From an uncultured Lachnospiraceae bacterium (GTDB taxonomy: Bacteria; Bacillota; Clostridia; Lachnospirales; Lachnospiraceae), in assembly GCA_900317555.1 (NCBI GenBank), contig ONHF01000017.1:1-56526 (forward strand): DNA of 56,526 bases, read 5' to 3'. Position 1 is the stretch's first letter. Each line of letters starts with the position of its first letter. The translations under genes and the position numbers were made by a program. Under the pieces are notes generated by a model. That model was not told the DNA's origin. It made no database searches and saw nothing but the letters and a program-made list of their open reading frames with translations. Shown here one piece after another: positions 1 through 56,526 of this stretch.

Positions 1-1005
1 TTTGTCAAAGATGAACAGATGTACTACATCATTCTGGATGAAATACAGCTGGTTGATGATTTTGAATATATCTTAAACGGTTTGCTTTATGAAAAAAATT
101 TTGATGTTTACGTAACAGGCAGCAACTCCAAATTTTTGTCATCTGATATCATTACAGAGTTCCGCGGGAGGGGGGATCAGATCCGGGTGCAGCCGCTCTC
201 TTTTTCTGAATATCTCCCTGCATGTGGCATAGAAGACAAGTATGATGCGTGGAATGAGTATATGACATATGGCGGGATGCCTTTTGTTGTATCTATACAG
301 GAGGAACAAGATAAGGCGGCATATCTGAAGAATCTGTTTGAACAGGTGTATTTCAGAGATATACTTGAGCGATACGATATAAGAAGAAAGGATATATTAG
401 ATTCCCTGGTAAATTTTCTTGCCTCTTCGGTAGGGTCTCTGACGAATCCACAGAAAATATATGACACATTCAAAAGTAATGGTGAGAAAGAGCTCTCATT
501 AAATACGATAAGCTCCTATCTTTCCTATTTGGAAGACGCATTCATTGTAAACATGGCGGAACGTTATGATATCAAAGGCCGGAAATATATCAGTACCCCT
601 CAGAAGTATTACTTCACGGATCTGGGTTTAAGAAATGCCAGACTGAATTTCAGACAGCAGGAAGAAACACATTTAATGGAAAATGCACTGTATAATGAAC
701 TGTTGTTCCGAGGATATCATGTCGATGTGGGAGTTGTCGAAATTCGCGAACAAGGCAGGAGAAAAAGCACAGAAGTAGACTTTGTATGCAATGAAGGCAG
801 CAATCGATATTATATTCAGTCTGCCCTTCGCTTGGACACGCAGGAAAAGACGCTGCAGGAGAGCAAATCTCTGAATCACATCGGGGATAATTTCAAAAAA
901 ATCATTGTGGTAAAAGATCATATCAAACCATGGCGGACAGAGGATGGAATATTGATAATCGGGGTAATGGATTTTATGCTTGATCCGGAAAGTCTGAAAG
1001 CTTGA
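1..1005 (+). CDS. AAA-fold ATPase with DUF4143 domain, 5' end cut by window edge
   Basis: The reading frame is open to base 1, so the N-terminus, including the Walker A loop, lies outside the window. What is present starts just before the Walker B segment (IILDEIQ, about residues 5-11 of the visible part), followed by a sensor motif VTGSNS, the winged-helix middle region and a C-terminal PD-(D/E)XK-like segment (EVDFVC). This order is that of the AAA_14/DUF4143 ATPases common in Clostridia and Bacteroidia, whose cellular role is not established. The last residues (FKKIIVVKD...) are the same segment that survives in the remnant at 4838-5043. The DNA is visibly richer in A+T than the genes further downstream. 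Confidence 0.85.
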   Translation, partial: FVKDEQMYYIILDEIQLVDDFEYILNGLLYEKNFDVYVTGSNSKFLSSDIITEFRGRGDQIRVQPLSFSEYLPACGIEDKYDAWNEYMTYGGMPFVVSIQEEQDKAAYLKNLFEQVYFRDILERYDIRRKDILDSLVNFLASSVGSLTNPQKIYDTFKSNGEKELSLNTISSYLSYLEDAFIVNMAERYDIKGRKYISTPQKYYFTDLGLRNARLNFRQQEETHLMENALYNELLFRGYHVDVGVVEIREQGRRKSTEVDFVCNEGSNRYYIQSALRLDTQEKTLQESKSLNHIGDNFKKIIVVKDHIKPWRTEDGILIIGVMDFMLDPESLKA

Positions 1006-1389
1006 TTGCTTGATAACAACATTGCCTGGAATATCAAAGCCTGATGTAAGAGAAGGAGGAAGAACTCACTCAGACTTTGATTTCCTGCTCGCTGCGGAAT
1101 GTGAAGAGGATGCCGTCCTTGGAGTAGGGAGGTCAGGTGATCAAAAGTATCCGGTATTTTCCGTCCGACTGCTTATAATCAGAAAAGAAGGAGAGAAAAT
1201 CATTACAAGGCACAATACGGAATAGGAATGTTCCAATGACAGAACGCCGCGCGTCGAACGATTCCGTCAGATGATTTGTCCGCAGATGCGATGATCGATT
1301 CTGGCAGGAGGCAGCACCGGGACGATAACGTCGGAGAAGATGAAAGGTCTGAGGCTGTTTCTGAAGCATCCGGGTTCTTCACACCGAAT
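1006..1389. other. Intergenic stretch, no supportable gene
   Basis: No frame here shows a recognisable protein. A 71-codon frame at 1010-1225 has no ribosome-binding site and no family resemblance that I can see. The stretch leads into a methionyl-tRNA synthetase remnant and may be further decayed sequence from the same gene. Confidence 0.4.
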
Positions 1390-1597
1390 GAAAAGATCGA
1401 TTTTACCGGTGTAAAAATCGAGCCGCTGTCCCGGAATCAGGTTGATTACGACACCTTCAGCAAGTTCGGTTTCCTGGAGGTGAAGGTAAAAGAATGCTTG
1501 GCTGTTCCGAAAGAGTAAGAAGCTTTCATATGATAAACTTATACAGGAAAATTCCCAGATCTCATGGGAGCTGATAAAAATCCTATGAAAATCTGCT
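1390..1597 (+). pseudogene. metG: Remnant of methionyl-tRNA synthetase C-terminal tRNA-binding (OB-fold) domain
   Basis: The frame read through about 1510 gives VDYDTFSKFGFLEVKVKECL then AVPK. This is the layout of the EMAP/Trbp111-type tRNA-binding domain at the C-terminus of clostridial MetRS (acidic start, DF-K, V-V-EC, VPKSKKL). The continuation SKKL needs a +1 shift at about 1514. A further piece resembling the domain's closing 'LMG...GM' motif (LMGADKNPM) appears at about 1560-1590 in another frame, with the OB-fold core between them missing. There is no start codon with a ribosome-binding site and no catalytic domain. I read it as a frameshifted, internally deleted remnant. The match is by eye and the domain is short. 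Confidence 0.5.
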
Positions 1598-1604
1598 GAA
1601 TCAT

Positions 1605-1646
1605 GGACAGGCGACATTATAATAGATGTTGCCTGTCCGTTATTTT
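1605..1646 (+). terminator. Rho-independent terminator-like hairpin
   Basis: A 13-bp stem (GGACAGGCGACAT pairing with ATGTTGCCTGTCC, one G-U pair) with an 8-nt loop is followed by GTTATTTT. It sits just after the metG remnant, which fits a terminator left over from the former gene. Confidence 0.6.
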
Positions 1647-1835
1647 GCCACAGAAAATGACGATCCATGAAGATTCTGATTATTACCAGGCGCAGCCGGT
1701 GCTGAGGTTTTGCAACTGGTCATAACATGAGCATTCATTTTCTGAATGCGCGGCCTGTCTGGCCGCGGACAGGCGGGGAGACCGTTCAGCATCTCCATTA
1801 CGAGAAAAATCAAAATCAGATATGAAGGGGTGGAT

Positions 1836-2384
1836 ATGAATCACTGCGGGACCTGTACGATAGAAACGGAAAGGCTGTTGTTAAGAAAATTTATGGTTGA
1901 AGATTCAGAAGCCATGTTTCAAAATTGGGCATCTGACAAAGAGGTTACGAAGTTTCTGACATGGCCTGCTTATACCAGTTTGGCTACTGCAATTCATATA
2001 CTGAATGAATGGACTACGTCCTATCAAAAGCCGGATTTTTATCAGTGGGCAATTGTGCCGAAAGATATCAATGAACCGATTGGTTCAATTTCTGTCGTAT
2101 CAACCAATGAAAAAACGCAGATGGCAGAAATCGGTTACTGCATTGGCAGGTCGTGGTGGGACCAGGGCATAACTTCGGAGGCGTTGAGCGCAGTAATAAA
2201 TTTTATGTTCGATCAGGTCGGCGCGAATCGTATCCAGGCAAAACACGACGTAAATAATCCTCATTCAGGACTGGTTATGAAAAAATGCGGAATGAAGTAT
2301 GAAGGTACCTTAAGAAGCGCGGCTGTTAATAATCAGGGCGTCTGCGATGTGAGCATCTATGCATTATTAAAGTCAGATCGATAA
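1836..2384 (+). CDS. GNAT acetyltransferase, RimJ/RimL type
   Basis: A 182-residue GCN5-related N-acetyltransferase. It opens with the RimJ/RimL signature IETERLLLRKF, followed by a W-rich first half and the acetyl-CoA binding region around GYCIGRSWWDQGITSEAL, then the C-terminal ANRIQAKHDVNNPHSGLVMKKCGM stretch typical of ribosomal-protein or small-molecule acetylating enzymes. The acceptor cannot be told from the sequence. The start at 1836 is chosen because AAGGGG lies about 6 nt upstream and the family begins here; an upstream in-frame ATG at 1746 would add 30 unrelated residues. It is monocistronic, between a terminator and the nitroreductase promoter. Confidence 0.85.
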   Translation: MNHCGTCTIETERLLLRKFMVEDSEAMFQNWASDKEVTKFLTWPAYTSLATAIHILNEWTTSYQKPDFYQWAIVPKDINEPIGSISVVSTNEKTQMAEIGYCIGRSWWDQGITSEALSAVINFMFDQVGANRIQAKHDVNNPHSGLVMKKCGMKYEGTLRSAAVNNQGVCDVSIYALLKSDR

Positions 2385-2445
2385 ATCCCGGTTTTGCGGA
2401 TCCGCCGCGGGTGGGTATGCCCTTTAAACAGACAGTAAATGATTA

Positions 2446-2490
2446 TTGACACATATAATCACATACGATAAAGTATCTGTATCAGATACA
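2446..2490 (+). promoter_or_regulatory. Promoter with palindromic operator for the nitroreductase-Rrf2-dehydrogenase operon
   Basis: A -35 box TTGACA (2446-2451) and -10-like TAAAGT (2469-2474) are separated by exactly 17 bp. Overlapping the end of the -10 and covering the start site is a perfect palindrome, TGTATC-A-GATACA (2478-2490), with a second nested pair GTATC/GATAC (2473-2489). The only regulator in the operon is the Rrf2-family protein, so autorepression through this site is the simplest inference. The promoter also shows that the coding start is 2518, not upstream. Confidence 0.75.
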
Positions 2491-2517
2491 GGTATAACAC
2501 AGAAAGCGAGAAGTGAA

Positions 2518-3330
2518 ATGAACACAGAAATTATTAGAAATAGAAAGAGCGTACGAACATATAAGGAACAGGCAATTCCGGAGAAGACACTGAACCTGGT
2601 GAGAGATTATCTGAAGCATGACACAGGACTCTTTGATGTACCCATTACCTTTTCCATTTTGAATGCGCGGGAAAACGGGGTCAGCAGTCCTGTGATTCTT
2701 GGCGCGGATACTTATGTTGCCGGGAAATATCAAAAACAGAAGAATGCGGAACTATCGTTTGGGTATGCTTTTGAGAAGTTCATCCTCTATGCTGCCTCAC
2801 TTGGTCTTGGAACAGTATGGCTGGCAGCGACGATTGACCGTAAAGCGTTCGAAAAAGCCATTCAGTTAAAGGAGGATGAGGTGATGCCGGCAGTCACTCC
2901 ATTGGGATATGCAGCCGAAAAACGATCCATCCGTGAGAGCATGATGCGAAGGGGAATGAAATCGGACAGCCGCGTTCCGTTTGGAGAACTGTTTTTCCGC
3001 GATAACTTTCAGAACCCGTTGAACGAGAGCGATGCGGGCATATGGCAGCTGCCACTTGAAATGGTGCGTCTCGCTCCTTCTGCTACGAACAAGCAGCCCT
3101 GGAGAGCCGTTGCGGAAAAGAACCGGGTCCATTTTTATGAAAAAAAGACGCCGGGATATGACAGAGAAGCTACCGTAGATATTCAGAAGGTGGATCTTGG
3201 GATTGCACTCTGCCATTTTGAAATAGCTGCTGAAGAAAGCGGATTAAAGGGCAAATTTATACAGTCGGATCCCGGTATCATGGCAGCAGAAGACACAGAG
3301 TATATTGCAACATATATACTGGAGGGATAA
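2518..3330 (+). CDS. Nitroreductase-family FMN oxidoreductase
   Basis: A 270-residue nitroreductase of the 'nitroreductase A' type. The N-terminal IIRNRKSVRTY is the FMN-phosphate binding start (R-RRS-R) of the family. The YAFEKFILYAASLGLGTVWLA segment and the later RLAPSATNKQPWR motif supply further flavin contacts. These enzymes use NAD(P)H to reduce nitroaromatics, quinones or unsaturated carbonyls in the cytosol. GAGAAG precedes the ATG at 2518; frames further up overlap the promoter. The stop is 2 bp before the GTG start of the Rrf2 regulator, so the genes are co-transcribed, suggesting induction by an electrophile or redox stress. Confidence 0.88.
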   Translation: MNTEIIRNRKSVRTYKEQAIPEKTLNLVRDYLKHDTGLFDVPITFSILNARENGVSSPVILGADTYVAGKYQKQKNAELSFGYAFEKFILYAASLGLGTVWLAATIDRKAFEKAIQLKEDEVMPAVTPLGYAAEKRSIRESMMRRGMKSDSRVPFGELFFRDNFQNPLNESDAGIWQLPLEMVRLAPSATNKQPWRAVAEKNRVHFYEKKTPGYDREATVDIQKVDLGIALCHFEIAAEESGLKGKFIQSDPGIMAAEDTEYIATYILEG

Positions 3331-3332
3331 TC

Positions 3333-3776
3333 GTGGACACTAAATTTTCGTCGGCTATCCATACGTTGATTCTGATCTCTGAATCAGAGACGCCCATGAA
3401 TTCCGATCAGATTGCGAAAAGCGTCGGTACAAACGCAAGCTATATCCGGAAACTCACCACAAGGTTAAGTAAAGCCGGAATCATCGAGGGACGCCGGGGT
3501 GTTGGCGGTTTCCGGCTTGTCAGGAAGCCGGAGGATATTTCTCTTCTTGACATCTACAAGGCTGTCATGGAGACAGATAAGCTGCATCTGTTTGATCTCC
3601 ATCAGAATCCGAATGATGCCTGCGTTGTCGGGCATAATATCCGACCGGTTCTTGGGGATATGTTTCGGGATATGGAAGAAAGTGTGGAAAAAAGATTGCA
3701 GGGTATGACGCTCGCAGACTGCATTGGCAGCATGCAGGAATATATCAGGAAAAACAACAAGGAGACCATACATTGA
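3333..3776 (+). CDS. Rrf2-family transcriptional regulator (YwnA-like)
   Basis: A 147-residue winged-helix regulator. The N-terminal domain (about 1-70) holds the Rrf2 helix-turn-helix (MNSDQIAKSVGTNASYIRKL) and the glycine-rich wing GIIEGRRGVGGFRL. The three clustered cysteines that bind Fe-S in IscR/NsrR are absent; only C97 and C128 are seen, so it resembles the cluster-free YwnA/redox-switch group. The start is GTG at 3333 with GGAGGG upstream, nearly touching the nitroreductase stop, and its own stop overlaps the next gene's TTG start. It probably binds the palindrome at 2478-2490. Confidence 0.85.
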   Translation: MDTKFSSAIHTLILISESETPMNSDQIAKSVGTNASYIRKLTTRLSKAGIIEGRRGVGGFRLVRKPEDISLLDIYKAVMETDKLHLFDLHQNPNDACVVGHNIRPVLGDMFRDMEESVEKRLQGMTLADCIGSMQEYIRKNNKETIH

Positions 3777-4798
3777 AAGCAGCAGTTTTAACACATTATG
3801 ACAAAAAAGGTACAGATCTTGAAATGTTGGACCTTCCGGTACCTGTTCCGGAGGATGACGAAATCCTTGTTCGTATTATGGCGGCGGCTGTAAATCCGCT
3901 GGACAACATGATCATCCGCGGGGAAGTAAAATTGATCGTGCCCTACAAAATGCCGCTCATTATGGGAAATGAATTTTCCGGAGTGGTTGAAAAGGCCGGA
4001 AAGAGAGTGACCCGCTTCAAAGCCGGTGACCGGGTCTATGGCCGGATGCCGCTTAAAAAGATCGGCGCATTCGCGGAGTATGCCGCAGTGAAAGAATCTG
4101 CTCTGGCGCATATTCCGGACAATCTGTCCTTCGAGGAGGCGGCAACAGTTCCACTTACTGCTCTTACAGCGATGCAGGCCTTCGAGATCATGCAGGTTAA
4201 ACCGGGAGAATCCGTGTTCATTTCCGGAGGAACAGGAAGTCTTGGTGCGATGGCGATCCCGGTAGCCAGCAGTCTTGGACTGCATGTTTATACAAATGGC
4301 AGTGCGGAAAATGAAGAACGGGTAAGAAAACTGGGCGCCGAAAAATTCATCGACTATAAAAAAGAAAATTATGTCGATGTTTTATCCGATGTCGACCACG
4401 TTCTTGATACGCTTGGTGACCGTGCACTTCCTGATGAATTTCAGGTGCTGAAAAAGGGCGGCAGTCTGGTATCTCTAAGAGGGCTGCCAAATGGCAGGTT
4501 CGCAAAAAGAAGCAGGATGCCGCTTGTTAAGAGAGTACTTTTTCAGCTGGCCGGAAGAAAGTATGACAAAATGGCGGCGGCAAAGAATCAGACCTATGAT
4601 TTCCTCTTTGTACATGAGGACGGGAATCAGTTGGAAAAGATGGCCGGCTTGTTTGACAAGGATCATCCGCTGGAAACTTCGATTGATGCCGTATTCAGTT
4701 TGGATCAGGTAAATGAAGCATTGGCTAAGGTAAAGCGCGGCGGGTCCAAAGGAAAAACAATCATCAAAGTTCATGATTCACAGAACGCCAATGGATAA
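3773..4798 (+). CDS. Zinc-less MDR-family NADP-dependent dehydrogenase / quinone reductase
   Basis: A 341-residue medium-chain dehydrogenase/reductase. The GroES-like domain starts MKAAVLTHY and includes PLIMGNEFSGVV; the Rossmann domain carries the nucleotide motif GGTGSLG (about residues 150-156). The structural-zinc cysteines of true alcohol dehydrogenases are missing, as in quinone or enal/enone reductases. The start is TTG at 3773, overlapping the Rrf2 stop, with AAGGAG 10 nt upstream. Third gene of the redox operon, so it likely works with the nitroreductase on quinones or reactive carbonyls. Confidence 0.85.
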   Translation: MKAAVLTHYDKKGTDLEMLDLPVPVPEDDEILVRIMAAAVNPLDNMIIRGEVKLIVPYKMPLIMGNEFSGVVEKAGKRVTRFKAGDRVYGRMPLKKIGAFAEYAAVKESALAHIPDNLSFEEAATVPLTALTAMQAFEIMQVKPGESVFISGGTGSLGAMAIPVASSLGLHVYTNGSAENEERVRKLGAEKFIDYKKENYVDVLSDVDHVLDTLGDRALPDEFQVLKKGGSLVSLRGLPNGRFAKRSRMPLVKRVLFQLAGRKYDKMAAAKNQTYDFLFVHEDGNQLEKMAGLFDKDHPLETSIDAVFSLDQVNEALAKVKRGGSKGKTIIKVHDSQNANG

Positions 4799-4818
4799 AA
4801 ATGCGGAATCCGCATTTT
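4798..4818 (+). terminator. Short terminator-like hairpin after the dehydrogenase
   Basis: A 9-bp stem AAAATGCGG/CCGCATTTT with an AAT loop begins in the stop codon and ends TTTTGT. The stem is compact and the U tract short, so termination may be partial. Confidence 0.5.
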
Positions 4819-4837
4819 GTATCATTATTATACAGGG

Positions 4838-5043
4838 ATGATGAAAATGGAAATTCGCAGGGACACCTGTCTGAACAAGCTGATTTCCAAGCGCCATAAT
4901 GGGTTGATCAAGGTCATTACCGGCGTGCGCAGATGCGGAAAATCGTATATGCTTTTTCCGACAGGTTGCAGCAGGAAGAAAGACCTATGATCAATACGGG
5001 CGGCGGATTCAAAAAAATCATCATCCCGATTACGCCGGTTTGA
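4838..5043 (+). pseudogene. Internally deleted DUF4143 ATPase remnant
   Basis: The first about 45 codons read as a normal N-terminus of an AAA_14/DUF4143 ATPase, including the Walker A region TGVRRCGKSYML. In another frame the sequence then continues QQEERPMINTGGGFKKIII, which is the C-terminal end of the same family (compare FKKIIVVKD near the end of the gene at 1-1005), and stops at 5043. About 300 codons between the two ends, including Walker B, are gone and the join is out of frame. It is thus a two-ended scar of a deleted gene and cannot be functional. Confidence 0.8.
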
Positions 5044-5048
5044 CTATA

Positions 5049-5088
5049 AAAGAAGGCAGGTACTTTTGTCGGAGTACCTGCCTTCTTT
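5049..5088. terminator. Perfect 15-bp hairpin, probable bidirectional terminator
   Basis: Arms 5049-5063 and 5074-5088 (AAAGAAGGCAGGTAC and its complement) are perfectly paired around a 10-nt loop. The A/T-rich ends give a U-rich tail on both strands. It separates the ATPase remnant from the LacI locus. Confidence 0.7.
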
Positions 5089-5194
5089 ATTGGATAGTAA
5101 ACTGCGGGCCTGATGCTCTGCAGATGTGATACTTCATCCGCCTGGCTGGCAGCAACCTGTGTCGAGGGAAGGAGGACAAAAACAGAAAAATTGA

Positions 5195-5257
5195 TTGACA
5201 TCTGAGCAAAGGGCAGATATACTATGCTTAACCGCTTAAGTAGTTAAGCGGTTAAGC
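5195..5257 (+). promoter_or_regulatory. Strong promoter and double LacI-type operator
   Basis: The -35 TTGACA (5195-5200) and -10 TATACT (5218-5223) have the ideal 17-bp spacing. Immediately downstream, at the start site, is a perfect inverted repeat: GCTTAACCGCTTAA (5226-5239), spacer GTAG, then its complement (5244-5257). Each 14-bp arm is itself a near-palindrome of the LacI operator form CTTAA-CCGC-TTAAG with a central CpG, so two operators lie head to head about 17 bp apart. This fits tight autorepression of the whole sugar operon by the LacI protein encoded next. Confidence 0.9.
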
Positions 5258-5290
5258 TGGCTGCTCATCACGAATAACCGGGAGCAAATT

Positions 5291-6319
5291 ATGATGAACA
5301 ATAAAGTGACATTGAAAAATGTAGCGGATTATGTGGGCGTCTCCACAGCAACCGTTTCATACGTTCTGAATGGAAAACAACAGTCCATTTCCGATGAGAC
5401 GAAGGAAGCAATCCTGAACGCGGTCAAGGAGCTTGGCTATTATCCGAACATGAACGCAAAGGAACTTGCATCCAATCGATCCCAATTGATCGGCGTTGTT
5501 GTACCGCAGACAGAAGGCGACAACAAGAGTGTGTTCGCAAACAGTTTTTACGGAGAAATCCTCGGCAGTATAGAACGCGAGGCAAGGCAGCAGGGCTATC
5601 AGGTGGTGATTTCGTGTGCGGATCTGGACGACAACTATATCCGGATTGCATATGAGAGGAATTTAAGCGGGATCATTGCCATCGGTGTATATCAGGATGA
5701 AATTCTCAGCAAACTGTCCGAGACGAAAATCCCGGTTGTTTTAATTGATAGTTACTGTAAAACACAGGACTTTGACAATGTAAGGATTGATGATGAACAG
5801 GGAAGTTATCTGGCAACTTCCTATCTGATTCGAAAGGGTCATAGCAGAATCGGTTTTCTCTGCGGACATATTCAGGAAAACGGCGTCATGCAGAAGCGGT
5901 TTCAGGGTTACCGGAAAGCGCTCGAAGAGGCGGGAATCAATCTGAATCCACAATGGATCTTCGAGCGGAAGGTCAGTTTTGAAGACGGAAGACTGGCGGC
6001 GGCTCATGTAGCAAAGGCACTTCCTGAAATGACCGGACTGGTCTGTACGGCTGATATCATGGCGATTGGCCTCATGAAAGGGCTGCATGCATACCGGGTA
6101 ACAGTACCGGAAGATTTATCTCTTATCGGCTTTGATGATCTGGAGATCGCCAATTATCTGGAGCCCGGACTGACAACTGTACATCAGGCAATTGCCGAAA
6201 AGGGAGCAAAGGCATTCGGTTCTCTTCTCAATGAAATCAATGGTAATCGTAAGCAGGAGGATATCGTCCTTCCGGTGTCAATCATTGAGCGGGAAAGTGT
6301 AAAGGAACTGACGAGATGA
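5291..6319 (+). CDS. LacI-family transcriptional repressor
   Basis: A 342-residue LacI/GalR regulator. The helix-turn-helix occupies about residues 4-27 (VTLKNVADYVGVSTATVSYV), followed by the hinge helix and a periplasmic-binding-protein-like effector domain ending in the usual ...GAKAFGSLL / SIIERESV form. The ATG at 5291 has GGGAG 7 nt upstream. First gene of the alpha-glucoside operon; its stop overlaps the next start (ATGA). It most likely binds the paired operator at 5226-5257 and releases it on binding a sugar or sugar phosphate from the GH31 substrates. Confidence 0.93.
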   Translation: MMNNKVTLKNVADYVGVSTATVSYVLNGKQQSISDETKEAILNAVKELGYYPNMNAKELASNRSQLIGVVVPQTEGDNKSVFANSFYGEILGSIEREARQQGYQVVISCADLDDNYIRIAYERNLSGIIAIGVYQDEILSKLSETKIPVVLIDSYCKTQDFDNVRIDDEQGSYLATSYLIRKGHSRIGFLCGHIQENGVMQKRFQGYRKALEEAGINLNPQWIFERKVSFEDGRLAAAHVAKALPEMTGLVCTADIMAIGLMKGLHAYRVTVPEDLSLIGFDDLEIANYLEPGLTTVHQAIAEKGAKAFGSLLNEINGNRKQEDIVLPVSIIERESVKELTR

Positions 6320-8181
6320 TCAGACTGACCGAAGACAACTATTCACGGATTTTTGTGTCGGGGGATCTGCAGATCGATCTGGACCGGAGGAATGAGATAG
6401 CAGTTTGGACATTTCATACCAATTACAAGTTCGCCGGCGGACTTGGGGAAAGGTTCAACGGTCTTAACCAGAAAGGAAAGTCTTACCTCAACGAGGTGGA
6501 GGAAAAATTCTGCAATCAGGGAGACAAAGCTTATATTGCTTCCCCGTTCTTTCTGACAGATGCCGGATTCGGAATAAGCATTGGCACAGATGAGCCGCTG
6601 CAGATCGATTTTCTTGATGATAAAATCGTCTGCTGCATTCCGGAAGATGCCCCGGTTACCCTTTTCAGCGGAGCACCGAAGGAGATAGTGCAAGAGTATT
6701 TTGAAAGCCTTGGGGGAAGCCGGATGCTTCCGGACTATGCCTTCGGACCGTGGATTTCGGCCAATCACTGGAACTCGCAAAGGAATGTGGAAGAGCAGGT
6801 CCAAAGACTGGAAAATTATCAGTTTCCTGCATCGGTGATTGTTCTGGAGGCGTGGTCTGATGAGGCTACCTTTTATGTTTTTCACGGCGCATCGTATCAG
6901 CCAAAGGGCGGCGGCAAGGGGCATTCCTACGAGGAGTTCGACTTTTCACAAAGTCCTTACTGGAAAGATCCGCTGGGAATGATTCAAGAGCTGCATCGCA
7001 GAGGACTCCACCTTATTCTGTGGCAGATCCCGGTTTATAAACAGCAGGAAGAGAACGAGCCGCACTGTATACAGAATGAACTGAATAAGGAAAATGCCGT
7101 TATCAGAAAACTTTGCGTCATGAACGCAGATGGAACGCCATACCGCATCCCGGAGGGACATTGGTTTGCGGGATCCTATATTCCCGACTTTACAAATCCG
7201 CAAACAGTGCAGTCCTGGTTCGAACAGCGGCAGTACCTTCTGGATATCGGAGTGGATGGCTTTAAGACGGATGGAGGAGAGTTCATATATCGGGAAAATA
7301 TCACCTGCCACAACCAAAAGACAGGAAGGCAGGAGAAAAACCGCTATTGTCAGGACTACGTTGGGGCGTACAGCCGTTTTATCGGACAGGATCATATTCT
7401 CTTCTCGAGAGCGGGATACACAGATATGCTGACAACGCCTGCTTACTGGGCCGGGGACCATATGTCGACGAATGCGGAGTTTGCAGCGACCGTGGAAGCG
7501 GGACTTTCGGCGTCTCTTTCCGGAGCCATTTTCTGGGGATTTGATATCGGCGGATTTGCCGGTCCTCTTCCATCAGCGGATTTATATCTTCGCGCAACTA
7601 TGTTTGCCTGCTTCTGTCCGATCATGCAGTGGCATTCCGAGCCGGACGGCGGTCAGTTTCAGGAGATCTTTCAGAATACGGATTTGAACAATGAGCGCAG
7701 CCCGTGGAACATTGCGGCACACAGTGCGGATCCGGACAGGACGTTGCAGGAAATCAGGTACTGGCACTGGTTCCGGATGAACCTCATGCCATATATTCTG
7801 GAGACTGCGCAAAACAGTGTGCGGAACAACATTCCTGTCATGCGGCCGCTCCTTCTGGATTTCCCGAAGGATGGAAAAGCGATCACACAAACGGATGAAT
7901 ACTTGTTCGGAGATGCGCTTCTGGTGGCACCGCTTCTGCAGGAGAACGAGAAGAGCAGAGCCGTATATCTGCCGGATGGTAACTGGATGGGGCTGTTTTC
8001 CGGGAAATGCTATTCGGGCGGACAGGAGATTATGTCCAAGGAGCGATTCCCAGTCTACCTCCGGGCGGGCAACGGTATCGTCATGCTCGGAGAGAACAGA
8101 AAATTTGGTATTCCGTTTCTTAAGGATACAGCAAAGACATACCGGATTACCTATGGAGATAACGGACTGGATGGAAATTGA
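6316..8181 (+). CDS. GH31 glycoside hydrolase (alpha-glucosidase-like), first of two
   Basis: A 621-residue family 31 hydrolase with an N-terminal beta-sandwich, a TIM barrel and C-terminal beta domains. The catalytic nucleophile is D319 in the motif GVDGFKTDGGE (residues 313 onward) and the probable acid/base is D381 in YWAGD. The KTDGGE form differs from the WNDMNEP of classical maltase-like members such as the second GH31 of this operon, pointing to a different linkage or substituted sugar; the substrate cannot be named. There is no signal peptide, so it acts in the cytosol on imported oligosaccharides. The start overlaps the lacI stop by 4 bp. Confidence 0.88.
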   Translation: MIRLTEDNYSRIFVSGDLQIDLDRRNEIAVWTFHTNYKFAGGLGERFNGLNQKGKSYLNEVEEKFCNQGDKAYIASPFFLTDAGFGISIGTDEPLQIDFLDDKIVCCIPEDAPVTLFSGAPKEIVQEYFESLGGSRMLPDYAFGPWISANHWNSQRNVEEQVQRLENYQFPASVIVLEAWSDEATFYVFHGASYQPKGGGKGHSYEEFDFSQSPYWKDPLGMIQELHRRGLHLILWQIPVYKQQEENEPHCIQNELNKENAVIRKLCVMNADGTPYRIPEGHWFAGSYIPDFTNPQTVQSWFEQRQYLLDIGVDGFKTDGGEFIYRENITCHNQKTGRQEKNRYCQDYVGAYSRFIGQDHILFSRAGYTDMLTTPAYWAGDHMSTNAEFAATVEAGLSASLSGAIFWGFDIGGFAGPLPSADLYLRATMFACFCPIMQWHSEPDGGQFQEIFQNTDLNNERSPWNIAAHSADPDRTLQEIRYWHWFRMNLMPYILETAQNSVRNNIPVMRPLLLDFPKDGKAITQTDEYLFGDALLVAPLLQENEKSRAVYLPDGNWMGLFSGKCYSGGQEIMSKERFPVYLRAGNGIVMLGENRKFGIPFLKDTAKTYRITYGDNGLDGN

Positions 8182-8276
8182 TTTTCGGGGACAGAGATAT
8201 AAAATGCGGGAACAAGGGGGAGATCCAATGCGTCTTTTCCTTGAAATATAGCAAAACATTCATTGTGGGAGGGAAA

Positions 8277-9608
8277 ATGAAAGCTAAGAGATTGGTATCA
8301 ATGGGGCTTGCTGTAGTACTTACTGCAGGGTTGGCAGCGTGCGGGTCATCGCAGAACAAGAGTACAACAGAGCAGACAGCAAATGAAAATCAGACAGAAA
8401 CAGCTGAAAGCGTATCCACGGAGCCGAATGATCAGGAATCAGAGGCGCCGGTCACAATCACTTACGCGAATTTCAATGCATCCGGCGGAAATGAAGAGAC
8501 TCTGAACAAGATGTATGAGGCTTTTCACAAGGCGTACCCGAATATTACGGTAGAGATCGAAACCATTGCGATGAACGACTACTTCACCACCATGCAGACG
8601 AGAATCGCGGGAGGAACCGGACCGGATTGTCTTGAAATGAACATCGAGAATTTCGGGACTTATGCGTCCCAGGGAATTCTGGAAGATTTGTCCGGAGCGG
8701 GTACCGAGGGCATGAACCAGACCGCTCTTGAAGCATTTCAGTACGATGGAACTCAATATGGCTTACCGGAAAACTTCTCTACGGTAGTGCTCGTGTATAA
8801 CAAGGATCTTTTTGATAAGGCGGGCATTGATTATCCGGACGATAACTGGACGAGGGACGACGTGGACGCTGCTGCGGCGAAGATCCGGGCGCTTGGAGAT
8901 GATATCTACGGAATCTATCAGCCGGTAACGTACAACGAGTTTTACAAAGTTGCCGCACAGTACGGAGGAAGCCTTCTCAATTCGGATAAGTCGGCGTTCA
9001 CAATTAACTCCGAGGAGAACGTAGCCGCACTGCAGAGTATGGCGGACCGGGTGCAGAAGACCAATGTGCAGCCGACCGAAGAACAGATGGGAGGAATGGG
9101 AGACTGGGACCTCTTTGAGAGCGGAAGACTCGGCATGATTCCGACAGGAACCTGGTGCTTCAACACGTTCAAGGATGCCTGCGGTTTTAACTGGGATATA
9201 TGCGTAGAGCCCGGAGAAACACAGAAAGCAACGCACTTCTTTGCCAATGCGCTTGTGGTTAACAAAGCTGCCTCTGCGGAAGCAAAAGCAGCAGCGCAGA
9301 AATGGATCACATGGCTTGCCTCCAGTGCAGAGGCGGCACAGATCCGTCTTGATGCGGGCTGGGATCTGCCGGCGCTGGATGATACCGGCAAACTTTCCAG
9401 CTACCTGGAACAGACTCCTCCGGAACATCGTCAGGCGGTATTTGATTCTCTGAATTACATTGTTATGCCGCCGGTTATCAACGACTACCAGCAGATGTCG
9501 GATATCATCACAGACTGTGTCTCTAAAGCGGCCAAAGGAGAATGCACGGCCAAAGAAGCACTGGATGATGCACAGAGCAAGTGTGAGGCGGCGATCAAAC
9601 TCAACTAA
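8277..9608 (+). CDS. ABC sugar transporter substrate-binding lipoprotein
   Basis: A 443-residue extracellular solute-binding protein, family 1. The N-terminus has a lipoprotein signal peptide with lipobox LAAC (Cys at about residue 20) and a Ser/Thr/Glu-rich linker before the binding domain (ITYANFNASGG...). The start at 8277 is supported by GGGAGG just upstream and by the signal peptide beginning here; the frame stays open 33 codons further up without signal-peptide character. It would deliver alpha-glucosides to the permeases that follow. A hairpin separates it from them, the usual arrangement for making more binding protein than permease. Confidence 0.92.
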   Translation: MKAKRLVSMGLAVVLTAGLAACGSSQNKSTTEQTANENQTETAESVSTEPNDQESEAPVTITYANFNASGGNEETLNKMYEAFHKAYPNITVEIETIAMNDYFTTMQTRIAGGTGPDCLEMNIENFGTYASQGILEDLSGAGTEGMNQTALEAFQYDGTQYGLPENFSTVVLVYNKDLFDKAGIDYPDDNWTRDDVDAAAAKIRALGDDIYGIYQPVTYNEFYKVAAQYGGSLLNSDKSAFTINSEENVAALQSMADRVQKTNVQPTEEQMGGMGDWDLFESGRLGMIPTGTWCFNTFKDACGFNWDICVEPGETQKATHFFANALVVNKAASAEAKAAAQKWITWLASSAEAAQIRLDAGWDLPALDDTGKLSSYLEQTPPEHRQAVFDSLNYIVMPPVINDYQQMSDIITDCVSKAAKGECTAKEALDDAQSKCEAAIKLN

Positions 9609-9623
9609 GAACCGGTTGTATTG

Positions 9624-9656
9624 GAAGCGGGCGATAGGAATACTGCCGCCCGCTTC
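9624..9656 (+). promoter_or_regulatory. Intercistronic hairpin between binding protein and permease
   Basis: Perfect 10-bp arms GAAGCGGGCG (9624-9633) and CGCCCGCTTC (9647-9656). No U run follows, so it is more likely an mRNA-stabilising or partial-attenuation element that raises binding-protein expression over the permeases than a full terminator. Confidence 0.65.
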
Positions 9657-9676
9657 TGATGCCGGTCAGGAAGTAG

Positions 9677-10585
9677 ATGGCAATGAAGAATAAAGAACGA
9701 AAAAAGATCATACAGGCCATTCCGTTTATGCTGCCGAGCATTGCCGGGATGGTTCTGTTCAGCCTTCTGCCCATGTTGATTGCCATTGCGCTCAGTTTCA
9801 CAGGCTGGAGCGGACTGGGAAAGTTTTCTTTTTCCATGGTGTCAAAACAGTTCATCGGGCTGGAGAACTATCAGAGGCTTCTCTCGAAGGGAGAATTCTG
9901 GACGGCTGTGGGACATGTCCTGTACTTCGTTGTTTTGTACCTTCCGCTCTCTTTCTTTTTTTCAATGCTGGTTGCATTGATCCTGAACAGTGGCAGGAAG
10001 TTATCAGGGCTTTATCGTATTCTGTACTACATTCCGGTCCTTACCTCCTGGGTAGCTGCCAGTTTGATCTGGAAGTGGGTGCTGTCTTCCCAATACGGTG
10101 TGTTCAATTCCATCCTCTCGATCTTCGGAATGCAGGGTCCCGATTGGCTTACCAGTAAATATTGGGCCATGCCCGGCATTGTTCTCGCATCCGTGTGGAA
10201 GGACATGGGATTCTATGGTCTGTACATCTTCGGAGGACTCAGAACCATTGACACGGGCTATTACGAAGCGGCGCAGATTGATGGAGCCGGGAAATGGGTA
10301 ACACTGACCAGAATAACAATTCCTCTGTTATCACCGACTCTGTTCTACTGCCTGATCATGTCGCTGATCAATGCATTTCAGATCTTTCCGCAGGTGCAGA
10401 TCATGACAGGCGGCGGGCCGAACGGGGCTACGCAGGTGCCGGTGGAACGGATCTATACCTATGCCTTTAGTTATTTCAAGATGGGGTACGCAGCCGCATT
10501 TTCCTGGCTGTTGTTCCTGATCATTCTGGCGCTGACGCTGATTCAGCTCAAGGCGCAGAAAGCGTGGGTGCACTATGAGACGTAA
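9677..10585 (+). CDS. ABC sugar transporter permease, MalF/UgpA type
   Basis: A 302-residue inner-membrane permease with about six membrane segments; the first begins at about residue 12 after a lysine-rich start. The binding-protein-dependent transport signature EAAQIDGAGKWVTLTRITIP (EAA loop, which contacts the ATPase) is present. Start 9677, with an in-frame ATG two codons later as an alternative. Overlaps the next permease by 11 bp. No ATPase gene is in this operon, so it probably shares a general MsmK-type sugar ATPase encoded elsewhere, as in many Firmicutes. Confidence 0.9.
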   Translation: MAMKNKERKKIIQAIPFMLPSIAGMVLFSLLPMLIAIALSFTGWSGLGKFSFSMVSKQFIGLENYQRLLSKGEFWTAVGHVLYFVVLYLPLSFFFSMLVALILNSGRKLSGLYRILYYIPVLTSWVAASLIWKWVLSSQYGVFNSILSIFGMQGPDWLTSKYWAMPGIVLASVWKDMGFYGLYIFGGLRTIDTGYYEAAQIDGAGKWVTLTRITIPLLSPTLFYCLIMSLINAFQIFPQVQIMTGGGPNGATQVPVERIYTYAFSYFKMGYAAAFSWLLFLIILALTLIQLKAQKAWVHYET

Positions 10586-11408
10586 GCGCAGCGGACTGCT
10601 GTCCAATATAATATTTTATGTGATATCCGTTGCACTTGCGGTGATGGTAGTGATACCATTCTATTGGATGATCATCACCTCGCTGAAATCGAAGGGGGCG
10701 CTGATGGCTCTGCCGATCCAGTGGATCCCGCGCCATCCGACCCTGCAGTCCTACAGGAAGGTTTTTTCACTTTTCCCTTTTGGAAAAGCAATCCTGAACA
10801 GTCTGTTTGTGAGCATCACCTTCACGGTGATTACCGTGTTGTCCTCTTCGATGGCTGCATTTGCGATTGCCAAGATTCGTTTCAAAGGGGCCGGAGTATT
10901 TTTTCGAATGTATCTGATGTCCATGATGATTCCGACACAGATCACACTGATTCCACTGTTCATCATTATGAGCAGATTAAATCTGACGAATACTTATACC
11001 AGTGTGATTTCGCCAAGCATTTTCTCGGCGTTCAGCATTTTTCTGCTGGTGCAGAATCTCAGATCTCTGCCGGATGACTTTATGGAGGCAGCCAGAATCG
11101 ACGGCGCTTCTCTCTGGACAACCTTTTTCAGGGTCATTATGCCGATGGAAAAACCGGTGCTGGCAACGCTGGTGATCACTACCTTTATGGGGGCCTGGAA
11201 CGACTATCTGTGGCCGCTGGTCATGCTGTCCGATAAAAACAAGATGACATTGACATTGGCTCTGAATACGCTGAACGGGCAGTACGGGACAGAATACAAT
11301 GTGCTGATGGCGGGCTGCCTGATATCTATGATCCCCATTATCGTAGTTTATATCATTGCCCAGACACAGATGAAACAGGGCATAACAGCAGGGGGAGTAA
11401 AGGGATGA
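10575..11408 (+). CDS. ABC sugar transporter permease, MalG/UgpE type
   Basis: A 277-residue partner permease, about six membrane segments, with EAA loop EAARIDGASLWTTFFRVIMP. Translationally coupled at both ends: the start overlaps the preceding permease by 11 bp and the stop overlaps the following GH31 start by 4 bp. Together with the preceding gene it would form the membrane channel for the sugar bound by the 8277 lipoprotein. Confidence 0.9.
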   Translation: MRRKRSGLLSNIIFYVISVALAVMVVIPFYWMIITSLKSKGALMALPIQWIPRHPTLQSYRKVFSLFPFGKAILNSLFVSITFTVITVLSSSMAAFAIAKIRFKGAGVFFRMYLMSMMIPTQITLIPLFIIMSRLNLTNTYTSVISPSIFSAFSIFLLVQNLRSLPDDFMEAARIDGASLWTTFFRVIMPMEKPVLATLVITTFMGAWNDYLWPLVMLSDKNKMTLTLALNTLNGQYGTEYNVLMAGCLISMIPIIVVYIIAQTQMKQGITAGGVKG

Positions 11409-13375
11409 CAACGGTAAAACACTTTCAGTTCGGAACACCGATCGAGACCGGAGCAGTGATCAGAAATGTTCCGGCGGCGGGAAGCAGAATTCCCGGATGG
11501 GTACAGGACGAAGCGCAGGGAACGCTGTGCAGGGATCTTTCGGAAGATGAGATCGTATATGGCCTTGGAGAGTCTGTCCGGGGGATGAATAAGCGCGGCT
11601 GGATCTACGAGAGCAATAACAGCGATGATCCGAACCACACGGAAGATAAGCATTCGCTTTATGCTTCCCAGAACTTCTTTCTCATTTTTTCCAGACAGCA
11701 CAGTTATGGAATGTTCGTGGATACACCGGGGAAGGTGTCGTTTGACATCGGATATTCCAAAATGGATCAGATGAAAATCAGCCTCGATGATTTTGCCGCA
11801 AATGTCTATACGATTGAGGGAGAGAATCCGACGGAAGTCATACGCAGCTTCCATGATCTGATCGGAAAAAGTTATATTCCACCCAAGTGGGCGTTTGGTT
11901 ACGGACAGAGCCGTTGGAGCTACATGAATGAACAGGAGGTCCTTGAGGTCGTCCGGTCGTATCGCGATGCCGGAATCCCGATTGACAGCGTATACCTCGA
12001 TATTGACTACATGGACCACTACAAGGACTTCACGATTAACAACGAGGCATTCCCGGACTTCGACCGGTTTACGCGGCAGATGAAAGAGCAGGGAATTCAC
12101 CTTGTCCCGATTATTGATGCCGGCGTCAAGATCGAAAAAGGCTATGATGTCTACGAAGAAGGAGTTGAAAAACAATACTTCTGCCAAAAAGAAAATGGAG
12201 AAAATCTGGTAGCGGCGGTCTGGCCGGGAAGGGTGCACTTCCCGGACTTTCTGGATGAGAAAACAAGGGAGTGGTTTGGCGGCAAGTACCAGTGGTTGAT
12301 CTCCCAAGGAGTGGACGGATTCTGGAACGATATGAACGAGCCCGCCATCTTCTATACGGAGGACCATCTGAAAGAGGTATTCCGGAAGATCGATTTGTAC
12401 AGGGATCAGAACCTTGATATTCGGTCCTTTTTTGCTTTCAAGGAGCTCGTTGACAAAATTGATAACAACCCGGAGGATTACAGACGGTTCTATCACCATT
12501 ATCATGGCCAGCTCGTCCGCCACGATAAAGTCCATAATCTCTATGGCTATTACATGACAATGGCAGCGGGAGAAGCGTTCCGGCGGTATTCTCCGGATAA
12601 ACGGATTCTGATGTTTTCCCGCGCTTCCTACATCGGGATGCACCGGTACGGCGGTGTATGGACCGGAGATAACAAATCCTGGTGGAGTCATTTACTTCTC
12701 AGCTTCCAGCAGATGCCGGGCCTGAACATGTGCGGATTTCTGTATTCGGGATCTGACATCGGCGGCTTCGGAGCGGATTGCACCGAGGATCTGATGCTTC
12801 GCTGGCTCGAAATGGCGATCATGACCCCTCTGTACCGGAACCACTCTGCGGAGGGAACGCGCAGACAGGAACTGTACCGGTTTGAGCACATCGACTGGTT
12901 CCGAAATCTTGTGAACCTGCGCTATGCGCTTATCCCATACATCTACAGCGAGTTTATGAAAGCAGTCCTGTCCGGCGGAATGTATATGATGCCTTTGTCA
13001 TTTGTCTATCCTGAGGATGAGAGGGCGGACCGGGTGGAGGATCAACTGATCGTCGGAGAGAGCATCATGCTTGCGCCGGTTTACCTGCAGAACGCTGTCG
13101 GGCGATGGGTGTATCTTCCGGAGGATATGAAGCTGATCCGGTTTCGCTCTTGTGAGGATTATGAGGAAGAGATACTGACAGCCGGAGATCACTATATTCC
13201 GGTTGCGCTCAATGAGACCATCCTGTTTCTGCGGAAGGGACATGTTTTGCCCATGGCACAACCGGCACAGGATGTGGAACAGATCGACTACAGCAAGCTT
13301 TTCTATCTTACATACGAGGCAGAACCGGAGGACTACGAGCTGTACAATGATGATGGGATTTCGCCGGTTTCCTAA
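11405..13375 (+). CDS. GH31 alpha-glucosidase, second of two
   Basis: A 656-residue GH31 enzyme of the classical bacterial alpha-glucosidase group. Nucleophile D309 in GFWNDMNEPA (family signature) and acid/base D422 in WTGDN are present. No signal peptide. The C-terminus stops abruptly at YNDDGISPVS, where relatives usually continue a short distance past the DDG turn, so the extreme C-terminal strand may have been lost. The operon thus carries two GH31 enzymes with different active-site motifs, suggesting stepwise trimming of a mixed-linkage or substituted alpha-glucoside. Confidence 0.9.
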   Translation: MTTVKHFQFGTPIETGAVIRNVPAAGSRIPGWVQDEAQGTLCRDLSEDEIVYGLGESVRGMNKRGWIYESNNSDDPNHTEDKHSLYASQNFFLIFSRQHSYGMFVDTPGKVSFDIGYSKMDQMKISLDDFAANVYTIEGENPTEVIRSFHDLIGKSYIPPKWAFGYGQSRWSYMNEQEVLEVVRSYRDAGIPIDSVYLDIDYMDHYKDFTINNEAFPDFDRFTRQMKEQGIHLVPIIDAGVKIEKGYDVYEEGVEKQYFCQKENGENLVAAVWPGRVHFPDFLDEKTREWFGGKYQWLISQGVDGFWNDMNEPAIFYTEDHLKEVFRKIDLYRDQNLDIRSFFAFKELVDKIDNNPEDYRRFYHHYHGQLVRHDKVHNLYGYYMTMAAGEAFRRYSPDKRILMFSRASYIGMHRYGGVWTGDNKSWWSHLLLSFQQMPGLNMCGFLYSGSDIGGFGADCTEDLMLRWLEMAIMTPLYRNHSAEGTRRQELYRFEHIDWFRNLVNLRYALIPYIYSEFMKAVLSGGMYMMPLSFVYPEDERADRVEDQLIVGESIMLAPVYLQNAVGRWVYLPEDMKLIRFRSCEDYEEEILTAGDHYIPVALNETILFLRKGHVLPMAQPAQDVEQIDYSKLFYLTYEAEPEDYELYNDDGISPVS

Positions 13376-13422
13376 TGCGCCCGCCTGGTTTATACTCGTA
13401 CTGGTTTAGGAATAGAACCTTC

Positions 13423-13464
13423 AAGGCACTCCTTTTTAGAATTAATCTGAAGGGGTGTCTTTTT
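13423..13464 (+). terminator. Operon terminator after the second GH31
   Basis: An imperfect stem (AAGGCACTCCTT with AAGGGGTGTCTT, G-U pairs allowed) closes over an A/T-rich loop and is followed by a run of T to 13464. It fits a rho-independent terminator for the sugar operon, which starts about 8.2 kb upstream. Confidence 0.65.
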
Positions 13465-13531
13465 GTCGGTGATTGATAAATACAGTGAAGTTACCGGTGA
13501 GGAGCTTGCGAGAATCAATGGAGGGAGATCT

Positions 13532-13912
13532 ATGTATAGAAAACCGGAACTTACAGCACAGGCTGACGCAAAAGACACTGCAGCGACTGATCCAAGCCCC
13601 GCAAAGGAACAAGCGGAGAAGATGAAAGATCCGGTCGCCGTTGCTTTTGAAGAAGCTGCCAATAGAAGTGCTGCTTACAAAGAGGGAGAACTGATCGGTG
13701 TGTGTGAGTTTAGTGTCTCAGAGCAGATTTGGATCATAGATCATACAGGCGTGCGCCCCGCATACGGAGGACAGGGTATCGCCAGGAGACTCGTGGAAAA
13801 AGTGATCGAAGAAGCCCGCGCAAGGCAAATCAAAATCCTGCCGCTCTGTTCTTATGCCAGCAAAATGATGGAAGGGAAAACAGAGTATCAGGATGTGCTC
13901 GTAATTCGCTGA
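13532..13912 (+). CDS. Small GNAT-like acetyltransferase (COG2388/YjdJ type)
   Basis: A 126-residue protein whose second half matches the short GNAT group that carries WIIDHTGVRPAYGGQGIARR (acetyl-CoA loop) and the closing LCSYASKMM...EYQDVL. The first about 45 residues are charged, poorly conserved and of unknown function. The ATG at 13532 has an excellent ribosome-binding site GGAGGGAG; the frame stays open upstream to a TTG at 13463, but that codon lies inside the terminator hairpin. The upstream 21 codons spell a peptide resembling a double-glycine leader (see findings). Substrate unknown. Confidence 0.75.
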   Translation: MYRKPELTAQADAKDTAATDPSPAKEQAEKMKDPVAVAFEEAANRSAAYKEGELIGVCEFSVSEQIWIIDHTGVRPAYGGQGIARRLVEKVIEEARARQIKILPLCSYASKMMEGKTEYQDVLVIR

Positions 13913-13915
13913 AAA

Positions 13916-14200
13916 TTATTTTTGGGGAGAATTCGGAAACTCATTGATTAATTCTCTGGAAAAAACGATAAAGCCAATACCGCCAACCAGTGCCATTATA
14001 CTTCCGGAAATTTGTTGACCAGTTGTGGTAAGTGAAACTATCTGATTATATGTTTCCGTATCTCCACCATTTCGCTGCGTAACAAAATCATAACCTGCTT
14101 TTTTCCCAAAGTCATATGCTGAACATATCCTTTTAGTTCCCTGAGCAAACAGAAGTACCATGATAATAATGCAACAGCATATCCAGATTTTTTTAAACAT
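13916..14200 (-). CDS. Small membrane protein, unknown function
   Basis: A 94-residue protein with two hydrophobic segments (about residues 4-18, with a run of three cysteines, and about 72-86), separated by a polar loop. The ATG at 14200 is preceded by GGAG at suitable spacing; the frame stays open further up but without a better start. I do not recognise a family. The DNA is noticeably A+T-rich relative to its surroundings, and the gene lies between two decayed or small genes, so recent acquisition is possible. Confidence 0.55.
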   Translation of the reverse strand: MFKKIWICCCIIIMVLLFAQGTKRICSAYDFGKKAGYDFVTQRNGGDTETYNQIVSLTTTGQQISGSIMALVGGIGFIVFSRELINEFPNSPQK

Positions 14201-14280
14201 TGTACTCGCTCCATTCTTTAAAATAAACTTTGAACCATATTCATTATATACTGACAATAGCTTCTTTCGATAATTTATCC

Positions 14281-14433
14281 ATGATAATAAAATCATATTC
14301 CAGAGAGGCAGCAGTCAAACACAGAAATGAACCCTTCGGTGCAGTGCTGGTTAAGGACGGGGAGATTGTCTTTGCCAATGAAAATCATTTCTGTAATCTG
14401 GCGATTGGAAGAAATGCAGGAGTAAAACTATGA
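14281..14433 (+). pseudogene. N-terminal fragment of a nucleoside deaminase
   Basis: The frame encodes AVKHRNEPFGAVLVKDGEIV followed by FANEN, the conserved first strand-helix region of cytidine/guanine-type nucleoside deaminases. Then it diverges and stops. The zinc-binding H[AC]E and PCxxC motifs that do catalysis are absent, so this is a truncated remnant. Its last codon overlaps the ATG of the DUF1801 gene, so the deletion may have joined the fragment to that gene's leader. Confidence 0.75.
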
Positions 14434-14774
14434 CCCCGATTGACGAATACATCAATAAGCAGGACCCGGCGCACAGGAGCAATTTGCGCACCGTTCGTGA
14501 CACGATCAGAGAGCAGCTCCCTTCCGTAGAAGAGAGAATTTCCTGGTCAATGCCGACGTGGTGGAACGGCCACAATATTATTCACTTTGCGGCGGCAAAA
14601 CAGCACATAGGCATCTACCCGGGCCCTGCCGCGGTGGAATACTTTGCGGGCGAGCTCAGAAAACGCGGATTGAAATTCAGCAAAGGAGCGATTCAGATCC
14701 CTTATGAGGATAATCTTCCGCTGGACCTGATTGCGGAAATTTCCCGCTGGTGTGGGGAGCACAATTGTGAGTGA
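14430..14774 (+). CDS. DUF1801 / YdhG-like small protein
   Basis: A 114-residue protein of the DUF1801 group (frataxin-like fold, B. subtilis YdhG relatives): an opening IDEYINKQDPAHRSNLRTVRD, the central SWSMPTWW motif, and KGAIQIPYEDNLP near the end. Members have been proposed as intracellular iron chaperones, but the function is not settled. The ATG at 14430 has GCAGGAG upstream. Confidence 0.85.
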   Translation: MTPIDEYINKQDPAHRSNLRTVRDTIREQLPSVEERISWSMPTWWNGHNIIHFAAAKQHIGIYPGPAAVEYFAGELRKRGLKFSKGAIQIPYEDNLPLDLIAEISRWCGEHNCE

Positions 14775-14813
14775 CAAAGTATCGGATGATACTTATTAAT
14801 CAGCTTTCGCTCC

Positions 14814-15548
14814 CTACCGGGTAGCACTGCACACTTTGCCGAAGATACGGAAGTCATCGCGGTCAAGGTGTACCGGAATCGGGTCATATTTCTGATTCAG
14901 AGAAATCAGGAATGTCCCGTCACCGTCATTCTTCAACTTCTTGATATATGCATTGTCATTTAACGAAAAGATTCCGATTTCTCCATTGTCCAGTGTTTCC
15001 TGCTGATGCACATAGACCATGTCATGGTCGTGGAACACCGGCTCCATGCTGTCTCCGCTGACGGTGACGGCAAAATCAGCGCCTCTTGCGTCCTCTGACG
15101 GCACTTCGATAATTGTGTAATAGTCGGAATCGAGGAAATTTCCGCGTCCGGCGGATACCCTGGCATCGTAAAGACGAAGGCGGATTACCTGCGGCCCGTC
15201 CGCCGGAACGGCCGGATATGAGACTACATCTGCTCCTTTCAGGTAGTTCACCGGGTGAATCAGCATGTCGATATAGGTGAGCGCCTTTTGCTTCCCCGCA
15301 TCATTCAGCATGGCGAGCGGATTATTCGGATTGTTTCCGAAATATTCCTCCAGACAGTCCGGTATCTCCAGAATCCGGCAGACGTGCAGAAAAACCCGCG
15401 CGGAGATATCGTTCCTTCCGGTTTCCCAGGCGGAAATGCCTTTTTGAGTAACATAGATTCCCTCTTCCTTCAGCCTTTCCGAAAGCTCGGTCTGAGATAT
15501 ATGCGCTTTCTTCCTGTAAGAAGTGATGATTGCGCCGATATTTTCCAT
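14814..15548 (-). CDS. XRE-S24 self-cleaving repressor (LexA/CI-like)
   Basis: A 244-residue regulator. The N-terminal XRE helix-turn-helix (about 6-60, with ISQTELSERL and ISAWETGR) is joined to a LexA/UmuD-type S24 peptidase domain. The self-cleavage site is probably A133-G134 (VSAGRG), the nucleophile S167 (SGDSMEP) and the general base K203 (YIKKL). Such proteins cut themselves when bound to RecA-ssDNA filaments and so derepress damage-response genes. Divergent from the Y-family polymerase at 15788, with which it shares a 240-bp control region; it very probably regulates that gene. Confidence 0.92.
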   Translation of the reverse strand: MENIGAIITSYRKKAHISQTELSERLKEEGIYVTQKGISAWETGRNDISARVFLHVCRILEIPDCLEEYFGNNPNNPLAMLNDAGKQKALTYIDMLIHPVNYLKGADVVSYPAVPADGPQVIRLRLYDARVSAGRGNFLDSDYYTIIEVPSEDARGADFAVTVSGDSMEPVFHDHDMVYVHQQETLDNGEIGIFSLNDNAYIKKLKNDGDGTFLISLNQKYDPIPVHLDRDDFRIFGKVCSATR

Positions 15549-15627
15549 GAAACACCTCTTTCTGACGTTTCTGCCTGTGATCTGCAGGGAATGTCCGGCT
15601 ATGCAGAAATTCCATTTTCTCCCCTAT

Positions 15628-15726
15628 AGAATATCATTTCATACGAAAAAGTCAAGAGGAATACTCTAAAACAGAGTGAAAATTTGCTAATTATCTATTT
15701 TCAACTACTATGCGAGGTGCTATACT
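15628..15726. promoter_or_regulatory. Divergent promoters with shared inverted-repeat operator
   Basis: Minus strand: -35 TTGACT (15650-15655), 16-bp spacer, -10 TATTCT (15628-15633) for the S24 repressor. Plus strand: -35-like TTTTCA (15698-15703), 17-bp spacer, -10 TATACT (15721-15726) for the polymerase. Between them lies the inverted repeat ACTCT-AAAAC-AGAGT (15663-15677), a candidate binding site for the repressor. No standard clostridial LexA box (GAAC-N4-GTTC) is visible, in keeping with control by the local repressor. The plus promoter puts the transcript start near 15733 and so excludes a coding start at 15710. Confidence 0.6.
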
Positions 15727-15787
15727 GACGTACAGAGAAAGGCGAAGAGAAAGTTGCCGGAAAATGGAAGACGAGGGGGTGAGAAGG

Positions 15788-17110
15788 ATGCCGGATCGGA
15801 TCATTTTGCATGTGGACTGCAATTGTTTTTACGCGTCGGTGGAGATGCTGTATCACCCGGAACTTGCCGGAAAGCCGCTTGCGGTCGGCGGTGATCCGCA
15901 GCAGCGCCACGGCATTGTCCTCACGGCCAACTACATCGCGAAGCGACGCGGCGTGAAGACCGGCATGGCGCTCTGGCAGGCGAGGCAGTGCTGCCCGGAC
16001 ATTGTTTTTGTTCCGCCGAGGATGTATCTGTATCTGCGCTTTTCCCGCATGGCAAGAGCCATTTATCAGGAATATTCCGGGCAGGTGGAGAGCTTCGGCC
16101 TCGATGAATGCTGGATCGATCTTACGGACAGCTGCGCGCTTCTGGGAAATCACACACGGACGCTCGAAAACGGCTGCCGGATTGCGCAGGAGATCAGCGC
16201 GAGGATTCGCCGGGAACTCGGTATCACGGTCAGTATCGGCGTCTCCTGGAACAAGATTTACGCAAAACTCGGCAGTGATTATAAGAAGCCGGATGCCATC
16301 ACTGTTTTTGACCGGGACAATTACAAGAAGCTGATCTATCCGCTTCCGGTGTCGGATCTTCTGTATGTCGGGAGAAGGACGGACAAGAAACTGGAGAAAT
16401 ACGGCATTCGCACGATCGGGGAGCTTGCGGATGCAGATCCTTCTTATCTTGAGAACTGGTTCGGCAAAATCGGCCTGATGCTGTCTGTTTTTGCAAGGGG
16501 GGAGGACCGGACGCCGGTAAATGATCTCGGCATAGAGGCGCCGGTCAAGAGCGTCGGCAACAGTACGACAACGCCGAGAGATCTGGTCAATGATGAGGAT
16601 GTGCGGCTCGTGCTTTATCTGCTTGCGGAGAGTGTATCGGAGCGGCTCCGGAAGAATCAATTTGAGGGGCAGGTGGTCTCCATTTATGTGCGTGACGCGG
16701 ATCTTTGCGGATACCACCAGCAGAAAAAGCTGGCGGCGCCCACCAACATCTCCGGCGAGATCGCGGGGGCGGCGTTTTCCATCTTTCAGCAGCTGTACCG
16801 GTGGGAGAAACCGATCCGGAGCATCGGGGTCAGTGTCTGTGACTTAAAACAGGAGGGACAGCCGAGGCAGCTTTCTCTGTTTCTGGATGAGCAGCACCGC
16901 GAGCAGCAGATGCGGGCGGACAGGATGGTGTCATTGATCCGCAGCCGGTACGGGTATGCCGCGGTGCAGAGGGGCATTATGCATGAGGACCGGTATCTTT
17001 CTTCCTTAAATGCGACGGCGGAGGACCATATGATTCATCCGCATTCGTATCTGGAACACGGAAACCGTAGCGGGTGTGAGACATTGCTTCTTACGAGGAA
17101 GGTGAGATAA
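15788..17110 (+). CDS. Y-family translesion DNA polymerase (UmuC/DinB-like)
   Basis: A 440-residue Y-family polymerase. Palm carboxylates are D10 (ILHVDCNCFYASVE) and D106/E107 (SFGLDECWIDLTD); the fingers region and the GVSWNKIYAKLGSDYKKPDA motif follow, then helix-hairpin-helix and little-finger domains ending with a C-terminal tail (LSLF near residue 363) like a sliding-clamp-binding motif. It copies damaged DNA with low fidelity. The start at 15788 is set by GAGGGGG 8 nt upstream; 15764 is also possible. The divergent S24 repressor implies SOS-type induction. Confidence 0.9.
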   Translation: MPDRIILHVDCNCFYASVEMLYHPELAGKPLAVGGDPQQRHGIVLTANYIAKRRGVKTGMALWQARQCCPDIVFVPPRMYLYLRFSRMARAIYQEYSGQVESFGLDECWIDLTDSCALLGNHTRTLENGCRIAQEISARIRRELGITVSIGVSWNKIYAKLGSDYKKPDAITVFDRDNYKKLIYPLPVSDLLYVGRRTDKKLEKYGIRTIGELADADPSYLENWFGKIGLMLSVFARGEDRTPVNDLGIEAPVKSVGNSTTTPRDLVNDEDVRLVLYLLAESVSERLRKNQFEGQVVSIYVRDADLCGYHQQKKLAAPTNISGEIAGAAFSIFQQLYRWEKPIRSIGVSVCDLKQEGQPRQLSLFLDEQHREQQMRADRMVSLIRSRYGYAAVQRGIMHEDRYLSSLNATAEDHMIHPHSYLEHGNRSGCETLLLTRKVR

Positions 17111-17461
17111 GTGGGCGTTTACGACTATCATCATGATTCCGGGCGTTCGGACCGTCCGGATGCGCGAGACGGCGCGCCTCTTACGGAAAATGCGCAGGAA
17201 GCGCTTTTCGTAAGTCCGTATAAAGCTTATGTCGAGGTGATCGCGGATTTTTCCTCCGACGGGCGGATGAAGCCGCTCCGCCTGATCTGGGAGGACGGCC
17301 GCAAATACGATATTGATCAGATCCTCCGCGTCGACCGCTGTGCCAGCCTTAAGGCAGGAGGTGCAGGAATCCGGTATGTCTGCCGGATACTCGGACAGAG
17401 AGTCGATCTGTATTATGAGGAGAACGGATTCTGGTTTGTGAGCCGGAAGATGCGTGTGTGA
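17111..17461 (+). CDS. Small polymerase-associated protein, unknown function
   Basis: A 116-residue protein starting at GTG 17111, directly after the polymerase stop, with GGAAGGTGAG before it. The core (about 36-110) reads as a small beta-rich fold with FSSDGRMKPLRLIWEDGRKY and a C-terminal WFVSRKMRV. Small downstream partners of this size are common behind Y-family polymerases in Firmicutes (YolD-like or DUF6504-like proteins). I recognise the context, not a firm family. Likely co-regulated with the polymerase. Confidence 0.7.
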   Translation: MGVYDYHHDSGRSDRPDARDGAPLTENAQEALFVSPYKAYVEVIADFSSDGRMKPLRLIWEDGRKYDIDQILRVDRCASLKAGGAGIRYVCRILGQRVDLYYEENGFWFVSRKMRV

Positions 17462-17522
17462 GGAAAGTTCGGTTTTCAGAATTCGCAATCTAATGGCGGT
17501 TGGGTATAGATGGTAAAGGACG

Positions 17523-18767
17523 ATGGCATACAGCGAACTGATCAAGAATTTTGAGAAAATCCGGGCCTACATGCGGGATTTTTATGTCTTTGGCTTCCAC
17601 ACCCGCAACGACTTTGACCGGAAAAGTCCCCGCAGCTATGACAATGAGCGCCGGAGGATCGAAAGCTGGCTGGGCGATTCCATGGTATTTCACCAGGACG
17701 CTTCCGGGAAACGTGTATTTATTTCCGTAGACAGCCGGGAGACGCGGCATAATCCGCTCTACAGGGCGTTGAAGGCCAAAAGCTTCACGAATAAGGATAT
17801 CACTCTGCATTTTTATATTCTGGATATGCTGGCTGACGGCGAAAAACTTTCCTTTAAGACGATTGCCGACCGCATACAGGACTACTATATCGCGGATGAC
17901 TCTTTTATGCCGGATGACTCCACCATCCGTAATAAACTGAAGGAGTATGTATCCCTTGGAATCCTGAAGACGGAGAAGTTCGGAAGAGAGCTGCTCTATA
18001 GCCGATGCAACAGGGCATGGGATATGGATGCCTGGAAAGACGCGGTTTCTTTCGCGTCGGAGATGATGCCGCTTGGCGCAGTCGGCGCGTTCCTTCTAGA
18101 CAAATATCCGGATTCCCGTGATTATTTCAGCTTCAAGCACCATTATCTTATGGGAGCACTCGATTCAGGGATTCTTGAAGAACTTCTTGTCTGCCGCATG
18201 GAAAGAAAAAACGCGCTGATCACTTTTTCTACAAGGAGAGATAAAGACGGGAGGTATCAGGCGCTTGTCTATCCGATGAAGATATATATCAGTACGCGGA
18301 ACGGCAGGGAGAATCTGCTGGCATACAGTTTTGAAGAAAGATGTCCACGAATGTACAGACTGGACAGAATTCACGCAGTCAAAATGATGGAAAACCAACC
18401 GGAACCGGAAAAGCTGGAAAGGACGGGAAATTGTTTTGCCAGGTATTTATGGGGAACATCTTCAGGCCCTGACCGGAACAGAGAGCTTCAGAAACTGACC
18501 ATGCGGATTCGTTTGGAGGAAGACGAAAGCTTTGTTGCTGACAGGTTGTACAGGGAGAAGAGAAATGGAACCGTAATCCGGCTGGATGAGCATACCTATG
18601 AATTTATAGCCATTGTATATGATGCGCAGGAAATACTTCCATGGATACGGACTTTTACGGGCAGGATCGAAAGCCTTACCTGCACAGATCCGGAAGTGAC
18701 AAGGCGTTTTTATGAGGATCTTCAGGAAATGTATGAGATCTACGGAGGCGGCAATGCTGTTCAATGA
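17523..18767 (+). CDS. WYL-domain transcriptional regulator, first of pair
   Basis: A 414-residue protein: an N-terminal winged-helix region (about 15-60, with RNDFDRKSPRSYDNERRRIE), a second helical DNA-binding-like part (about 95-160), a WYL domain (about 225-300; ALVYPMKIYIS... LLAYSF... MYRLDRIHAV) and a C-terminal WCX-type domain. WYL domains are small Sm-like beta barrels thought to sense nucleic acid or nucleotide ligands and are enriched next to DNA- and RNA-damage and defence genes. AAAGGA precedes the ATG. The stop overlaps the second WYL gene by 14 bp. Confidence 0.85.
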   Translation: MAYSELIKNFEKIRAYMRDFYVFGFHTRNDFDRKSPRSYDNERRRIESWLGDSMVFHQDASGKRVFISVDSRETRHNPLYRALKAKSFTNKDITLHFYILDMLADGEKLSFKTIADRIQDYYIADDSFMPDDSTIRNKLKEYVSLGILKTEKFGRELLYSRCNRAWDMDAWKDAVSFASEMMPLGAVGAFLLDKYPDSRDYFSFKHHYLMGALDSGILEELLVCRMERKNALITFSTRRDKDGRYQALVYPMKIYISTRNGRENLLAYSFEERCPRMYRLDRIHAVKMMENQPEPEKLERTGNCFARYLWGTSSGPDRNRELQKLTMRIRLEEDESFVADRLYREKRNGTVIRLDEHTYEFIAIVYDAQEILPWIRTFTGRIESLTCTDPEVTRRFYEDLQEMYEIYGGGNAVQ

Positions 18768-19668
18768 GGTTTACGGAAGTTACTATAATGTTGTCGCCGG
18801 AATACTGACCGAAGCGGTCCGTGGAACGCTTTCAAAGGAACGTATCCGGGAAATTATCCTGAAAAAGGCTTACATGGAAAGTGGAATATCCATCCCCGAA
18901 GCGCTGGAAAAGGGGGAATGGCCGCTTCTTCGGAAGGACTACACAACACCTCTCCGACATGTGCCGACAATGCCGTTGACTACGCTGCAGAAACAATGGA
19001 TGAAGGCCATCTGTCAGGACCCGAGAATCCGCCTGTTTGACCCGCCGATGCAGGAGCTGGAGGATGTGGAGCCGCTGTTTTCGACTGACTTTTTTGTATG
19101 GTTTGACCGCGATGGCGATGGCGATCCGTATGAGGATCCCTTTTATCAGGAACATTTTAAAAAAGTGCTGTTGGCATTGAAGGAAGGCAGAGACCTGAGA
19201 ATCCGGTATCGCAGTAAACATTATTGTCACGACCAGATGTTTATCCCCGAAAAGCTGGAATATTCATCCAAGGATGACAAGTTCCGGCTTGTTGCGTATT
19301 CTCCAAAAGGAACACAGTATGTGATCCGTCTGGCCAGTGTCCTTGAAGTCAGTCTGACAGAAAAGAACGGGATTAGAAGCTTTTCTGTCAAACCGCGGAA
19401 GGAAATTGTTGTTTTGGAACTTGTTGATGAGAGAAATGCCCTTGAGCGGGCGATGATCCATTTCTCTGACATAGAGAAAGAGACTATGAAACTGGATGAT
19501 ACGCATTACCGGATCACGCTCCGTTACCGGAAAGAAGACGAAACGGAGATCCTGATCCGGGTGCTGTCCTTCGGCCCTAAAATCAGAGTCTCGTCTCCGG
19601 ACAGTTTTATTGAACTGATCCGGGAACGGCTCCATATGCAAAGAAATTTTGAAAGTTGCGGATCCTGA
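18754..19668 (+). CDS. WYL-domain transcriptional regulator, second of pair
   Basis: A 304-residue WYL protein without a classical N-terminal HTH of its own. The first about 110 residues are helical (LFNEVYGSYYNVVAGILTEA...); the WYL domain spans about 150-215 (FIPEKLEYSSKDDKFRLVAY) and a WCX-type C-terminal domain follows. The ATG at 18754, inside the end of the previous gene with CGGAGG upstream, is preferred over an upstream ATG at 18712. The pair probably forms a heteromeric regulator. The next elements downstream are a tRNA-like RNA and a Ro-like gene, so the pair is the obvious candidate regulator of that module. Confidence 0.82.
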   Translation: MLFNEVYGSYYNVVAGILTEAVRGTLSKERIREIILKKAYMESGISIPEALEKGEWPLLRKDYTTPLRHVPTMPLTTLQKQWMKAICQDPRIRLFDPPMQELEDVEPLFSTDFFVWFDRDGDGDPYEDPFYQEHFKKVLLALKEGRDLRIRYRSKHYCHDQMFIPEKLEYSSKDDKFRLVAYSPKGTQYVIRLASVLEVSLTEKNGIRSFSVKPRKEIVVLELVDERNALERAMIHFSDIEKETMKLDDTHYRITLRYRKEDETEILIRVLSFGPKIRVSSPDSFIELIRERLHMQRNFESCGS

Positions 19669-19687
19669 CGGGTTCGCAACTTTTTTT
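19652..19687 (+). terminator. Terminator overlapping the second WYL stop codon
   Basis: The stem AAAGTTGCG/CGCAACTTT (19652-19660 with 19675-19683), further paired inside, ends in a run of T to 19687. The hairpin contains the stop codon. It insulates the RNA gene downstream from the WYL operon. Confidence 0.85.
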
Positions 19688-19689
19688 CC

Positions 19690-19718
19690 ATGATCCGGGC
19701 TTTCCGTTCTGTTACTAT
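19690..19718 (+). promoter_or_regulatory. Extended -10 promoter for the tRNA-like RNA
   Basis: TG-T-TACTAT (19710-19718) is an extended -10 element, with a weak -35 (ATGATC) 17 bp upstream. It directly follows the terminator and would start a transcript near 19725, a few bases before the paired region of the RNA. Confidence 0.6.
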
Positions 19719-19730
19719 TAGCTCAAGAAA

Positions 19731-19840
19731 AGCGTCAACAGCAATTAACAGTCGCTATGTGGTCAAAGCACGGAGAAATCTTTCTCCGAAACAAGGGTTC
19801 GATTCCCGATAAGATGGCGCTTTGTAAAGGTGCTGACAGC
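19731..19840 (+). ncRNA. Y-RNA-like RNA with tRNA-mimic module (YrlA-like)
   Basis: About 110 nt between the WYL terminator and the Ro-like gene. The middle folds like a tRNA without acceptor stem: D-arm GCT/AGC with loop ATGTGGTCAA (19754-19769), anticodon-like arm CGGAG/CTCCG (19771-19788), and T-arm GGG-TTCGATT-CCC (19795-19807) whose loop matches the TpsiC consensus exactly. The flanks pair imperfectly as a long outer stem (GTCA-A-CA... at 19734 with ...TG-C-TGAC at 19837, internal loops). A tRNA-like module closed by a long stem is the plan of bacterial Y RNAs of the YrlA type, which bind Ro proteins and are usually encoded beside them. No CRISPR, leader peptide or true tRNA fits as well. 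Confidence 0.75.
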
Positions 19841-19905
19841 AAACTACTATCAAGAATACTGATTCTATATGGCACCTTGATGAACATGAGAAGGAGGGAA
19901 GAGCG

Positions 19906-21372
19906 ATGCTTGAGATGATGAAGAATGAGGCAAATATCACCTATACCGAAAATGGCGCAGTTACGCATGCAGGCACAGGATCGGAATGTCTGGATATGTT
20001 CGCAAGCATCGGAGCTCTCCGTGCCGAATCCGAGAATAAGATTACAGGGCTTTTTTTGCGTGCCTACGCGGAAAATGCCGACCTCGCGGTGAAGACGTTG
20101 TTCTTTGCGCGCGATATCCGCGGCGGACTCGGCGAGAGGCGGGTATTCCGGGTCATCCTGCGGTGGCTTGCGGATCATGAGCCGGAGACAGTCAGAAAGA
20201 ATCTTTCCTATATCAGCGAATTTGGAAGGTTCGATGATGAACTTTGCCTGTTTGGAACAGCTTGTGAGAATGATATGCTGAATACGCTGCGGGCACAGTT
20301 TCAGAAGGATCTTGAGACTATGTCCGCCGGCGGTCAGGTGTCACTTCTTTGCAAGTGGCTGCCGTCGGTAAATGCGTCCAACGTCAAAACAATCCGCAAG
20401 GCGAAAAGAATCGCACGGTCGTTTGGCATGACAGATGCTGCGTACCGAAAGAGCCTTACAGCTCTGAGAGCGCGGCTCCGGATTCTGGAAAATAACCTTC
20501 GAGAGAAGGATTATACCTTTGCATATGAGAAGCAGCCGTCCAAGGCGCTCTTTAAGTACAGGGAAGCTTTTCTCCGGAACGATGAAGCACGTTACCGGAG
20601 TTTTCTGGAGAAAGCGCGGACGGGCCGGTCTGTTTTGCATACGGGCACGCTTGCACCATACGATATCATTGCGCCGATTGTTTCCGAGGGTAATTTCCGT
20701 TCTTTTTCAGAAGACGAGAGGAAGAGCATGGATATCACATGGAACGCGCTGGAGGATTTTACGGGCGATGAGAATGCGCTCGTCGTCGTAGACGGTTCCG
20801 GTTCCATGTACTTCGGCGGAACGCCGTTGCCTGCGGCTGTGGCACTGTCTCTTGGAATCTACTTCGCGGAACATAATCATGGCTCATTCAGAAACCACTT
20901 CATTACATTCTCTTCGTCACCGGTTCTGGTGCAGATTAAGGGAAGGGATATTGTGGAGAAAGTACGTTACTGCATGTCGTTTGACGACTGCAGCAATACG
21001 GATCTGGAAAAGGTTTTTGATCTGATTCTGTATACGGCGGTAAAGCACGGACTTCCGCAGAGGGAACTCCCGGCCAAGCTGTACATTATTTCGGATATGG
21101 AGTTTGACTGCTGCAGCCATGCGGAAATGACGAATTTCCAGTCGGCAAAAAAGAAGTTCGAGGCAGCAGGGTATGCTTTGCCGCAGGTGGTATTCTGGAA
21201 TGTCCAGAGCAGGAACCGCCAGCTGCCGGTCACAAGAAACGAGCAGGGGGTCTGCCTCGTCTCCGGCTGCAGCGCGCAGATCTTTTCCATGCTGAAAAGT
21301 GACACACTGAATCCGTATGACTTTATGATGCAGGTGCTGATGGCAGAGCGTTACGCCCGGATTACGGCGTAG
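19906..21372 (+). CDS. Ro60-like RNA-binding protein (DUF2828 / TROVE-vWA)
   Basis: A 488-residue protein. The first about 280 residues are helical and HEAT-repeat-like (FFARDIRGGLGERRVFRVIL is the conserved TROVE-type segment); the rest is a von Willebrand A domain with MIDAS motif D296-G-S-G-S300 (VVVDGSGSM) and later DMEFD. Ro-family proteins form an RNA-binding ring that scaffolds misfolded RNAs and, with Y RNA, gates access of exonucleases such as PNPase. The ATG at 19906 has AAGGAGGGA upstream. The Y-like RNA lies 65 bp before it. Whether DUF2828 proteins act exactly as Rsr does is not established. Confidence 0.8.
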   Translation: MLEMMKNEANITYTENGAVTHAGTGSECLDMFASIGALRAESENKITGLFLRAYAENADLAVKTLFFARDIRGGLGERRVFRVILRWLADHEPETVRKNLSYISEFGRFDDELCLFGTACENDMLNTLRAQFQKDLETMSAGGQVSLLCKWLPSVNASNVKTIRKAKRIARSFGMTDAAYRKSLTALRARLRILENNLREKDYTFAYEKQPSKALFKYREAFLRNDEARYRSFLEKARTGRSVLHTGTLAPYDIIAPIVSEGNFRSFSEDERKSMDITWNALEDFTGDENALVVVDGSGSMYFGGTPLPAAVALSLGIYFAEHNHGSFRNHFITFSSSPVLVQIKGRDIVEKVRYCMSFDDCSNTDLEKVFDLILYTAVKHGLPQRELPAKLYIISDMEFDCCSHAEMTNFQSAKKKFEAAGYALPQVVFWNVQSRNRQLPVTRNEQGVCLVSGCSAQIFSMLKSDTLNPYDFMMQVLMAERYARITA

Positions 21373-21655
21373 CGCTTATAACGGCATTGCCAAGGTCACC
21401 GGATTGACGATAAACGAAATAAGAGAGCAGGATACCAAACAGTCTGCATAATTAAATTTAACCTGAAATTTCGAATGTGCTCCCCATTTCTCGTGAATCT
21501 CATGATCGCATAACCGACAAAATATAGTAACATGTAATGATAGAAGAAGATTAAGCCGGTTATGAAACTATTCGCAATATCTGGCACTGGTTAAATGCTG
21601 GACAGGTGGTAAAGAATATGATAAGTGCCGGCGCGTCAACGGGGAGGGAGCAGGT
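21373..21655. other. Gap between Ro-like gene and GPH symporter
   Basis: About 280 bp, A+T-rich in the middle. A minus-strand frame (21396-21587, GTG start, 63 codons, hydrophobic middle) has no ribosome-binding site and no family I recognise, so I do not call it a gene. The last 30 bp carry the GGGAGGGAG ribosome-binding site of the symporter. Confidence 0.5.
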
Positions 21656-23155
21656 ATGCAGTCAGGCAGGCACAGCACAGGGATGGGTTCCCGGCTAATG
21701 TATGGAGCAGGGGAGTTTTTCAGCGGAGGAGCCTTTGTTATCATCAATTCGTTCTTCACGGTATTTCTAATTAAAGCAATGGGAATGCCGGCAGCGCTTG
21801 CGGGGACGGTTCCTCTGATCGGGCACATCTGGGATGCGGTTACCGATCCGATCATGGGTAATATTACAGACCGGACCAGCGCGAAAATGGGCGCGAAGCG
21901 TTTCTACATGCTGATCGGCTCATTTGCGACGGCGCTGACTTTCATAACACTTTGGGTTCCATTCAGCACAGACCGTCCTGTCACAATGTTTATCTTTTAT
22001 GTGGCGATGTACTGTCTGTTTTCCACGGGATCAACTATTCTTATGGTGCCGTACAACGGCCTGCTGCCGGATATGGTGGACGACTATGACACCAGATCCA
22101 GATTCTCCAATGTTCGGATGATCTGGTCCACGCTTGGAGCCATGGTTTGCGGCGTGGTTCCGACACTCCTCATCTCGGATACAACAAAGGCGGGCGTATA
22201 TCTGCGCTGCGGCATTATCTTCGGACTTCTGTTTCTCATCTCCTGCCTGATTACGGTTGCGGGCACATGGGAGCATCACCATGCACCGGTGAAGAACCGG
22301 GTGATTCACAGTTTTGACCATGCAGCGAGCGCCTTCCGCAGCCGTTCTTTCCGCCTGTTCATCGGCATTTACCTGACAGGGCAGTGCGGCATGGACTTTG
22401 TGTCCGGTATGGCGGTTTACTACGTTGACGACGTGATCAACGGTTACCAGAATCATTATTTTACGTATCTGATGGCGGCGCTTGTTCTGGCGCAGCTGAT
22501 CGGTATGCTGATCTGGGGCCCTGTAATGGCCAGAACATCCAAGCGCACAACCATTCTCATCGGCGCTCCGATTCGTATTGTCAGCACGCTGCTGCTTCTG
22601 CCGTTTTCTCATGAAGGCGCTAGCATCTATCCGATTCTTGCGCTGGCAGTCGGGATTGGCATCGGCAACGCGGCCACTTTGACGAGCATTTTCTCGATCA
22701 TGGCAGATATGCCCGACGTTGACGAACTGATCACATCGATTCACCGGCCGGGTGTTGTCTCCGGCATGTCTACGTTTGCCAGAAAAATATCTTCCGGTCT
22801 CTCAGCATGGCTTATCGGCATTCTGCTTACTGCGGCCGGATACAGCGAGAAGCTGGCAAATGAAGGCGCACGGCAGTCGGCTTTTACGCAAAAAGGAATC
22901 TCGATGATCTTTATTTTCATGCCGGTCATTCTCTGTGTGTTCCTCTTTATTTTCGGTTATCGCTTCCCGATCATGGAGAAGGAATTCAATATCGTGAAGA
23001 AGGAGATCAGCAGACGCCGGGGCGAGGACAGCTCCAGCGCGACGCCCGAGGAGATCCGTGTCTGTGAAAGAGTGACGGGGATGTCTTATGACAAACTCTG
23101 GGACAGCAGGAATCAGTGGGTGGGGCATGGACCTCATGCGGAGGAAGCTGACTGA
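21656..23155 (+). CDS. GPH-family sugar:cation symporter (MelB-like)
   Basis: A 499-residue membrane protein with about 12 membrane segments. The start SRLMYGAGEFFSGGAF and the cytoplasmic loop DAVTDPIMGNITDRT are signatures of the glycoside-pentoside-hexuronide:cation symporters, which import sugars or glucuronides with H+ or Na+. The C-terminal tail (about 440-499) is cytosolic and charged. GGGAGGGAG precedes the ATG. No sugar enzyme is next to it, so the substrate is open. Confidence 0.9.
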   Translation: MQSGRHSTGMGSRLMYGAGEFFSGGAFVIINSFFTVFLIKAMGMPAALAGTVPLIGHIWDAVTDPIMGNITDRTSAKMGAKRFYMLIGSFATALTFITLWVPFSTDRPVTMFIFYVAMYCLFSTGSTILMVPYNGLLPDMVDDYDTRSRFSNVRMIWSTLGAMVCGVVPTLLISDTTKAGVYLRCGIIFGLLFLISCLITVAGTWEHHHAPVKNRVIHSFDHAASAFRSRSFRLFIGIYLTGQCGMDFVSGMAVYYVDDVINGYQNHYFTYLMAALVLAQLIGMLIWGPVMARTSKRTTILIGAPIRIVSTLLLLPFSHEGASIYPILALAVGIGIGNAATLTSIFSIMADMPDVDELITSIHRPGVVSGMSTFARKISSGLSAWLIGILLTAAGYSEKLANEGARQSAFTQKGISMIFIFMPVILCVFLFIFGYRFPIMEKEFNIVKKEISRRRGEDSSSATPEEIRVCERVTGMSYDKLWDSRNQWVGHGPHAEEAD

Positions 23156-23182
23156 TTCAGTCGAATGAAAGGAAAAACACCT

Positions 23183-23410
23183 ATGCTTACAATCGGAACC
23201 CAAGCCCCGGTGTTCACGCTGCTTTCCGACCCGGAGAAAGAAGTTATTCAGGCATATGATGTCTGGAAGGAAAAGAAAAACTACGGGAAGGTATCCATGG
23301 GCGTGGTCCGGACAACATATCTGATTGACGAAAACGGCATCATCGAGAAGGCGTTTGGTAAGGTGAAGGCGGCGGAGAATCCGGCGCAGATGCTTTCGGA
23401 ACTTGGATAA
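23183..23410 (+). pseudogene. bcp: Peroxiredoxin (bcp) with in-frame internal deletion
   Basis: Only 75 codons against about 150 in thiol peroxidases of the Bcp group. The N-terminus MLTIGTQAPVFTL is joined directly to LSDPEKEVIQAYDVW...GVVRTTYLIDENG, the normal C-terminal half. The missing middle includes the peroxidatic cysteine (TPGCT motif), so the product cannot be a peroxidase. In intact relatives both ends of the gap read FTL (APxFTL and PFTLLSDPEK), which points to recombination between the two short FTL-coding repeats. The frame is kept. Confidence 0.85.
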
Positions 23411-23421
23411 AGGAATTGCCC

Positions 23422-24027
23422 ATGCGGATTATCATTTCTCCCGCAAAACAAATGCGGACCGACACAGACACCATAGCCTGCACAGAGACGCCGGTTTTTC
23501 TTGAAAAGACTGCTATCCTCAAAGACTGGATCAGCGGTCTTTCTTTTGATGAGCAGAAAAAGCTCTGGGTGAGCAACGATAAAATTGCAAAACAAAACGC
23601 GGCACGTTTTGCCGGCATGGATTTAAAGAGCAGTTTAACCCCGGCACTGCTGGCATACGACGGCATTCAGTATACGTATATGGCTCCGGCCGTTTTTGAG
23701 GATGGTCAGGTAACGTATGTGCAGGAGCATTTGCGTATACTTTCGGGATTCTATGGCGTTTTAAAACCGATGGACGACCGCTGTATCACTTGCGTTTTCG
23801 GAGAACTCGTGAACGGAAAGGTCGTTCAGAAGGGCGTATATGCCAAGATGGCCAGAGGCGAGATGGTGCGCTTTATGGCAGGGATTCAGGCGGAGAAACC
23901 GGAGCAGATCAAGAATTTTGACTGGAGCGGTTATCAATTTGATGAGGGCAGGTCGTCGGAGATGGAATATGTTTTCGTACGGGCGGAGCGAAGCTCGTCC
24001 GGCGCAGATACGGAGGAATTAACATGA
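23422..24027 (+). pseudogene. yaaA: YaaA peroxide-response protein with in-frame internal deletion
   Basis: 201 codons against about 250 in the family. The start MRIIISPAKQM and the stretch HLRILSGFYGVLKPMD are intact, but the next motif is ITCVFGEL...KGVYAKMARGEMVR. The family segment between them, usually starting GVTPYRLEMQ and running about 50 residues, is missing. YaaA lowers free iron during peroxide stress in E. coli. The deletion removes a conserved core segment, so loss of function is likely though the frame is open. The ATG at 23422 with AAGGA upstream is preferred over 23416. It follows the similarly deleted bcp by 11 bp and overlaps the next gene by 4 bp. Confidence 0.8.
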
Positions 24028-24569
24028 GATACAGTAAACGCATCACTCTGAAAGACGGCCGCCCCTGCACCATGCGCAACGGAACCGAACAGGATGGGAA
24101 GGCTGCTCTGGACAATTTTGTTTTGGCGCATAGACAGACGGACTACCTCCTTTCCTATCCGGATGAATCGGATAAAACGGCTGAACAGGAAGCACAGTTT
24201 TTGAAAGACAAAGCAGACAGCCCGGACGAAGCTGAAATCCTTGCGATAGTAAACGGTGCTGTTGCCGGAACTGCAGGAATCAACCCGGTTGGCAGCAGAT
24301 ACAAAATCCGGCACAGAGCCGAGTTCGGGATCAGCGTTGACAAGGCATACTGGGGGCTCGGCATCGGCCGCGCGCTGCTGGAGGCATGCATTGCGTGTGC
24401 GAAGGAAGCCGGATATGAACAGATGGAGCTCGAGGTAGTCGCGGAGAACCGCAGGGCAATCGAGCTGTATAAAAAGGCCGGCTTTGTGGAATTCGGGAGA
24501 AATCCCAAAGGGTTTAAATCGCGCCTGAGCGGTTATCAGGAAGTCGTTTATATGATGCTCGAATTGTAA
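24024..24569 (+). CDS. GNAT-family N-acetyltransferase
   Basis: A 181-residue acetyltransferase with the A-motif GISVDKAYWGLGIGRALLEA (acetyl-CoA pyrophosphate loop) and C-terminal NRRAIELYKKAGFVEFGR typical of the family. The start overlaps the yaaA stop (ATGA), so it is still expressed from that operon. Acceptor unknown. Confidence 0.88.
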   Translation: MRYSKRITLKDGRPCTMRNGTEQDGKAALDNFVLAHRQTDYLLSYPDESDKTAEQEAQFLKDKADSPDEAEILAIVNGAVAGTAGINPVGSRYKIRHRAEFGISVDKAYWGLGIGRALLEACIACAKEAGYEQMELEVVAENRRAIELYKKAGFVEFGRNPKGFKSRLSGYQEVVYMMLEL

Positions 24570-24646
24570 CAGAGCCGTGGAAGGCGACGCAGGAACTGTG
24601 CCATGGCAGCACCGTGCAGGTCAGTCAGCGCCGTGACTGCCAGTGC

Positions 24647-25540
24647 TCATGCCAGTCCCCTCTTGTAAGCAGACGGCGTGCTGCCGTAAGCCTTCAGATA
24701 ACAGCGGTTGAAATAACTGATATCATTAAACCCGCACGAATACGCCGCGTCCGCAATCGGCGATCCGGGATTGGTCCGCAGCTCGCGCCGGATTTGTTCC
24801 AGACGGTATTTGAGTACATATTGTATCGGCGTCGTATGCAGAATATCGTGATAGAGCCGCAGAAGCGTACTGACGCTGATTCCCGCGCTCCCGGCGATGT
24901 CCTCAACCGTTACCTGTTCCCTGAAATGAGTCTCGATATAATCAAGTGTTTTCTTGATCCGCTGCTCGTCCCGCTGTATCTGGGAGGTGGCGGACTGACC
25001 GGTTCCCGGATCGATATTGCGGATCATCCGGGACAAGATCCGGCTCAGGGACTCCCGCACGGAGAGCGGATAATCGGCTCCTTCGGAGGCTCCCGCGAGC
25101 CATGCTTTTTCAGCCAGAGCAAGAACTTCCCTCTGCCATTCGACTTCCGGAGTAAATTTGATGACAGGCGGGTACTTCTGCGTTAACACCGGCAAAACAT
25201 ACCCTCCCCACACAATATCCCCCTTCGCCGCAATGACGCGCGGACTGAATACCATGGCGTGCTGATGTCCGGCCTGCGTCAGAAGACTGGCGGAATGCAG
25301 GACGCCGCTTCCGATGAAACAGCCTTCGCCGGCGCGCAGCACGGTTTCACGGCCGACGAGCGAAACGCGCACTGTTCCCGAGAGGATGACGGAAATCTCC
25401 CATTCGTCGTGCCAGTGCCATGGCACTTTCACAACGGCAAGATCATCATCAAAAAAGGAAATCGGAAAGTCCGGCGTTCCATAAGTAAGAAGTTCTCTGC
25501 CGGTTTCATCGGTTCTGTCGGTTGAATAAGACAGGCTCAT
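24647..25540 (-). CDS. AraC-family regulator with cupin sensor domain
   Basis: A 297-residue regulator. The N-terminal cupin (about 30-115) has HWHDEWEISVILSG, the usual sugar-sensing entry strand. The C-terminal double helix-turn-helix (about 195-297) has VEDIAGSAGISVSTLLRLY and the signature ADAAYSCGFNDISYFNRCY. Divergent from the MFS gene at 25739 with about 200 bp between, so it probably controls that transporter. Confidence 0.9.
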   Translation of the reverse strand: MSLSYSTDRTDETGRELLTYGTPDFPISFFDDDLAVVKVPWHWHDEWEISVILSGTVRVSLVGRETVLRAGEGCFIGSGVLHSASLLTQAGHQHAMVFSPRVIAAKGDIVWGGYVLPVLTQKYPPVIKFTPEVEWQREVLALAEKAWLAGASEGADYPLSVRESLSRILSRMIRNIDPGTGQSATSQIQRDEQRIKKTLDYIETHFREQVTVEDIAGSAGISVSTLLRLYHDILHTTPIQYVLKYRLEQIRRELRTNPGSPIADAAYSCGFNDISYFNRCYLKAYGSTPSAYKRGLA

Positions 25541-25738
25541 AGCTCCTACACCTCATTGTTTGTTTAAGGCCCGCATCAGCTTTCATGCCGGCGTCTGTTT
25601 TGACGATCACTTCAACAAAACGCCAGGTTGAAGATATTGTCCTATTATTCCTTCGATTATATGTGATTTTGTTCTATCGGTAAACAGAATTTGAGTGATA
25701 TACTCCAATCACATCAAAAGTTGGAGGAACTCAAATCT
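25541..25738 (+). promoter_or_regulatory. AraC-MFS divergent control region
   Basis: A -10 TATACT (25699-25704) is followed 35 bp later by the MFS start; the corresponding -35 is poor, as expected for a promoter that needs an AraC-type activator. GTTGGAGG (25721 onward) is the ribosome-binding site for 25739. No clean inverted or direct repeat stood out. Confidence 0.45.
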
Positions 25739-26902
25739 ATGCTGCTTTCAGTTATTTTCCTGATCTTTATCAGTCTCGGACTCCCGGACTCCCTGCTCGG
25801 CTCCGGCTGGCCTACCATGCAGAAGGCTTTTGCCGTACCGTCTTCCTATGCAGGATATGTTTCGATGTCCATCTCCTTTATGACGATTTTGTCCGCGCTC
25901 GTAAGCCCCCGGATGATCCGGCGGTTCCGTACACAGTGGATTGTCATCGTGTCCATCCTGCTTACCGTGATCGGTCTGATCGGATTTTCGTTTTCAACAT
26001 CGTATTGGATGCTGTTTTTGTTCGTTGTGCCTTACGGCCTCGGCGCCGGCGCGATTGACGCATCGGTCAACCATTATGTTGCGAGCCACTATTCTTCGGC
26101 GGTCATGAATTTTCTGCATTGCTTCTATGGCGTAGGTGCTGTGATCAGCCCGAATATCATGGCGCTGGCCCTGCGGTACGCGGACTGGGAGCAGGGCTAC
26201 CGCTGGACGGCCTTCATTCAGATGGGAATTCTGATTGTGTGTGTTCTTTCGCTGCCGCTTTGGAAGAATCACGGCAGTGCAGCTGGAGAAGGCGCCGAAG
26301 CGGGTGCCGGCATCCGGGAATCCGTCAAAGTACCCGGCGTGATCCCGACCCTGATCGCGTTCTTCGCGTATTGCTCCGGGGAGGCTACGTGCTTTTTGTG
26401 GACGTCGAGCTACTTTGCCGGCGCCAAAACAGGCCTGACCAACGGTATGATCGCCTCCTTTGGTTCTCTGATTTTCGGCGGCTTAATGTTCGGAAGACTC
26501 CTTTCGGGCATTGTGTCGAACCGTCTGGGCGACAGGCTGCTGATCCGGATCGGAATTTCAGTTGAGCTGGTGGGAATTGTCATGGTGATGCTTCCGATTG
26601 AGAATTATATTCCTGCGGCAATTGGCTTCGTCATTATCGGAACGGGGATGGGACCGGTGTATCCCGCGATTCAGCATATGGCGCCGGTGAACTTCGGGGA
26701 GCGCTACAGCGCGTCGGTGATCGGCCTGCAGATGGCTTCCGCATATTTGGGGAGCACGCTTATGCCGATGGTATTCGGACATCTGCAGCAAAGCTTCGGC
26801 ATCGTGATCATGCCGTATTATCTGCTGGTATTTGCGGTGATGAATTTTGTTTTGCTGGAGAGAACGTACCGCGTGTTGAAGAGGAAAGAGGGAGAACGGT
26901 AA
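25739..26902 (+). CDS. MFS transporter (fucose-permease-like group)
   Basis: A 387-residue transporter with about 12 membrane segments. The start MLLSVIFLIFISLGLPDSLLG and the following WPTMQKAF resemble the small MFS group related to FucP, which often takes up sugars. The later GLGAGAIDASVNHYVA loop and GTGMGPVYPAIQHM in the second half support it. 25739 is chosen for GGAGG 11 nt upstream; an in-frame TTG at 25691 lies within the promoter. Followed by a VOC gene 4 bp later. Confidence 0.85.
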   Translation: MLLSVIFLIFISLGLPDSLLGSGWPTMQKAFAVPSSYAGYVSMSISFMTILSALVSPRMIRRFRTQWIVIVSILLTVIGLIGFSFSTSYWMLFLFVVPYGLGAGAIDASVNHYVASHYSSAVMNFLHCFYGVGAVISPNIMALALRYADWEQGYRWTAFIQMGILIVCVLSLPLWKNHGSAAGEGAEAGAGIRESVKVPGVIPTLIAFFAYCSGEATCFLWTSSYFAGAKTGLTNGMIASFGSLIFGGLMFGRLLSGIVSNRLGDRLLIRIGISVELVGIVMVMLPIENYIPAAIGFVIIGTGMGPVYPAIQHMAPVNFGERYSASVIGLQMASAYLGSTLMPMVFGHLQQSFGIVIMPYYLLVFAVMNFVLLERTYRVLKRKEGER

Positions 26903-26905
26903 AAT

Positions 26906-27289
26906 ATGAAGATTGAACACATAGCGATGTATGTGAATGATCTCGAGGCGGCAAAAGAAATTTTCATCAAGTATTTCGGGGCAACCGCCAATGCGGGATA
27001 TCACAACATGAAAACGGATTTCAAGTCATATTTTCTTACCTTTGACCGGGGTGCCCGGCTTGAAATCATGAACAAACCGGCCATGGAAGACCCGGAGAAG
27101 ACTTCCGCGCGGACAGGCTATGTCCATATCGCTTTCAGTGTCGGAAGCAGGGAAAAAGTGAGGGAACTGACTTCCCGGATGATGGAAGACGGGTATGAAG
27201 TCTTAAGCGGACCGCGTACTACGGGTGACGGCTATTATGAAAGCTGTATCGCGGCGATCGAGGGAAATCAGATAGAGATTACGGTATAA
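26906..27289 (+). CDS. VOC-fold (glyoxalase/dioxygenase-like) protein
   Basis: A 127-residue vicinal-oxygen-chelate protein with the two beta-alpha-beta-beta-beta modules: [20 protein letters not shown] (metal-ligand His5), [15 protein letters not shown] and the closing GNQIEITV with a glutamate ligand. Catalytic role unknown; such proteins include lyases, epimerases and resistance proteins. Probably co-transcribed with the MFS gene. Confidence 0.85.
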
Positions 27290-27347
27290 GGCAAGGAGAG
27301 CCGGACGGCGGACGCTGTCCGGCTGAAAACAGCTTAACTAGGATAAT

Positions 27348-28382
27348 ATGAAATTCAGATTCGGAAATATCGCAGCAGTCTTTTATGAAATCCGCGGCGA
27401 AAAACCGCCAAAACAGCTCGACCTTATAGATACATGGTTCCCGGGGTTAATCATCGCTGCCGATCCTTCGGACGGCGGGACGAAGAAACCGGCCGAATAT
27501 GCCGACCGGGAATATATGATCCGCGCGGTCAGATATCATGGCAGTCTCTATGCCGGCGGCAGCCCCAGAGTTACGCAGATCGCCGGAAGGCTGATCGGCA
27601 CCGCCGGCGCGAATCAGGAAAAGGAACGCAAAAGCGCGGAGCTGGTGCAAAAACATGTTGCGGAATGTTTTGTCAAAGATATGACGCTTACGCCGCGCCT
27701 TAAAGAAAATGTATTGCGGCAGATTGAAAGTCTTTCCGGCGATCAGGAGCTCAAACTGTTTGAGAGGCTCCTGGAACTGGTATGGGAGCTTGCGGACGAG
27801 AGGGAGGCCGCCGGAGATTATGAGAAAAAAACCGAGGCCTTTGCCATGGACGACGAAACCTTTGACGGAACGATCTACAATGCGGCCTATCAGCTGAATC
27901 TGGCGAAACGCAGCGGCTTGTGTAACGCGTATTTGTGGCTGCTGACAGGAAGTCTTCTTAGGAATGAAACCGGCCGTGTGCTGCGGCTGTATGACAGCTC
28001 CTTTATTGCGATCCGGCGGCAGCTCAGTGAAACAGGCAGCCTGACGGACAAACTCAATTATCTGTTTCATCCGGAGGAATATTACGAAACATTTGCAGGG
28101 GATGAGGAAGATTTAAAGAACCGTTTTCCCGACGTTGAATGGTACTGCGATGCCTGCGGGGCGCATCTGAATGAGCAGGAGGGCTTTGACGATCATTCGC
28201 CGGAATGGAAATGTCAAAACTGCGGATTTGCCAACAAGCTGGCATACAGCGAGATCTATGACAATGATGAAGACAGGCAAAACAAAACCCGCCCGGCAGA
28301 CCCACACAAATTTGAGGACGCGACGGAGCGGAGACGGCAGGAGCTGAACCAGGGCTTGCAGGAAGACTGTGGCAGGATGTAA
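27348..28382 (+). CDS. Hypothetical protein with C-terminal zinc ribbon
   Basis: A 344-residue cytosolic protein that I do not recognise as a named family. The N-terminal half is mixed alpha/beta, the middle helical (two long charged helices about 85-170). Near the C-terminus WYCDACGAHLN and WKCQNCGF (about residues 263-290) form a four-cysteine zinc ribbon, followed by an acidic helix and charged tail. Spacing of 58 bp after the VOC gene allows its own ribosome-binding site. A terminator follows at 28447. Confidence 0.7.
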   Translation: MKFRFGNIAAVFYEIRGEKPPKQLDLIDTWFPGLIIAADPSDGGTKKPAEYADREYMIRAVRYHGSLYAGGSPRVTQIAGRLIGTAGANQEKERKSAELVQKHVAECFVKDMTLTPRLKENVLRQIESLSGDQELKLFERLLELVWELADEREAAGDYEKKTEAFAMDDETFDGTIYNAAYQLNLAKRSGLCNAYLWLLTGSLLRNETGRVLRLYDSSFIAIRRQLSETGSLTDKLNYLFHPEEYYETFAGDEEDLKNRFPDVEWYCDACGAHLNEQEGFDDHSPEWKCQNCGFANKLAYSEIYDNDEDRQNKTRPADPHKFEDATERRRQELNQGLQEDCGRM

Positions 28383-28446
28383 AGGAAAAGAAATATCGTT
28401 CTCAATATGTTTCCGTACAGCAAGGTGCGGATGAGAATTCGATTAG

Positions 28447-28478
28447 TCTCGGAGGATCAAACCTCCGGGATTTTTTTT
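28447..28478 (+). terminator. Rho-independent terminator
   Basis: The stem TCTCGGAGG/CCTCCGGGA (9 bp, one G-U), loop ATCAAA, is followed directly by eight T. Ends the transcript of the zinc-ribbon hypothetical gene. Confidence 0.9.
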
Positions 28479-28590
28479 GGAAAAATTTTGGGCATTTAAA
28501 TCAGAGTACTCTGCCGATATGCTGAAGCTGGTATCAGGAGAAAGAACCTGCGAGGAAAAAGAGATGGCAGAGTCAAAGAGGAGGGAAGGT

Positions 28591-29298
28591 ATGGCATATT
28601 GTACGAAATGCGGATCGGAAATCCCGGAAGATGCGAAGTTCTGTCCGAAGTGCGGCGCGCCGGTTCACGCAGGAGAAACGGGGATGCAGCCGGGTACTTC
28701 TCCGGGCAAAAAGAAAAAGCGGAAGCCACTACTGATCGGGGGGATTGTGGTTGTGGCGGGGATTGTTTTGCTCCTTATAGCGGCGGCAATTAGTTCCGAA
28801 CCTCCAAAGGACCGGGAAGTAGTGTATGAAGGAATAGAGTTTCGTATTCCGGGGGAATGGAAGCTGGCCGGGAATTCAAGTTCTGCTGACGGTCTTGTTT
28901 TCTACACGAATAGATCGAAAGGTAGTGAAATGCTGGAAATGGTCGCGATCCCTGATGCGACCTCCCTCCTGGAACTTCTTGGAGCGGATTATCTGATGGA
29001 TCAGGTGATCGAATATATCCATGATCAAACAGGTGGAAAGGCATTGGGTACGAAAAAAATGACGGCAGCCGGTTACGACACATATTTGTATAAAGTTACC
29101 GGAGCCAGCAAAGATTTTCGGGGAAATTCCGTGGAAGGCAGCTACCGCGTTGCATGTATCCTGAATTCGGATAATTCCGAGTTGATTCTGCTCTGTGAGT
29201 ATGATGTGACGGATGGCGAAAGCGAGCAGAAAGCATTGACCGATTTAGATTATATTCTTGAGAGCGCGACGGCTACTTCAAAGAAAAACACATACTGA
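28591..29298 (+). CDS. Zinc-ribbon membrane-anchored protein
   Basis: A 235-residue protein: N-terminal zinc ribbon (YCTKCGSEIPEDAKFCPKCG, residues 3-22), a basic patch (KKKKRK), one membrane segment (about 46-65), then an extracytoplasmic domain of about 170 residues with no recognised family. The start at 28591 is set by GAGGAGGGAAGG; the open frame further upstream overlaps the terminator. The next gene has the same ribbon, suggesting a shared complex or paralogous origin. Confidence 0.8.
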   Translation: MAYCTKCGSEIPEDAKFCPKCGAPVHAGETGMQPGTSPGKKKKRKPLLIGGIVVVAGIVLLLIAAAISSEPPKDREVVYEGIEFRIPGEWKLAGNSSSADGLVFYTNRSKGSEMLEMVAIPDATSLLELLGADYLMDQVIEYIHDQTGGKALGTKKMTAAGYDTYLYKVTGASKDFRGNSVEGSYRVACILNSDNSELILLCEYDVTDGESEQKALTDLDYILESATATSKKNTY

Positions 29299-29321
29299 AT
29301 TTTATGAGGGAGGAAATGATT

Positions 29322-29732
29322 ATGGCTTTTTGTTCAAATTGTGGAGCACAGGTACCGGAAGGTTCTGCTTTTTGTCCGCAGTGCGGCGCACCGGTCAAAA
29401 CAAACACAGCACCAACCGCACAAACGGCCGTTGTAAATAACGAAGCCACTCAGGGACACGGACTTTCCGTCGGCAGTTTGGTCTGCGGAATTATCGGCAT
29501 TGTCTGCTGGTTCTCCGGATACGGATCATTGCTGTCGATTGTTCTTGGAATTGTCGGGCTGATTCTGGCAGGCAACGCAAAGAAAGGCGGAAATACTGAG
29601 GGAATCCGGACTGCGGGATTTATTGTGTCGCTGATTGCGCTGATCGGAGGCTGTCTGGTGTTCCTGTATCTGGTATTAGCGATCGCGCTTGTCGGTGTGG
29701 CATGGCAGGGGATCTTTAATCTGCTTAAATGA
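29322..29732 (+). CDS. Zinc-ribbon DUF4190-type membrane protein
   Basis: A 136-residue protein with an N-terminal zinc ribbon (FCSNCGAQVPEGSAFCPQCG), a short Thr/Ala linker and a DUF4190-like hydrophobic part with two to three membrane segments (LVCGIIGIVCWF..., then a segment near the end). GAGGGAGG lies 8 nt before the ATG at 29322. Sits 23 bp after the other zinc-ribbon gene, so likely one operon. Function unknown. Confidence 0.8.
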   Translation: MAFCSNCGAQVPEGSAFCPQCGAPVKTNTAPTAQTAVVNNEATQGHGLSVGSLVCGIIGIVCWFSGYGSLLSIVLGIVGLILAGNAKKGGNTEGIRTAGFIVSLIALIGGCLVFLYLVLAIALVGVAWQGIFNLLK

Positions 29733-29821
29733 GAAGGTGCCGCGCGGCGGGAGCGATGGCAGGCCGGGCACAACGCCGCGCGGGTTGCTCTATGCAATTT
29801 GAGAGGCGCCGCGCGGCCTGC

Positions 29822-30082
29822 CTACGTGCTACTGCCCCGGATATAGTCTTTGTATTCTCCGGAATATAGTGTGGGACCGAGACGCCGTATACCGCCGTTG
29901 AGGTGTTCTGAGATAATTCTGTCGATGCTTTCTGCGTTTCTGCTGTCAACAGCCTGCATAAGCCTTTCGTGTTCCGTCAGAACATCGTCAAGGTTTCTGC
30001 CCCCAAGCATATCCAATCGAATAAATCTGGAATAATTCGGATGCGGCTGCGTGAGAAAGTCCCAGATAATAGTTTTTCTCAT
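29822..30082 (-). pseudogene. C-terminal FCD-domain fragment of a GntR-family regulator
   Basis: About 86 codons matching only the last helices of an FCD ligand domain (IRLDMLGGRNLDDVLTEHER then LMQAVDSRN... EHLNGGIRRL). The DNA-binding winged helix and the first FCD helices are missing. Its broken end, at about 30083, lies immediately next to the broken end of the aldolase fragment on the other strand, so one deletion removed both N-termini and the shared promoter. Confidence 0.75.
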
Positions 30083-30102
30083 GACCTGCTGGTATCTAAA
30101 TG

Positions 30103-30286
30103 CCGGGAAAAATCAATCGGTGTGATGGGGCCTGTGATTCCTCCGACCAGGGAAAATCTTGAAAATGCCATTCATAACGGTTATAACATGATTATTTTGG
30201 GAAACGATATGTGGCATTTTCAAAAAGCGCTCAGAGATCTTATGGAAAAAGAGATACAACCTCTTCGAAAAGATCTGAGCAGGTGA
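30103..30286 (+). pseudogene. C-terminal fragment of an HpcH/HpaI-type aldolase
   Basis: The frame reads GVMGPVIPPTRENLENAIHN then GYNMIILGNDMWHFQKAL to the stop at 30286. This is the last strand-helix pair of the class II pyruvate aldolase/citrate-lyase-beta barrel. The metal-binding and catalytic residues of the first about 200 residues are absent. Together with the GntR fragment it marks a lost catabolic locus in which a GntR regulator was divergent from the aldolase. Confidence 0.75.
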
Positions 30287-30314
30287 TTCTGAAAAACCAA
30301 TGTATTATACTAAG

Positions 30315-30347
30315 ACTGTCGCTCTGTCTGACGGAGCGGCAGTTTTT
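30315..30347 (+). terminator. Rho-independent terminator
   Basis: ACTGTCGCTCTG pairs with CGGAGCGGCAGT (G-U pairs allowed) around loop TCTGA, followed by a T run. It is the former terminator of the aldolase gene, still in place. Confidence 0.8.
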
Positions 30348-30380
30348 GTAATTTTGTGAGAAAACGTCCGGAGGCACACC

Positions 30381-30743
30381 ATGATTCTACAATTAAAACG
30401 GATATACGACACACCATCCCCGGAAGACGGAAAACGCATCTTCGTCGACCGGCTGTGGGCACGCGGTCTGACCAAGGAGAAGGCCGCGCTTGATGCATGG
30501 GAAAAAGAGCTGGCGCCGTCAGCGGAGCTGCGAAAATGGTACGGGCATGACCCGGCACTGTTTGAACAATTCAGTCAGCGATATCGGGAAGAGCTTGATG
30601 ACAACCCGGCAGCGGCCGAATTTTCCAAGAAGCTGGCACATTATGATGGAACGGTGACCTTGCTGTACGGGGCGAAGGATGCGGAGCATTGTAATGCGGT
30701 TGTGTTGAAGACATGGCTCGAAGAAAGAGGTGTAAACGCTTAA
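30381..30743 (+). CDS. DUF488-family protein
   Basis: A 120-residue DUF488 protein with the conserved LKRIYDTPSPEDGKRIFVDR-LWARGL start, ELAPSAELRKWYGHD centre and LLYGAKDAEHCNAVVL end. The family is widespread and uncharacterised, often near redox or uric-acid genes; conserved cysteine and basic residues suggest an enzyme. Stand-alone, preceded by GGAGG-like GGAGGCACACC. Confidence 0.88.
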   Translation: MILQLKRIYDTPSPEDGKRIFVDRLWARGLTKEKAALDAWEKELAPSAELRKWYGHDPALFEQFSQRYREELDDNPAAAEFSKKLAHYDGTVTLLYGAKDAEHCNAVVLKTWLEERGVNA

Positions 30744-30840
30744 CCGGACCGGCCAACTATGATAAACTATTATGCGTACAGACTTTTTCCGGCAGGCGGA
30801 GGAAATGCGCTGCCGGATGATTGAATATGGAGGATAAAAG

Positions 30841-31272
30841 ATGGAAACGGAACACAAGGATTGTTCTTATTGCGCGGAAGGAGAACTGCTCGCGGCATTT
30901 GGTGTGAAGATCTGTGAACTGCCCATGTCAAAAGTTATTCTGTTCAAGGAGCAGAGCCATCCGGGGCGTGTCATTGTTGCCTGCAAGCGTCATGTGGATG
31001 ATATCACCAGCCTGACACAGGAAGAGCGTGCACAGTATATCGAGGATATCAACAAAGTTGCGGTCTGCGTTCATAAGCTGTTTCATCCGGACAAAATCAA
31101 TTTCGGCGCTTACGGTGACACAATGCATCATCTCCATGTGCATGTAGTTCCCAAGTATAAGGATCAGGTCGAGTGGGGAGATGTCTTTGCGATGAATCCT
31201 CACAAGGTCGAGCCTTCGCAGGAGGAACTGCAGGTGCTGATTGAAAAATTCCGGAAAGAGCTGGACGCTTAA
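30841..31272 (+). CDS. HIT-family hydrolase
   Basis: A 143-residue histidine-triad protein with the catalytic motif H97-L-H99-V-H101 and the preceding NFGAYGDTMHH. An N-terminal CSYC pair (C8, C11) may bind zinc as in HinT-like relatives. These proteins hydrolyse nucleoside phosphoramidates or dinucleotides. GGAGG lies about 8 nt before the ATG. A terminator follows. Confidence 0.88.
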   Translation: METEHKDCSYCAEGELLAAFGVKICELPMSKVILFKEQSHPGRVIVACKRHVDDITSLTQEERAQYIEDINKVAVCVHKLFHPDKINFGAYGDTMHHLHVHVVPKYKDQVEWGDVFAMNPHKVEPSQEELQVLIEKFRKELDA

Positions 31273-31297
31273 CGGATCATATTACGCGTGTACGTTG

Positions 31298-31334
31298 TCC
31301 GGCATGGAGCAGAGGTGTTCTGTGCCGGATTTTT
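31298..31334 (+). terminator. Terminator after the HIT gene
   Basis: The arms TCCGGCA (31298-31304) and TGCCGGA (31323-31329) close a larger loop and are followed by five T. Of moderate strength. Confidence 0.6.
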
Positions 31335-31414
31335 GTATTCAATGCGCGGCTGAATTGTACAAGGATTTGTGCAGTTTTGACGCCAAAACTGACCTTTCTC
31401 AGAAGATACCCATT

Positions 31415-32596
31415 ATGAAAATCAGAAAATTTCTCACACTGACCGCTGCTATCTGCGCGGCCTTCTTCCTCGTGCTGCATCCGATATCAGGCGGCGCGGG
31501 GAAGGAAGCCATTGCCGCGCATGTGTCTGCGGCGGCAGGCAGCAGCAAAGCATTTGACTACAGCAAAATCCCCGCATGGGACGGCGTACCGTATTACCGT
31601 CTCAATCAGGATGTCCCGTATTTCACAAAAACAGAGCTTGCGAACGCAGCCGTATCTTACAAACAATTCAGTCCGCTGGATTCCAAAGGGCGCACCGGTG
31701 TTTCGATCGCGAGCATCGGGCCGGATCTTCTTCCAGAGGAGAAGCGCGGCGCAATCGGCATGGTGAAACCTTCCGGCTGGCAGACGCCGCAGAAAAAGTA
31801 TGATTTTATCAGCGGCAAATATGTCTACAACCGCTGCCATCAGATTGCCTATAGTCTGTCGGGAGAAAACGCGAATCCGAAGAATCTGATGACCGGAACG
31901 CGGTACATGAACGTGGACGGCATGGAACCTTATGAACTGTCTGTTCTGGGGTACGTGCAGAAAACAGGGAATCATGTGTTGTATCGCGCGACTCCTATTT
32001 TTGTGGGGGATGAGCTGGAAGCACGGGGAATTCTCCTCGAAGCGCAGAGTATTGAGGACCACGGCAAGGGCATCAAGTTCAACGCGTTCGTTTATAACGT
32101 GCAGCCGGGCGTTGTTATTGATTACGCGACAGGCGCGGTTACCGAGGGAGACAGTCAGGCGGATCGCGCGCTGGCGATAGAGAACTATGCTTCGACGGTT
32201 CTGTACGATGAATACGGGAATACCGGCGCGGGGTACGCGGCGTCATCGGGCGGCACAGTATCTTCGGGTGGCGCCGTGTCTTCGGGCAGCGCGGCGTTTT
32301 CGGGCAACGCGGCATCTTCGGGCGGCGCGGCATCTTCGGGCAACGCGGCATCTTCGGGCGGCGCGGCATCTTCGGGTGGCGCAGCCGCATCGGCTGCAGC
32401 AGTGGCCGCTTCGTCAGTATCCGCAGATGACGGAAAAGAATTGACTTATGTAGTTAACACAAACACAAAGAAGTTCCATTATCCTTCCTGTTCCAGCGTA
32501 TCGCAAATTAAACAAAAAAACCGGATGGATACGAATGCGTCAAGAGATGAGCTGATTTCCGAAGGGTATGCGCCGTGTAAAAGGTGCAATCCGTGA
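31415..32596 (+). CDS. Secreted DNA/RNA non-specific endonuclease with repeat linker and Ada-like C-terminus
   Basis: A 393-residue protein. A signal peptide (about 1-30, KIRKFLTLTAAICAAFFLVL) leads to a beta-beta-alpha-metal endonuclease domain with NRCH (catalytic H142, in place of the usual DRGH) and GENANPKNLMTGTRYMN (metal-ligand Asn). Then comes a Ser/Gly/Ala linker of eight six-residue repeats (about 277-324) and a C-terminal zinc-binding module like Ada (FHYPSCSSV ... YAPCKRC). Probably exported to degrade extracellular DNA for nutrition. The ATG at 31415 is chosen for the signal peptide; its ribosome-binding site is weak (AGAAG). Confidence 0.85.
   Translation: MKIRKFLTLTAAICAAFFLVLHPISGGAGKEAIAAHVSAAAGSSKAFDYSKIPAWDGVPYYRLNQDVPYFTKTELANAAVSYKQFSPLDSKGRTGVSIASIGPDLLPEEKRGAIGMVKPSGWQTPQKKYDFISGKYVYNRCHQIAYSLSGENANPKNLMTGTRYMNVDGMEPYELSVLGYVQKTGNHVLYRATPIFVGDELEARGILLEAQSIEDHGKGIKFNAFVYNVQPGVVIDYATGAVTEGDSQADRALAIENYASTVLYDEYGNTGAGYAASSGGTVSSGGAVSSGSAAFSGNAASSGGAASSGNAASSGGAASSGGAAASAAAVAASSVSADDGKELTYVVNTNTKKFHYPSCSSVSQIKQKNRMDTNASRDELISEGYAPCKRCNP
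32243..32386 (+). repeat. 18-bp in-frame tandem repeat, eight units, in the nuclease gene
   Basis: Eight consecutive 18-bp units of the form TCTTCGGGCGGCGCGGCA encode SSGGAA-type hexapeptides. The later units are nearly identical, earlier ones diverged, so copy number may still vary. It forms the flexible linker between nuclease and Ada-like domains. Confidence 0.9.
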
Positions 32597-32660
32597 CGCG
32601 CTTGCTTCGCGTGGGTAAACTATCGCTCTACTTTCCGCAGGTATACAGACGAAGCCTTCT

Positions 32661-32698
32661 GCGATAGAAATGTCTTGGAAATCTAATGCAGAATGAGC
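32661..32698 (+). repeat. Solo copy of the inverted-repeat arm
   Basis: 38 bp starting GCGATAGAAATGTCTTG and ending ATGCAGAATGAGC. It matches 33416-33453 at 34 of 38 positions, and weaker similarity continues about 20 bp further. The opposite arm found at 33331 is not present here. Confidence 0.8.
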
Positions 32699-32940
32699 GT
32701 GGAGCAGCGCATTGCATTGAAAGTTGGCAGATGCCGGGGCATGCGACCACCTGGGGAGAAGAAAGTTAGTCTGGAAGGATGGCGGCAAACTTGCATGAAA
32801 GAGAGCTGGGGTGCGTGACCATCTGGGGACAAGAAATCTTGTTCGGATGGACGGCTAATGGGCGGCAGGAGAACCTTCGTTGCCCGGAACGAGACATTTT
32901 CTGGAGAATTGTCCATCCACCTGCTTATTTACATTTATAG

Positions 32941-33026
32941 AATGACAGTTCGACACAACTTTTACGTGGCGAAGCTGAAAAGATTCCTTCCGGGTAGAGA
33001 TATTTCCATCCGGAAGGAATTTTTTT
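32941..33026 (+). repeat. 86-bp dispersed terminator repeat, copy A
   Basis: The block starts AATGACAGTT, contains GGCGAAG, and ends in a hairpin ATTCCTTCCGG.../...CCGGAAGGAAT followed by a T run. It aligns without gaps to 49076-49160 with about 62 of 80 identical bases. Unlike copy B it does not directly follow a gene, so it may mark the end of a deleted one. Confidence 0.8.
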
Positions 33027-33330
33027 AGGCTTCCTTGATTCTGACATTCAGAGGAAGTCCTGCTGTATTTTGAAATTTCATTCCAGAGGGAGAGATGCTT
33101 CCATCAGTAGTTGAAATATGCTACGCAGATGGCAAGATGGAGAAAATACAATGGATACATTACATACTCTATCATCGTATTTCTCCGTGCGGATGGAAAA
33201 AGAACGCATTTCTCTGAATAGATGGAAAGAGCAAGCTTGTACTTAACTTGATTCCTCTTCACCGCCGCACACTTACTTGGATTCTTCTCATCGCAGCGAC
33301 TCCTTTAATGCAATATCGCCGGAGAACCCG

Positions 33331-33449
33331 AATTTGCATAGAGAATTCAAGACGTTTTGAAAGGCACGGAGCCTATTGCCTAGATTCGGGCCGAATCTAG
33401 GCAATATAGCGCCGTGCGATAGAAATGTCTTGAAATTTCAATGCAGAAT
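33331..33449. repeat. 119-bp imperfect inverted repeat with perfect 31-bp palindromic core (MITE-like)
   Basis: The core arms ATTGCCTAGATTCGG (33375-33389) and complement (33391-33405) are perfect around a single G. Next out are GCACGG (33364-33369) and CCGTGC (33412-33417), then further arms giving about 75% pairing over 59 bp per side. No open frame inside. The right arm is repeated at 32661. This fits a small non-autonomous palindromic element or a cruciform-forming regulatory site. Confidence 0.7.
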
Positions 33450-33500
33450 GAGCCTTTGGCGGCATATTGCATAAATGCCCGGAAGCAGGAGGATGATCAT

Positions 33501-33560
33501 ATGACAAGACAGATTATTACAGACAATGTCTTTCAATATTTCAATTCCAAAGGCACTTAA
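33501..33560 (+). pseudogene. 19-codon frame with strong ribosome-binding site, probable gene-start remnant
   Basis: AGGAGG (33487-33492) lies 8 nt before an ATG that opens MTRQIITDNVFQYFNSKGT and stops. The start is too good for chance, but no family can be named from 19 residues. It may be the surviving head of a deleted gene or a genuine short peptide. Confidence 0.35.
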
Positions 33561-33588
33561 GCGGGATGACTCGTGCAGAGACTCCCTC

Positions 33589-34194
33589 TCACCCGAACTT
33601 CCGCCTCACCAGCTCCGCCAGATACTCCGCCGTGCCGTCCACGCCGAGGAACGAGCTGTCAATCAGAAGATGCTTGAACCGGGGATCGGAAGGAATGTAT
33701 CCGGCGTAGTGCATATGGTAGGAGCGGCGTGCCTTGTCGACCTCATGAATCATATGCCTTGCTTCCTTCTCTTTCAGATTCAGCGAATGGACAGAATTAT
33801 AGACCCTTGTCTTATACGGGGCATAAATGAAGATATGGCAGCTCTCCGGCATGTCGCTGAGAACGAAGTCCGCGCACCGGCCCACAATGATGCAGGTTTC
33901 CTTTTCGGCGATCTGCCGGATCACCTTTTTCTGAGCCTCAAAGATGTCGTCCTGCGTAGCGCTTGTGCCGTCATCCAAAGGAAAACACATCCGCGAAAAC
34001 GGATTCGGATACTGCGTATGCGCGCGCTCCTCTTCCTTTTTTACGACGGAGACCGGAAGGTCGAGCTGCTTCGCCGCGGCTTCCACGATATCCCTGTCAT
34101 AGAAATCAATTCCGAGAATCTCACTCATTTTCCGGGCAATCGGCCTCCCCATACTGCCGAACTGCCGCTGGATTGTCACAACGTAATGTCCCAT
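33589..34194 (-). CDS. Cytidylate-kinase-like family protein
   Basis: A 201-residue P-loop-type protein of the 'cytidylate kinase-like' group (AAA_26). The start MGHYVVTIQRQFGSMGRPIA corresponds to ITISRxxGSGG, the modified P-loop of the family, followed by FYDRDIV and IIVGRCADFVL. The family is common in gut Clostridia and its substrate is uncertain. It begins close to the NhaC stop and may be co-transcribed from upstream. Confidence 0.85.
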   Translation of the reverse strand: MGHYVVTIQRQFGSMGRPIARKMSEILGIDFYDRDIVEAAAKQLDLPVSVVKKEEERAHTQYPNPFSRMCFPLDDGTSATQDDIFEAQKKVIRQIAEKETCIIVGRCADFVLSDMPESCHIFIYAPYKTRVYNSVHSLNLKEKEARHMIHEVDKARRSYHMHYAGYIPSDPRFKHLLIDSSFLGVDGTAEYLAELVRRKFG

Positions 34195-34325
34195 TCTGGT
34201 AACCTCCGGACTGTGCCCGCTTTTATACCTTTATTTTACACGATCTCGCCGCTCGGCGCAGAATAAATGATCAAGCCGCTCGGCGCCGGACCGCCTCGCT
34301 CAGTGCAGATCATTGACCGCACCAC

Positions 34326-35684
34326 TCAGTGCAGAACAAATCCGCAGAGCGTGAAGCACAAAACTGACAGCGCCGCCGAAATAATAACGTACGGGAGCTG
34401 CGTGAGAGCGTGCTCCATGTTTTCAATGCCGGCAGACTGGGACGCGAGAAGCGTTGCGTCCGCGTAGAAGCAGGCATGGCTTCCGAACGTGCCGCCCGAG
34501 ATCACGGCAGCCATAATCAGCACCGGATTCGCGCCAAGAGCAGCGCCGAGCGGAAATACAATCGGCGTAATGATCGAACTCATCCCCCAGTCGGAGCCGG
34601 TTGTAAAAGCAAGCACCGCGCCGAGGATGAACACTGCGGCAGGGAAGACTTCCGCAAACAGATACGGCTCCGCGATTTTGATGATGTAGTCGGTCATGCC
34701 CATTCTGGCGGACAGATCCTTCAGAACAAACGTGACAAGAAGCAGCGTCAGCGTCGGCAGCATGTCGGCAAAGCCGCGCATCACGCTGGCCAGGAACTGA
34801 TCCAGCGTCAGAATCTTTCTCGGAACATAAAGGAAGAAGCACAGGATCAGCGCGAGAATCACGGCCGAAAGAATGTCGTTTGTGATGACTGCGTACACAA
34901 CGAGCGTGCCCATCGGAATCAGAAAATTCCAGATGTTGCCTTCGGCTTCATCCTCCTCAAAAGCCTCGTGGTTATATTTACGGCTGCGCTCGGAGTAGAC
35001 CTGACCGGTCTTTTCGACGCGCTGGTAGGCTTTTTTCATCGGTCCGAGCTTCGGCATCCATCCCATGCAGAACAGGAAGACGATAATCAGCGTGATGATC
35101 GGGTAAAACAAATACGGTATCGCCATCGTATAAGCCTGCATCGCGCTTTTCACACCGAGCGAACGGACGCTGTCCTGCTGATAGAAGAGACTCGAGTAAA
35201 ATGCAGCCCAGGTAGAGAAAGGCAGCAGCACACAGACCGGCGCACCGGTGGAATCGAGCAGGTAGGCCAGCGTCTCACGCGGCAGCTTCTGGCGGTCACT
35301 GATTTTCTTCATGCAGGCGCCGATCGAAAGAACATTCAGATAATCGTCGACGAAAATCAGGATGCCCATGAGGAAGGTGGTGAGCAGTGTTTTGCGCTGG
35401 GTGTTGCAGATTTTAGAGATGTATCGGGAAAAGCCGAAGCTTCCTCTCGAATCGGTCAGAAGTCCGATCAGTCCGCCGAAAAGCAGGCAGACCAGCATGA
35501 CCCAGACGTTTTCCGAGAGCATATCTTGCAGGGACTGTCCCCACCCGGCAAGAAACCCGCCGTGGTAAACAAAGATGGCAGCGGCAATCGAGCCGGCAAT
35601 CATGAATTCCAGACAGCGCTTCGTCCAGACAGCGCCGATAATGATACACAATGTGATGATGATGGCTGCAAGTCCAAGATTCAT
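34326..35684 (-). CDS. NhaC-family Na+/H+ antiporter
   Basis: A 452-residue transporter with about 11-12 membrane segments. The motif FVDDYLNVLSIGACMKK and the late TGSDWGMSSIITPIVFPLG belong to the NhaC/YqkI group, some members of which exchange amino acids or malate/lactate. The start at 35684 (AAGGA 7 nt upstream) begins with the first membrane helix; the open frame above it would cross the 34-bp repeats. Its position behind an amino-acid/polyamine aminotransferase hints at a substrate or product antiporter instead of pure Na+ export. Confidence 0.85.
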   Translation of the reverse strand: MNLGLAAIIITLCIIIGAVWTKRCLEFMIAGSIAAAIFVYHGGFLAGWGQSLQDMLSENVWVMLVCLLFGGLIGLLTDSRGSFGFSRYISKICNTQRKTLLTTFLMGILIFVDDYLNVLSIGACMKKISDRQKLPRETLAYLLDSTGAPVCVLLPFSTWAAFYSSLFYQQDSVRSLGVKSAMQAYTMAIPYLFYPIITLIIVFLFCMGWMPKLGPMKKAYQRVEKTGQVYSERSRKYNHEAFEEDEAEGNIWNFLIPMGTLVVYAVITNDILSAVILALILCFFLYVPRKILTLDQFLASVMRGFADMLPTLTLLLVTFVLKDLSARMGMTDYIIKIAEPYLFAEVFPAAVFILGAVLAFTTGSDWGMSSIITPIVFPLGAALGANPVLIMAAVISGGTFGSHACFYADATLLASQSAGIENMEHALTQLPYVIISAALSVLCFTLCGFVLH

Positions 35685-35714
35685 AGCGGTTCCTTTCCGG
35701 CGTTTTGCGCGGGA

Positions 35715-35777
35715 TTTGCCTGTAAAGAGGCAGGCACCTGTGGAATGTTTTGCCTGTAAAGAGACAGACACCTGCGC
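35715..35777 (-). repeat. Two 34-bp direct repeats upstream of nhaC-type gene
   Basis: TTTGCCTGTAAAGAG followed by CAG-CACCTG occurs at 35715 and 35749 (offset 34 bp). Each contains a short hairpin (TGCCTG...CAGGCA in the first). They lie in the leader of the antiporter gene, after the aminotransferase terminator, and may be a tandem regulator site. Confidence 0.6.
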
Positions 35778-35786
35778 AAAACAAAC

Positions 35787-35817
35787 GGGGCATACTCCCT
35801 CCGCAAGAGTATACCCC
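35787..35817 (-). terminator. Terminator of the aminotransferase gene
   Basis: GGGGTATACTC/GAGTATGCCCC on the minus strand (11 bp, one G-U) with a 9-nt loop is followed by GTTTGTTTTG. Located 55 bp after the aminotransferase stop. Confidence 0.8.
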
Positions 35818-35872
35818 ATTGTATCTGTAAAACCTACATATAACTGTTGGACAGTGGTGCTGTTCCGAAAGA

Positions 35873-37249
35873 TTATTTGCCGGAAGCAACCAGCTTACGT
35901 GTGTCCGCAAGAGCTTCGTCCATGCGGGAAATGACATCCTTCATATCCTGCTCGGAAATGACGGCGGTGGGCTCGAAGCGGATGGTTTTTGCATTGACGA
36001 GCGTTCCGGCTGTCAAAACACGCCTTGCGAACAGCCCCTTCGATGTTTCATAACCAAGCCCGGTGGAGTGGAACTCGACCGCGAGCATCAGACCTGTACC
36101 GCGGACTTCCTGGATGATGTCCGGATACTTTTCAGCGAGAGACTGCAGGCCTGCCTTGAGAATTTCACCCTTCCGTTTGCAGACGCCCGGGATGTCGTTC
36201 TTCAGCATGTAGCGGATCGTCGCAAGAGCAGCCGCGCAGCAGAGCGGGTTGCCGCCGAAAGTAGGAGAGCCCAGAAGCCACGGGTTGTCAATCAGCTGCT
36301 GTACCCACATCTTCGGACGGCAGATCAGGCCTGTGATCGGGAGAATGCCGCCGCCGAATGCTTTGCCGAAGGTCATGATATCCGGCGTGACGCCTTCGTA
36401 TTCGCATCTCCACATGGTTCCCGTGCGGCCCATGCCGGTCTGGATTTCATCGAAGATCAGAGCGACACCGGTTTCGTCGCAGATCTTGCGGACTTCCTTA
36501 AGATATCCGTCCGGCGGGATGATAACACCGGCTTCACCCTGAATCGGTTCGAGGATGACGGCAGCGACCGGTTCGCCGACAGCCTGCAGGTTATGAATCG
36601 CCTTGCGGATGTCTTCCGCGACGCCGTACTGCACATGCTGTACCTGCTGTACCATCGGGGTGTAAGGAACACGGTAGGTGTTTTTGCCGCCGACCGAGAT
36701 TGCACCCATGCTCTTGCCGTGGAAAGCGCCGACCGTCGAGATGAACCAGCGGCCGCCGGTCGCGATACGTGCGAGCTTCAAGGCCATCTCTACCGCTTCC
36801 GCCCCGCCGTTTGTGAAGAAGCACTGCTGCAGATCGCCGGGGGTGATGTCAGCCATGGCTTTTGCAAGATATCCGCGTAGCGGGTCCAGCAGCTCCTGCG
36901 AGTGCAGCGCCTGATGCTTCAGCTGCTCGCGCACAACTTCCATGATTTCGGGATTTCTGTGGCCGCAGGTGTAGATGCCGAAGCCGCCCAGACAGTCGAT
37001 GAATTTTTCATCGTTCAGTCCGTAAACGTAAGCGCCCTCATCATACCATTCCAGAACAGCACCGTTCTCGGAATCCGACGACACCGATTTGCGGTATTTG
37101 AGCCAGCCCGGAGAAACATAGTTGTCGAAATAGTCGAGCGTATCGCTGACCATCTTTTTCTTCTCTTCCTTCGTGATTTCACTGGTATCTTTGCCGATCA
37201 GTCCGATGATCTCATCCAGATCTCTGATAACCTGCTGTTTGTCCGCCAT
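35873..37249 (-). CDS. Class III PLP aminotransferase, putrescine-aminotransferase-like
   Basis: A 458-residue fold-type I aminotransferase closest in layout to E. coli YgjG/PatA: an N-terminal helical extension, GGFGIYTCGHRNPEI, FFTNGGAEAVEMALKLAR, LIFDEIQTGMGRTG (PLP-contact Asp) and TFGKAFGGGILPI with the Schiff-base lysine in GKAFGGG. It would convert putrescine (or a similar diamine) and 2-oxoglutarate to 4-aminobutanal and glutamate. ATG 37249 has GGGAGG upstream. The leader contains a strong hairpin and an operator-like repeat (see 37275 and 37345). Divergent from a LuxR regulator. Confidence 0.88.
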   Translation of the reverse strand: MADKQQVIRDLDEIIGLIGKDTSEITKEEKKKMVSDTLDYFDNYVSPGWLKYRKSVSSDSENGAVLEWYDEGAYVYGLNDEKFIDCLGGFGIYTCGHRNPEIMEVVREQLKHQALHSQELLDPLRGYLAKAMADITPGDLQQCFFTNGGAEAVEMALKLARIATGGRWFISTVGAFHGKSMGAISVGGKNTYRVPYTPMVQQVQHVQYGVAEDIRKAIHNLQAVGEPVAAVILEPIQGEAGVIIPPDGYLKEVRKICDETGVALIFDEIQTGMGRTGTMWRCEYEGVTPDIMTFGKAFGGGILPITGLICRPKMWVQQLIDNPWLLGSPTFGGNPLCCAAALATIRYMLKNDIPGVCKRKGEILKAGLQSLAEKYPDIIQEVRGTGLMLAVEFHSTGLGYETSKGLFARRVLTAGTLVNAKTIRFEPTAVISEQDMKDVISRMDEALADTRKLVASGK

Positions 37250-37274
37250 GATGTTACCTCCCTTGTTGTGAAAA

Positions 37275-37319
37275 CAAAGGCGCATGCACTGACCTGATCA
37301 GTCACTACATGCGCCTTTG
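37275..37319 (-). promoter_or_regulatory. Attenuator-like hairpin in the aminotransferase leader
   Basis: Perfect 12-bp arms CAAAGGCGCATG and CATGCGCCTTTG with a smaller TGAC/GTCA stem inside. On the minus strand the last arm runs into TTTGTTTTC, the form of an intrinsic terminator, and GGGAGG plus the ATG follow within about 25 nt. A terminator-like hairpin between promoter and ribosome-binding site suggests conditional antitermination or translational control. Confidence 0.65.
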
Positions 37320-37344
37320 CATCCTTAGTATACACTTTTGCCGG

Positions 37345-37399
37345 TTCTTACTTCTGTAAGAATTGTCTTTATTATAGCGGCGCCGACCCGGCCGTACAA
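37345..37399 (-). promoter_or_regulatory. Aminotransferase promoter with operator-like repeat
   Basis: Minus strand: -35 TTGTAC (37394-37399), 17-bp spacer, -10 TATAAT (37371-37376). Just downstream is the inverted repeat TTCTTAC-TTCT-GTAAGAA (37345-37362). Its core ACTTCTGTAAGAA closely matches the repeat inside the divergent LuxR promoter. Confidence 0.65.
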
Positions 37400-37454
37400 T
37401 GGACTATAGATCGTATTTTTGTATACAATTATACGATTCAAGTGGAATGGCGGT

Positions 37455-37483
37455 TTGCTTTTATACTCCTGTAAGAGTATATT
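37455..37483 (+). promoter_or_regulatory. luxR-type gene promoter with operator in the spacer
   Basis: -35-like TTGCTT (37455-37460), 17 bp, -10 TATATT (37478-37483). The perfect inverted repeat TATACTC-CTGTAA-GAGTATA (37462-37481) fills the spacer. It shares ACT-CTGTAAGA with the repeat in the aminotransferase promoter, so one regulator, most simply the LuxR protein, may bind both. Confidence 0.55.
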
Positions 37484-37502
37484 AATGATATGGGAGGCAG
37501 CT

Positions 37503-38384
37503 ATGGAAAACTACGAAGTCATGGCAATCAGCGAGATTTTATATCATCTGTATGACACAGCGGACTTCATGCAGAGGCAGCAGCAGGTACTTTCCATGAC
37601 CCGCCGTTTTCTGTCCTGCTCTTTTGCGAGTATACTTCACGCGGGGGAGCCAAAACCGGACGGACGGCCTTCGTTCTGCCGCCCCGTCTGCGATCCGGCG
37701 TTATTTCTTCTCGCGGAGGAGAATTATATCCGGCTTTCGGGAGAAGATCATCTTCTTTGGGGATCGGAAGCCGGGCGCCCGGGCATCCTGCGTGAAAGCA
37801 GTCTTTTAAGCGACGAAAAGCGCCTGAGCACGCCGATTTACAAGGCTTGCTATGAGCCGTTTCAAGTGTATGACACCCTGCAGGCGAACCTGTTCGCGGG
37901 CAATACATTTCTTGGAGTATTCACATTTTACCGCACGCGCGAAGAGGGCGCATTCACGGATGAGGATGTCTTTGCGGTGCAGGTGCTGTCCAGCCATCTG
38001 ATCCGGTTTATGCAGGCGGAGGCCCTGCAGACGCGCGGTATCGCAGGCGCCGGCGGCGCGGCGATGTGGCCGCGCGGCGGTGCGGCGGCAGCGCGGGATG
38101 AATCGGCGCGTACCGCAACAATGACAGCCGCGCTTCCGGCTGCCATGCAGCGGCCGGAAGCGGAACCCCCGGAAGGCGCAATCACCGCTAATGCACCGCT
38201 CCTGCAGGAAACGCTGACGGAGCGGGAGAGTGAGATCCTCGGGCACCTGCTTGCCGGCGAGTCGGACGAGCAGATCACGCAGGAACTTTCGATTTCCTCC
38301 GGCACGCTCAAGAAACATCTGCAGCATATATATAGGAAGCTTGGCATTCAAGCAAGATGGGAACTGCTGCGATTCAAGCAGTGA
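37503..38384 (+). CDS. LuxR-family transcriptional regulator
   Basis: A 293-residue regulator. Residues about 1-180 look like a GAF-type sensor; about 181-235 is an Ala/Gly/Arg-rich, low-complexity linker; the C-terminal LuxR/GerE helix-turn-helix (LTERESEILGHLLAGESDEQ and ELSISSGTLKKHLQHIYRKL) is complete. The ATG at 37503 has GGGAGG upstream. No receiver domain is present. Divergent from the aminotransferase and likely its regulator; ligand unknown. Confidence 0.85.
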   Translation: MENYEVMAISEILYHLYDTADFMQRQQQVLSMTRRFLSCSFASILHAGEPKPDGRPSFCRPVCDPALFLLAEENYIRLSGEDHLLWGSEAGRPGILRESSLLSDEKRLSTPIYKACYEPFQVYDTLQANLFAGNTFLGVFTFYRTREEGAFTDEDVFAVQVLSSHLIRFMQAEALQTRGIAGAGGAAMWPRGGAAAARDESARTATMTAALPAAMQRPEAEPPEGAITANAPLLQETLTERESEILGHLLAGESDEQITQELSISSGTLKKHLQHIYRKLGIQARWELLRFKQ

Positions 38385-38422
38385 CCGCAGGGCATGGGAC
38401 AGAATCAACAGAGGGCAGAACC

Positions 38423-39982
38423 ATGATTGACTATGATGCCGTATGGCAGCAGCTGGAAAACAACGCCGGCCGCACCTTCACAACCACCCGCGGACTGAAA
38501 TTTACCTATTCGGTCATCGGGCATGAAATGAAAATCAGCCGCAAGGAAAAGTCTATTACTTATTCGACGGTCTGCCTTGCCCTGGACAATGCGGAATTAT
38601 TGAACTATTCGGTCAAAGGGCCGAAGGCTTTGAAGGTTTTCGGCGCCTCCTATCTGTATCCTGTCCTGCTGGATCTGGGGATTATCCATGTGCCGGACAA
38701 AGGCGCCCGGAAAGCCGCGCGGAAGTCAGCGTTGGCTGGCAGCGAGGATGCTGCGCACGAGGCGGCATCGGCCGGCAGGAGAAATGACGTGCGTGAGGCG
38801 GCATCGGCCGGCGGAAGAAATGGCGTGCGTGAGGCGGCGTTGACCGGCGGAAAGAGTGGCGCGCGGAAACGGCCGAAGCTTACGCTGGCTGACCTGCAGA
38901 TTGTTCGCGGCAGTGCAGCAGCTGTCGGCACAGCGGAGCACAATGCTGCTCCGGGGAGTCATGGCACAGCGGAGCACGATGTTGTTTCGGGGAGCAATAG
39001 CGCCGCGGAAAGCCATGTCCCTAAAGTGAGTATTATCATACCCTGTTATAACGCCGCAAAGCCGTGGCTGCGGCCTTCTTCCGACGACCCGGACATGAAA
39101 GTGCAGGTAACAGGAGCGGACGGAAAGCCAAGGACAATTCTGCATCGATGTATAGACAGTGTTTTGGGGCAGGATTTCAAGGATTTCGAGCTGATTCTTA
39201 TGGATGACGGAAGTCAGGATGAAACCGGGGCGATTCTGGACGCGTATGCCGCGGAAGATCCGCGGGTCACCGCGGTTCATAAGCCGAATTCCGGCGTGTC
39301 ATCGACAAGAAATCTGGCGCTCGATCTCGCAAAGGGCGAATATGTGCAGTTTCTGGATGCCGATGACTGGATCATTCCGGAGGCGACGGCACTGTTTGTG
39401 CATACACTGGAAGATCTGCACTGTGATATGGTGATAGCAGATTTCTATCGCGTCGTCGGTGAACATGCGGCGCCGAAGGGGGATATTGGGAGCGGGGAAG
39501 TTTTGACGAGGCAGGGATACGCCGATGAAATGATGAAGAACCCTGCGGATTTTTACTACGGCGTTATCTGGAATAAGTTTTTTCGCCGCTCGATCATTGA
39601 AAAGTTTCATCTTCGGATGGATGAGGATCTCAACTGGTGCGAGGACTTCATTTTCGTGCTCGAATATGTCCTGCACTGTGACAGGATCGCGCCGCTGCGT
39701 GTGCCGCTTTACTATTACGTCAAGACCGACGGGTCGCTCGTGGAAACGCAGAGTGCCGGCATAACCAGTTTTGTCCGGATGAAGATGAATGTCATTGAAT
39801 ATTACAACGAGTTCTACAAGCAGACTTATGACGGACTCGATTACGCGCTGCGCCGGCCGAGAATTATCGGCTTTCTGGTCGCGGCGGCCGGTGACGGGAC
39901 CGCGTTCGGCTTTGCTCCGTCGACAAAGAAGCTCGCGGATGTGATGGATGACGGGCTGTATGAGGGGCGAAGCGGGAAGTGA
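38423..39982 (+). CDS. Family 2 glycosyltransferase with unusual N-terminal domain and repeat linker
   Basis: A 519-residue protein. The N-terminal about 95 residues form a small alpha/beta domain of unknown type (ITYSTVCLALDNAELLNYSV). A linker of two tandem-repeat blocks (about 100-190) follows, then a GT-A glycosyltransferase: VSIIIPCYNAAKPW, DDGSQDETG, and the metal-binding motif FLDADDW. A stretch of about 25 residues is inserted between the first strand and HRCIDSVLGQ. Probably transfers a sugar to a surface polymer or lipid in the cytosol. ATG 38423 follows the LuxR stop by 38 bp; they may be co-transcribed. Confidence 0.85.
   Translation: MIDYDAVWQQLENNAGRTFTTTRGLKFTYSVIGHEMKISRKEKSITYSTVCLALDNAELLNYSVKGPKALKVFGASYLYPVLLDLGIIHVPDKGARKAARKSALAGSEDAAHEAASAGRRNDVREAASAGGRNGVREAALTGGKSGARKRPKLTLADLQIVRGSAAAVGTAEHNAAPGSHGTAEHDVVSGSNSAAESHVPKVSIIIPCYNAAKPWLRPSSDDPDMKVQVTGADGKPRTILHRCIDSVLGQDFKDFELILMDDGSQDETGAILDAYAAEDPRVTAVHKPNSGVSSTRNLALDLAKGEYVQFLDADDWIIPEATALFVHTLEDLHCDMVIADFYRVVGEHAAPKGDIGSGEVLTRQGYADEMMKNPADFYYGVIWNKFFRRSIIEKFHLRMDEDLNWCEDFIFVLEYVLHCDRIAPLRVPLYYYVKTDGSLVETQSAGITSFVRMKMNVIEYYNEFYKQTYDGLDYALRRPRIIGFLVAAAGDGTAFGFAPSTKKLADVMDDGLYEGRSGK
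38720..38863 (+). repeat. 36-bp in-frame tandem repeat, four units
   Basis: Units at 38720 (diverged), 38756, 38792 and 38828 encode dodecapeptides of the form REAASAGGRNGV. The two middle units differ at only a few bases. Part of the glycosyltransferase linker. Confidence 0.85.
38927..38998 (+). repeat. Second 36-bp in-frame repeat, two units
   Basis: GGCACAGCGGAGCAC starts each unit (38927, 38963), encoding GTAEH-x6-G peptides. It is unrelated in sequence to the neighbouring repeat but has the same unit length. Confidence 0.85.
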
Positions 39983-40001
39983 GAAGGAACGGACGCGGCG
40001 C

Positions 40002-41837
40002 TTACTCTTTTATCATAGCGCAGGTCGCCGGCAGCAGCAGTGAAACCTGCGTTCCGCCTTCTTTGCGGCGTGAGGCATGAATTCCATAGGAATCGCCATA
40101 GAACATACGCAGAATCGTATCGACGTTCCGGAAGCCGAGATGACCGGAGAGTTGTCCGGCATCATGCCGGGCAAGAATATCGATCATTTCATCGCTGATT
40201 CCATGGCCGTTGTCGACTACAATAATTTCCAAATCTTCCTGAGGCGCACCGGCTCCGTCAATATCCACTTCGTCTGCGCCATACCGTGGTTCCCGCGGCG
40301 CGCCGGCCCTGTCAATATCTGCGTTGTCCGCGCATCGCCGCGGTTTTCGCGCCGCGCTTACTTTAACCAGTCCGTCATCAACCCCTTCGAGACCGTGAAT
40401 GATCGCGTTCTCCACAACCGGTTGCAGGATCAGCTTGGGAACGATACAACGCATCAGATCCTCCGGAACCTCACATTCGTAAGAAAAGGAATATCCGAAC
40501 CGGAATTCCTGAATATTGCAGTAATTTTCGACCATGTCCAGCTCTTCGGAGAGCGTAATAAACTGGCGGTTCGAGATACTCTGGCGCAGGAGAACGGCAA
40601 GATTCTGCGAAAGCCGCGCCACCTCCGGAACCCGATGATCTATGCCGACCCACTTGATGGTATCGAGCGTATTGTAAAGAAAATGCGGATTCAGCTGCGC
40701 CTGCAGCATCCGGATTTTTGTCTCATTCAGCTGCTTCTGCTGGCGAATCTGTTCTTCTATGTTTTCGCGCAGACGTACTGTCGTTTTGTTGAATCCTTCT
40801 GCAAGAAGCCCCAGCTCATCATCGCGGTCCATATGCACCTGCGCATTCATGTTGCCGTGCCGGAAGCTTCGCATCGCGGCACCGAGTTCTGCAATCGGCC
40901 GGGACAGATACCGGGACATATAATTTGCAAACAAAAGTCCCAGAGGCACCATCAGAACACTGAAGAACAAAACAACATTCAGCAGAGAATGAAAGATCCC
41001 CGCAGATAAGGCGGGTGCTGTCAGATACACCAGAGTCAGTCCGGTTGCGCCGATCGGGACACTGTAGAAATTATCGGGATAATCCTGCCTTACCGGCTGA
41101 CCGGAGAGAAGATTTCCGCGGAAGCGCGCGGCCGCGTCACGATCGGCGAGGGCACCCGCACTGTATACAGGCTCCCAGAAACGGTTCATCACCAGAATAC
41201 CTTCATCCGCTCCATAGGAACCCTGCAGGAGCAGGTCCAGCCCTGCTTTCCGGATTGTGACGACGGCATATCCTTCATTTTCCTGAATCTGCCCTGCAAT
41301 CTGAATGCAGGGTTCGCGGCTGCTGTTCGAAGCAATGCTCAGAGAACTGTCTGCCGCAAGGTCTCCCGCGTAGCCGGCTCTGTACACTACTTTGCCCCTG
41401 GATTCCCGGGCTTTTGCCAGAATGCCGAAGTCGGTGGGAAGAGTCCGGCTCTCGGTACCGCTGCCTGTCGAGTAAATGCGTTTTCCGCCGGAATAGATGT
41501 CTGCTGTTGCAAAGTCCCGCAGTTCACCGGTTTTCCGGTACAAAGCAGCGTAGACATTGTGCGACTGGACCTTGCCGCTCATCAGTGCAGCCGCGATATC
41601 CGGATCTTCCGCGACTTCCCGGATTCCGTTTTCGGAAAGCGCGAAAGCATCCGAAAGAATAGACGCAATCTGGTCCTGCCGATGCAGATCCTGCCTCGAC
41701 AAATCCTTCTGCGCCTGATATCGGAACAAACCTACAAGAAGGAAGCCGCTGACCGCGATCGGAATAACCGAAGAGGCAATAAAATACAGCTGCAGCTGCC
41801 GCTTATACGATTTCTGAATGTAGCTGCGAATTTTCAT
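40002..41837 (-). CDS. YesM/LytS-type sensor histidine kinase
   Basis: A 611-residue membrane kinase: N-terminal membrane segment (about 16-34), extracytoplasmic Cache-like sensor (about 35-280), second membrane segment, HAMP (about 305-355), HisKA_5 phosphoacceptor motif LNPHFLYNTLDTIKW, and an HATPase domain with N-box ENAIIHG and G-box VVDNGHGI. The ATPase domain is interrupted by a 36-residue imperfect tandem repeat between two strands. The start overlaps the end of the upstream binding-protein gene by 4 bp, so the binding protein and kinase are made together; partner regulator at 42992. Confidence 0.9.
   Translation of the reverse strand: MKIRSYIQKSYKRQLQLYFIASSVIPIAVSGFLLVGLFRYQAQKDLSRQDLHRQDQIASILSDAFALSENGIREVAEDPDIAAALMSGKVQSHNVYAALYRKTGELRDFATADIYSGGKRIYSTGSGTESRTLPTDFGILAKARESRGKVVYRAGYAGDLAADSSLSIASNSSREPCIQIAGQIQENEGYAVVTIRKAGLDLLLQGSYGADEGILVMNRFWEPVYSAGALADRDAAARFRGNLLSGQPVRQDYPDNFYSVPIGATGLTLVYLTAPALSAGIFHSLLNVVLFFSVLMVPLGLLFANYMSRYLSRPIAELGAAMRSFRHGNMNAQVHMDRDDELGLLAEGFNKTTVRLRENIEEQIRQQKQLNETKIRMLQAQLNPHFLYNTLDTIKWVGIDHRVPEVARLSQNLAVLLRQSISNRQFITLSEELDMVENYCNIQEFRFGYSFSYECEVPEDLMRCIVPKLILQPVVENAIIHGLEGVDDGLVKVSAARKPRRCADNADIDRAGAPREPRYGADEVDIDGAGAPQEDLEIIVVDNGHGISDEMIDILARHDAGQLSGHLGFRNVDTILRMFYGDSYGIHASRRKEGGTQVSLLLPATCAMIKE
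40243..40350 (-). repeat. 54-bp in-frame tandem repeat in the kinase ATPase domain
   Basis: Two adjacent 54-bp units (40243-40296, 40297-40350), each starting GGCGC-CCGGC on the plus strand, encode DIDxAGAP-type peptides. They lie between the N-box and G-box strands, an uncommon place for expandable repeats because it is next to the nucleotide lid. Confidence 0.8.
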
Positions 41838-42925
41838 GCATTCTCCTGCCGCATGTACGAAAGAAATTTTTCGAGCATGTCACGACCGTCTTTGCTTGCA
41901 CCGGATACGTCGAACGGCAGAATGCGCAGTGTACCGGTGTCCTGCTCCGAAAGCCCGTTCGTGCCGCGGATCGTTTCATTCACATCAGTCCGTACCGAAC
42001 GGCGGAAGAGATTGGTTTCCACATATTTTTGAACGGGACGGTCAATGACAAAATCCGCAAAGCGTTTTGCGTTCTCTTTGTGCGGCGCATTTTTTACAAT
42101 CGCGACGCAGTCCGGAACTGCGCTTGTCCCTTCCTCCGGATAAATCATGCCGATATCGCTGCCGCCCGCCATGAAATTCAGCGCGGTCTCCTCCAGCGTG
42201 ATGCCGACCATGCGGGTACCGGATGCCACTTCTCGGGGCACATCTCCGGAACCGGCAGCCAGATGTCCTCCGAGCTGCTCCGCAAACTGCTCCAGCAACT
42301 CTTCCTCCCGCATTCCCCAGCCTTGCGTGTCATTCACAAGTTTGAGCGTTTCCAGTATCGTGATGCTGGTACCTGATTTTTGAGGATCGGCAAAACTGAT
42401 CTGTCCGCTCCATTTGCCGTCCAGAAAATCTTTCCAGCTGCGCGGCGCGTTTTCCCGCGCGACAAGCTTGCTGTTATAGATGAAGACAATCGGAAGCTCG
42501 GTGAAAGGAGTCCAGGTACCGTCGCAGGAGCGGAACGAAGAACTGATATTGTCTTCGAGCGGTGAATGATACGGGGCAAAACAATCCCGATACGCCTCCA
42601 GATTCTCCGCGCCGCCGCCGAACATGATGTCGGCGGGAAATATTGTGCCGGATGTGCCGGAAGCGAGAGCGGACTGCTCCTGCCGGATTCTGCGCAGCAT
42701 CTGCGTGGTTCCGCCTGCCTGCACATCGACCCAGATACCCGTCTGATCCTCGAACTCCTCGATCACAGGGCGATAGACTTCTTCCTTGTGGGCGGTGTAG
42801 ATAACCAGCCGCTGCCCGTCGGAAGGAGGCGTGACAGAAACGTTCTGCGCTGACGCACAACCGGTAAGTATCGCAGCGGATGCGATCATGAAGCAGATTA
42901 ACTTTTTGTTCAGTCCGGTTTTCAT
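41834..42925 (-). CDS. AfuA/PgtC-like periplasmic binding lipoprotein, probable kinase partner
   Basis: A 363-residue type 2 binding protein with lipobox LTGC (Cys at about 23), then LVIYTAHKEEVYRPVIEEFE and GTTQMLRRI, the entry of the iron/phosphoglycerate-type family. It is the first gene of a unit with the histidine kinase and not of the transporter, as with PgtC next to PgtB. This suggests that it presents its ligand to the kinase sensor domain. Another binding protein (43908) serves the transporter. Confidence 0.85.
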   Translation of the reverse strand: MKTGLNKKLICFMIASAAILTGCASAQNVSVTPPSDGQRLVIYTAHKEEVYRPVIEEFEDQTGIWVDVQAGGTTQMLRRIRQEQSALASGTSGTIFPADIMFGGGAENLEAYRDCFAPYHSPLEDNISSSFRSCDGTWTPFTELPIVFIYNSKLVARENAPRSWKDFLDGKWSGQISFADPQKSGTSITILETLKLVNDTQGWGMREEELLEQFAEQLGGHLAAGSGDVPREVASGTRMVGITLEETALNFMAGGSDIGMIYPEEGTSAVPDCVAIVKNAPHKENAKRFADFVIDRPVQKYVETNLFRRSVRTDVNETIRGTNGLSEQDTGTLRILPFDVSGASKDGRDMLEKFLSYMRQENA

Positions 42926-42934
42926 GATTTAAGA

Positions 42935-42959
42935 ATAGCACATTTTGCTATGTTACAAT
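42935..42959 (+). promoter_or_regulatory. Divergent promoter region of sensor and regulator genes
   Basis: An extended -10 TG-T-TACAAT (42951-42959) serves the response regulator. Just upstream is the inverted repeat ATAGCA-CATTT-TGCTAT (42935-42951). No clear -35 is seen on the plus side. The gap between the two divergent start codons is only 66 bp. Confidence 0.45.
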
Positions 42960-42991
42960 AAAGGGAACGACAGGAAAGAGGGGAAACTGCC

Positions 42992-43765
42992 ATGTACGAT
43001 GTTGTTGTAATCGACGATGAGATGCATGTCCGTCAGGGGATCATCCATAATACCGACTGGGAGAGCGTGGAATGCCGCGTCATTGGGGAAGCTGCAGACG
43101 GGAAAAGCGGCTTTGATCTGATTCTGACGAGGAACCCGGACCTTGTCATCTGCGATATCCGCATGCCTTTGATGGACGGACTCGAAATGACCTTACAGCT
43201 GCGGAAGCGGGGAATCGACGTAAAGATCATTTTCCTTACGGCATACAGTGATTTTTCCTATATTCAGAAAGCACTCCGGCTCGGCGCGGTCGATTATATC
43301 CTGAAGCCGTTCGCGAACGGACAGCTGGAATCCGCGATTCGCAGAATTACCAGTCCGCAGGGCTCGGAGAATACAGGCGCGGAGCAGGAGGAACCGGAAG
43401 AAAGGGATGGCAGGCTTCTGCCGCTGGTTACACAGAATCCATCCATGAACCGTTATGTGCGCTCCGCAATCCGGTATATCGAAGAGCATTACCGGGAAGA
43501 GAATGTGAGCATCAGCACGGTCGCGGCGGCACTGGACCTCTCGGAAGGACATCTTTCGCGCTTGTTCAAGAAGGATACGGGAATGAGCGTTTCAACCTAC
43601 GTGACGACGTTTCGAATCCGCGTGTCGATGCGCCTGCTGCGTGACGTACATTGCCGCGTGTCGGAAGCGGCAAGGAGCGCCGGGTATCAGGATGTCGGGT
43701 ATTTTTCAAACACTTTTCGCAAAATGACGGGAATGTCACCCAGCGAATACCAGGAAAAGGCATAA
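42992..43765 (+). CDS. YesN-like response regulator (receiver + AraC HTH)
   Basis: A 257-residue response regulator. The receiver domain has the acidic pair (VIDDE), phosphoacceptor Asp in LVICDIRMPLMDG, and K in ILKPF. The AraC-type domain (about 155-257) has VAAALDLSEGHLSRLFKKDT and the closing RSAGYQDVGYFSNTFRKMTG. Divergent from its kinase. Probable targets are the direct repeats at 43764-43791 before the transporter operon. Confidence 0.92.
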   Translation: MYDVVVIDDEMHVRQGIIHNTDWESVECRVIGEAADGKSGFDLILTRNPDLVICDIRMPLMDGLEMTLQLRKRGIDVKIIFLTAYSDFSYIQKALRLGAVDYILKPFANGQLESAIRRITSPQGSENTGAEQEEPEERDGRLLPLVTQNPSMNRYVRSAIRYIEEHYREENVSISTVAAALDLSEGHLSRLFKKDTGMSVSTYVTTFRIRVSMRLLRDVHCRVSEAARSAGYQDVGYFSNTFRKMTGMSPSEYQEKA

Positions 43766-43829
43766 AGTCAGAATAACACATAAAAAGTCAGTACAATCCA
43801 TTCATAATTTCGGTAAAACCGACTAAGAT
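43764..43829 (+). promoter_or_regulatory. Transporter operon promoter with 20-bp-spaced direct repeats
   Basis: AAAGTCAG occurs at 43764 and again at 43784, exactly two helical turns apart, the first overlapping the response-regulator stop codon. The promoter follows: TTCATA (43801-43806), 17 bp, TAAGAT (43824-43829). A weak promoter with same-face direct repeats just upstream of -35 is the layout expected for activation by an AraC-type regulator. Confidence 0.7.
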
Positions 43830-43907
43830 TTTATTGTGGACGATGAGAAATATAGGGGTATTGCTCATCAGAAGATCAATCCATAATCAAGGTATCGGGA
43901 GGTAATT

Positions 43908-45350
43908 ATGAACAGAAAGGTTGTATCGCTTATTCTTACAGCAGCCATGGCAGCAACGCTCCTTTCAGGCTGCGGAAGTTCTTCCTCAGGCAGCGCGGGA
44001 AGCGCGAAAACCGATGCGGGCAGCAGCACGACATCGACAGAAAGCGCTGCGCCGGCTGCAACGGAAGCTGCGACGCAGAAGGAGGCCGCGGAGGATCTTA
44101 CCGGAATTGACGCAATCATTGCGCAGGCGCAGACCATGAGCGCCGAGGATCTGTATAAAAAGGCGATCGAAGAGTCAAACGGCAAGACGTTTTACGGCGT
44201 CGGCAACTCCAGCCGCGGCAAAACAGCACTTCCTCTTTTTATCGACCACTTAAAGACCATCGATCCCGGCTACAACATGGAATTCGAGTGGCAGCAGCCC
44301 AAGAACAATAAAATTTTCGAACAGCTTTCCGCAGATTCACTCAAGGATACGGGAACCTTCGCAATGACGCTGATTCAGGATGGCAACCAGATCCAGACCA
44401 AAATGGTCGATACCGGTATTCTGAAGACCTATATACCGAAGGAATGGGCAGAGGCGAATGGAACGACCGCGGACGCATACGACGGGTTCCTTCCGCTGCA
44501 GACCTTGAACAAGGTCTTTATGTTCAACAATACCGGAAGCACTAAGTATACCAACTGCTGGGATTTCATTTACAAGGACCAGCATCCGCTGTACATGGAC
44601 ATTGATTCCGAGCTTGTCGGAAAGAACTTCCTTTATATGCTGACAGAAGACAAATACGCGGACATGCTCAAAGCTGCGTATGACAAGCTGGATGAGGAGC
44701 ATAAGGCGTACTTTGATCCGGTCATCAAGGAGCTTTCACAGGACGCAGAGGACTTCGGCCTTGGTGAGAACGGCGCGTACGCTCTCGCATGGATCAAGCT
44801 CTGGGTGGAAAACTATAATGCACAGACCGATGATGGACCGATCTGCAATACGCTTGTTGACAAGTCCGCGAAGGATCAGGCCGGCCTTCTGGTATACTCG
44901 AAGCTCCGCTCCGTTGAAGAATCGGCAACCGTATCAGTCAATAACATCACGGTCGCGGCTTACCAGGATGGATATACCGGAATCGGAGGCTATGGCTACT
45001 GCCACTATCTGTTCCTTACGAAGAACAGCCCTCTTCCCTGGACAGCCTGCGCGTTTATCCAGTACATGACCTGCACCGTAGACGGCTTCAGCGCATGGGG
45101 CAAGGACATGGGCGGCTATTCCGCAAACCCGGAAGTTGCCAAACAGACCGAGGAAACCTATCATCATCAGACCGGTGGTCAGGACGAATCCGGAAAGGAC
45201 GTTTATCCGGCCAAAGATGACCGCGGCTACGACTGGTGGACGACCACGGGAGAACTCGTCCTCGAAGATCCGCAGTACTGCGCGGACGCGGCATTTGGCG
45301 TCGGCAGCTGGATTGAGACATTGACAAAGTACGCGGACGCTTCCAAGTAA
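43908..45350 (+). CDS. ABC transporter substrate-binding lipoprotein
   Basis: A 480-residue lipoprotein: signal peptide with lipobox LSGC, a long Ser/Gly/Ala/Thr-rich linker (about 22-60), then a type 2 binding domain (KTFYGVGNSSRGKTALPLFI...). GGGAGG precedes the ATG. It resembles the binding proteins of iron(III)/thiamine/phosphonate-type uptake systems, but the ligand cannot be read from the sequence. First gene of the transport operon. Confidence 0.85.
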   Translation: MNRKVVSLILTAAMAATLLSGCGSSSSGSAGSAKTDAGSSTTSTESAAPAATEAATQKEAAEDLTGIDAIIAQAQTMSAEDLYKKAIEESNGKTFYGVGNSSRGKTALPLFIDHLKTIDPGYNMEFEWQQPKNNKIFEQLSADSLKDTGTFAMTLIQDGNQIQTKMVDTGILKTYIPKEWAEANGTTADAYDGFLPLQTLNKVFMFNNTGSTKYTNCWDFIYKDQHPLYMDIDSELVGKNFLYMLTEDKYADMLKAAYDKLDEEHKAYFDPVIKELSQDAEDFGLGENGAYALAWIKLWVENYNAQTDDGPICNTLVDKSAKDQAGLLVYSKLRSVEESATVSVNNITVAAYQDGYTGIGGYGYCHYLFLTKNSPLPWTACAFIQYMTCTVDGFSAWGKDMGGYSANPEVAKQTEETYHHQTGGQDESGKDVYPAKDDRGYDWWTTTGELVLEDPQYCADAAFGVGSWIETLTKYADASK

Positions 45351-45421
45351 TCCGCGGAAATGCCAGGTGTTTCCGGCGCCGCGCGCTGCAGACACCCCGC
45401 AGGAAGAATATCTTAACGGCA

Positions 45422-45449
45422 GGCGGCAGCAGAACATACTGCTGCCGCC
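45422..45449 (+). terminator. GC-rich hairpin after the binding-protein gene
   Basis: GGCGGCAGCAG/CTGCTGCCGCC (11 bp perfect, loop AACATA) followed by GCTTTGCCTCTTTATT. Probably a leaky terminator that lowers permease/ATPase expression relative to the binding protein. Confidence 0.75.
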
Positions 45450-45508
45450 GCTTTGCCTCTTTATTATGCTATCGGTATAAAATCAGATTCTGTTGAAGGA
45501 AGGTTGCC

Positions 45509-47341
45509 ATGGAGAATACGATTGCCCGAAAGAAAAAGTCCGCCATTCTCCTGAATAAGATCAAGACTTTTTTTGTAAAGCCGCAGAACGTCATATTGCT
45601 GCTGTTCGGAATTGTTTTGACGTGCAGTACGTTTGCCCCTGTCATCGCGATTGTCCGGGATACGTTCGTCATTCATCCCGGCACCATCGACCAGCATCTG
45701 ACCGGAAAAAGCAGCGGCTACAGCCTTGTCAATTACATTGATCTTTTTACGAGCCGGCTGGCCCGGACAAACCTGTGGAAACCGCTGATGAACACGGTCC
45801 TTCTGTCCGTGCTCGCCTGTATGATTTCCATCCTGTTCGGAGGAATTTTCGCGTATCTCGTGACCAGAACGGATATGCGGTGTAAGAAGTATCTGAGCTC
45901 CATTTTTATTTTTCCGTATATTATGCCCCAGTGGACACTCGCGGTTGTCTGGCAGCATATGTTCAATTCCAACAAGGTAACCGGAACTGCGGACGGCCTG
46001 ATCGCGTCGCTGTTCCATGTCGCCATGCCGAAATGGTTCTGTCAGGGGCTGTTTCCCAGCGCGCTTGTATTAGGACTGCATTATGCGCCGTTTGCTTATA
46101 TCCTGATCGGCGGCATCTTTAAGAACATGGACGCGAATCTCGAAGAGGCGGCGACAATCCTCGACACACCGCGCTGGAAAATTTTCGGGCGGGTAACACT
46201 TCCTATGGTGAAGCCTGCGATCCTGAGTACGATTCTTCTGGTTTTCGGTTCGGCGATGGGGTCTTATCCGGTGCCGCACTACCTGAACCTGACGACGCTT
46301 TCGACCAAATACATCTCGATGAACTCGAAATATACGGGAGAAGCCAGCATACTCGCGATCATCATGATGATTTTCGGCGTCCTGATTCTGGGCCTCAACC
46401 AGACGACCCTGACGAGCCGCAGGAACTTTACGACCGTCACCGGGAAATCGGGACAGCTTTCCAAGGTACATCTTGGCAAAGCGGGAAAACATATCGTTGC
46501 TGTTGTTTTTATCATCCTGACATTTTTTACATCCATCTGGCCGATTGTCCTGTTCGCGCTTGAAACGTTCCTGCCGAATCCCGGCGACTACAGTTTCCTG
46601 TATACCGGAGACTTCTCCAACCTGACGACCAAATGGTGGATCACGCATGAAAACATCACCGAAAACGGTATGTACGGCCAGCAGGGCATTCTTTATAATC
46701 CTACGATCTGGCACGCGTTCAAGGGAACGCTCTTCCTTGCGGTCATGTGCGCGCTGATTGCGGGAACGATCGGTACGCTGATCGGTTATTCCGTTGCCAA
46801 AAACCGCAGGAGCAAATGGGCAGGCTATGTCAACAACATTGCATTCCTGCCGTATCTGATGCCTTCGATCGCTGTCGGCGCCGCGTTTTTCATCCTGTTC
46901 TCGAATCAGCACATTAATCTGTTCAACACCTACACGCTGCTGATTATTGCAGGCGTTGTGAAATATATTCCATTTGCCTCGCGCAGTTCGCTGAATTCGA
47001 TGTTGCAGCTTTCCAATGAAATCGAGGAAGCCGCGATCATCCAGAACATTCCGTGGATCAAACGGATGACAAGAATTATCATCCCGATTCAGAAGTCGTC
47101 CATCATCAGCGGTTACACACTTCCGTTTATGACTTGTATCCGGGAACTGTCTTTGTTTTTACTGCTGTGCACGCAGGGATTCATCCTGTCGACGACGCTG
47201 GATTACTTTGATGAAATGGGACTGTACGCGTTCTCGAGTTCCATTAACCTGATCCTGATTCTCACGATTCTGCTGTTCAATACGCTCATTGATCTGTTCA
47301 CCGGAGCAAGTCTTGACAGCGGCATCGGAAAAGAAAAGTAA
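45509..47341 (+). CDS. Double-length ABC permease (FbpB-type)
   Basis: A 610-residue permease with two fused binding-protein-dependent transport domains, about 12 membrane segments. EAA loops are seen in each half: LEEAATILDTPRWKIFGRVT (first) and IEEAAIIQNIPWIKRMTRII (second). The fused layout is that of iron(III), thiamine and phosphonate-type permeases. Coupled to the ATPase 12 bp downstream. Confidence 0.88.
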   Translation: MENTIARKKKSAILLNKIKTFFVKPQNVILLLFGIVLTCSTFAPVIAIVRDTFVIHPGTIDQHLTGKSSGYSLVNYIDLFTSRLARTNLWKPLMNTVLLSVLACMISILFGGIFAYLVTRTDMRCKKYLSSIFIFPYIMPQWTLAVVWQHMFNSNKVTGTADGLIASLFHVAMPKWFCQGLFPSALVLGLHYAPFAYILIGGIFKNMDANLEEAATILDTPRWKIFGRVTLPMVKPAILSTILLVFGSAMGSYPVPHYLNLTTLSTKYISMNSKYTGEASILAIIMMIFGVLILGLNQTTLTSRRNFTTVTGKSGQLSKVHLGKAGKHIVAVVFIILTFFTSIWPIVLFALETFLPNPGDYSFLYTGDFSNLTTKWWITHENITENGMYGQQGILYNPTIWHAFKGTLFLAVMCALIAGTIGTLIGYSVAKNRRSKWAGYVNNIAFLPYLMPSIAVGAAFFILFSNQHINLFNTYTLLIIAGVVKYIPFASRSSLNSMLQLSNEIEEAAIIQNIPWIKRMTRIIIPIQKSSIISGYTLPFMTCIRELSLFLLLCTQGFILSTTLDYFDEMGLYAFSSSINLILILTILLFNTLIDLFTGASLDSGIGKEK

Positions 47342-47353
47342 AGGAGCACCATT

Positions 47354-49075
47354 ATGCCTGCAATCAAGCTTATACATATTACAAAACGCTGGGGCAGCTT
47401 TTACGGCGTAGATGATTTGTCTCTGGACATTAAAGACAATGCCTTTGTGACGCTTCTGGGGCCGTCCGGCTGCGGCAAAACAACGATCCTGCGCATGATC
47501 GCAGGTCTGGAAACGCCGACAGAAGGGAAGATTGTGATCGGGGATCAGGTCGTTTTTGACTCGGACGCGGGGATCAACGTGCCGCCGAATAAGCGCAAGG
47601 TCGGATTTTTATTCCAGAACTACGCACTATGGCCGAACATGACGGTCTATCAGAACATTTCCTTCGGACTGAAAAATGTAAAGGAAGAGATGGCGGTTCT
47701 GGATGTGGAGGCCAAGAGGGCTTCGGACATCCTGCGCAGCCTTTCGGGAGGACGAAAGATACGGGAACTGATTCTGGAATGCAGGGACAAGAAAGGAAAC
47801 CCGGACGCGCAGAAGGCATATGTAAAGCTGATAGACACTTTCGGCCTTTCCATGATGACGGCGAAAGAATTGTATGATCTGAAGATACAGGACGCGGCAG
47901 ATCCGGACAGCGCTGCCGCAGAAGCGAAAAAGGCATACGAAAAGAAACTGGAAGACAGAAAAGCCGCGCGCCGCGCGAGAGGGGAGGATCTCAACGCGGA
48001 TTGTCAGGTCGTCAGGGGCGGGATTCCGCTGAAGGCCGTCCGCAAACTTTCCGCCGAAGAAATCGATGCACGTGTGCGCGAGGTTGCGAGAATTGTCAAA
48101 ATCGGTATGTTCATGGACCGGTATCCGGCGGAGCTTTCCGGAGGACAGCAGCAGCGTGTCGCGATCGCGAGAACACTGGCACCCAAACCGAGAGTACTGT
48201 TCATGGACGAGCCGCTGTCAAACCTTGACGCCAAGCTGCGTCTGGAAATGCGCTATGAGCTGCAGCGGCTGCATCTGGAGACCGGCTCGACGCTTGTCTA
48301 TGTAACGCACGATCAGATGGAGGCAATGACGCTTGCGACCAGCATCTGCCTGTTAAATAACGGCGTGCTGCAGCAATATGATGCTCCTCTGACAGTATAT
48401 AATCAGCCGGCTAATTTGTTTGCGGCGGACTTTGTCGGAAATCCGAGCATCAATTTTGTGGAGGCGAAAGTTGTCCACGATGCGCGGGAAAGCGCGGCTG
48501 CGGGAGCGGCAGCCGGCGCCGCAATGACCGGTGAAGCCGCTGGCGGTATTCAACTTGAACTGTTTCGCGGACTGCGCGCAGTTTTTGTACCCTCGGCTCC
48601 GCTGAATCTGGAAGCCTGGTTTCAGGAGCGCGAGCGCTGGAACGAACAGGAGAGGCAAAGAGAAGCAGAACGGCTGACAGATAAAAAGCTTGTTGAAAAA
48701 TCGAATAAAGATGAAGTTTTCCGGTATCACATCCAGAAAATTATGGAAGAGGATACTTCCATTCAGGAGACGCCAGTGCTGACAAATGATGATCTAGTGC
48801 TCGGCATCCGGCCGGAAGCAGTCGATATCGAAGAAAACGGCGCACTCTCTTCTATTGTTTATGGCGCGATGCCTACCGGAATGGAAACAACGCTCAAACT
48901 CAGCGTTGCGGATACATGGCTTTTAACGGGTGTGATCTTCGGCAGCAATACGTTCCGGATTGGCGAGAAAGTCAGCATCAATCTGAACGGAAATCATATT
49001 CTTCTGTTTGACCGGCAGTCCGGAAGGAGAATCAGCGAGGGAAGACTGGAGTTTGTCCGGGATATTGATTTGTAA
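47354..49075 (+). CDS. ABC transporter ATPase with about 120-residue insertion
   Basis: A 573-residue ATPase against about 350-370 for its family. Walker A G36-T44 (GPSGCGKTT), Q-loop Q88, signature LSGGQ (261-265), Walker B D285-E286 and H-loop H319 are intact, as is a C-terminal TOBE-like region. Two additions stand out. Residues about 111-231, in the helical subdomain between Q-loop and signature, are a charged helical insertion; about 378-400 is an Ala/Gly-rich stretch. The helical subdomain touches the permease, so the insertion could dock onto it or a regulator. AAAGGAG precedes the ATG. Confidence 0.88.
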   Translation: MPAIKLIHITKRWGSFYGVDDLSLDIKDNAFVTLLGPSGCGKTTILRMIAGLETPTEGKIVIGDQVVFDSDAGINVPPNKRKVGFLFQNYALWPNMTVYQNISFGLKNVKEEMAVLDVEAKRASDILRSLSGGRKIRELILECRDKKGNPDAQKAYVKLIDTFGLSMMTAKELYDLKIQDAADPDSAAAEAKKAYEKKLEDRKAARRARGEDLNADCQVVRGGIPLKAVRKLSAEEIDARVREVARIVKIGMFMDRYPAELSGGQQQRVAIARTLAPKPRVLFMDEPLSNLDAKLRLEMRYELQRLHLETGSTLVYVTHDQMEAMTLATSICLLNNGVLQQYDAPLTVYNQPANLFAADFVGNPSINFVEAKVVHDARESAAAGAAAGAAMTGEAAGGIQLELFRGLRAVFVPSAPLNLEAWFQERERWNEQERQREAERLTDKKLVEKSNKDEVFRYHIQKIMEEDTSIQETPVLTNDDLVLGIRPEAVDIEENGALSSIVYGAMPTGMETTLKLSVADTWLLTGVIFGSNTFRIGEKVSINLNGNHILLFDRQSGRRISEGRLEFVRDIDL

Positions 49076-49160
49076 AATGACAGTTTGAGACAATCTTAAC
49101 ACGGCGAAGAGCAACGGATTCCTTCCGTATAGAGAACTTTCTATCCGGAGGGAATTTTTT
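49076..49160 (+). repeat. 86-bp dispersed terminator repeat, copy B
   Basis: It begins immediately after the ATPase stop codon with AATGACAGTT and ends in a 15-bp hairpin (one mismatch; arms 49118-49132 and 49141-49155) plus a T run. About 77% identical to 32941-33026, with stem changes partly compensated, so the hairpin is what is kept. It acts as the operon terminator here. Confidence 0.8.
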
Positions 49161-49198
49161 ACGCTCCTTTGATTTCTCTGTTCGTAAAGAAGTAGTTC

Positions 49199-49236
49199 AA
49201 AGCAGGTCTGGAAATCAGCATTTCCAGACCTGCTTT
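49199..49236. terminator. Perfect 17-bp hairpin
   Basis: AAAGCAGGTCTGGAAAT (49199-49215) and its complement (49220-49236) around CAGC, followed by TGATATAATAAA. Likely a bidirectional terminator or second barrier behind the transporter operon. Confidence 0.75.
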
Positions 49237-49318
49237 TGATATAATAAATCAATGAGCTATACAGGCAAAAACGAACAATTTGAAATTGGCTAATAGAAAT
49301 CGGAACGGAGGGATGAAA

Positions 49319-50584
49319 ATGCTGAATTTTACGTATTACACACCGACGAAGGTTGTTTTTGGCAGAAACGCCGAAGCACAGACAGCAAATCTCGTGCGGG
49401 AGTTTGGCGGCAAAAAGCTGCTGATTCATTACGGCGGCGGGAGCGTCATCCGCTCGGGGCTCCTGCAGCGCATCACGGATTCGCTGGACGAGGCAGGCAT
49501 TTCGTATGTGACGCTCGGCGGCGTTGTTCCGAATCCGCGGCTGAGTCTGGTTTATCAGGGCATTGATCTCTGCAAAACAAACCACGTCGATTTCATCCTC
49601 GCCGTCGGCGGCGGTTCTGTTATCGATTCCGCAAAAGCGATCGGCTACGGCGTTGTGAGTGAAGGCGACGTCTGGGACTTCTACGACTACAAGAGGAAGG
49701 CGGAGGGGTGTTTGCCGGTGGGTGTTGTTTTGACGATTGCGGCGACGGGCAGCGAAATGAGCGCGTCTTCCGTCATCACGAAGGAAGAGGGGCTGGTCAA
49801 GCGCGGGTACAGCAGTGATTTTGCGCGGCCGAAGTTTGCTGTTATGAACCCGGAGCTGACGATGACCCTGCCGGATTATCAGACTGCGTGCGGGTGCACG
49901 GATATTCTGATGCATACGATGGAGCGCTATTTCAATGGCAGCGGCACGATGGAGCTTACCGACGCGCTTGCGGAGGGGCTGCTGCGAACAGTGATGGAAA
50001 ACGCGCGGATTCTGGTCAAAGATCCGAAGAATTATGACGCACGCGCGGAAATCATGTGGGCCGGGAGTCTGTCACACAACGGATTGACCGGGTGCGGGAG
50101 CGACGGCGGTGACTGGGCGACGCACAAGCTGGAGCATGAGATCGGCGGGCTGTTTGATGTCGCGCATGGCGCGGGGCTTGCGGCGATCTGGGGAAGCTGG
50201 GCAAGATATGTATATAAGGATTGTCTGCCACGGTTTGTGAAGTTTGCTGTGAATGTGATGGGCGAGAAGCGGCCGGACGCGCAGGCGGACTGCCAGGCCG
50301 GAAATGCCAAGGATGGCGGCCAGGCCGGAAGCGCCAAGGATGACGGCTGGTCTGGAAGCGCCACAGCAGATGAGACGCTCGCTCTGCGGGGCATTGAAGA
50401 CATGGAAGAGTTCTTCCGTGAGATCAAGATGCCGACAAACCTGCGGGAACTTGGTGTGGACGCGACTGACGGGCAGCTGGCGGAGATGGCGCGCAAGTGC
50501 GCGGAAGGCGTCGGCGGCTGTGTCGGCTCTGCGAAGAAGCTGCGGGAAGAGGATATGCTTGCGATTTACAGGGCGAGCAGGTAA
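49319..50584 (+). CDS. Iron-containing alcohol dehydrogenase (BdhA-like)
   Basis: A 421-residue group III alcohol dehydrogenase. NAD(P) motif AVGGGSVIDSAKAIGYG, the region ATGSEMSASSVIT, and metal ligands in the D...H...H...H pattern (CGCTDILMHTMERYF, DWATHKLEHEIGG, VAHGAGLAAI) are all present. It reduces aldehydes to alcohols, e.g. butyraldehyde, in fermentation. GGAGGG lies 6 nt before 49319; 49313 is also in frame but too close. An in-frame 27-bp tandem repeat (about residues 326-348) is inserted in the C-terminal domain. Confidence 0.88.
   Translation: MLNFTYYTPTKVVFGRNAEAQTANLVREFGGKKLLIHYGGGSVIRSGLLQRITDSLDEAGISYVTLGGVVPNPRLSLVYQGIDLCKTNHVDFILAVGGGSVIDSAKAIGYGVVSEGDVWDFYDYKRKAEGCLPVGVVLTIAATGSEMSASSVITKEEGLVKRGYSSDFARPKFAVMNPELTMTLPDYQTACGCTDILMHTMERYFNGSGTMELTDALAEGLLRTVMENARILVKDPKNYDARAEIMWAGSLSHNGLTGCGSDGGDWATHKLEHEIGGLFDVAHGAGLAAIWGSWARYVYKDCLPRFVKFAVNVMGEKRPDAQADCQAGNAKDGGQAGSAKDDGWSGSATADETLALRGIEDMEEFFREIKMPTNLRELGVDATDGQLAEMARKCAEGVGGCVGSAKKLREEDMLAIYRASR
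50294..50362 (+). repeat. 27-bp in-frame tandem repeat in the dehydrogenase
   Basis: CAGGCCGGAAATGCCAAGG starts the first unit (50294-50320); a second (50321-50347) and a partial third follow, encoding QAG-AKD-G nonapeptides. The family has no such repeat at this place. Confidence 0.85.
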
Positions 50585-50641
50585 GACAGTGGGCTTATAG
50601 CCAGTCTGGTCCGGCGCAGCCGATACTTGCGAGGTATTGCA

Positions 50642-51250
50642 ATGTGCTGCCGATACTATATTGATGATGAATCGGAACAATTCCGCACAATTATTGAAGA
50701 AATGAGTCGGTCACCGCTGCTTGGAAAATGGAAACCGGCCGCCGCGATCAAGACATCCGGAGAAATCAGGCCGACAGACATTGCACCTGTCATCGCCCCG
50801 AATCAAGCCGGCAGCAGGACAGTATTTCCGATGCAGTGGGGGTACACAGGTCGCTCACTTCTTTTAAACGCGCGGTCGGAGACTGTGGCGGAAAAGCCGG
50901 CTTTCAGGGAAGACTGGAGGCGGCACCGCTGTATTGTCCCGGCAACGTATTACTTCGAGTGGGAACATAGAGCAGCCGGACACTCAGTAACTAAAACAGT
51001 CAGCAAGTATGCGATTCATCCGAAAGATACCGCGATGACCTGGCTCTGCGGACTGTATCGGATTGAAGGTGGGGTGCCGCGCTTTGTTGTTTTGACGCGG
51101 GAACCGGCGGATGCAATCCGCTTCATCCACAACCGGATGCCGCTGATCCTGCCGGAAGAATTTCTGGACGAGTGGATTCGGCCGGACGCGGAGCCGGAGA
51201 AGCTGCTTTGCTGCGCGGTGACGGACATGGAATTTGAAAAGTCCAACTGA
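50642..51250 (+). CDS. SRAP-domain protein (YedK/HMCES-like)
   Basis: A 202-residue SOS-response-associated peptidase-fold protein. The catalytic Cys is residue 2 (MCCRYY), which forms a thiazolidine crosslink with abasic sites in single-stranded DNA; the conserved NARSETVAEKPAF, RCIVPATYYFEWEH and HNRMPLIL motifs follow. ATG 50642 is fixed by the need for Cys2; frames upstream add only five residues. A second DNA-damage protein in the window besides the polymerase island. Confidence 0.92.
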   Translation: MCCRYYIDDESEQFRTIIEEMSRSPLLGKWKPAAAIKTSGEIRPTDIAPVIAPNQAGSRTVFPMQWGYTGRSLLLNARSETVAEKPAFREDWRRHRCIVPATYYFEWEHRAAGHSVTKTVSKYAIHPKDTAMTWLCGLYRIEGGVPRFVVLTREPADAIRFIHNRMPLILPEEFLDEWIRPDAEPEKLLCCAVTDMEFEKSN

Positions 51251-51264
51251 AACAAATAGAGAAA

Positions 51265-51441
51265 ATGATGATAAGTTGTCTGGCAGTTGGGCTTGGTGGT
51301 TTTGCGGGTTCGGTCCTGCGGTATCTGATTGGTCTTGTGCCGCTTCGGGCGCAGTCCGGTTTTCCCGCCAAAACATTCCTGATCAACATCCTCGGCTCCT
51401 TCGCAATCGGTCTGATTGCCGCGCAGACGATTGTACATTGA
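51265..51441 (+). pseudogene. crcB: Truncated crcB/fluc fluoride channel
   Basis: 58 codons: MMISCLAVGLGGFAGSVLRY, then FPAKTFLINILGSFAIGLIA and a stop after IVH. This is the N-terminal half of a CrcB/Fluc fluoride channel subunit (GGxxGAxxRY and N-x-x-GSF motifs). The second half with the channel phenylalanines (TTFSTFS) is missing, so it cannot form a channel. It starts 15 bp after the SRAP stop, suggesting that it was once translated with it. Confidence 0.85.
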
Positions 51442-51486
51442 GCTGGGAGTGCGAGGAGACCGTGGACGAATGCATGGAGGCCATAA

Positions 51487-52122
51487 ATGGATAAAATCAG
51501 AGTTTTCTATTACGGGCATTCTTGTTTTGCGCTGCGAACAGGCGGCGGATCGGTTGTTCTCGACCCTTACGAAGATGGAAGTGTTCCGGGACTGCGGCTT
51601 CCGCGCGGGCTCATCGCAGACGCGGTTTACTGCTCACACGATCATTCGGACCATAACGCGGCACAGCTTGTCGGACTGACCGGGAGGTCTGCTCCGTTTC
51701 CGGTCTCGTATCTGACGGTGCCGCATGATGACGCGGACGGGAGAAAGCGCGGGCTGACAAAGCTGACTTTCATAAGCGCCTGCGGCATCACGGTGGCCCA
51801 TCTCGGTGACATCGGGAGGCTGCCCACGGCGGAGGAGTACCGGAAGCTGCAGACGGCGGACGTCGTAATGCTTCCGTGCGGCGGATATTATACAATAGAT
51901 TCGCGGCAGGCGCTGGAGCTGATTCGAAATTTGCGGAAGCCTTGCCTGAAAATTTTGATGCACTACAGGGATGGCAGCAGAGGATATGAGGTACTCTCCG
52001 ATATCTCGGGCATTCAGCGAACAATTCCAAGGGTGAAGCGCCTGCAGAACTCGTATCTGGACATTACGGCGGGCAAAGCAGTGCCGGATGAGATTGTAAC
52101 GCTGGAGCCGGCGCAGGATTAG
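51487..52122 (+). CDS. UlaG-like metallo-beta-lactamase-fold hydrolase
   Basis: A 211-residue metal-dependent hydrolase. The start IRVFYYGHSCFALRTGGGSV and the metal motif SHDHSDHN (H-x-H-x-D-H) mark the L-ascorbate-6-phosphate-lactonase-like group; later HLGDIG and MLPCGGYYTI supply further ligands. Substrate unknown. GGAGGCC lies 7 nt before the ATG. Confidence 0.87.
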   Translation: MDKIRVFYYGHSCFALRTGGGSVVLDPYEDGSVPGLRLPRGLIADAVYCSHDHSDHNAAQLVGLTGRSAPFPVSYLTVPHDDADGRKRGLTKLTFISACGITVAHLGDIGRLPTAEEYRKLQTADVVMLPCGGYYTIDSRQALELIRNLRKPCLKILMHYRDGSRGYEVLSDISGIQRTIPRVKRLQNSYLDITAGKAVPDEIVTLEPAQD

Positions 52123-52220
52123 CGCGGCGGGAGTAAAGATCCGGTGAGCCGCAGCCGCAGACACGTTTTGACGCTGTCGCAACTTCGCGCAAAACGCAGC
52201 GAACAGAAGAAGGAAAAACA

Positions 52221-52787
52221 TTGAGCGATCGAAAAATTGATTGGAGCAAAACAGCCCTGCTCGTCATTGATATGCAAAGGGCATTTGTGGAACCGGACCA
52301 GCCGCTGTGCGTGGCGGGGGCGGCGGCGACAGTGCCTGCTTTGATCATAACAGTTAACGATGCCCGCAAAAGCGGCTCCCTCATTGTCTGGATCAGACGG
52401 GAATACAAGGCTGACGGAAGCGATATGGAGGCTTTCCGGAGGGAAAAGATGCGGGCAAACGGAACATTAAATGTCATGGCGGAAGGCAGCTATGGCGCAC
52501 AGCCCGTGGCAGGACTTGAAGGCGAGCCGGGAGATCCGGTTGTCATTAAAAAGCGGTTCAGCGGTTTCTTCGGAACAGATTTGAAGGAAATGTTGGATGC
52601 GCACCATATTGACACGGTTGTCATCGCAGGTACGCAGACGCCGAACTGCGTGCGCGCGACGGCGTTCGACGCGGTTTCGTTTGATTATCGGACGATTGTT
52701 TTGTCTGACTGCACATCTTCCGCGAATGCGGATGTACAGCGGAGCAATCTGGAAGATATGCGCGCGGCGGGTGTGGAGATCTGGTGA
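52221..52787 (+). CDS. Isochorismatase-family cysteine hydrolase
   Basis: A 188-residue hydrolase with the full triad: Asp in LLVIDMQRAFV, Lys in VIKKRFSGFFGTDL, and Cys in TPNCVRATAFDAV. The family includes nicotinamidases and ureido- or carbamoyl-hydrolases; the substrate cannot be set. The start is TTG at 52221 with AGAAGGA upstream. Its 3' end faces the repeat island. Confidence 0.88.
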   Translation: MSDRKIDWSKTALLVIDMQRAFVEPDQPLCVAGAAATVPALIITVNDARKSGSLIVWIRREYKADGSDMEAFRREKMRANGTLNVMAEGSYGAQPVAGLEGEPGDPVVIKKRFSGFFGTDLKEMLDAHHIDTVVIAGTQTPNCVRATAFDAVSFDYRTIVLSDCTSSANADVQRSNLEDMRAAGVEIW

Positions 52788-52822
52788 GGCGCAGCAGACG
52801 GCAGGCGCACCGGAAGGTTAAT

Positions 52823-53010
52823 GTGCCGCGCGGGCGGTATTATCGGGACGACTTTGTGTGTGCCGCGCGGGTGGTATTGCCGGGGCGGCTTGATGTGCCG
52901 CGCGGGCGGCATTGCCGGGACGACTTGATGTGCCGTGCGGGCGTTATTGCCGGGGCGGCTTGATGTGCCGCGCAGGCGGTATTGCCGGGACGACTTGATG
53001 TGCCGTGCGG
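52823..53010 (+). repeat. 35-bp tandem array, five units plus partial sixth
   Basis: Units begin TGTGCCG at 52823, 52858, 52893, 52928, 52963 and (partial) 52998, exactly 35 bp apart with no spacers. Odd units carry GGGACGAC, even units GGGGCGGC, so the true repeating unit is a 70-bp pair. Confidence 0.95.
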
Positions 53011-53045
53011 AAAGGCAATTTCTTGCATAACTGAAGAATTTCAAA

Positions 53046-53173
53046 ATTTGCAAGAAGGGTTTCTTCGCGGAGGCGGAAATACGAAATTTGCAAGAAGAAA
53101 TTTGAGAATTGAAGAGAAAGCTTCTTGCAAAATATCGAAATCCTGAGATTTGCAAGAAGCTCTTCTTGCAAAT
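53046..53173. repeat. Alternating copies of ATTTGCAAGAAG
   Basis: Direct copies at 53046, 53086 and 53148; inverted copies at 53121 (CTTCTTGCAAAAT) and 53162. The last pair forms a perfect 12-bp palindrome with 2-bp spacer (53148-53173). A weaker inverted copy is at about 53020. Several alternative hairpins are possible. Confidence 0.9.
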
Positions 53174-53174
53174 T

Positions 53175-53267
53175 CAATAAGGGCCAATAAGAGTCAGCGC
53201 AAATCCAATAAGGGCCAATAAAAGTCAGCACAAATCCAATAATAACTAATATAGTTAGCACAAAATC
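53175..53267 (+). repeat. 31-bp tandem array, three units
   Basis: Units at 53175, 53206 and 53237 start CAATAA and end AGC-CAAA-TC. The first two differ at two bases; the third is diverged in its first half. Confidence 0.92.
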
Positions 53268-53304
53268 TTAACACAATTTCCCGCCACGCGCCGGCGCGGA
53301 AGGC

Positions 53305-53385
53305 ATGCGGGGGTATTGCCGTCGCGGCTTGGTGCGCCGCGCGAAAGACATGCGGGCGGTATTGCCGGCGCGGCTTGTCGCGCCA
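53305..53385 (+). repeat. Two GC-rich units related to the 35-bp array
   Basis: ATGCGGG-GGTATTGCCG...GCGGCTTG occurs at 53305 and 53350 (45 bp apart), sharing the GGTATTGCCGG core with the 35-bp units but with longer spacing. Confidence 0.7.
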
Positions 53386-54300
53386 TTACGCCCCGAATAT
53401 GCCGGCCAGCGCCGCATACTTTTTCGGCGAAACACCGACCGCTTTGGTAAACGCCTTCAGAAAATTGCTGTAATCGCGGAAGCCGCAGGACATGCAGGCG
53501 TCCGTAACCGACGAGCCGCCCGACAGCAGCTCCTTGGCAATCGTAATGCGCTTTGCCGTGATATAACGGTTCAGCGTCGTGCCGGTTTCTTCCTTGAAAA
53601 TCTTGCAGATGTTCGAACTGCTCATATAAAAATTCGCGGCGAGCTGCTCAATTGACAGCTCGCTTTTTATATTCTGATTGATATAGGAAAGAATCGCGTC
53701 AACCTGCTCGTGGTGGGAGATATTCCGGTAGGGGGATGTTTTGCCGTCGGGACAAGGCGTGCCCTCCTCCGGCTGCTCGGCAAGCCGGTTGTGATTACGG
53801 AACGAGATATTCAAAAACAATAAAAGCTCCATAAACGTCGCCCGATCCAGAATGTCTTCGCCCTCCTGACCTTCATTTTCACGAAACCTGTGGATGAAAT
53901 ACCGGAAACGCTGCTGCTCTTCGGGCGTCAGAGAAATTTTGTGCCCACAGATCTGGTCGTGGGCGGAAAAACAGTGGTTAAGGTCTGTTTTGGCGCTGCT
54001 AAGGGAGATCAGGTACGCAGGGTCGATCGAAAGGACGATGCGTTCGTGGGTTGCTTTGTCCAGTTGGGAAAGATAGTGACTTTCGAACTGGTTGATAAAG
54101 AAGATGTCGCCGGGCGCAAAATCATAAAACCGGTTGTCAATCAGAAACTGCCGGCCGCCCGAGATCGAGTAATAGATCTCGTAGGTGTCGTGGATATGCA
54201 TCTTCATGGGAACATCGTCGTTGTACAGGTGGGCGACCGCAAAGGAGTGAGTCTCTTTGCAGTCACGGATCGCCTGCGTGCAGGATGAAAGAATTTGCAT
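53386..54300 (-). CDS. AraC-family regulator
   Basis: A 304-residue regulator: N-terminal cupin (MHIHDTYEIYYSISGGRQFL, about 32-51) and C-terminal double HTH (IEQLAANFYMSSSNICKIFK and ACMSCGFRDYSNFLKAFTKA). Divergent from the kduI fragment, so it was probably the regulator of hexuronate degradation at this locus. Confidence 0.9.
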   Translation of the reverse strand: MQILSSCTQAIRDCKETHSFAVAHLYNDDVPMKMHIHDTYEIYYSISGGRQFLIDNRFYDFAPGDIFFINQFESHYLSQLDKATHERIVLSIDPAYLISLSSAKTDLNHCFSAHDQICGHKISLTPEEQQRFRYFIHRFRENEGQEGEDILDRATFMELLLFLNISFRNHNRLAEQPEEGTPCPDGKTSPYRNISHHEQVDAILSYINQNIKSELSIEQLAANFYMSSSNICKIFKEETGTTLNRYITAKRITIAKELLSGGSSVTDACMSCGFRDYSNFLKAFTKAVGVSPKKYAALAGIFGA

Positions 54301-54433
54301 GTTGTACCTCCCGAAATGATTGTAGCACAGCGGCTTGTAAGATTTGCATGGTTTTATATAAATTTTGCAAAGAAACGGAAAATGTTCCGATGTATATTAA
54401 GAATATAAAACACTGGACTGGAGGAGGTTACCT

Positions 54434-54648
54434 ATGGAACTCAGAACAGCTTCATCCCCGAAGGATGAAAAATATTATGACACCAAAAGGTTAAGAGATG
54501 AATTCGTTGTCGAGAAGATTTTCTTCGAAGACGAAATCAAGCTTGTGTACAGCCACATCGACAGGATCATTTTCGGCGGCGCGATGCCGGTTTCGAAGAC
54601 GCTGCGGCTGGAGGCGGGCGCTGAACTCCGCGCGAAGTATTTCTGCGA
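54434..54648 (+). pseudogene. kduI: N-terminal fragment of 5-keto-4-deoxyuronate isomerase
   Basis: With GGAGGAGG before the ATG, the first about 70 codons match KduI: MELRTASSPKDEKYYDTKRL, then VYSHIDRIIFGGAMPVSKTL and a partial next strand. The barrel core with the zinc ligands is missing. At about 54648 the sequence runs into the antisense of a uxaA gene. KduI acts in pectin/hyaluronate-derived uronate catabolism. Confidence 0.88.
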
Positions 54649-54654
54649 AAGAAT

Positions 54655-54917
54655 CCGGTGTGGGCATTGTGCGTATGAATCCAGCTGCCCTTTTTGATCG
54701 CAGTGCTGGCAATCGCAATGACTGTGCCGTACTTGATGACGGTTCCGCCCTCTACGATATCGGTCAGGGCAATCTTATGGCCCTTCGGGATCTCTTCGAG
54801 CGCGGTGACCTCGATCTTTCCGAGATCACCGGCAGCCAGGGAGATGGTCTCTCCCTGTGCTACAGTATCCAGCGCAACGGCAACATTGTCGCGCGGGTGA
54901 ATTTGAATAAGCTTCAT
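54655..54917 (-). pseudogene. uxaA: Truncated UxaA small subunit (SAF domain) of altronate dehydratase
   Basis: MKLIQIHPRDNVAVALDTVA ... IPKGHKIAL ... KKGSWIHTHNAHTGF is a SAF domain of the short altronate dehydratase subunit; the reading then passes into antisense kduI. Only a few C-terminal residues of the domain are lost, but the large catalytic subunit expected downstream is absent. Its start lies 14 bp after the uxaB stop. Confidence 0.82.
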
Positions 54918-54931
54918 AAGCGCTTCCTCTG

Positions 54932-56455
54932 TCAGTCTTCGCTGCTTGCTACCGCTGCGGCATAAGCTGCCTCGGCGCCCTTCTCACGGATGAGATTCAG
55001 GTCTTCCAGAACCTTCGCTTCAAGGCCGGGAACCTTCGTCAGATCCTGATCCCACATCTTTTCATCCGACAAAACATCATGCACCAGAGTCTTCGCGTCC
55101 GCGTCCCTGTGCTCCCAGTAGAAGTCGAGAACCCAGTCGTCATCCTGAATCTTGTACTCGTTGCCTGCGGGGCGCTTTGCGACCAGGCCGTCCGCCTCTC
55201 TTCTCTGCAGGTCATTGCTGTAGAATGCGATGTAAGCCGCAAAGCCCATGACCAGCGCTGCCGGAAGCTTTCCGTATTTCTCGTGGAACTCGAGCAGTGA
55301 CGGAAGATCTCTTGCCTTCCACTTGGAAGTGGAGTTCAGAGAAATACTCATCAGCAGGTGATCAACGAAAGGATTGTTGAAGCGGTCTGTTACAGCTGCC
55401 GCGAAATTCTCGCAGTCCTTCTTGTCCAGAGGAAGAATCGGGATAACTTCCTTGAACAGGAGCTTGTTCATGAAGCCGTGGATTGTCTCGTTGTGCATGC
55501 AGTCGCGGACAATGTTCTGTCCGGAAAGATAAGCGCCGAGAACAAAGCCGGTGTGAGCGCCGTTCAGGATGCGAACCTTTCTCTTCTTGTAAGGAGCGAC
55601 CTGCGGTACGACGTGTACATTGAGGCCGGCCTTCTTGAACGGCAGTTTCTCAGCGAGCGCTTCCGGTCCTTCGATATACCATACACCAAAGACCTCGCCG
55701 ACATCGAGAAGCGCGTCCTCGTAGCCGTTTTCCTTATTGATTTCCTCAACTTCCTTCGGATCACGGATTCTTCCGGGAACGATACGGTCAACCAGCGTGG
55801 AGCAGAAGAGGTTCTCGTTCTCAACCCAGTTTCGGAAATCTTCGCCAAGGCCCCAGTCCTCGATGTGCTTCAGAACGCACTTTCTGAGTTCCTGTCCGTT
55901 GTTGTCGATCAGCTCGCAGGAGAGGATTGTAACACCCTTCTGACCTGCCTTGAAACGCTCGTAAAGAAGTACGGTCAGCTTTGCGGGGAATGAAACCGGC
56001 GGAACCTGGTCAAATTTCGAATCGGGATCATAGACGATGCCGGCCTCTGTCGTGTTGGAAGCGACATATTCGAGATCCTTGCTGCGGGCGATTGCCTTGA
56101 CCGCTTCCCAGTCCTTGTAAGGATTGTAGCAGGCATCGACAACCGAGATAACACGCTTTCTGTTGACCTTTTCTCCGTTTTCGGAGCCGCGCAGGTACAA
56201 TGTGTACAGACCCTCCTGCTCGTTGATCAGATCGGTCAGGCCCTGTGCGATCGGCTGTACAAGAGCGACCTTGCCGTTCCAGCCGGCCAGCTCGTTGGAC
56301 ATATCGAACCAGTAGTCAACGAACGCGCGGAGGAAGTTGCCTTCGCCGAACTGCAGAACCTTGACAGGAGCAGCGCCCTTGCCGAGGATATATCCGTCAT
56401 AGCCGGACTTTTTGAGGACTTCATAATTTAGTGTCTGCTCAACAAAGCCTCTCAA
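54932..56455 (-). CDS. uxaB: Tagaturonate reductase (altronate oxidoreductase)
   Basis: A protein of about 507 residues of the mannitol dehydrogenase superfamily: VLQFGEGNFLRAFVDYW, NTTEAGI, CELIDNNG, VDRIVPGRI and the catalytic lysine region KKRKVRILNGAHT. It reduces D-tagaturonate to D-altronate with NADH in galacturonate catabolism. The start is uncertain: family members begin near TLNYEVLKKSGYDGY, the nearest candidate is TTG at 56455 without a clear ribosome-binding site, and the frame stays open to the window edge (56526), so the gene may be fused or start outside. Confidence 0.9.
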   Translation of the reverse strand: MRGFVEQTLNYEVLKKSGYDGYILGKGAAPVKVLQFGEGNFLRAFVDYWFDMSNELAGWNGKVALVQPIAQGLTDLINEQEGLYTLYLRGSENGEKVNRKRVISVVDACYNPYKDWEAVKAIARSKDLEYVASNTTEAGIVYDPDSKFDQVPPVSFPAKLTVLLYERFKAGQKGVTILSCELIDNNGQELRKCVLKHIEDWGLGEDFRNWVENENLFCSTLVDRIVPGRIRDPKEVEEINKENGYEDALLDVGEVFGVWYIEGPEALAEKLPFKKAGLNVHVVPQVAPYKKRKVRILNGAHTGFVLGAYLSGQNIVRDCMHNETIHGFMNKLLFKEVIPILPLDKKDCENFAAAVTDRFNNPFVDHLLMSISLNSTSKWKARDLPSLLEFHEKYGKLPAALVMGFAAYIAFYSNDLQRREADGLVAKRPAGNEYKIQDDDWVLDFYWEHRDADAKTLVHDVLSDEKMWDQDLTKVPGLEAKVLEDLNLIREKGAEAAYAAAVASSED

Positions 56456-56526
56456 AAAATCACGAACAGCTTTGGATACCCGCGGAGAGAGGTTACGCTG
56501 CTTCGAATTCGATGAAATGGCAGGAA

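What the first reader, a model, noticed from the sequence alone, without database searches (positions are those of the whole stretch)
19690..21372. tRNA-mimicking Y-like RNA directly upstream of a Ro60-like gene
The sequence between a terminator and the DUF2828/TROVE-vWA gene has its own extended -10 promoter and folds as D-, anticodon- and T-like arms with an exact TTCGATT T-loop, enclosed by a long imperfect stem in place of an acceptor. Known: bacterial YrlA RNAs mimic tRNA and are encoded beside Ro (Rsr) genes. Inferred: this is a YrlA-type RNA paired with a DUF2828-type Ro relative, a less studied branch.
Basis: partly seen in the sequence, partly recalled or inferred. Interest (0 to 1): 0.78.

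Follow-up and report, generated by a model that had tools for sequence, protein, structure and literature searches.

The report
tRNA-mimic RNAs beside Ro-like gene
Next to a bacterial relative of the human Ro60 protein lie two small RNAs that carry a shared protein-docking handle, one of them folded like a transfer RNA; the same handle recurs in many gut bacteria and phages, sometimes built into otherwise complete tRNAs as a fifth arm.

Summary
YrlA-like RNAs beside true TROVE genes use a different stem sequence, so this looks like a second, parallel family of Y-like RNAs. Payloads vary: circularly permuted tRNA (the YrlA design), tRNA order with the helix in the acceptor place (the window), plain hairpins, and tRNAs carrying the helix as an extra arm between D and anticodon arms (23 of 29 long tRNA-family hits). 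Anticodon-like 7-nt loops occur in 57 of 225 modules (shuffled means sum to 5.3), though not in the window's two.
Most likely an RNP that tethers tRNA mimics to a Ro-fold ring for tRNA protection or repair. Expression, binding and function are untested.

The parts
17523..18767 (+). WYL-domain gene 1, probable regulator
   Evidence: PADLOC WYL E 1.5e-9; no Pfam hit at E up to 0.001
18712..19668 (+). WYL-domain gene 2, probable regulator
   Evidence: PADLOC WYL E 7.7e-11; Pfam WCX E 2.3e-4, under its cut-off
19673..19693 (+). conserved element TTCGCAACTTTTTTTCCATGA; in the window also the right half of a terminator-like hairpin
   Evidence: same element in 26 of 99 loci (L001 and L032 are the same sequence; L014 has no motif after it), 20 of 26 with a WYL homologue in the stretch; stem in 9 of 26; also before an orphan copy L100
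19710..19718 (+). extended -10 TGTTACTAT
   Evidence: read from sequence; -10-like hexamers at a similar distance from the element in relatives (by eye); not listed by the consensus scan, which asks for a -35
19729..19824 (+). Y-like RNA module 1, tRNA-mimicking; extent of the conserved core
   Evidence: R1 42.4 bits, E 2.4e-8 (in the training set); fold; covariation
19729..19744 (+). 5' helix arm AAAGCGTCA and ACAGCAA (19738-19744)
   Evidence: alignments A1, A3; pair counts
19754..19769 (+). D-like arm
   Evidence: MFE; 93.8% of D-stem cells paired in A3
19771..19788 (+). anticodon-like arm (CGGAGAA/TTCTCCG)
   Evidence: MFE; 5 of 5 pairs with two-sided change in A3
19795..19807 (+). T-like arm GGGTTCGATTCCC
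   Evidence: MFE; tmRNA T-arm piece in Rfam, 7.2 bits; A3
19815..19824 (+). 3' helix arm TGGCGCTTTG
   Evidence: A1, A3
19827..19879 (+). Y-like RNA module 2, plain hairpin AAGGTGCTG-ACAGCAA...TGGCACCTTG
   Evidence: R1 36.8 bits, E 5.6e-7 (in the training set); fold z -2.05, 9 of 200 shuffles as good
19906..21372 (+). DUF2828/DUF7788 protein, Ro60-fold

Best explanation
The locus encodes a Ro-type ribonucleoprotein. SHOWN by computation: DUF2828 is modelled with the Ro60 fold, and RNAs with a near-invariant handle (a short helix AAGRYRC/GYRYCTTG with ACAGCAA at its inner end) lie just upstream of it in bacteria and phages. INFERRED: the DUF2828 ring binds the handle, as Ro60 binds the Y stem. 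SHOWN: the part beyond the handle is modular and in many cases mimics tRNA: T and D arms, an acceptor-like hairpin, anticodon-like loops, or a whole tRNA. INFERRED from secondary structure: in permuted modules and in five-armed tRNAs the handle lies at the same place, between the D and anticodon arms, with only the strand ends moved. INFERRED mechanism: the RNP holds tRNA mimics so that they engage enzymes acting on tRNA. The likeliest use is protection or repair of tRNA during attack by anticodon nucleases, with the mimics as decoys or scaffolds, controlled by the WYL regulators through the TTCGCAACTTTTTT element.
Against: No binding, transcript or phenotype was tested. The paper's most active CKA15 region (26,236-26,727) has no ACAGCAA module; the three modules lie about 0.7-0.95 kb beyond it towards DUF2828. 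27 of 96 loci lack ACAGCAA within 600 nt; of 10 phage loci fetched only 5 have convincing modules. Many modules, window module 2 included, are plain hairpins without tRNA features, and only 44 of 225 match the T-arm pattern. Both window modules lack a canonical anticodon loop. RNA ligase or RtcB neighbours were annotated in only 2 of the 10 phage loci (one of the ten is unannotated). Modules and A1 were chosen with helix pairing as a criterion, which inflates their pair counts; one search is the cleaner test. In one search two measures are not beyond shuffles (pairs with two-sided change 22 of 500, further pair types 270 of 500). Single-sequence folds are imperfect: those of L036, L038 and L075 do not give the D arm, and that of the five-armed candidate L109 2065-2181 gives acceptor, handle hairpin and T arm but not the D and anticodon arms. 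The 52 loci slots given to Rfam were picked partly because they showed tRNA features.
Confidence: 0.62

Rival explanations
1. RYPER-like decay machine: the handle binds the DUF2828 ring and the payload tethers an exoribonuclease such as PNPase, making it degrade structured RNA, as for Rsr-YrlA. The tRNA shape is only a docking surface.
For: Mechanism known for D. radiodurans Rsr-Y RNA (PMC8394870 and PMC7790460, passages); same fold; the permuted payloads match the YrlA order.
Against: Payloads vary from plain hairpins to whole tRNAs with different anticodon-like loops, more than a single docking surface would need. Phage copies sit among tRNA or RNA-ligase genes in four of ten stretches; no PNPase or RNase R is annotated in the ten, though L190 has an unspecified 'exonuclease' and L192 a RecB-family exonuclease.
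Confidence: 0.25
2. Cis-acting leader: the structures are processing or regulatory elements of the DUF2828 mRNA (autoregulation by its protein) rather than free RNAs.
For: They lie directly upstream on the same strand; window module 2 ends 26 nt before the start codon.
Against: Copies lie away from a DUF2828 gene: 4 of 16 model hits in 61 genomes, of which one (L103) is at a contig end and so undecided; L100 has the same promoter element. Viral copies also lie downstream (19 of 76 loci); up to six ACAGCAA copies in 1 kb; tRNA chassis with their own acceptor.
Confidence: 0.1
3. tRNA-gene debris: arrays of decayed or intron-containing tRNA genes near a mobile gene, without a shared function.
For: Ordinary tRNA genes lie in several loci.
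Against: The handle is strand-specific (136 against 0) and its pairs covary; 24 of 41 inverted-order handles sit between a D-like and a T-like arm; anticodon loops are retained far above shuffles.
Confidence: 0.03

Closest known systems
Bacterial YrlA / Y RNA with Rsr (TROVE Ro60)
   Same: RNA encoded beside a Ro-fold protein; basal helix, tRNA-like T and D arms; several relatives (L004, L006, L009, L189) have the YrlA order T arm - acceptor-like hairpin - D arm; more than one RNA per locus.
   Different: Handle AAGRYRC/ACAGCAA/GYRYCTTG instead of GAGGCG...TACTTCG...TTCCTCG-like strands; the window RNA is in tRNA order with the helix in the acceptor place; some RNAs are tRNAs with an added arm; up to six motif copies per locus; protein is DUF2828, not a TROVE Pfam match; no rtcBA or RtcR among the eight window proteins scanned.
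Putative Y RNAs and Rsr-like CKA15_055 of Listeria phage CKA15 (PMC12282133)
   Same: The same DUF2828 family (39% identical); that paper already suggested Rsr plus Y RNAs from HHpred and RNA-seq.
   Different: In the passages read no RNA element was defined; the three modules found here in L184 do not fall in the one active region whose coordinates I saw.
Mycobacteriophage 'Ro-like RNA binding protein' (e.g. Faith1 gp55)
   Same: DUF2828 homologue, 37% identical; Y RNAs of mycobacteriophages are mentioned in print (PMC12282133 citing Chen 2014, which I could not read).
   Different: No ACAGCAA module within 1.9 kb upstream of Faith1 gp55.
tRNA (RF00005) and the tRNA part of tmRNA
   Same: Acceptor, D and T arms; anticodon loop in 12 of 27 chassis RNAs.
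   Different: An extra handle arm between D and anticodon arms, or the acceptor replaced by the handle helix.

Membership tests
Bacterial Y RNA / YrlA | Encoded beside a Ro60-type gene | tested here: met
   Modules end 81 and 26 nt before a DUF2828 gene with modelled Ro60 fold
Bacterial Y RNA / YrlA | tRNA-like domain with T and D arms | tested here: met
   Module 1 only: fold, covariation; relatives pass RF00005; the window RNA itself does not reach RF00005
Bacterial Y RNA / YrlA | Circularly permuted tRNA order | tested here: not met
   Window order is D-anticodon-T. Met in relatives L004, L006, L009, L189
Bacterial Y RNA / YrlA | Ro-site sequence seen in TROVE-linked Y RNAs | tested here: not met
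   GAGGCG with TACTTCG in L195, L196, L198; L197 has GAGGCG with GCTTCG and GCTCCG; the window helix has none of these (by eye, four loci)
Bacterial Y RNA / YrlA | Binds the Ro protein; tethers PNPase; modified by DusA/TruB | not testable with these tools
   needs biochemistry
Ro60 / Rsr protein | Ro60 fold: alpha-repeat ring plus vWA | tested here: met
Ro60 / Rsr protein | vWA MIDAS DxSxS motif | tested here: met
   D296 invariant, S298 G299 S300 at least 90%, T365 invariant in 66 sequences; that these are MIDAS residues is recalled
Ro60 / Rsr protein | Pfam TROVE PF05731 match | tested here: not met
   Only DUF7788 and DUF2828 at E up to 0.001; no TROVE match in the window's genome
DUF2828 (PF11443) | Profile match over gathering score | tested here: met
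   108.5 bits, cut-off 29
tRNA RF00005 | Score over the gathering threshold | tested here: not met
   No window hit; met by related modules L036, L038, L070, L075 and by the long chassis RNAs

The most novel reading that the evidence does not exclude
Bacteria and large phages keep a bank of full-shape tRNA decoys: tRNAs of several anticodon types with a fifth arm, between the D and anticodon arms, that clips them to a Ro-fold ring. Circularly permuted Y RNAs and five-armed tRNAs are the same object with its ends moved. The bank soaks up, or reports, anticodon nucleases; the payload's anticodon loop is its specificity code (Asn GUU and Lys UUU commonest), so that the anticodon loops of bacterial Y RNAs reflect an arms race over tRNA cleavage.
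Probability: 0.35. Interest if true: 0.93.

Novelty: new variant of a known kind. Interest (0 to 1): 0.8.

Why it matters
What the tRNA shape of bacterial Y RNAs is for is open (papers seen offer only proposals: PMC8394870, PMC7790460, passages). A second, independently recognised family with its own handle, 225 non-redundant natural variants in this sample, phage carriers and payloads up to tRNAs with an added arm makes the question testable: swap payloads on a constant handle, or handles on a constant payload. The handle also gives a way to find unannotated RNAs beside DUF2828 genes (682 of 50,697 phage records hold a DUF2828 homologue), and long 'tRNA' hits beside DUF2828 should be looked at again.

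Tried and rejected
Rfam alone did not name the RNA. Whole-region folding (161 nt) was unconvincing, z -1.5; the evidence came from comparison. The first anticodon-loop test was inflated because T-loops match the same loop rule; it was redone with T-loops excluded. My first look at the loci ignored that genome-search loci are not oriented; corrected. I first took the empty terminator scan as evidence against the terminator; its loop limit is 8, and a direct check found a 10-bp stem with a 14-nt loop in the window, so that claim was withdrawn. My first count of long tRNA hits with the motif (25 of 29) used a loose pattern; two of those matches lie outside the inserted stretch, hence 23 of 29. 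R1 over 61 genomes is insensitive under the strict filters: 10 of 28 genomes with DUF2828 and 1 of 33 without had a hit; no significance test was made. I hoped the three CKA15 modules would be the three abundant RNAs of PMC12282133: the one region with coordinates that I saw is not at a module, so this stays open. Considered and set aside: SAM-III riboswitch (E 7.1, chance); tRNA debris (see rivals). PDB sequence search with the protein profile gave one weak hit, to a TROVE protein (E 2.2); the fold search carried the point. Papers I wanted but which are not held: Chen 2014, Burroughs 2016 (106), Sim 2020 (108), Wang 2018 (109), Sim 2018 (110), so what they say about DUF2828 or anticodon loops in Y RNAs is unknown to me. 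'DUF2828' occurs in 4 held papers, plant or crop studies by title (listing only).

Full report
WHAT IS IN THE WINDOW. The window belongs to a rumen Lachnospiraceae genome bin (L032, titled uncultured Lachnospiraceae bacterium RUG10202, carries an identical protein). Gene 19906-21372 encodes a 488-residue protein matching DUF2828 and DUF7788 and, over its whole length, phrog_850, 'RNA-binding protein' (E 7.5e-127). Upstream lie two WYL-domain genes (PADLOC). Between them and DUF2828 are an element TTCGCAACTTTTTTTCCATGA (19673-19693), an extended -10 (19710-19718) and two RNA modules. Module 1 folds alone into an outer 9-bp helix and three hairpins in the order D-like, anticodon-like, T-like. 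Module 2 is a plain hairpin with the same outer signature. Rfam and ARAGORN find nothing at their thresholds.

THE HANDLE. Relatives came from genus (28 of 61 genomes), family (31 of 299), order (31 of 295) and phylum (4 of 299) searches, own genome counted in each, one GTDB contig scan (6 loci), 80 viral contigs kept as the best of 567 confirmed, and ten phage records chosen from 682. In the 600 nt upstream of 99 bacterial loci the string ACAGCAA occurs 136 times in sense and never in antisense, 15 times in 600 nt downstream and 13 times 900-1500 nt upstream; AAG-N6-ACAGCAA 74, 0, 0 and 2 times. A few of the 99 are duplicates; 96 distinct stretches give 134 and 0. In 80 viral loci ACAGCAA counts are 132 sense, 1 antisense and 43 downstream. 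A module finder that also asks for a helix and a CTTG-like end gives at least one module in 55 of 89 bacterial loci (antisense 1 of 89, downstream 3 of 86) and 58 of 79 viral loci (antisense 0 of 79, downstream 19 of 76, so viral RNAs also lie downstream).

THE HELIX. Finder modules were chosen by pairing, so their pair counts are biased upward (44 modules: 92.2% of cells paired and covariation score 0.641, 0 of 500 shuffles as high; 8 of 9 pairs with two-sided change, 22 of 500 as high; further pair types 270 of 500). The cleaner test anchors on AAG-N6-ACAGCAA and the next CTTG and asks about the four variable pairs: 61 of 71 form all four, against a mean of 21.9 and maximum of 29 in 200 permutations of arms between modules; 2 further anchors had no CTTG. 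For the 11 modules of the window's own design, D, anticodon, T and outer helices together give 96.3% paired cells and 12 of 20 pairs with two-sided change, 0 of 500 shuffles as high on both; all five anticodon-arm pairs change on both sides. I chose these 11 by eye and left out a twelfth candidate, L094, whose T arm is atypical.

FOUR PAYLOAD DESIGNS. (a) Permuted: T arm, acceptor-like hairpin, D arm, sometimes with an anticodon arm first, inside the handle. Enterococcus phage iF6 (L189) folds this way unprompted, with a 7-bp acceptor hairpin and a 7-nt CUGAAAA loop; by eye at least eight of the 44 T-arm modules are of this kind. This is the YrlA order (passages of PMC11472068 and PMC8394870). 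(b) tRNA order D-anticodon-T with the handle in the acceptor place: the window, L036, L038, L040, L067-L071, L073, L075; four score as tRNA above the Rfam threshold (43.1, 45.3, 37.7, 36.3 bits), the window's does not; single-sequence folds of L036, L038 and L075 miss the D arm. (c) tRNA chassis with the handle as an extra hairpin, its strands in inverted order (GYRYCTTG-loop-AAGRYRC-nn-ACAGCAA). Such inverted handles number 41 in sense and 2 in antisense over 177 upstream stretches, 24 of the 41 with a D-like arm before and a T-like arm after; the 41 include chance pairings of neighbouring ordinary modules, such as window module 2 with the end of module 1. In the loci that I gave to Rfam (12, 20 and 20, picked partly for tRNA features) the tRNA model gives 29 hits of 105-130 nt; 23 hold ACAGCA(A/G) in the inserted stretch, against ACAGCA in 1 of the 30 best hits, which are of normal length. 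One of the 29 (L125) lies downstream of its DUF2828 gene. The fold of one, L109 2065-2181, gives acceptor, handle hairpin and T arm but not the D and anticodon arms. (d) Plain hairpins such as window module 2. Designs (a) and (c) put the handle at the same spot in the tRNA fold, between D and anticodon arms: they are one shape with its ends in different places. That identity is my inference from secondary structure.

ANTICODON LOOPS. Among 225 non-redundant modules (115 bacterial, 110 viral), hairpins with a 7-nt loop Y-U-NNN-R-N, T-loops excluded, occur in 33 and 24; shuffled means 2.7 and 2.6, maxima 7 and 7. The commonest loops are CUGUUAA (Asn GUU, 9) and CUUUUAA (Lys UUU, 6); one of the 57 would read a stop codon. 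In 27 tRNA-chassis RNAs 12 have such a loop between motif and T arm, shuffled mean 0.5, maximum 3 (2 of the 29 were dropped for lack of a recognisable motif, and the motif pattern there was looser than). Both window modules lack a canonical loop. By eye, Y RNAs by the TROVE gene L196 and by the broken TROVE fragment L199 also show CUGUUAA.

A PARALLEL FAMILY, NOT YRLA PROPER. The TROVE family hit 6 of 249 genomes of the phylum. In the four loci with full-length genes (L195-L198) the upstream RNAs carry GAGGCG with TACTTCG-like (L197: GCTTCG, GCTCCG) and TTCCTCG-like strands and not the ACAGCAA handle; ACAGCAA occurs once each 656 nt upstream of L198 and 399 and 266 nt downstream of L195 and L197, away from those RNAs (read by eye). 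So in this small sample protein family and handle go together: TROVE with one stem sequence, DUF2828 with another, the tRNA-like payload shared.

CONTROL AND CONTEXT. But CGCANCTTTTTT elements stand in 26 of 99 loci (L001 and L032 are one sequence; in L014 no motif follows), 20 of the 26 with a WYL homologue in the stretch, and 17 of the 26 have no stem of 6 bp or more. L100, an RNA away from DUF2828, has the same element. I read it as an operator, possibly for the WYL proteins, that doubles as a terminator in some loci; that is inference. R1 over 61 genomes of the genus gave 16 hits, 12 just upstream of DUF2828 and 4 elsewhere, one of these at a contig end. In phages the gene sits by tRNA genes in Listeria CKA15, Enterococcus iF6 and Campylobacter NCTC12673, before an annotated tRNA splicing ligase and RNA ligase in CKA15, and next to an RNA ligase in GAP32. 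Not all phage loci carry the handle: of ten fetched, L184, L188, L189, L192 and L193 do (L193 with ACAGCAG), while L185, L186, L190 and L191 do not and L187 has a bare motif.

WHAT IS ALREADY IN PRINT (as far as seen). PMC12282133 (passages) proposed that the CKA15 homologue is an Rsr and that abundant unannotated RNAs upstream may be Y RNAs, and reported the protein in virions. PMC7824862 (passages) places ROT/TROVE proteins among phage RNA-repair systems. PMC7790460 (passages) speculates that YrlA's tRNA-like part could competitively inhibit an anticodon nuclease. I came across no description of the ACAGCAA handle, of five-armed tRNAs, or of bacterial DUF2828 in the listings of nine searches of the held library (listings are capped, and no search named the handle itself); the key Y RNA papers are not held, so priority cannot be judged.

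VERDICT. A Ro-type RNA-protein locus of a poorly described branch, with a defined RNA handle and unusually rich tRNA mimicry. The pairing of RNA and protein families is well supported by comparison; binding, expression and the tRNA-protection mechanism are not tested.

Noticed in passing
L002 (G000:C28), upstream 1-1500: A second DUF2828 paralogue in the same genome (39% identity) with its own handle RNAs (TGTGACCC...GGGTCATG type) beside a run of tRNA genes.
   Followed up: partly
L004 951-1023, L006 714-786, L100 4279-4352: A tRNA-Asp-like gene (GTC in L004 and L006) follows the first handle RNA in three places, including a copy without DUF2828 nearby; a tRNA-Glu (CTC) follows a handle RNA in L004, L006 and L007.
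   Followed up: no
L170 2165-2245: Rfam scores an 81-nt stretch as full-length tmRNA (55.8 bits) just upstream of a handle RNA and a viral DUF2828 gene; it looks like a tmRNA with almost everything between the tRNA halves missing.
   Followed up: no
L010, L011, L014, L031 (upstream about 760-890 nt): A group of DUF2828 paralogues 43-44% identical to the window lacks ACAGCAA but has a conserved CAGGCGCATACAGCAG...GCGTCTG stretch of about 190 nt, perhaps a longer variant RNA.
   Followed up: no
L184 3477-3968 (CKA15 26,236-26,727): The most transcribed apparently non-coding region of phage CKA15 has no handle motif; its identity is open.
   Followed up: partly
L189 (Enterococcus phage iF6) 18-659 and 2060-2132: The record annotates four tRNAs on the strand opposite to DUF2828, while Rfam places tRNAs at the same coordinates on the same strand as DUF2828; probably a strand slip in the annotation.
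   Followed up: no
window 15710-17110 and 23416-24027: A DNA polymerase IV-like gene and a peroxide-stress YaaA gene flank the locus; a damage-response neighbourhood is possible but its conservation was not tested.
   Followed up: no
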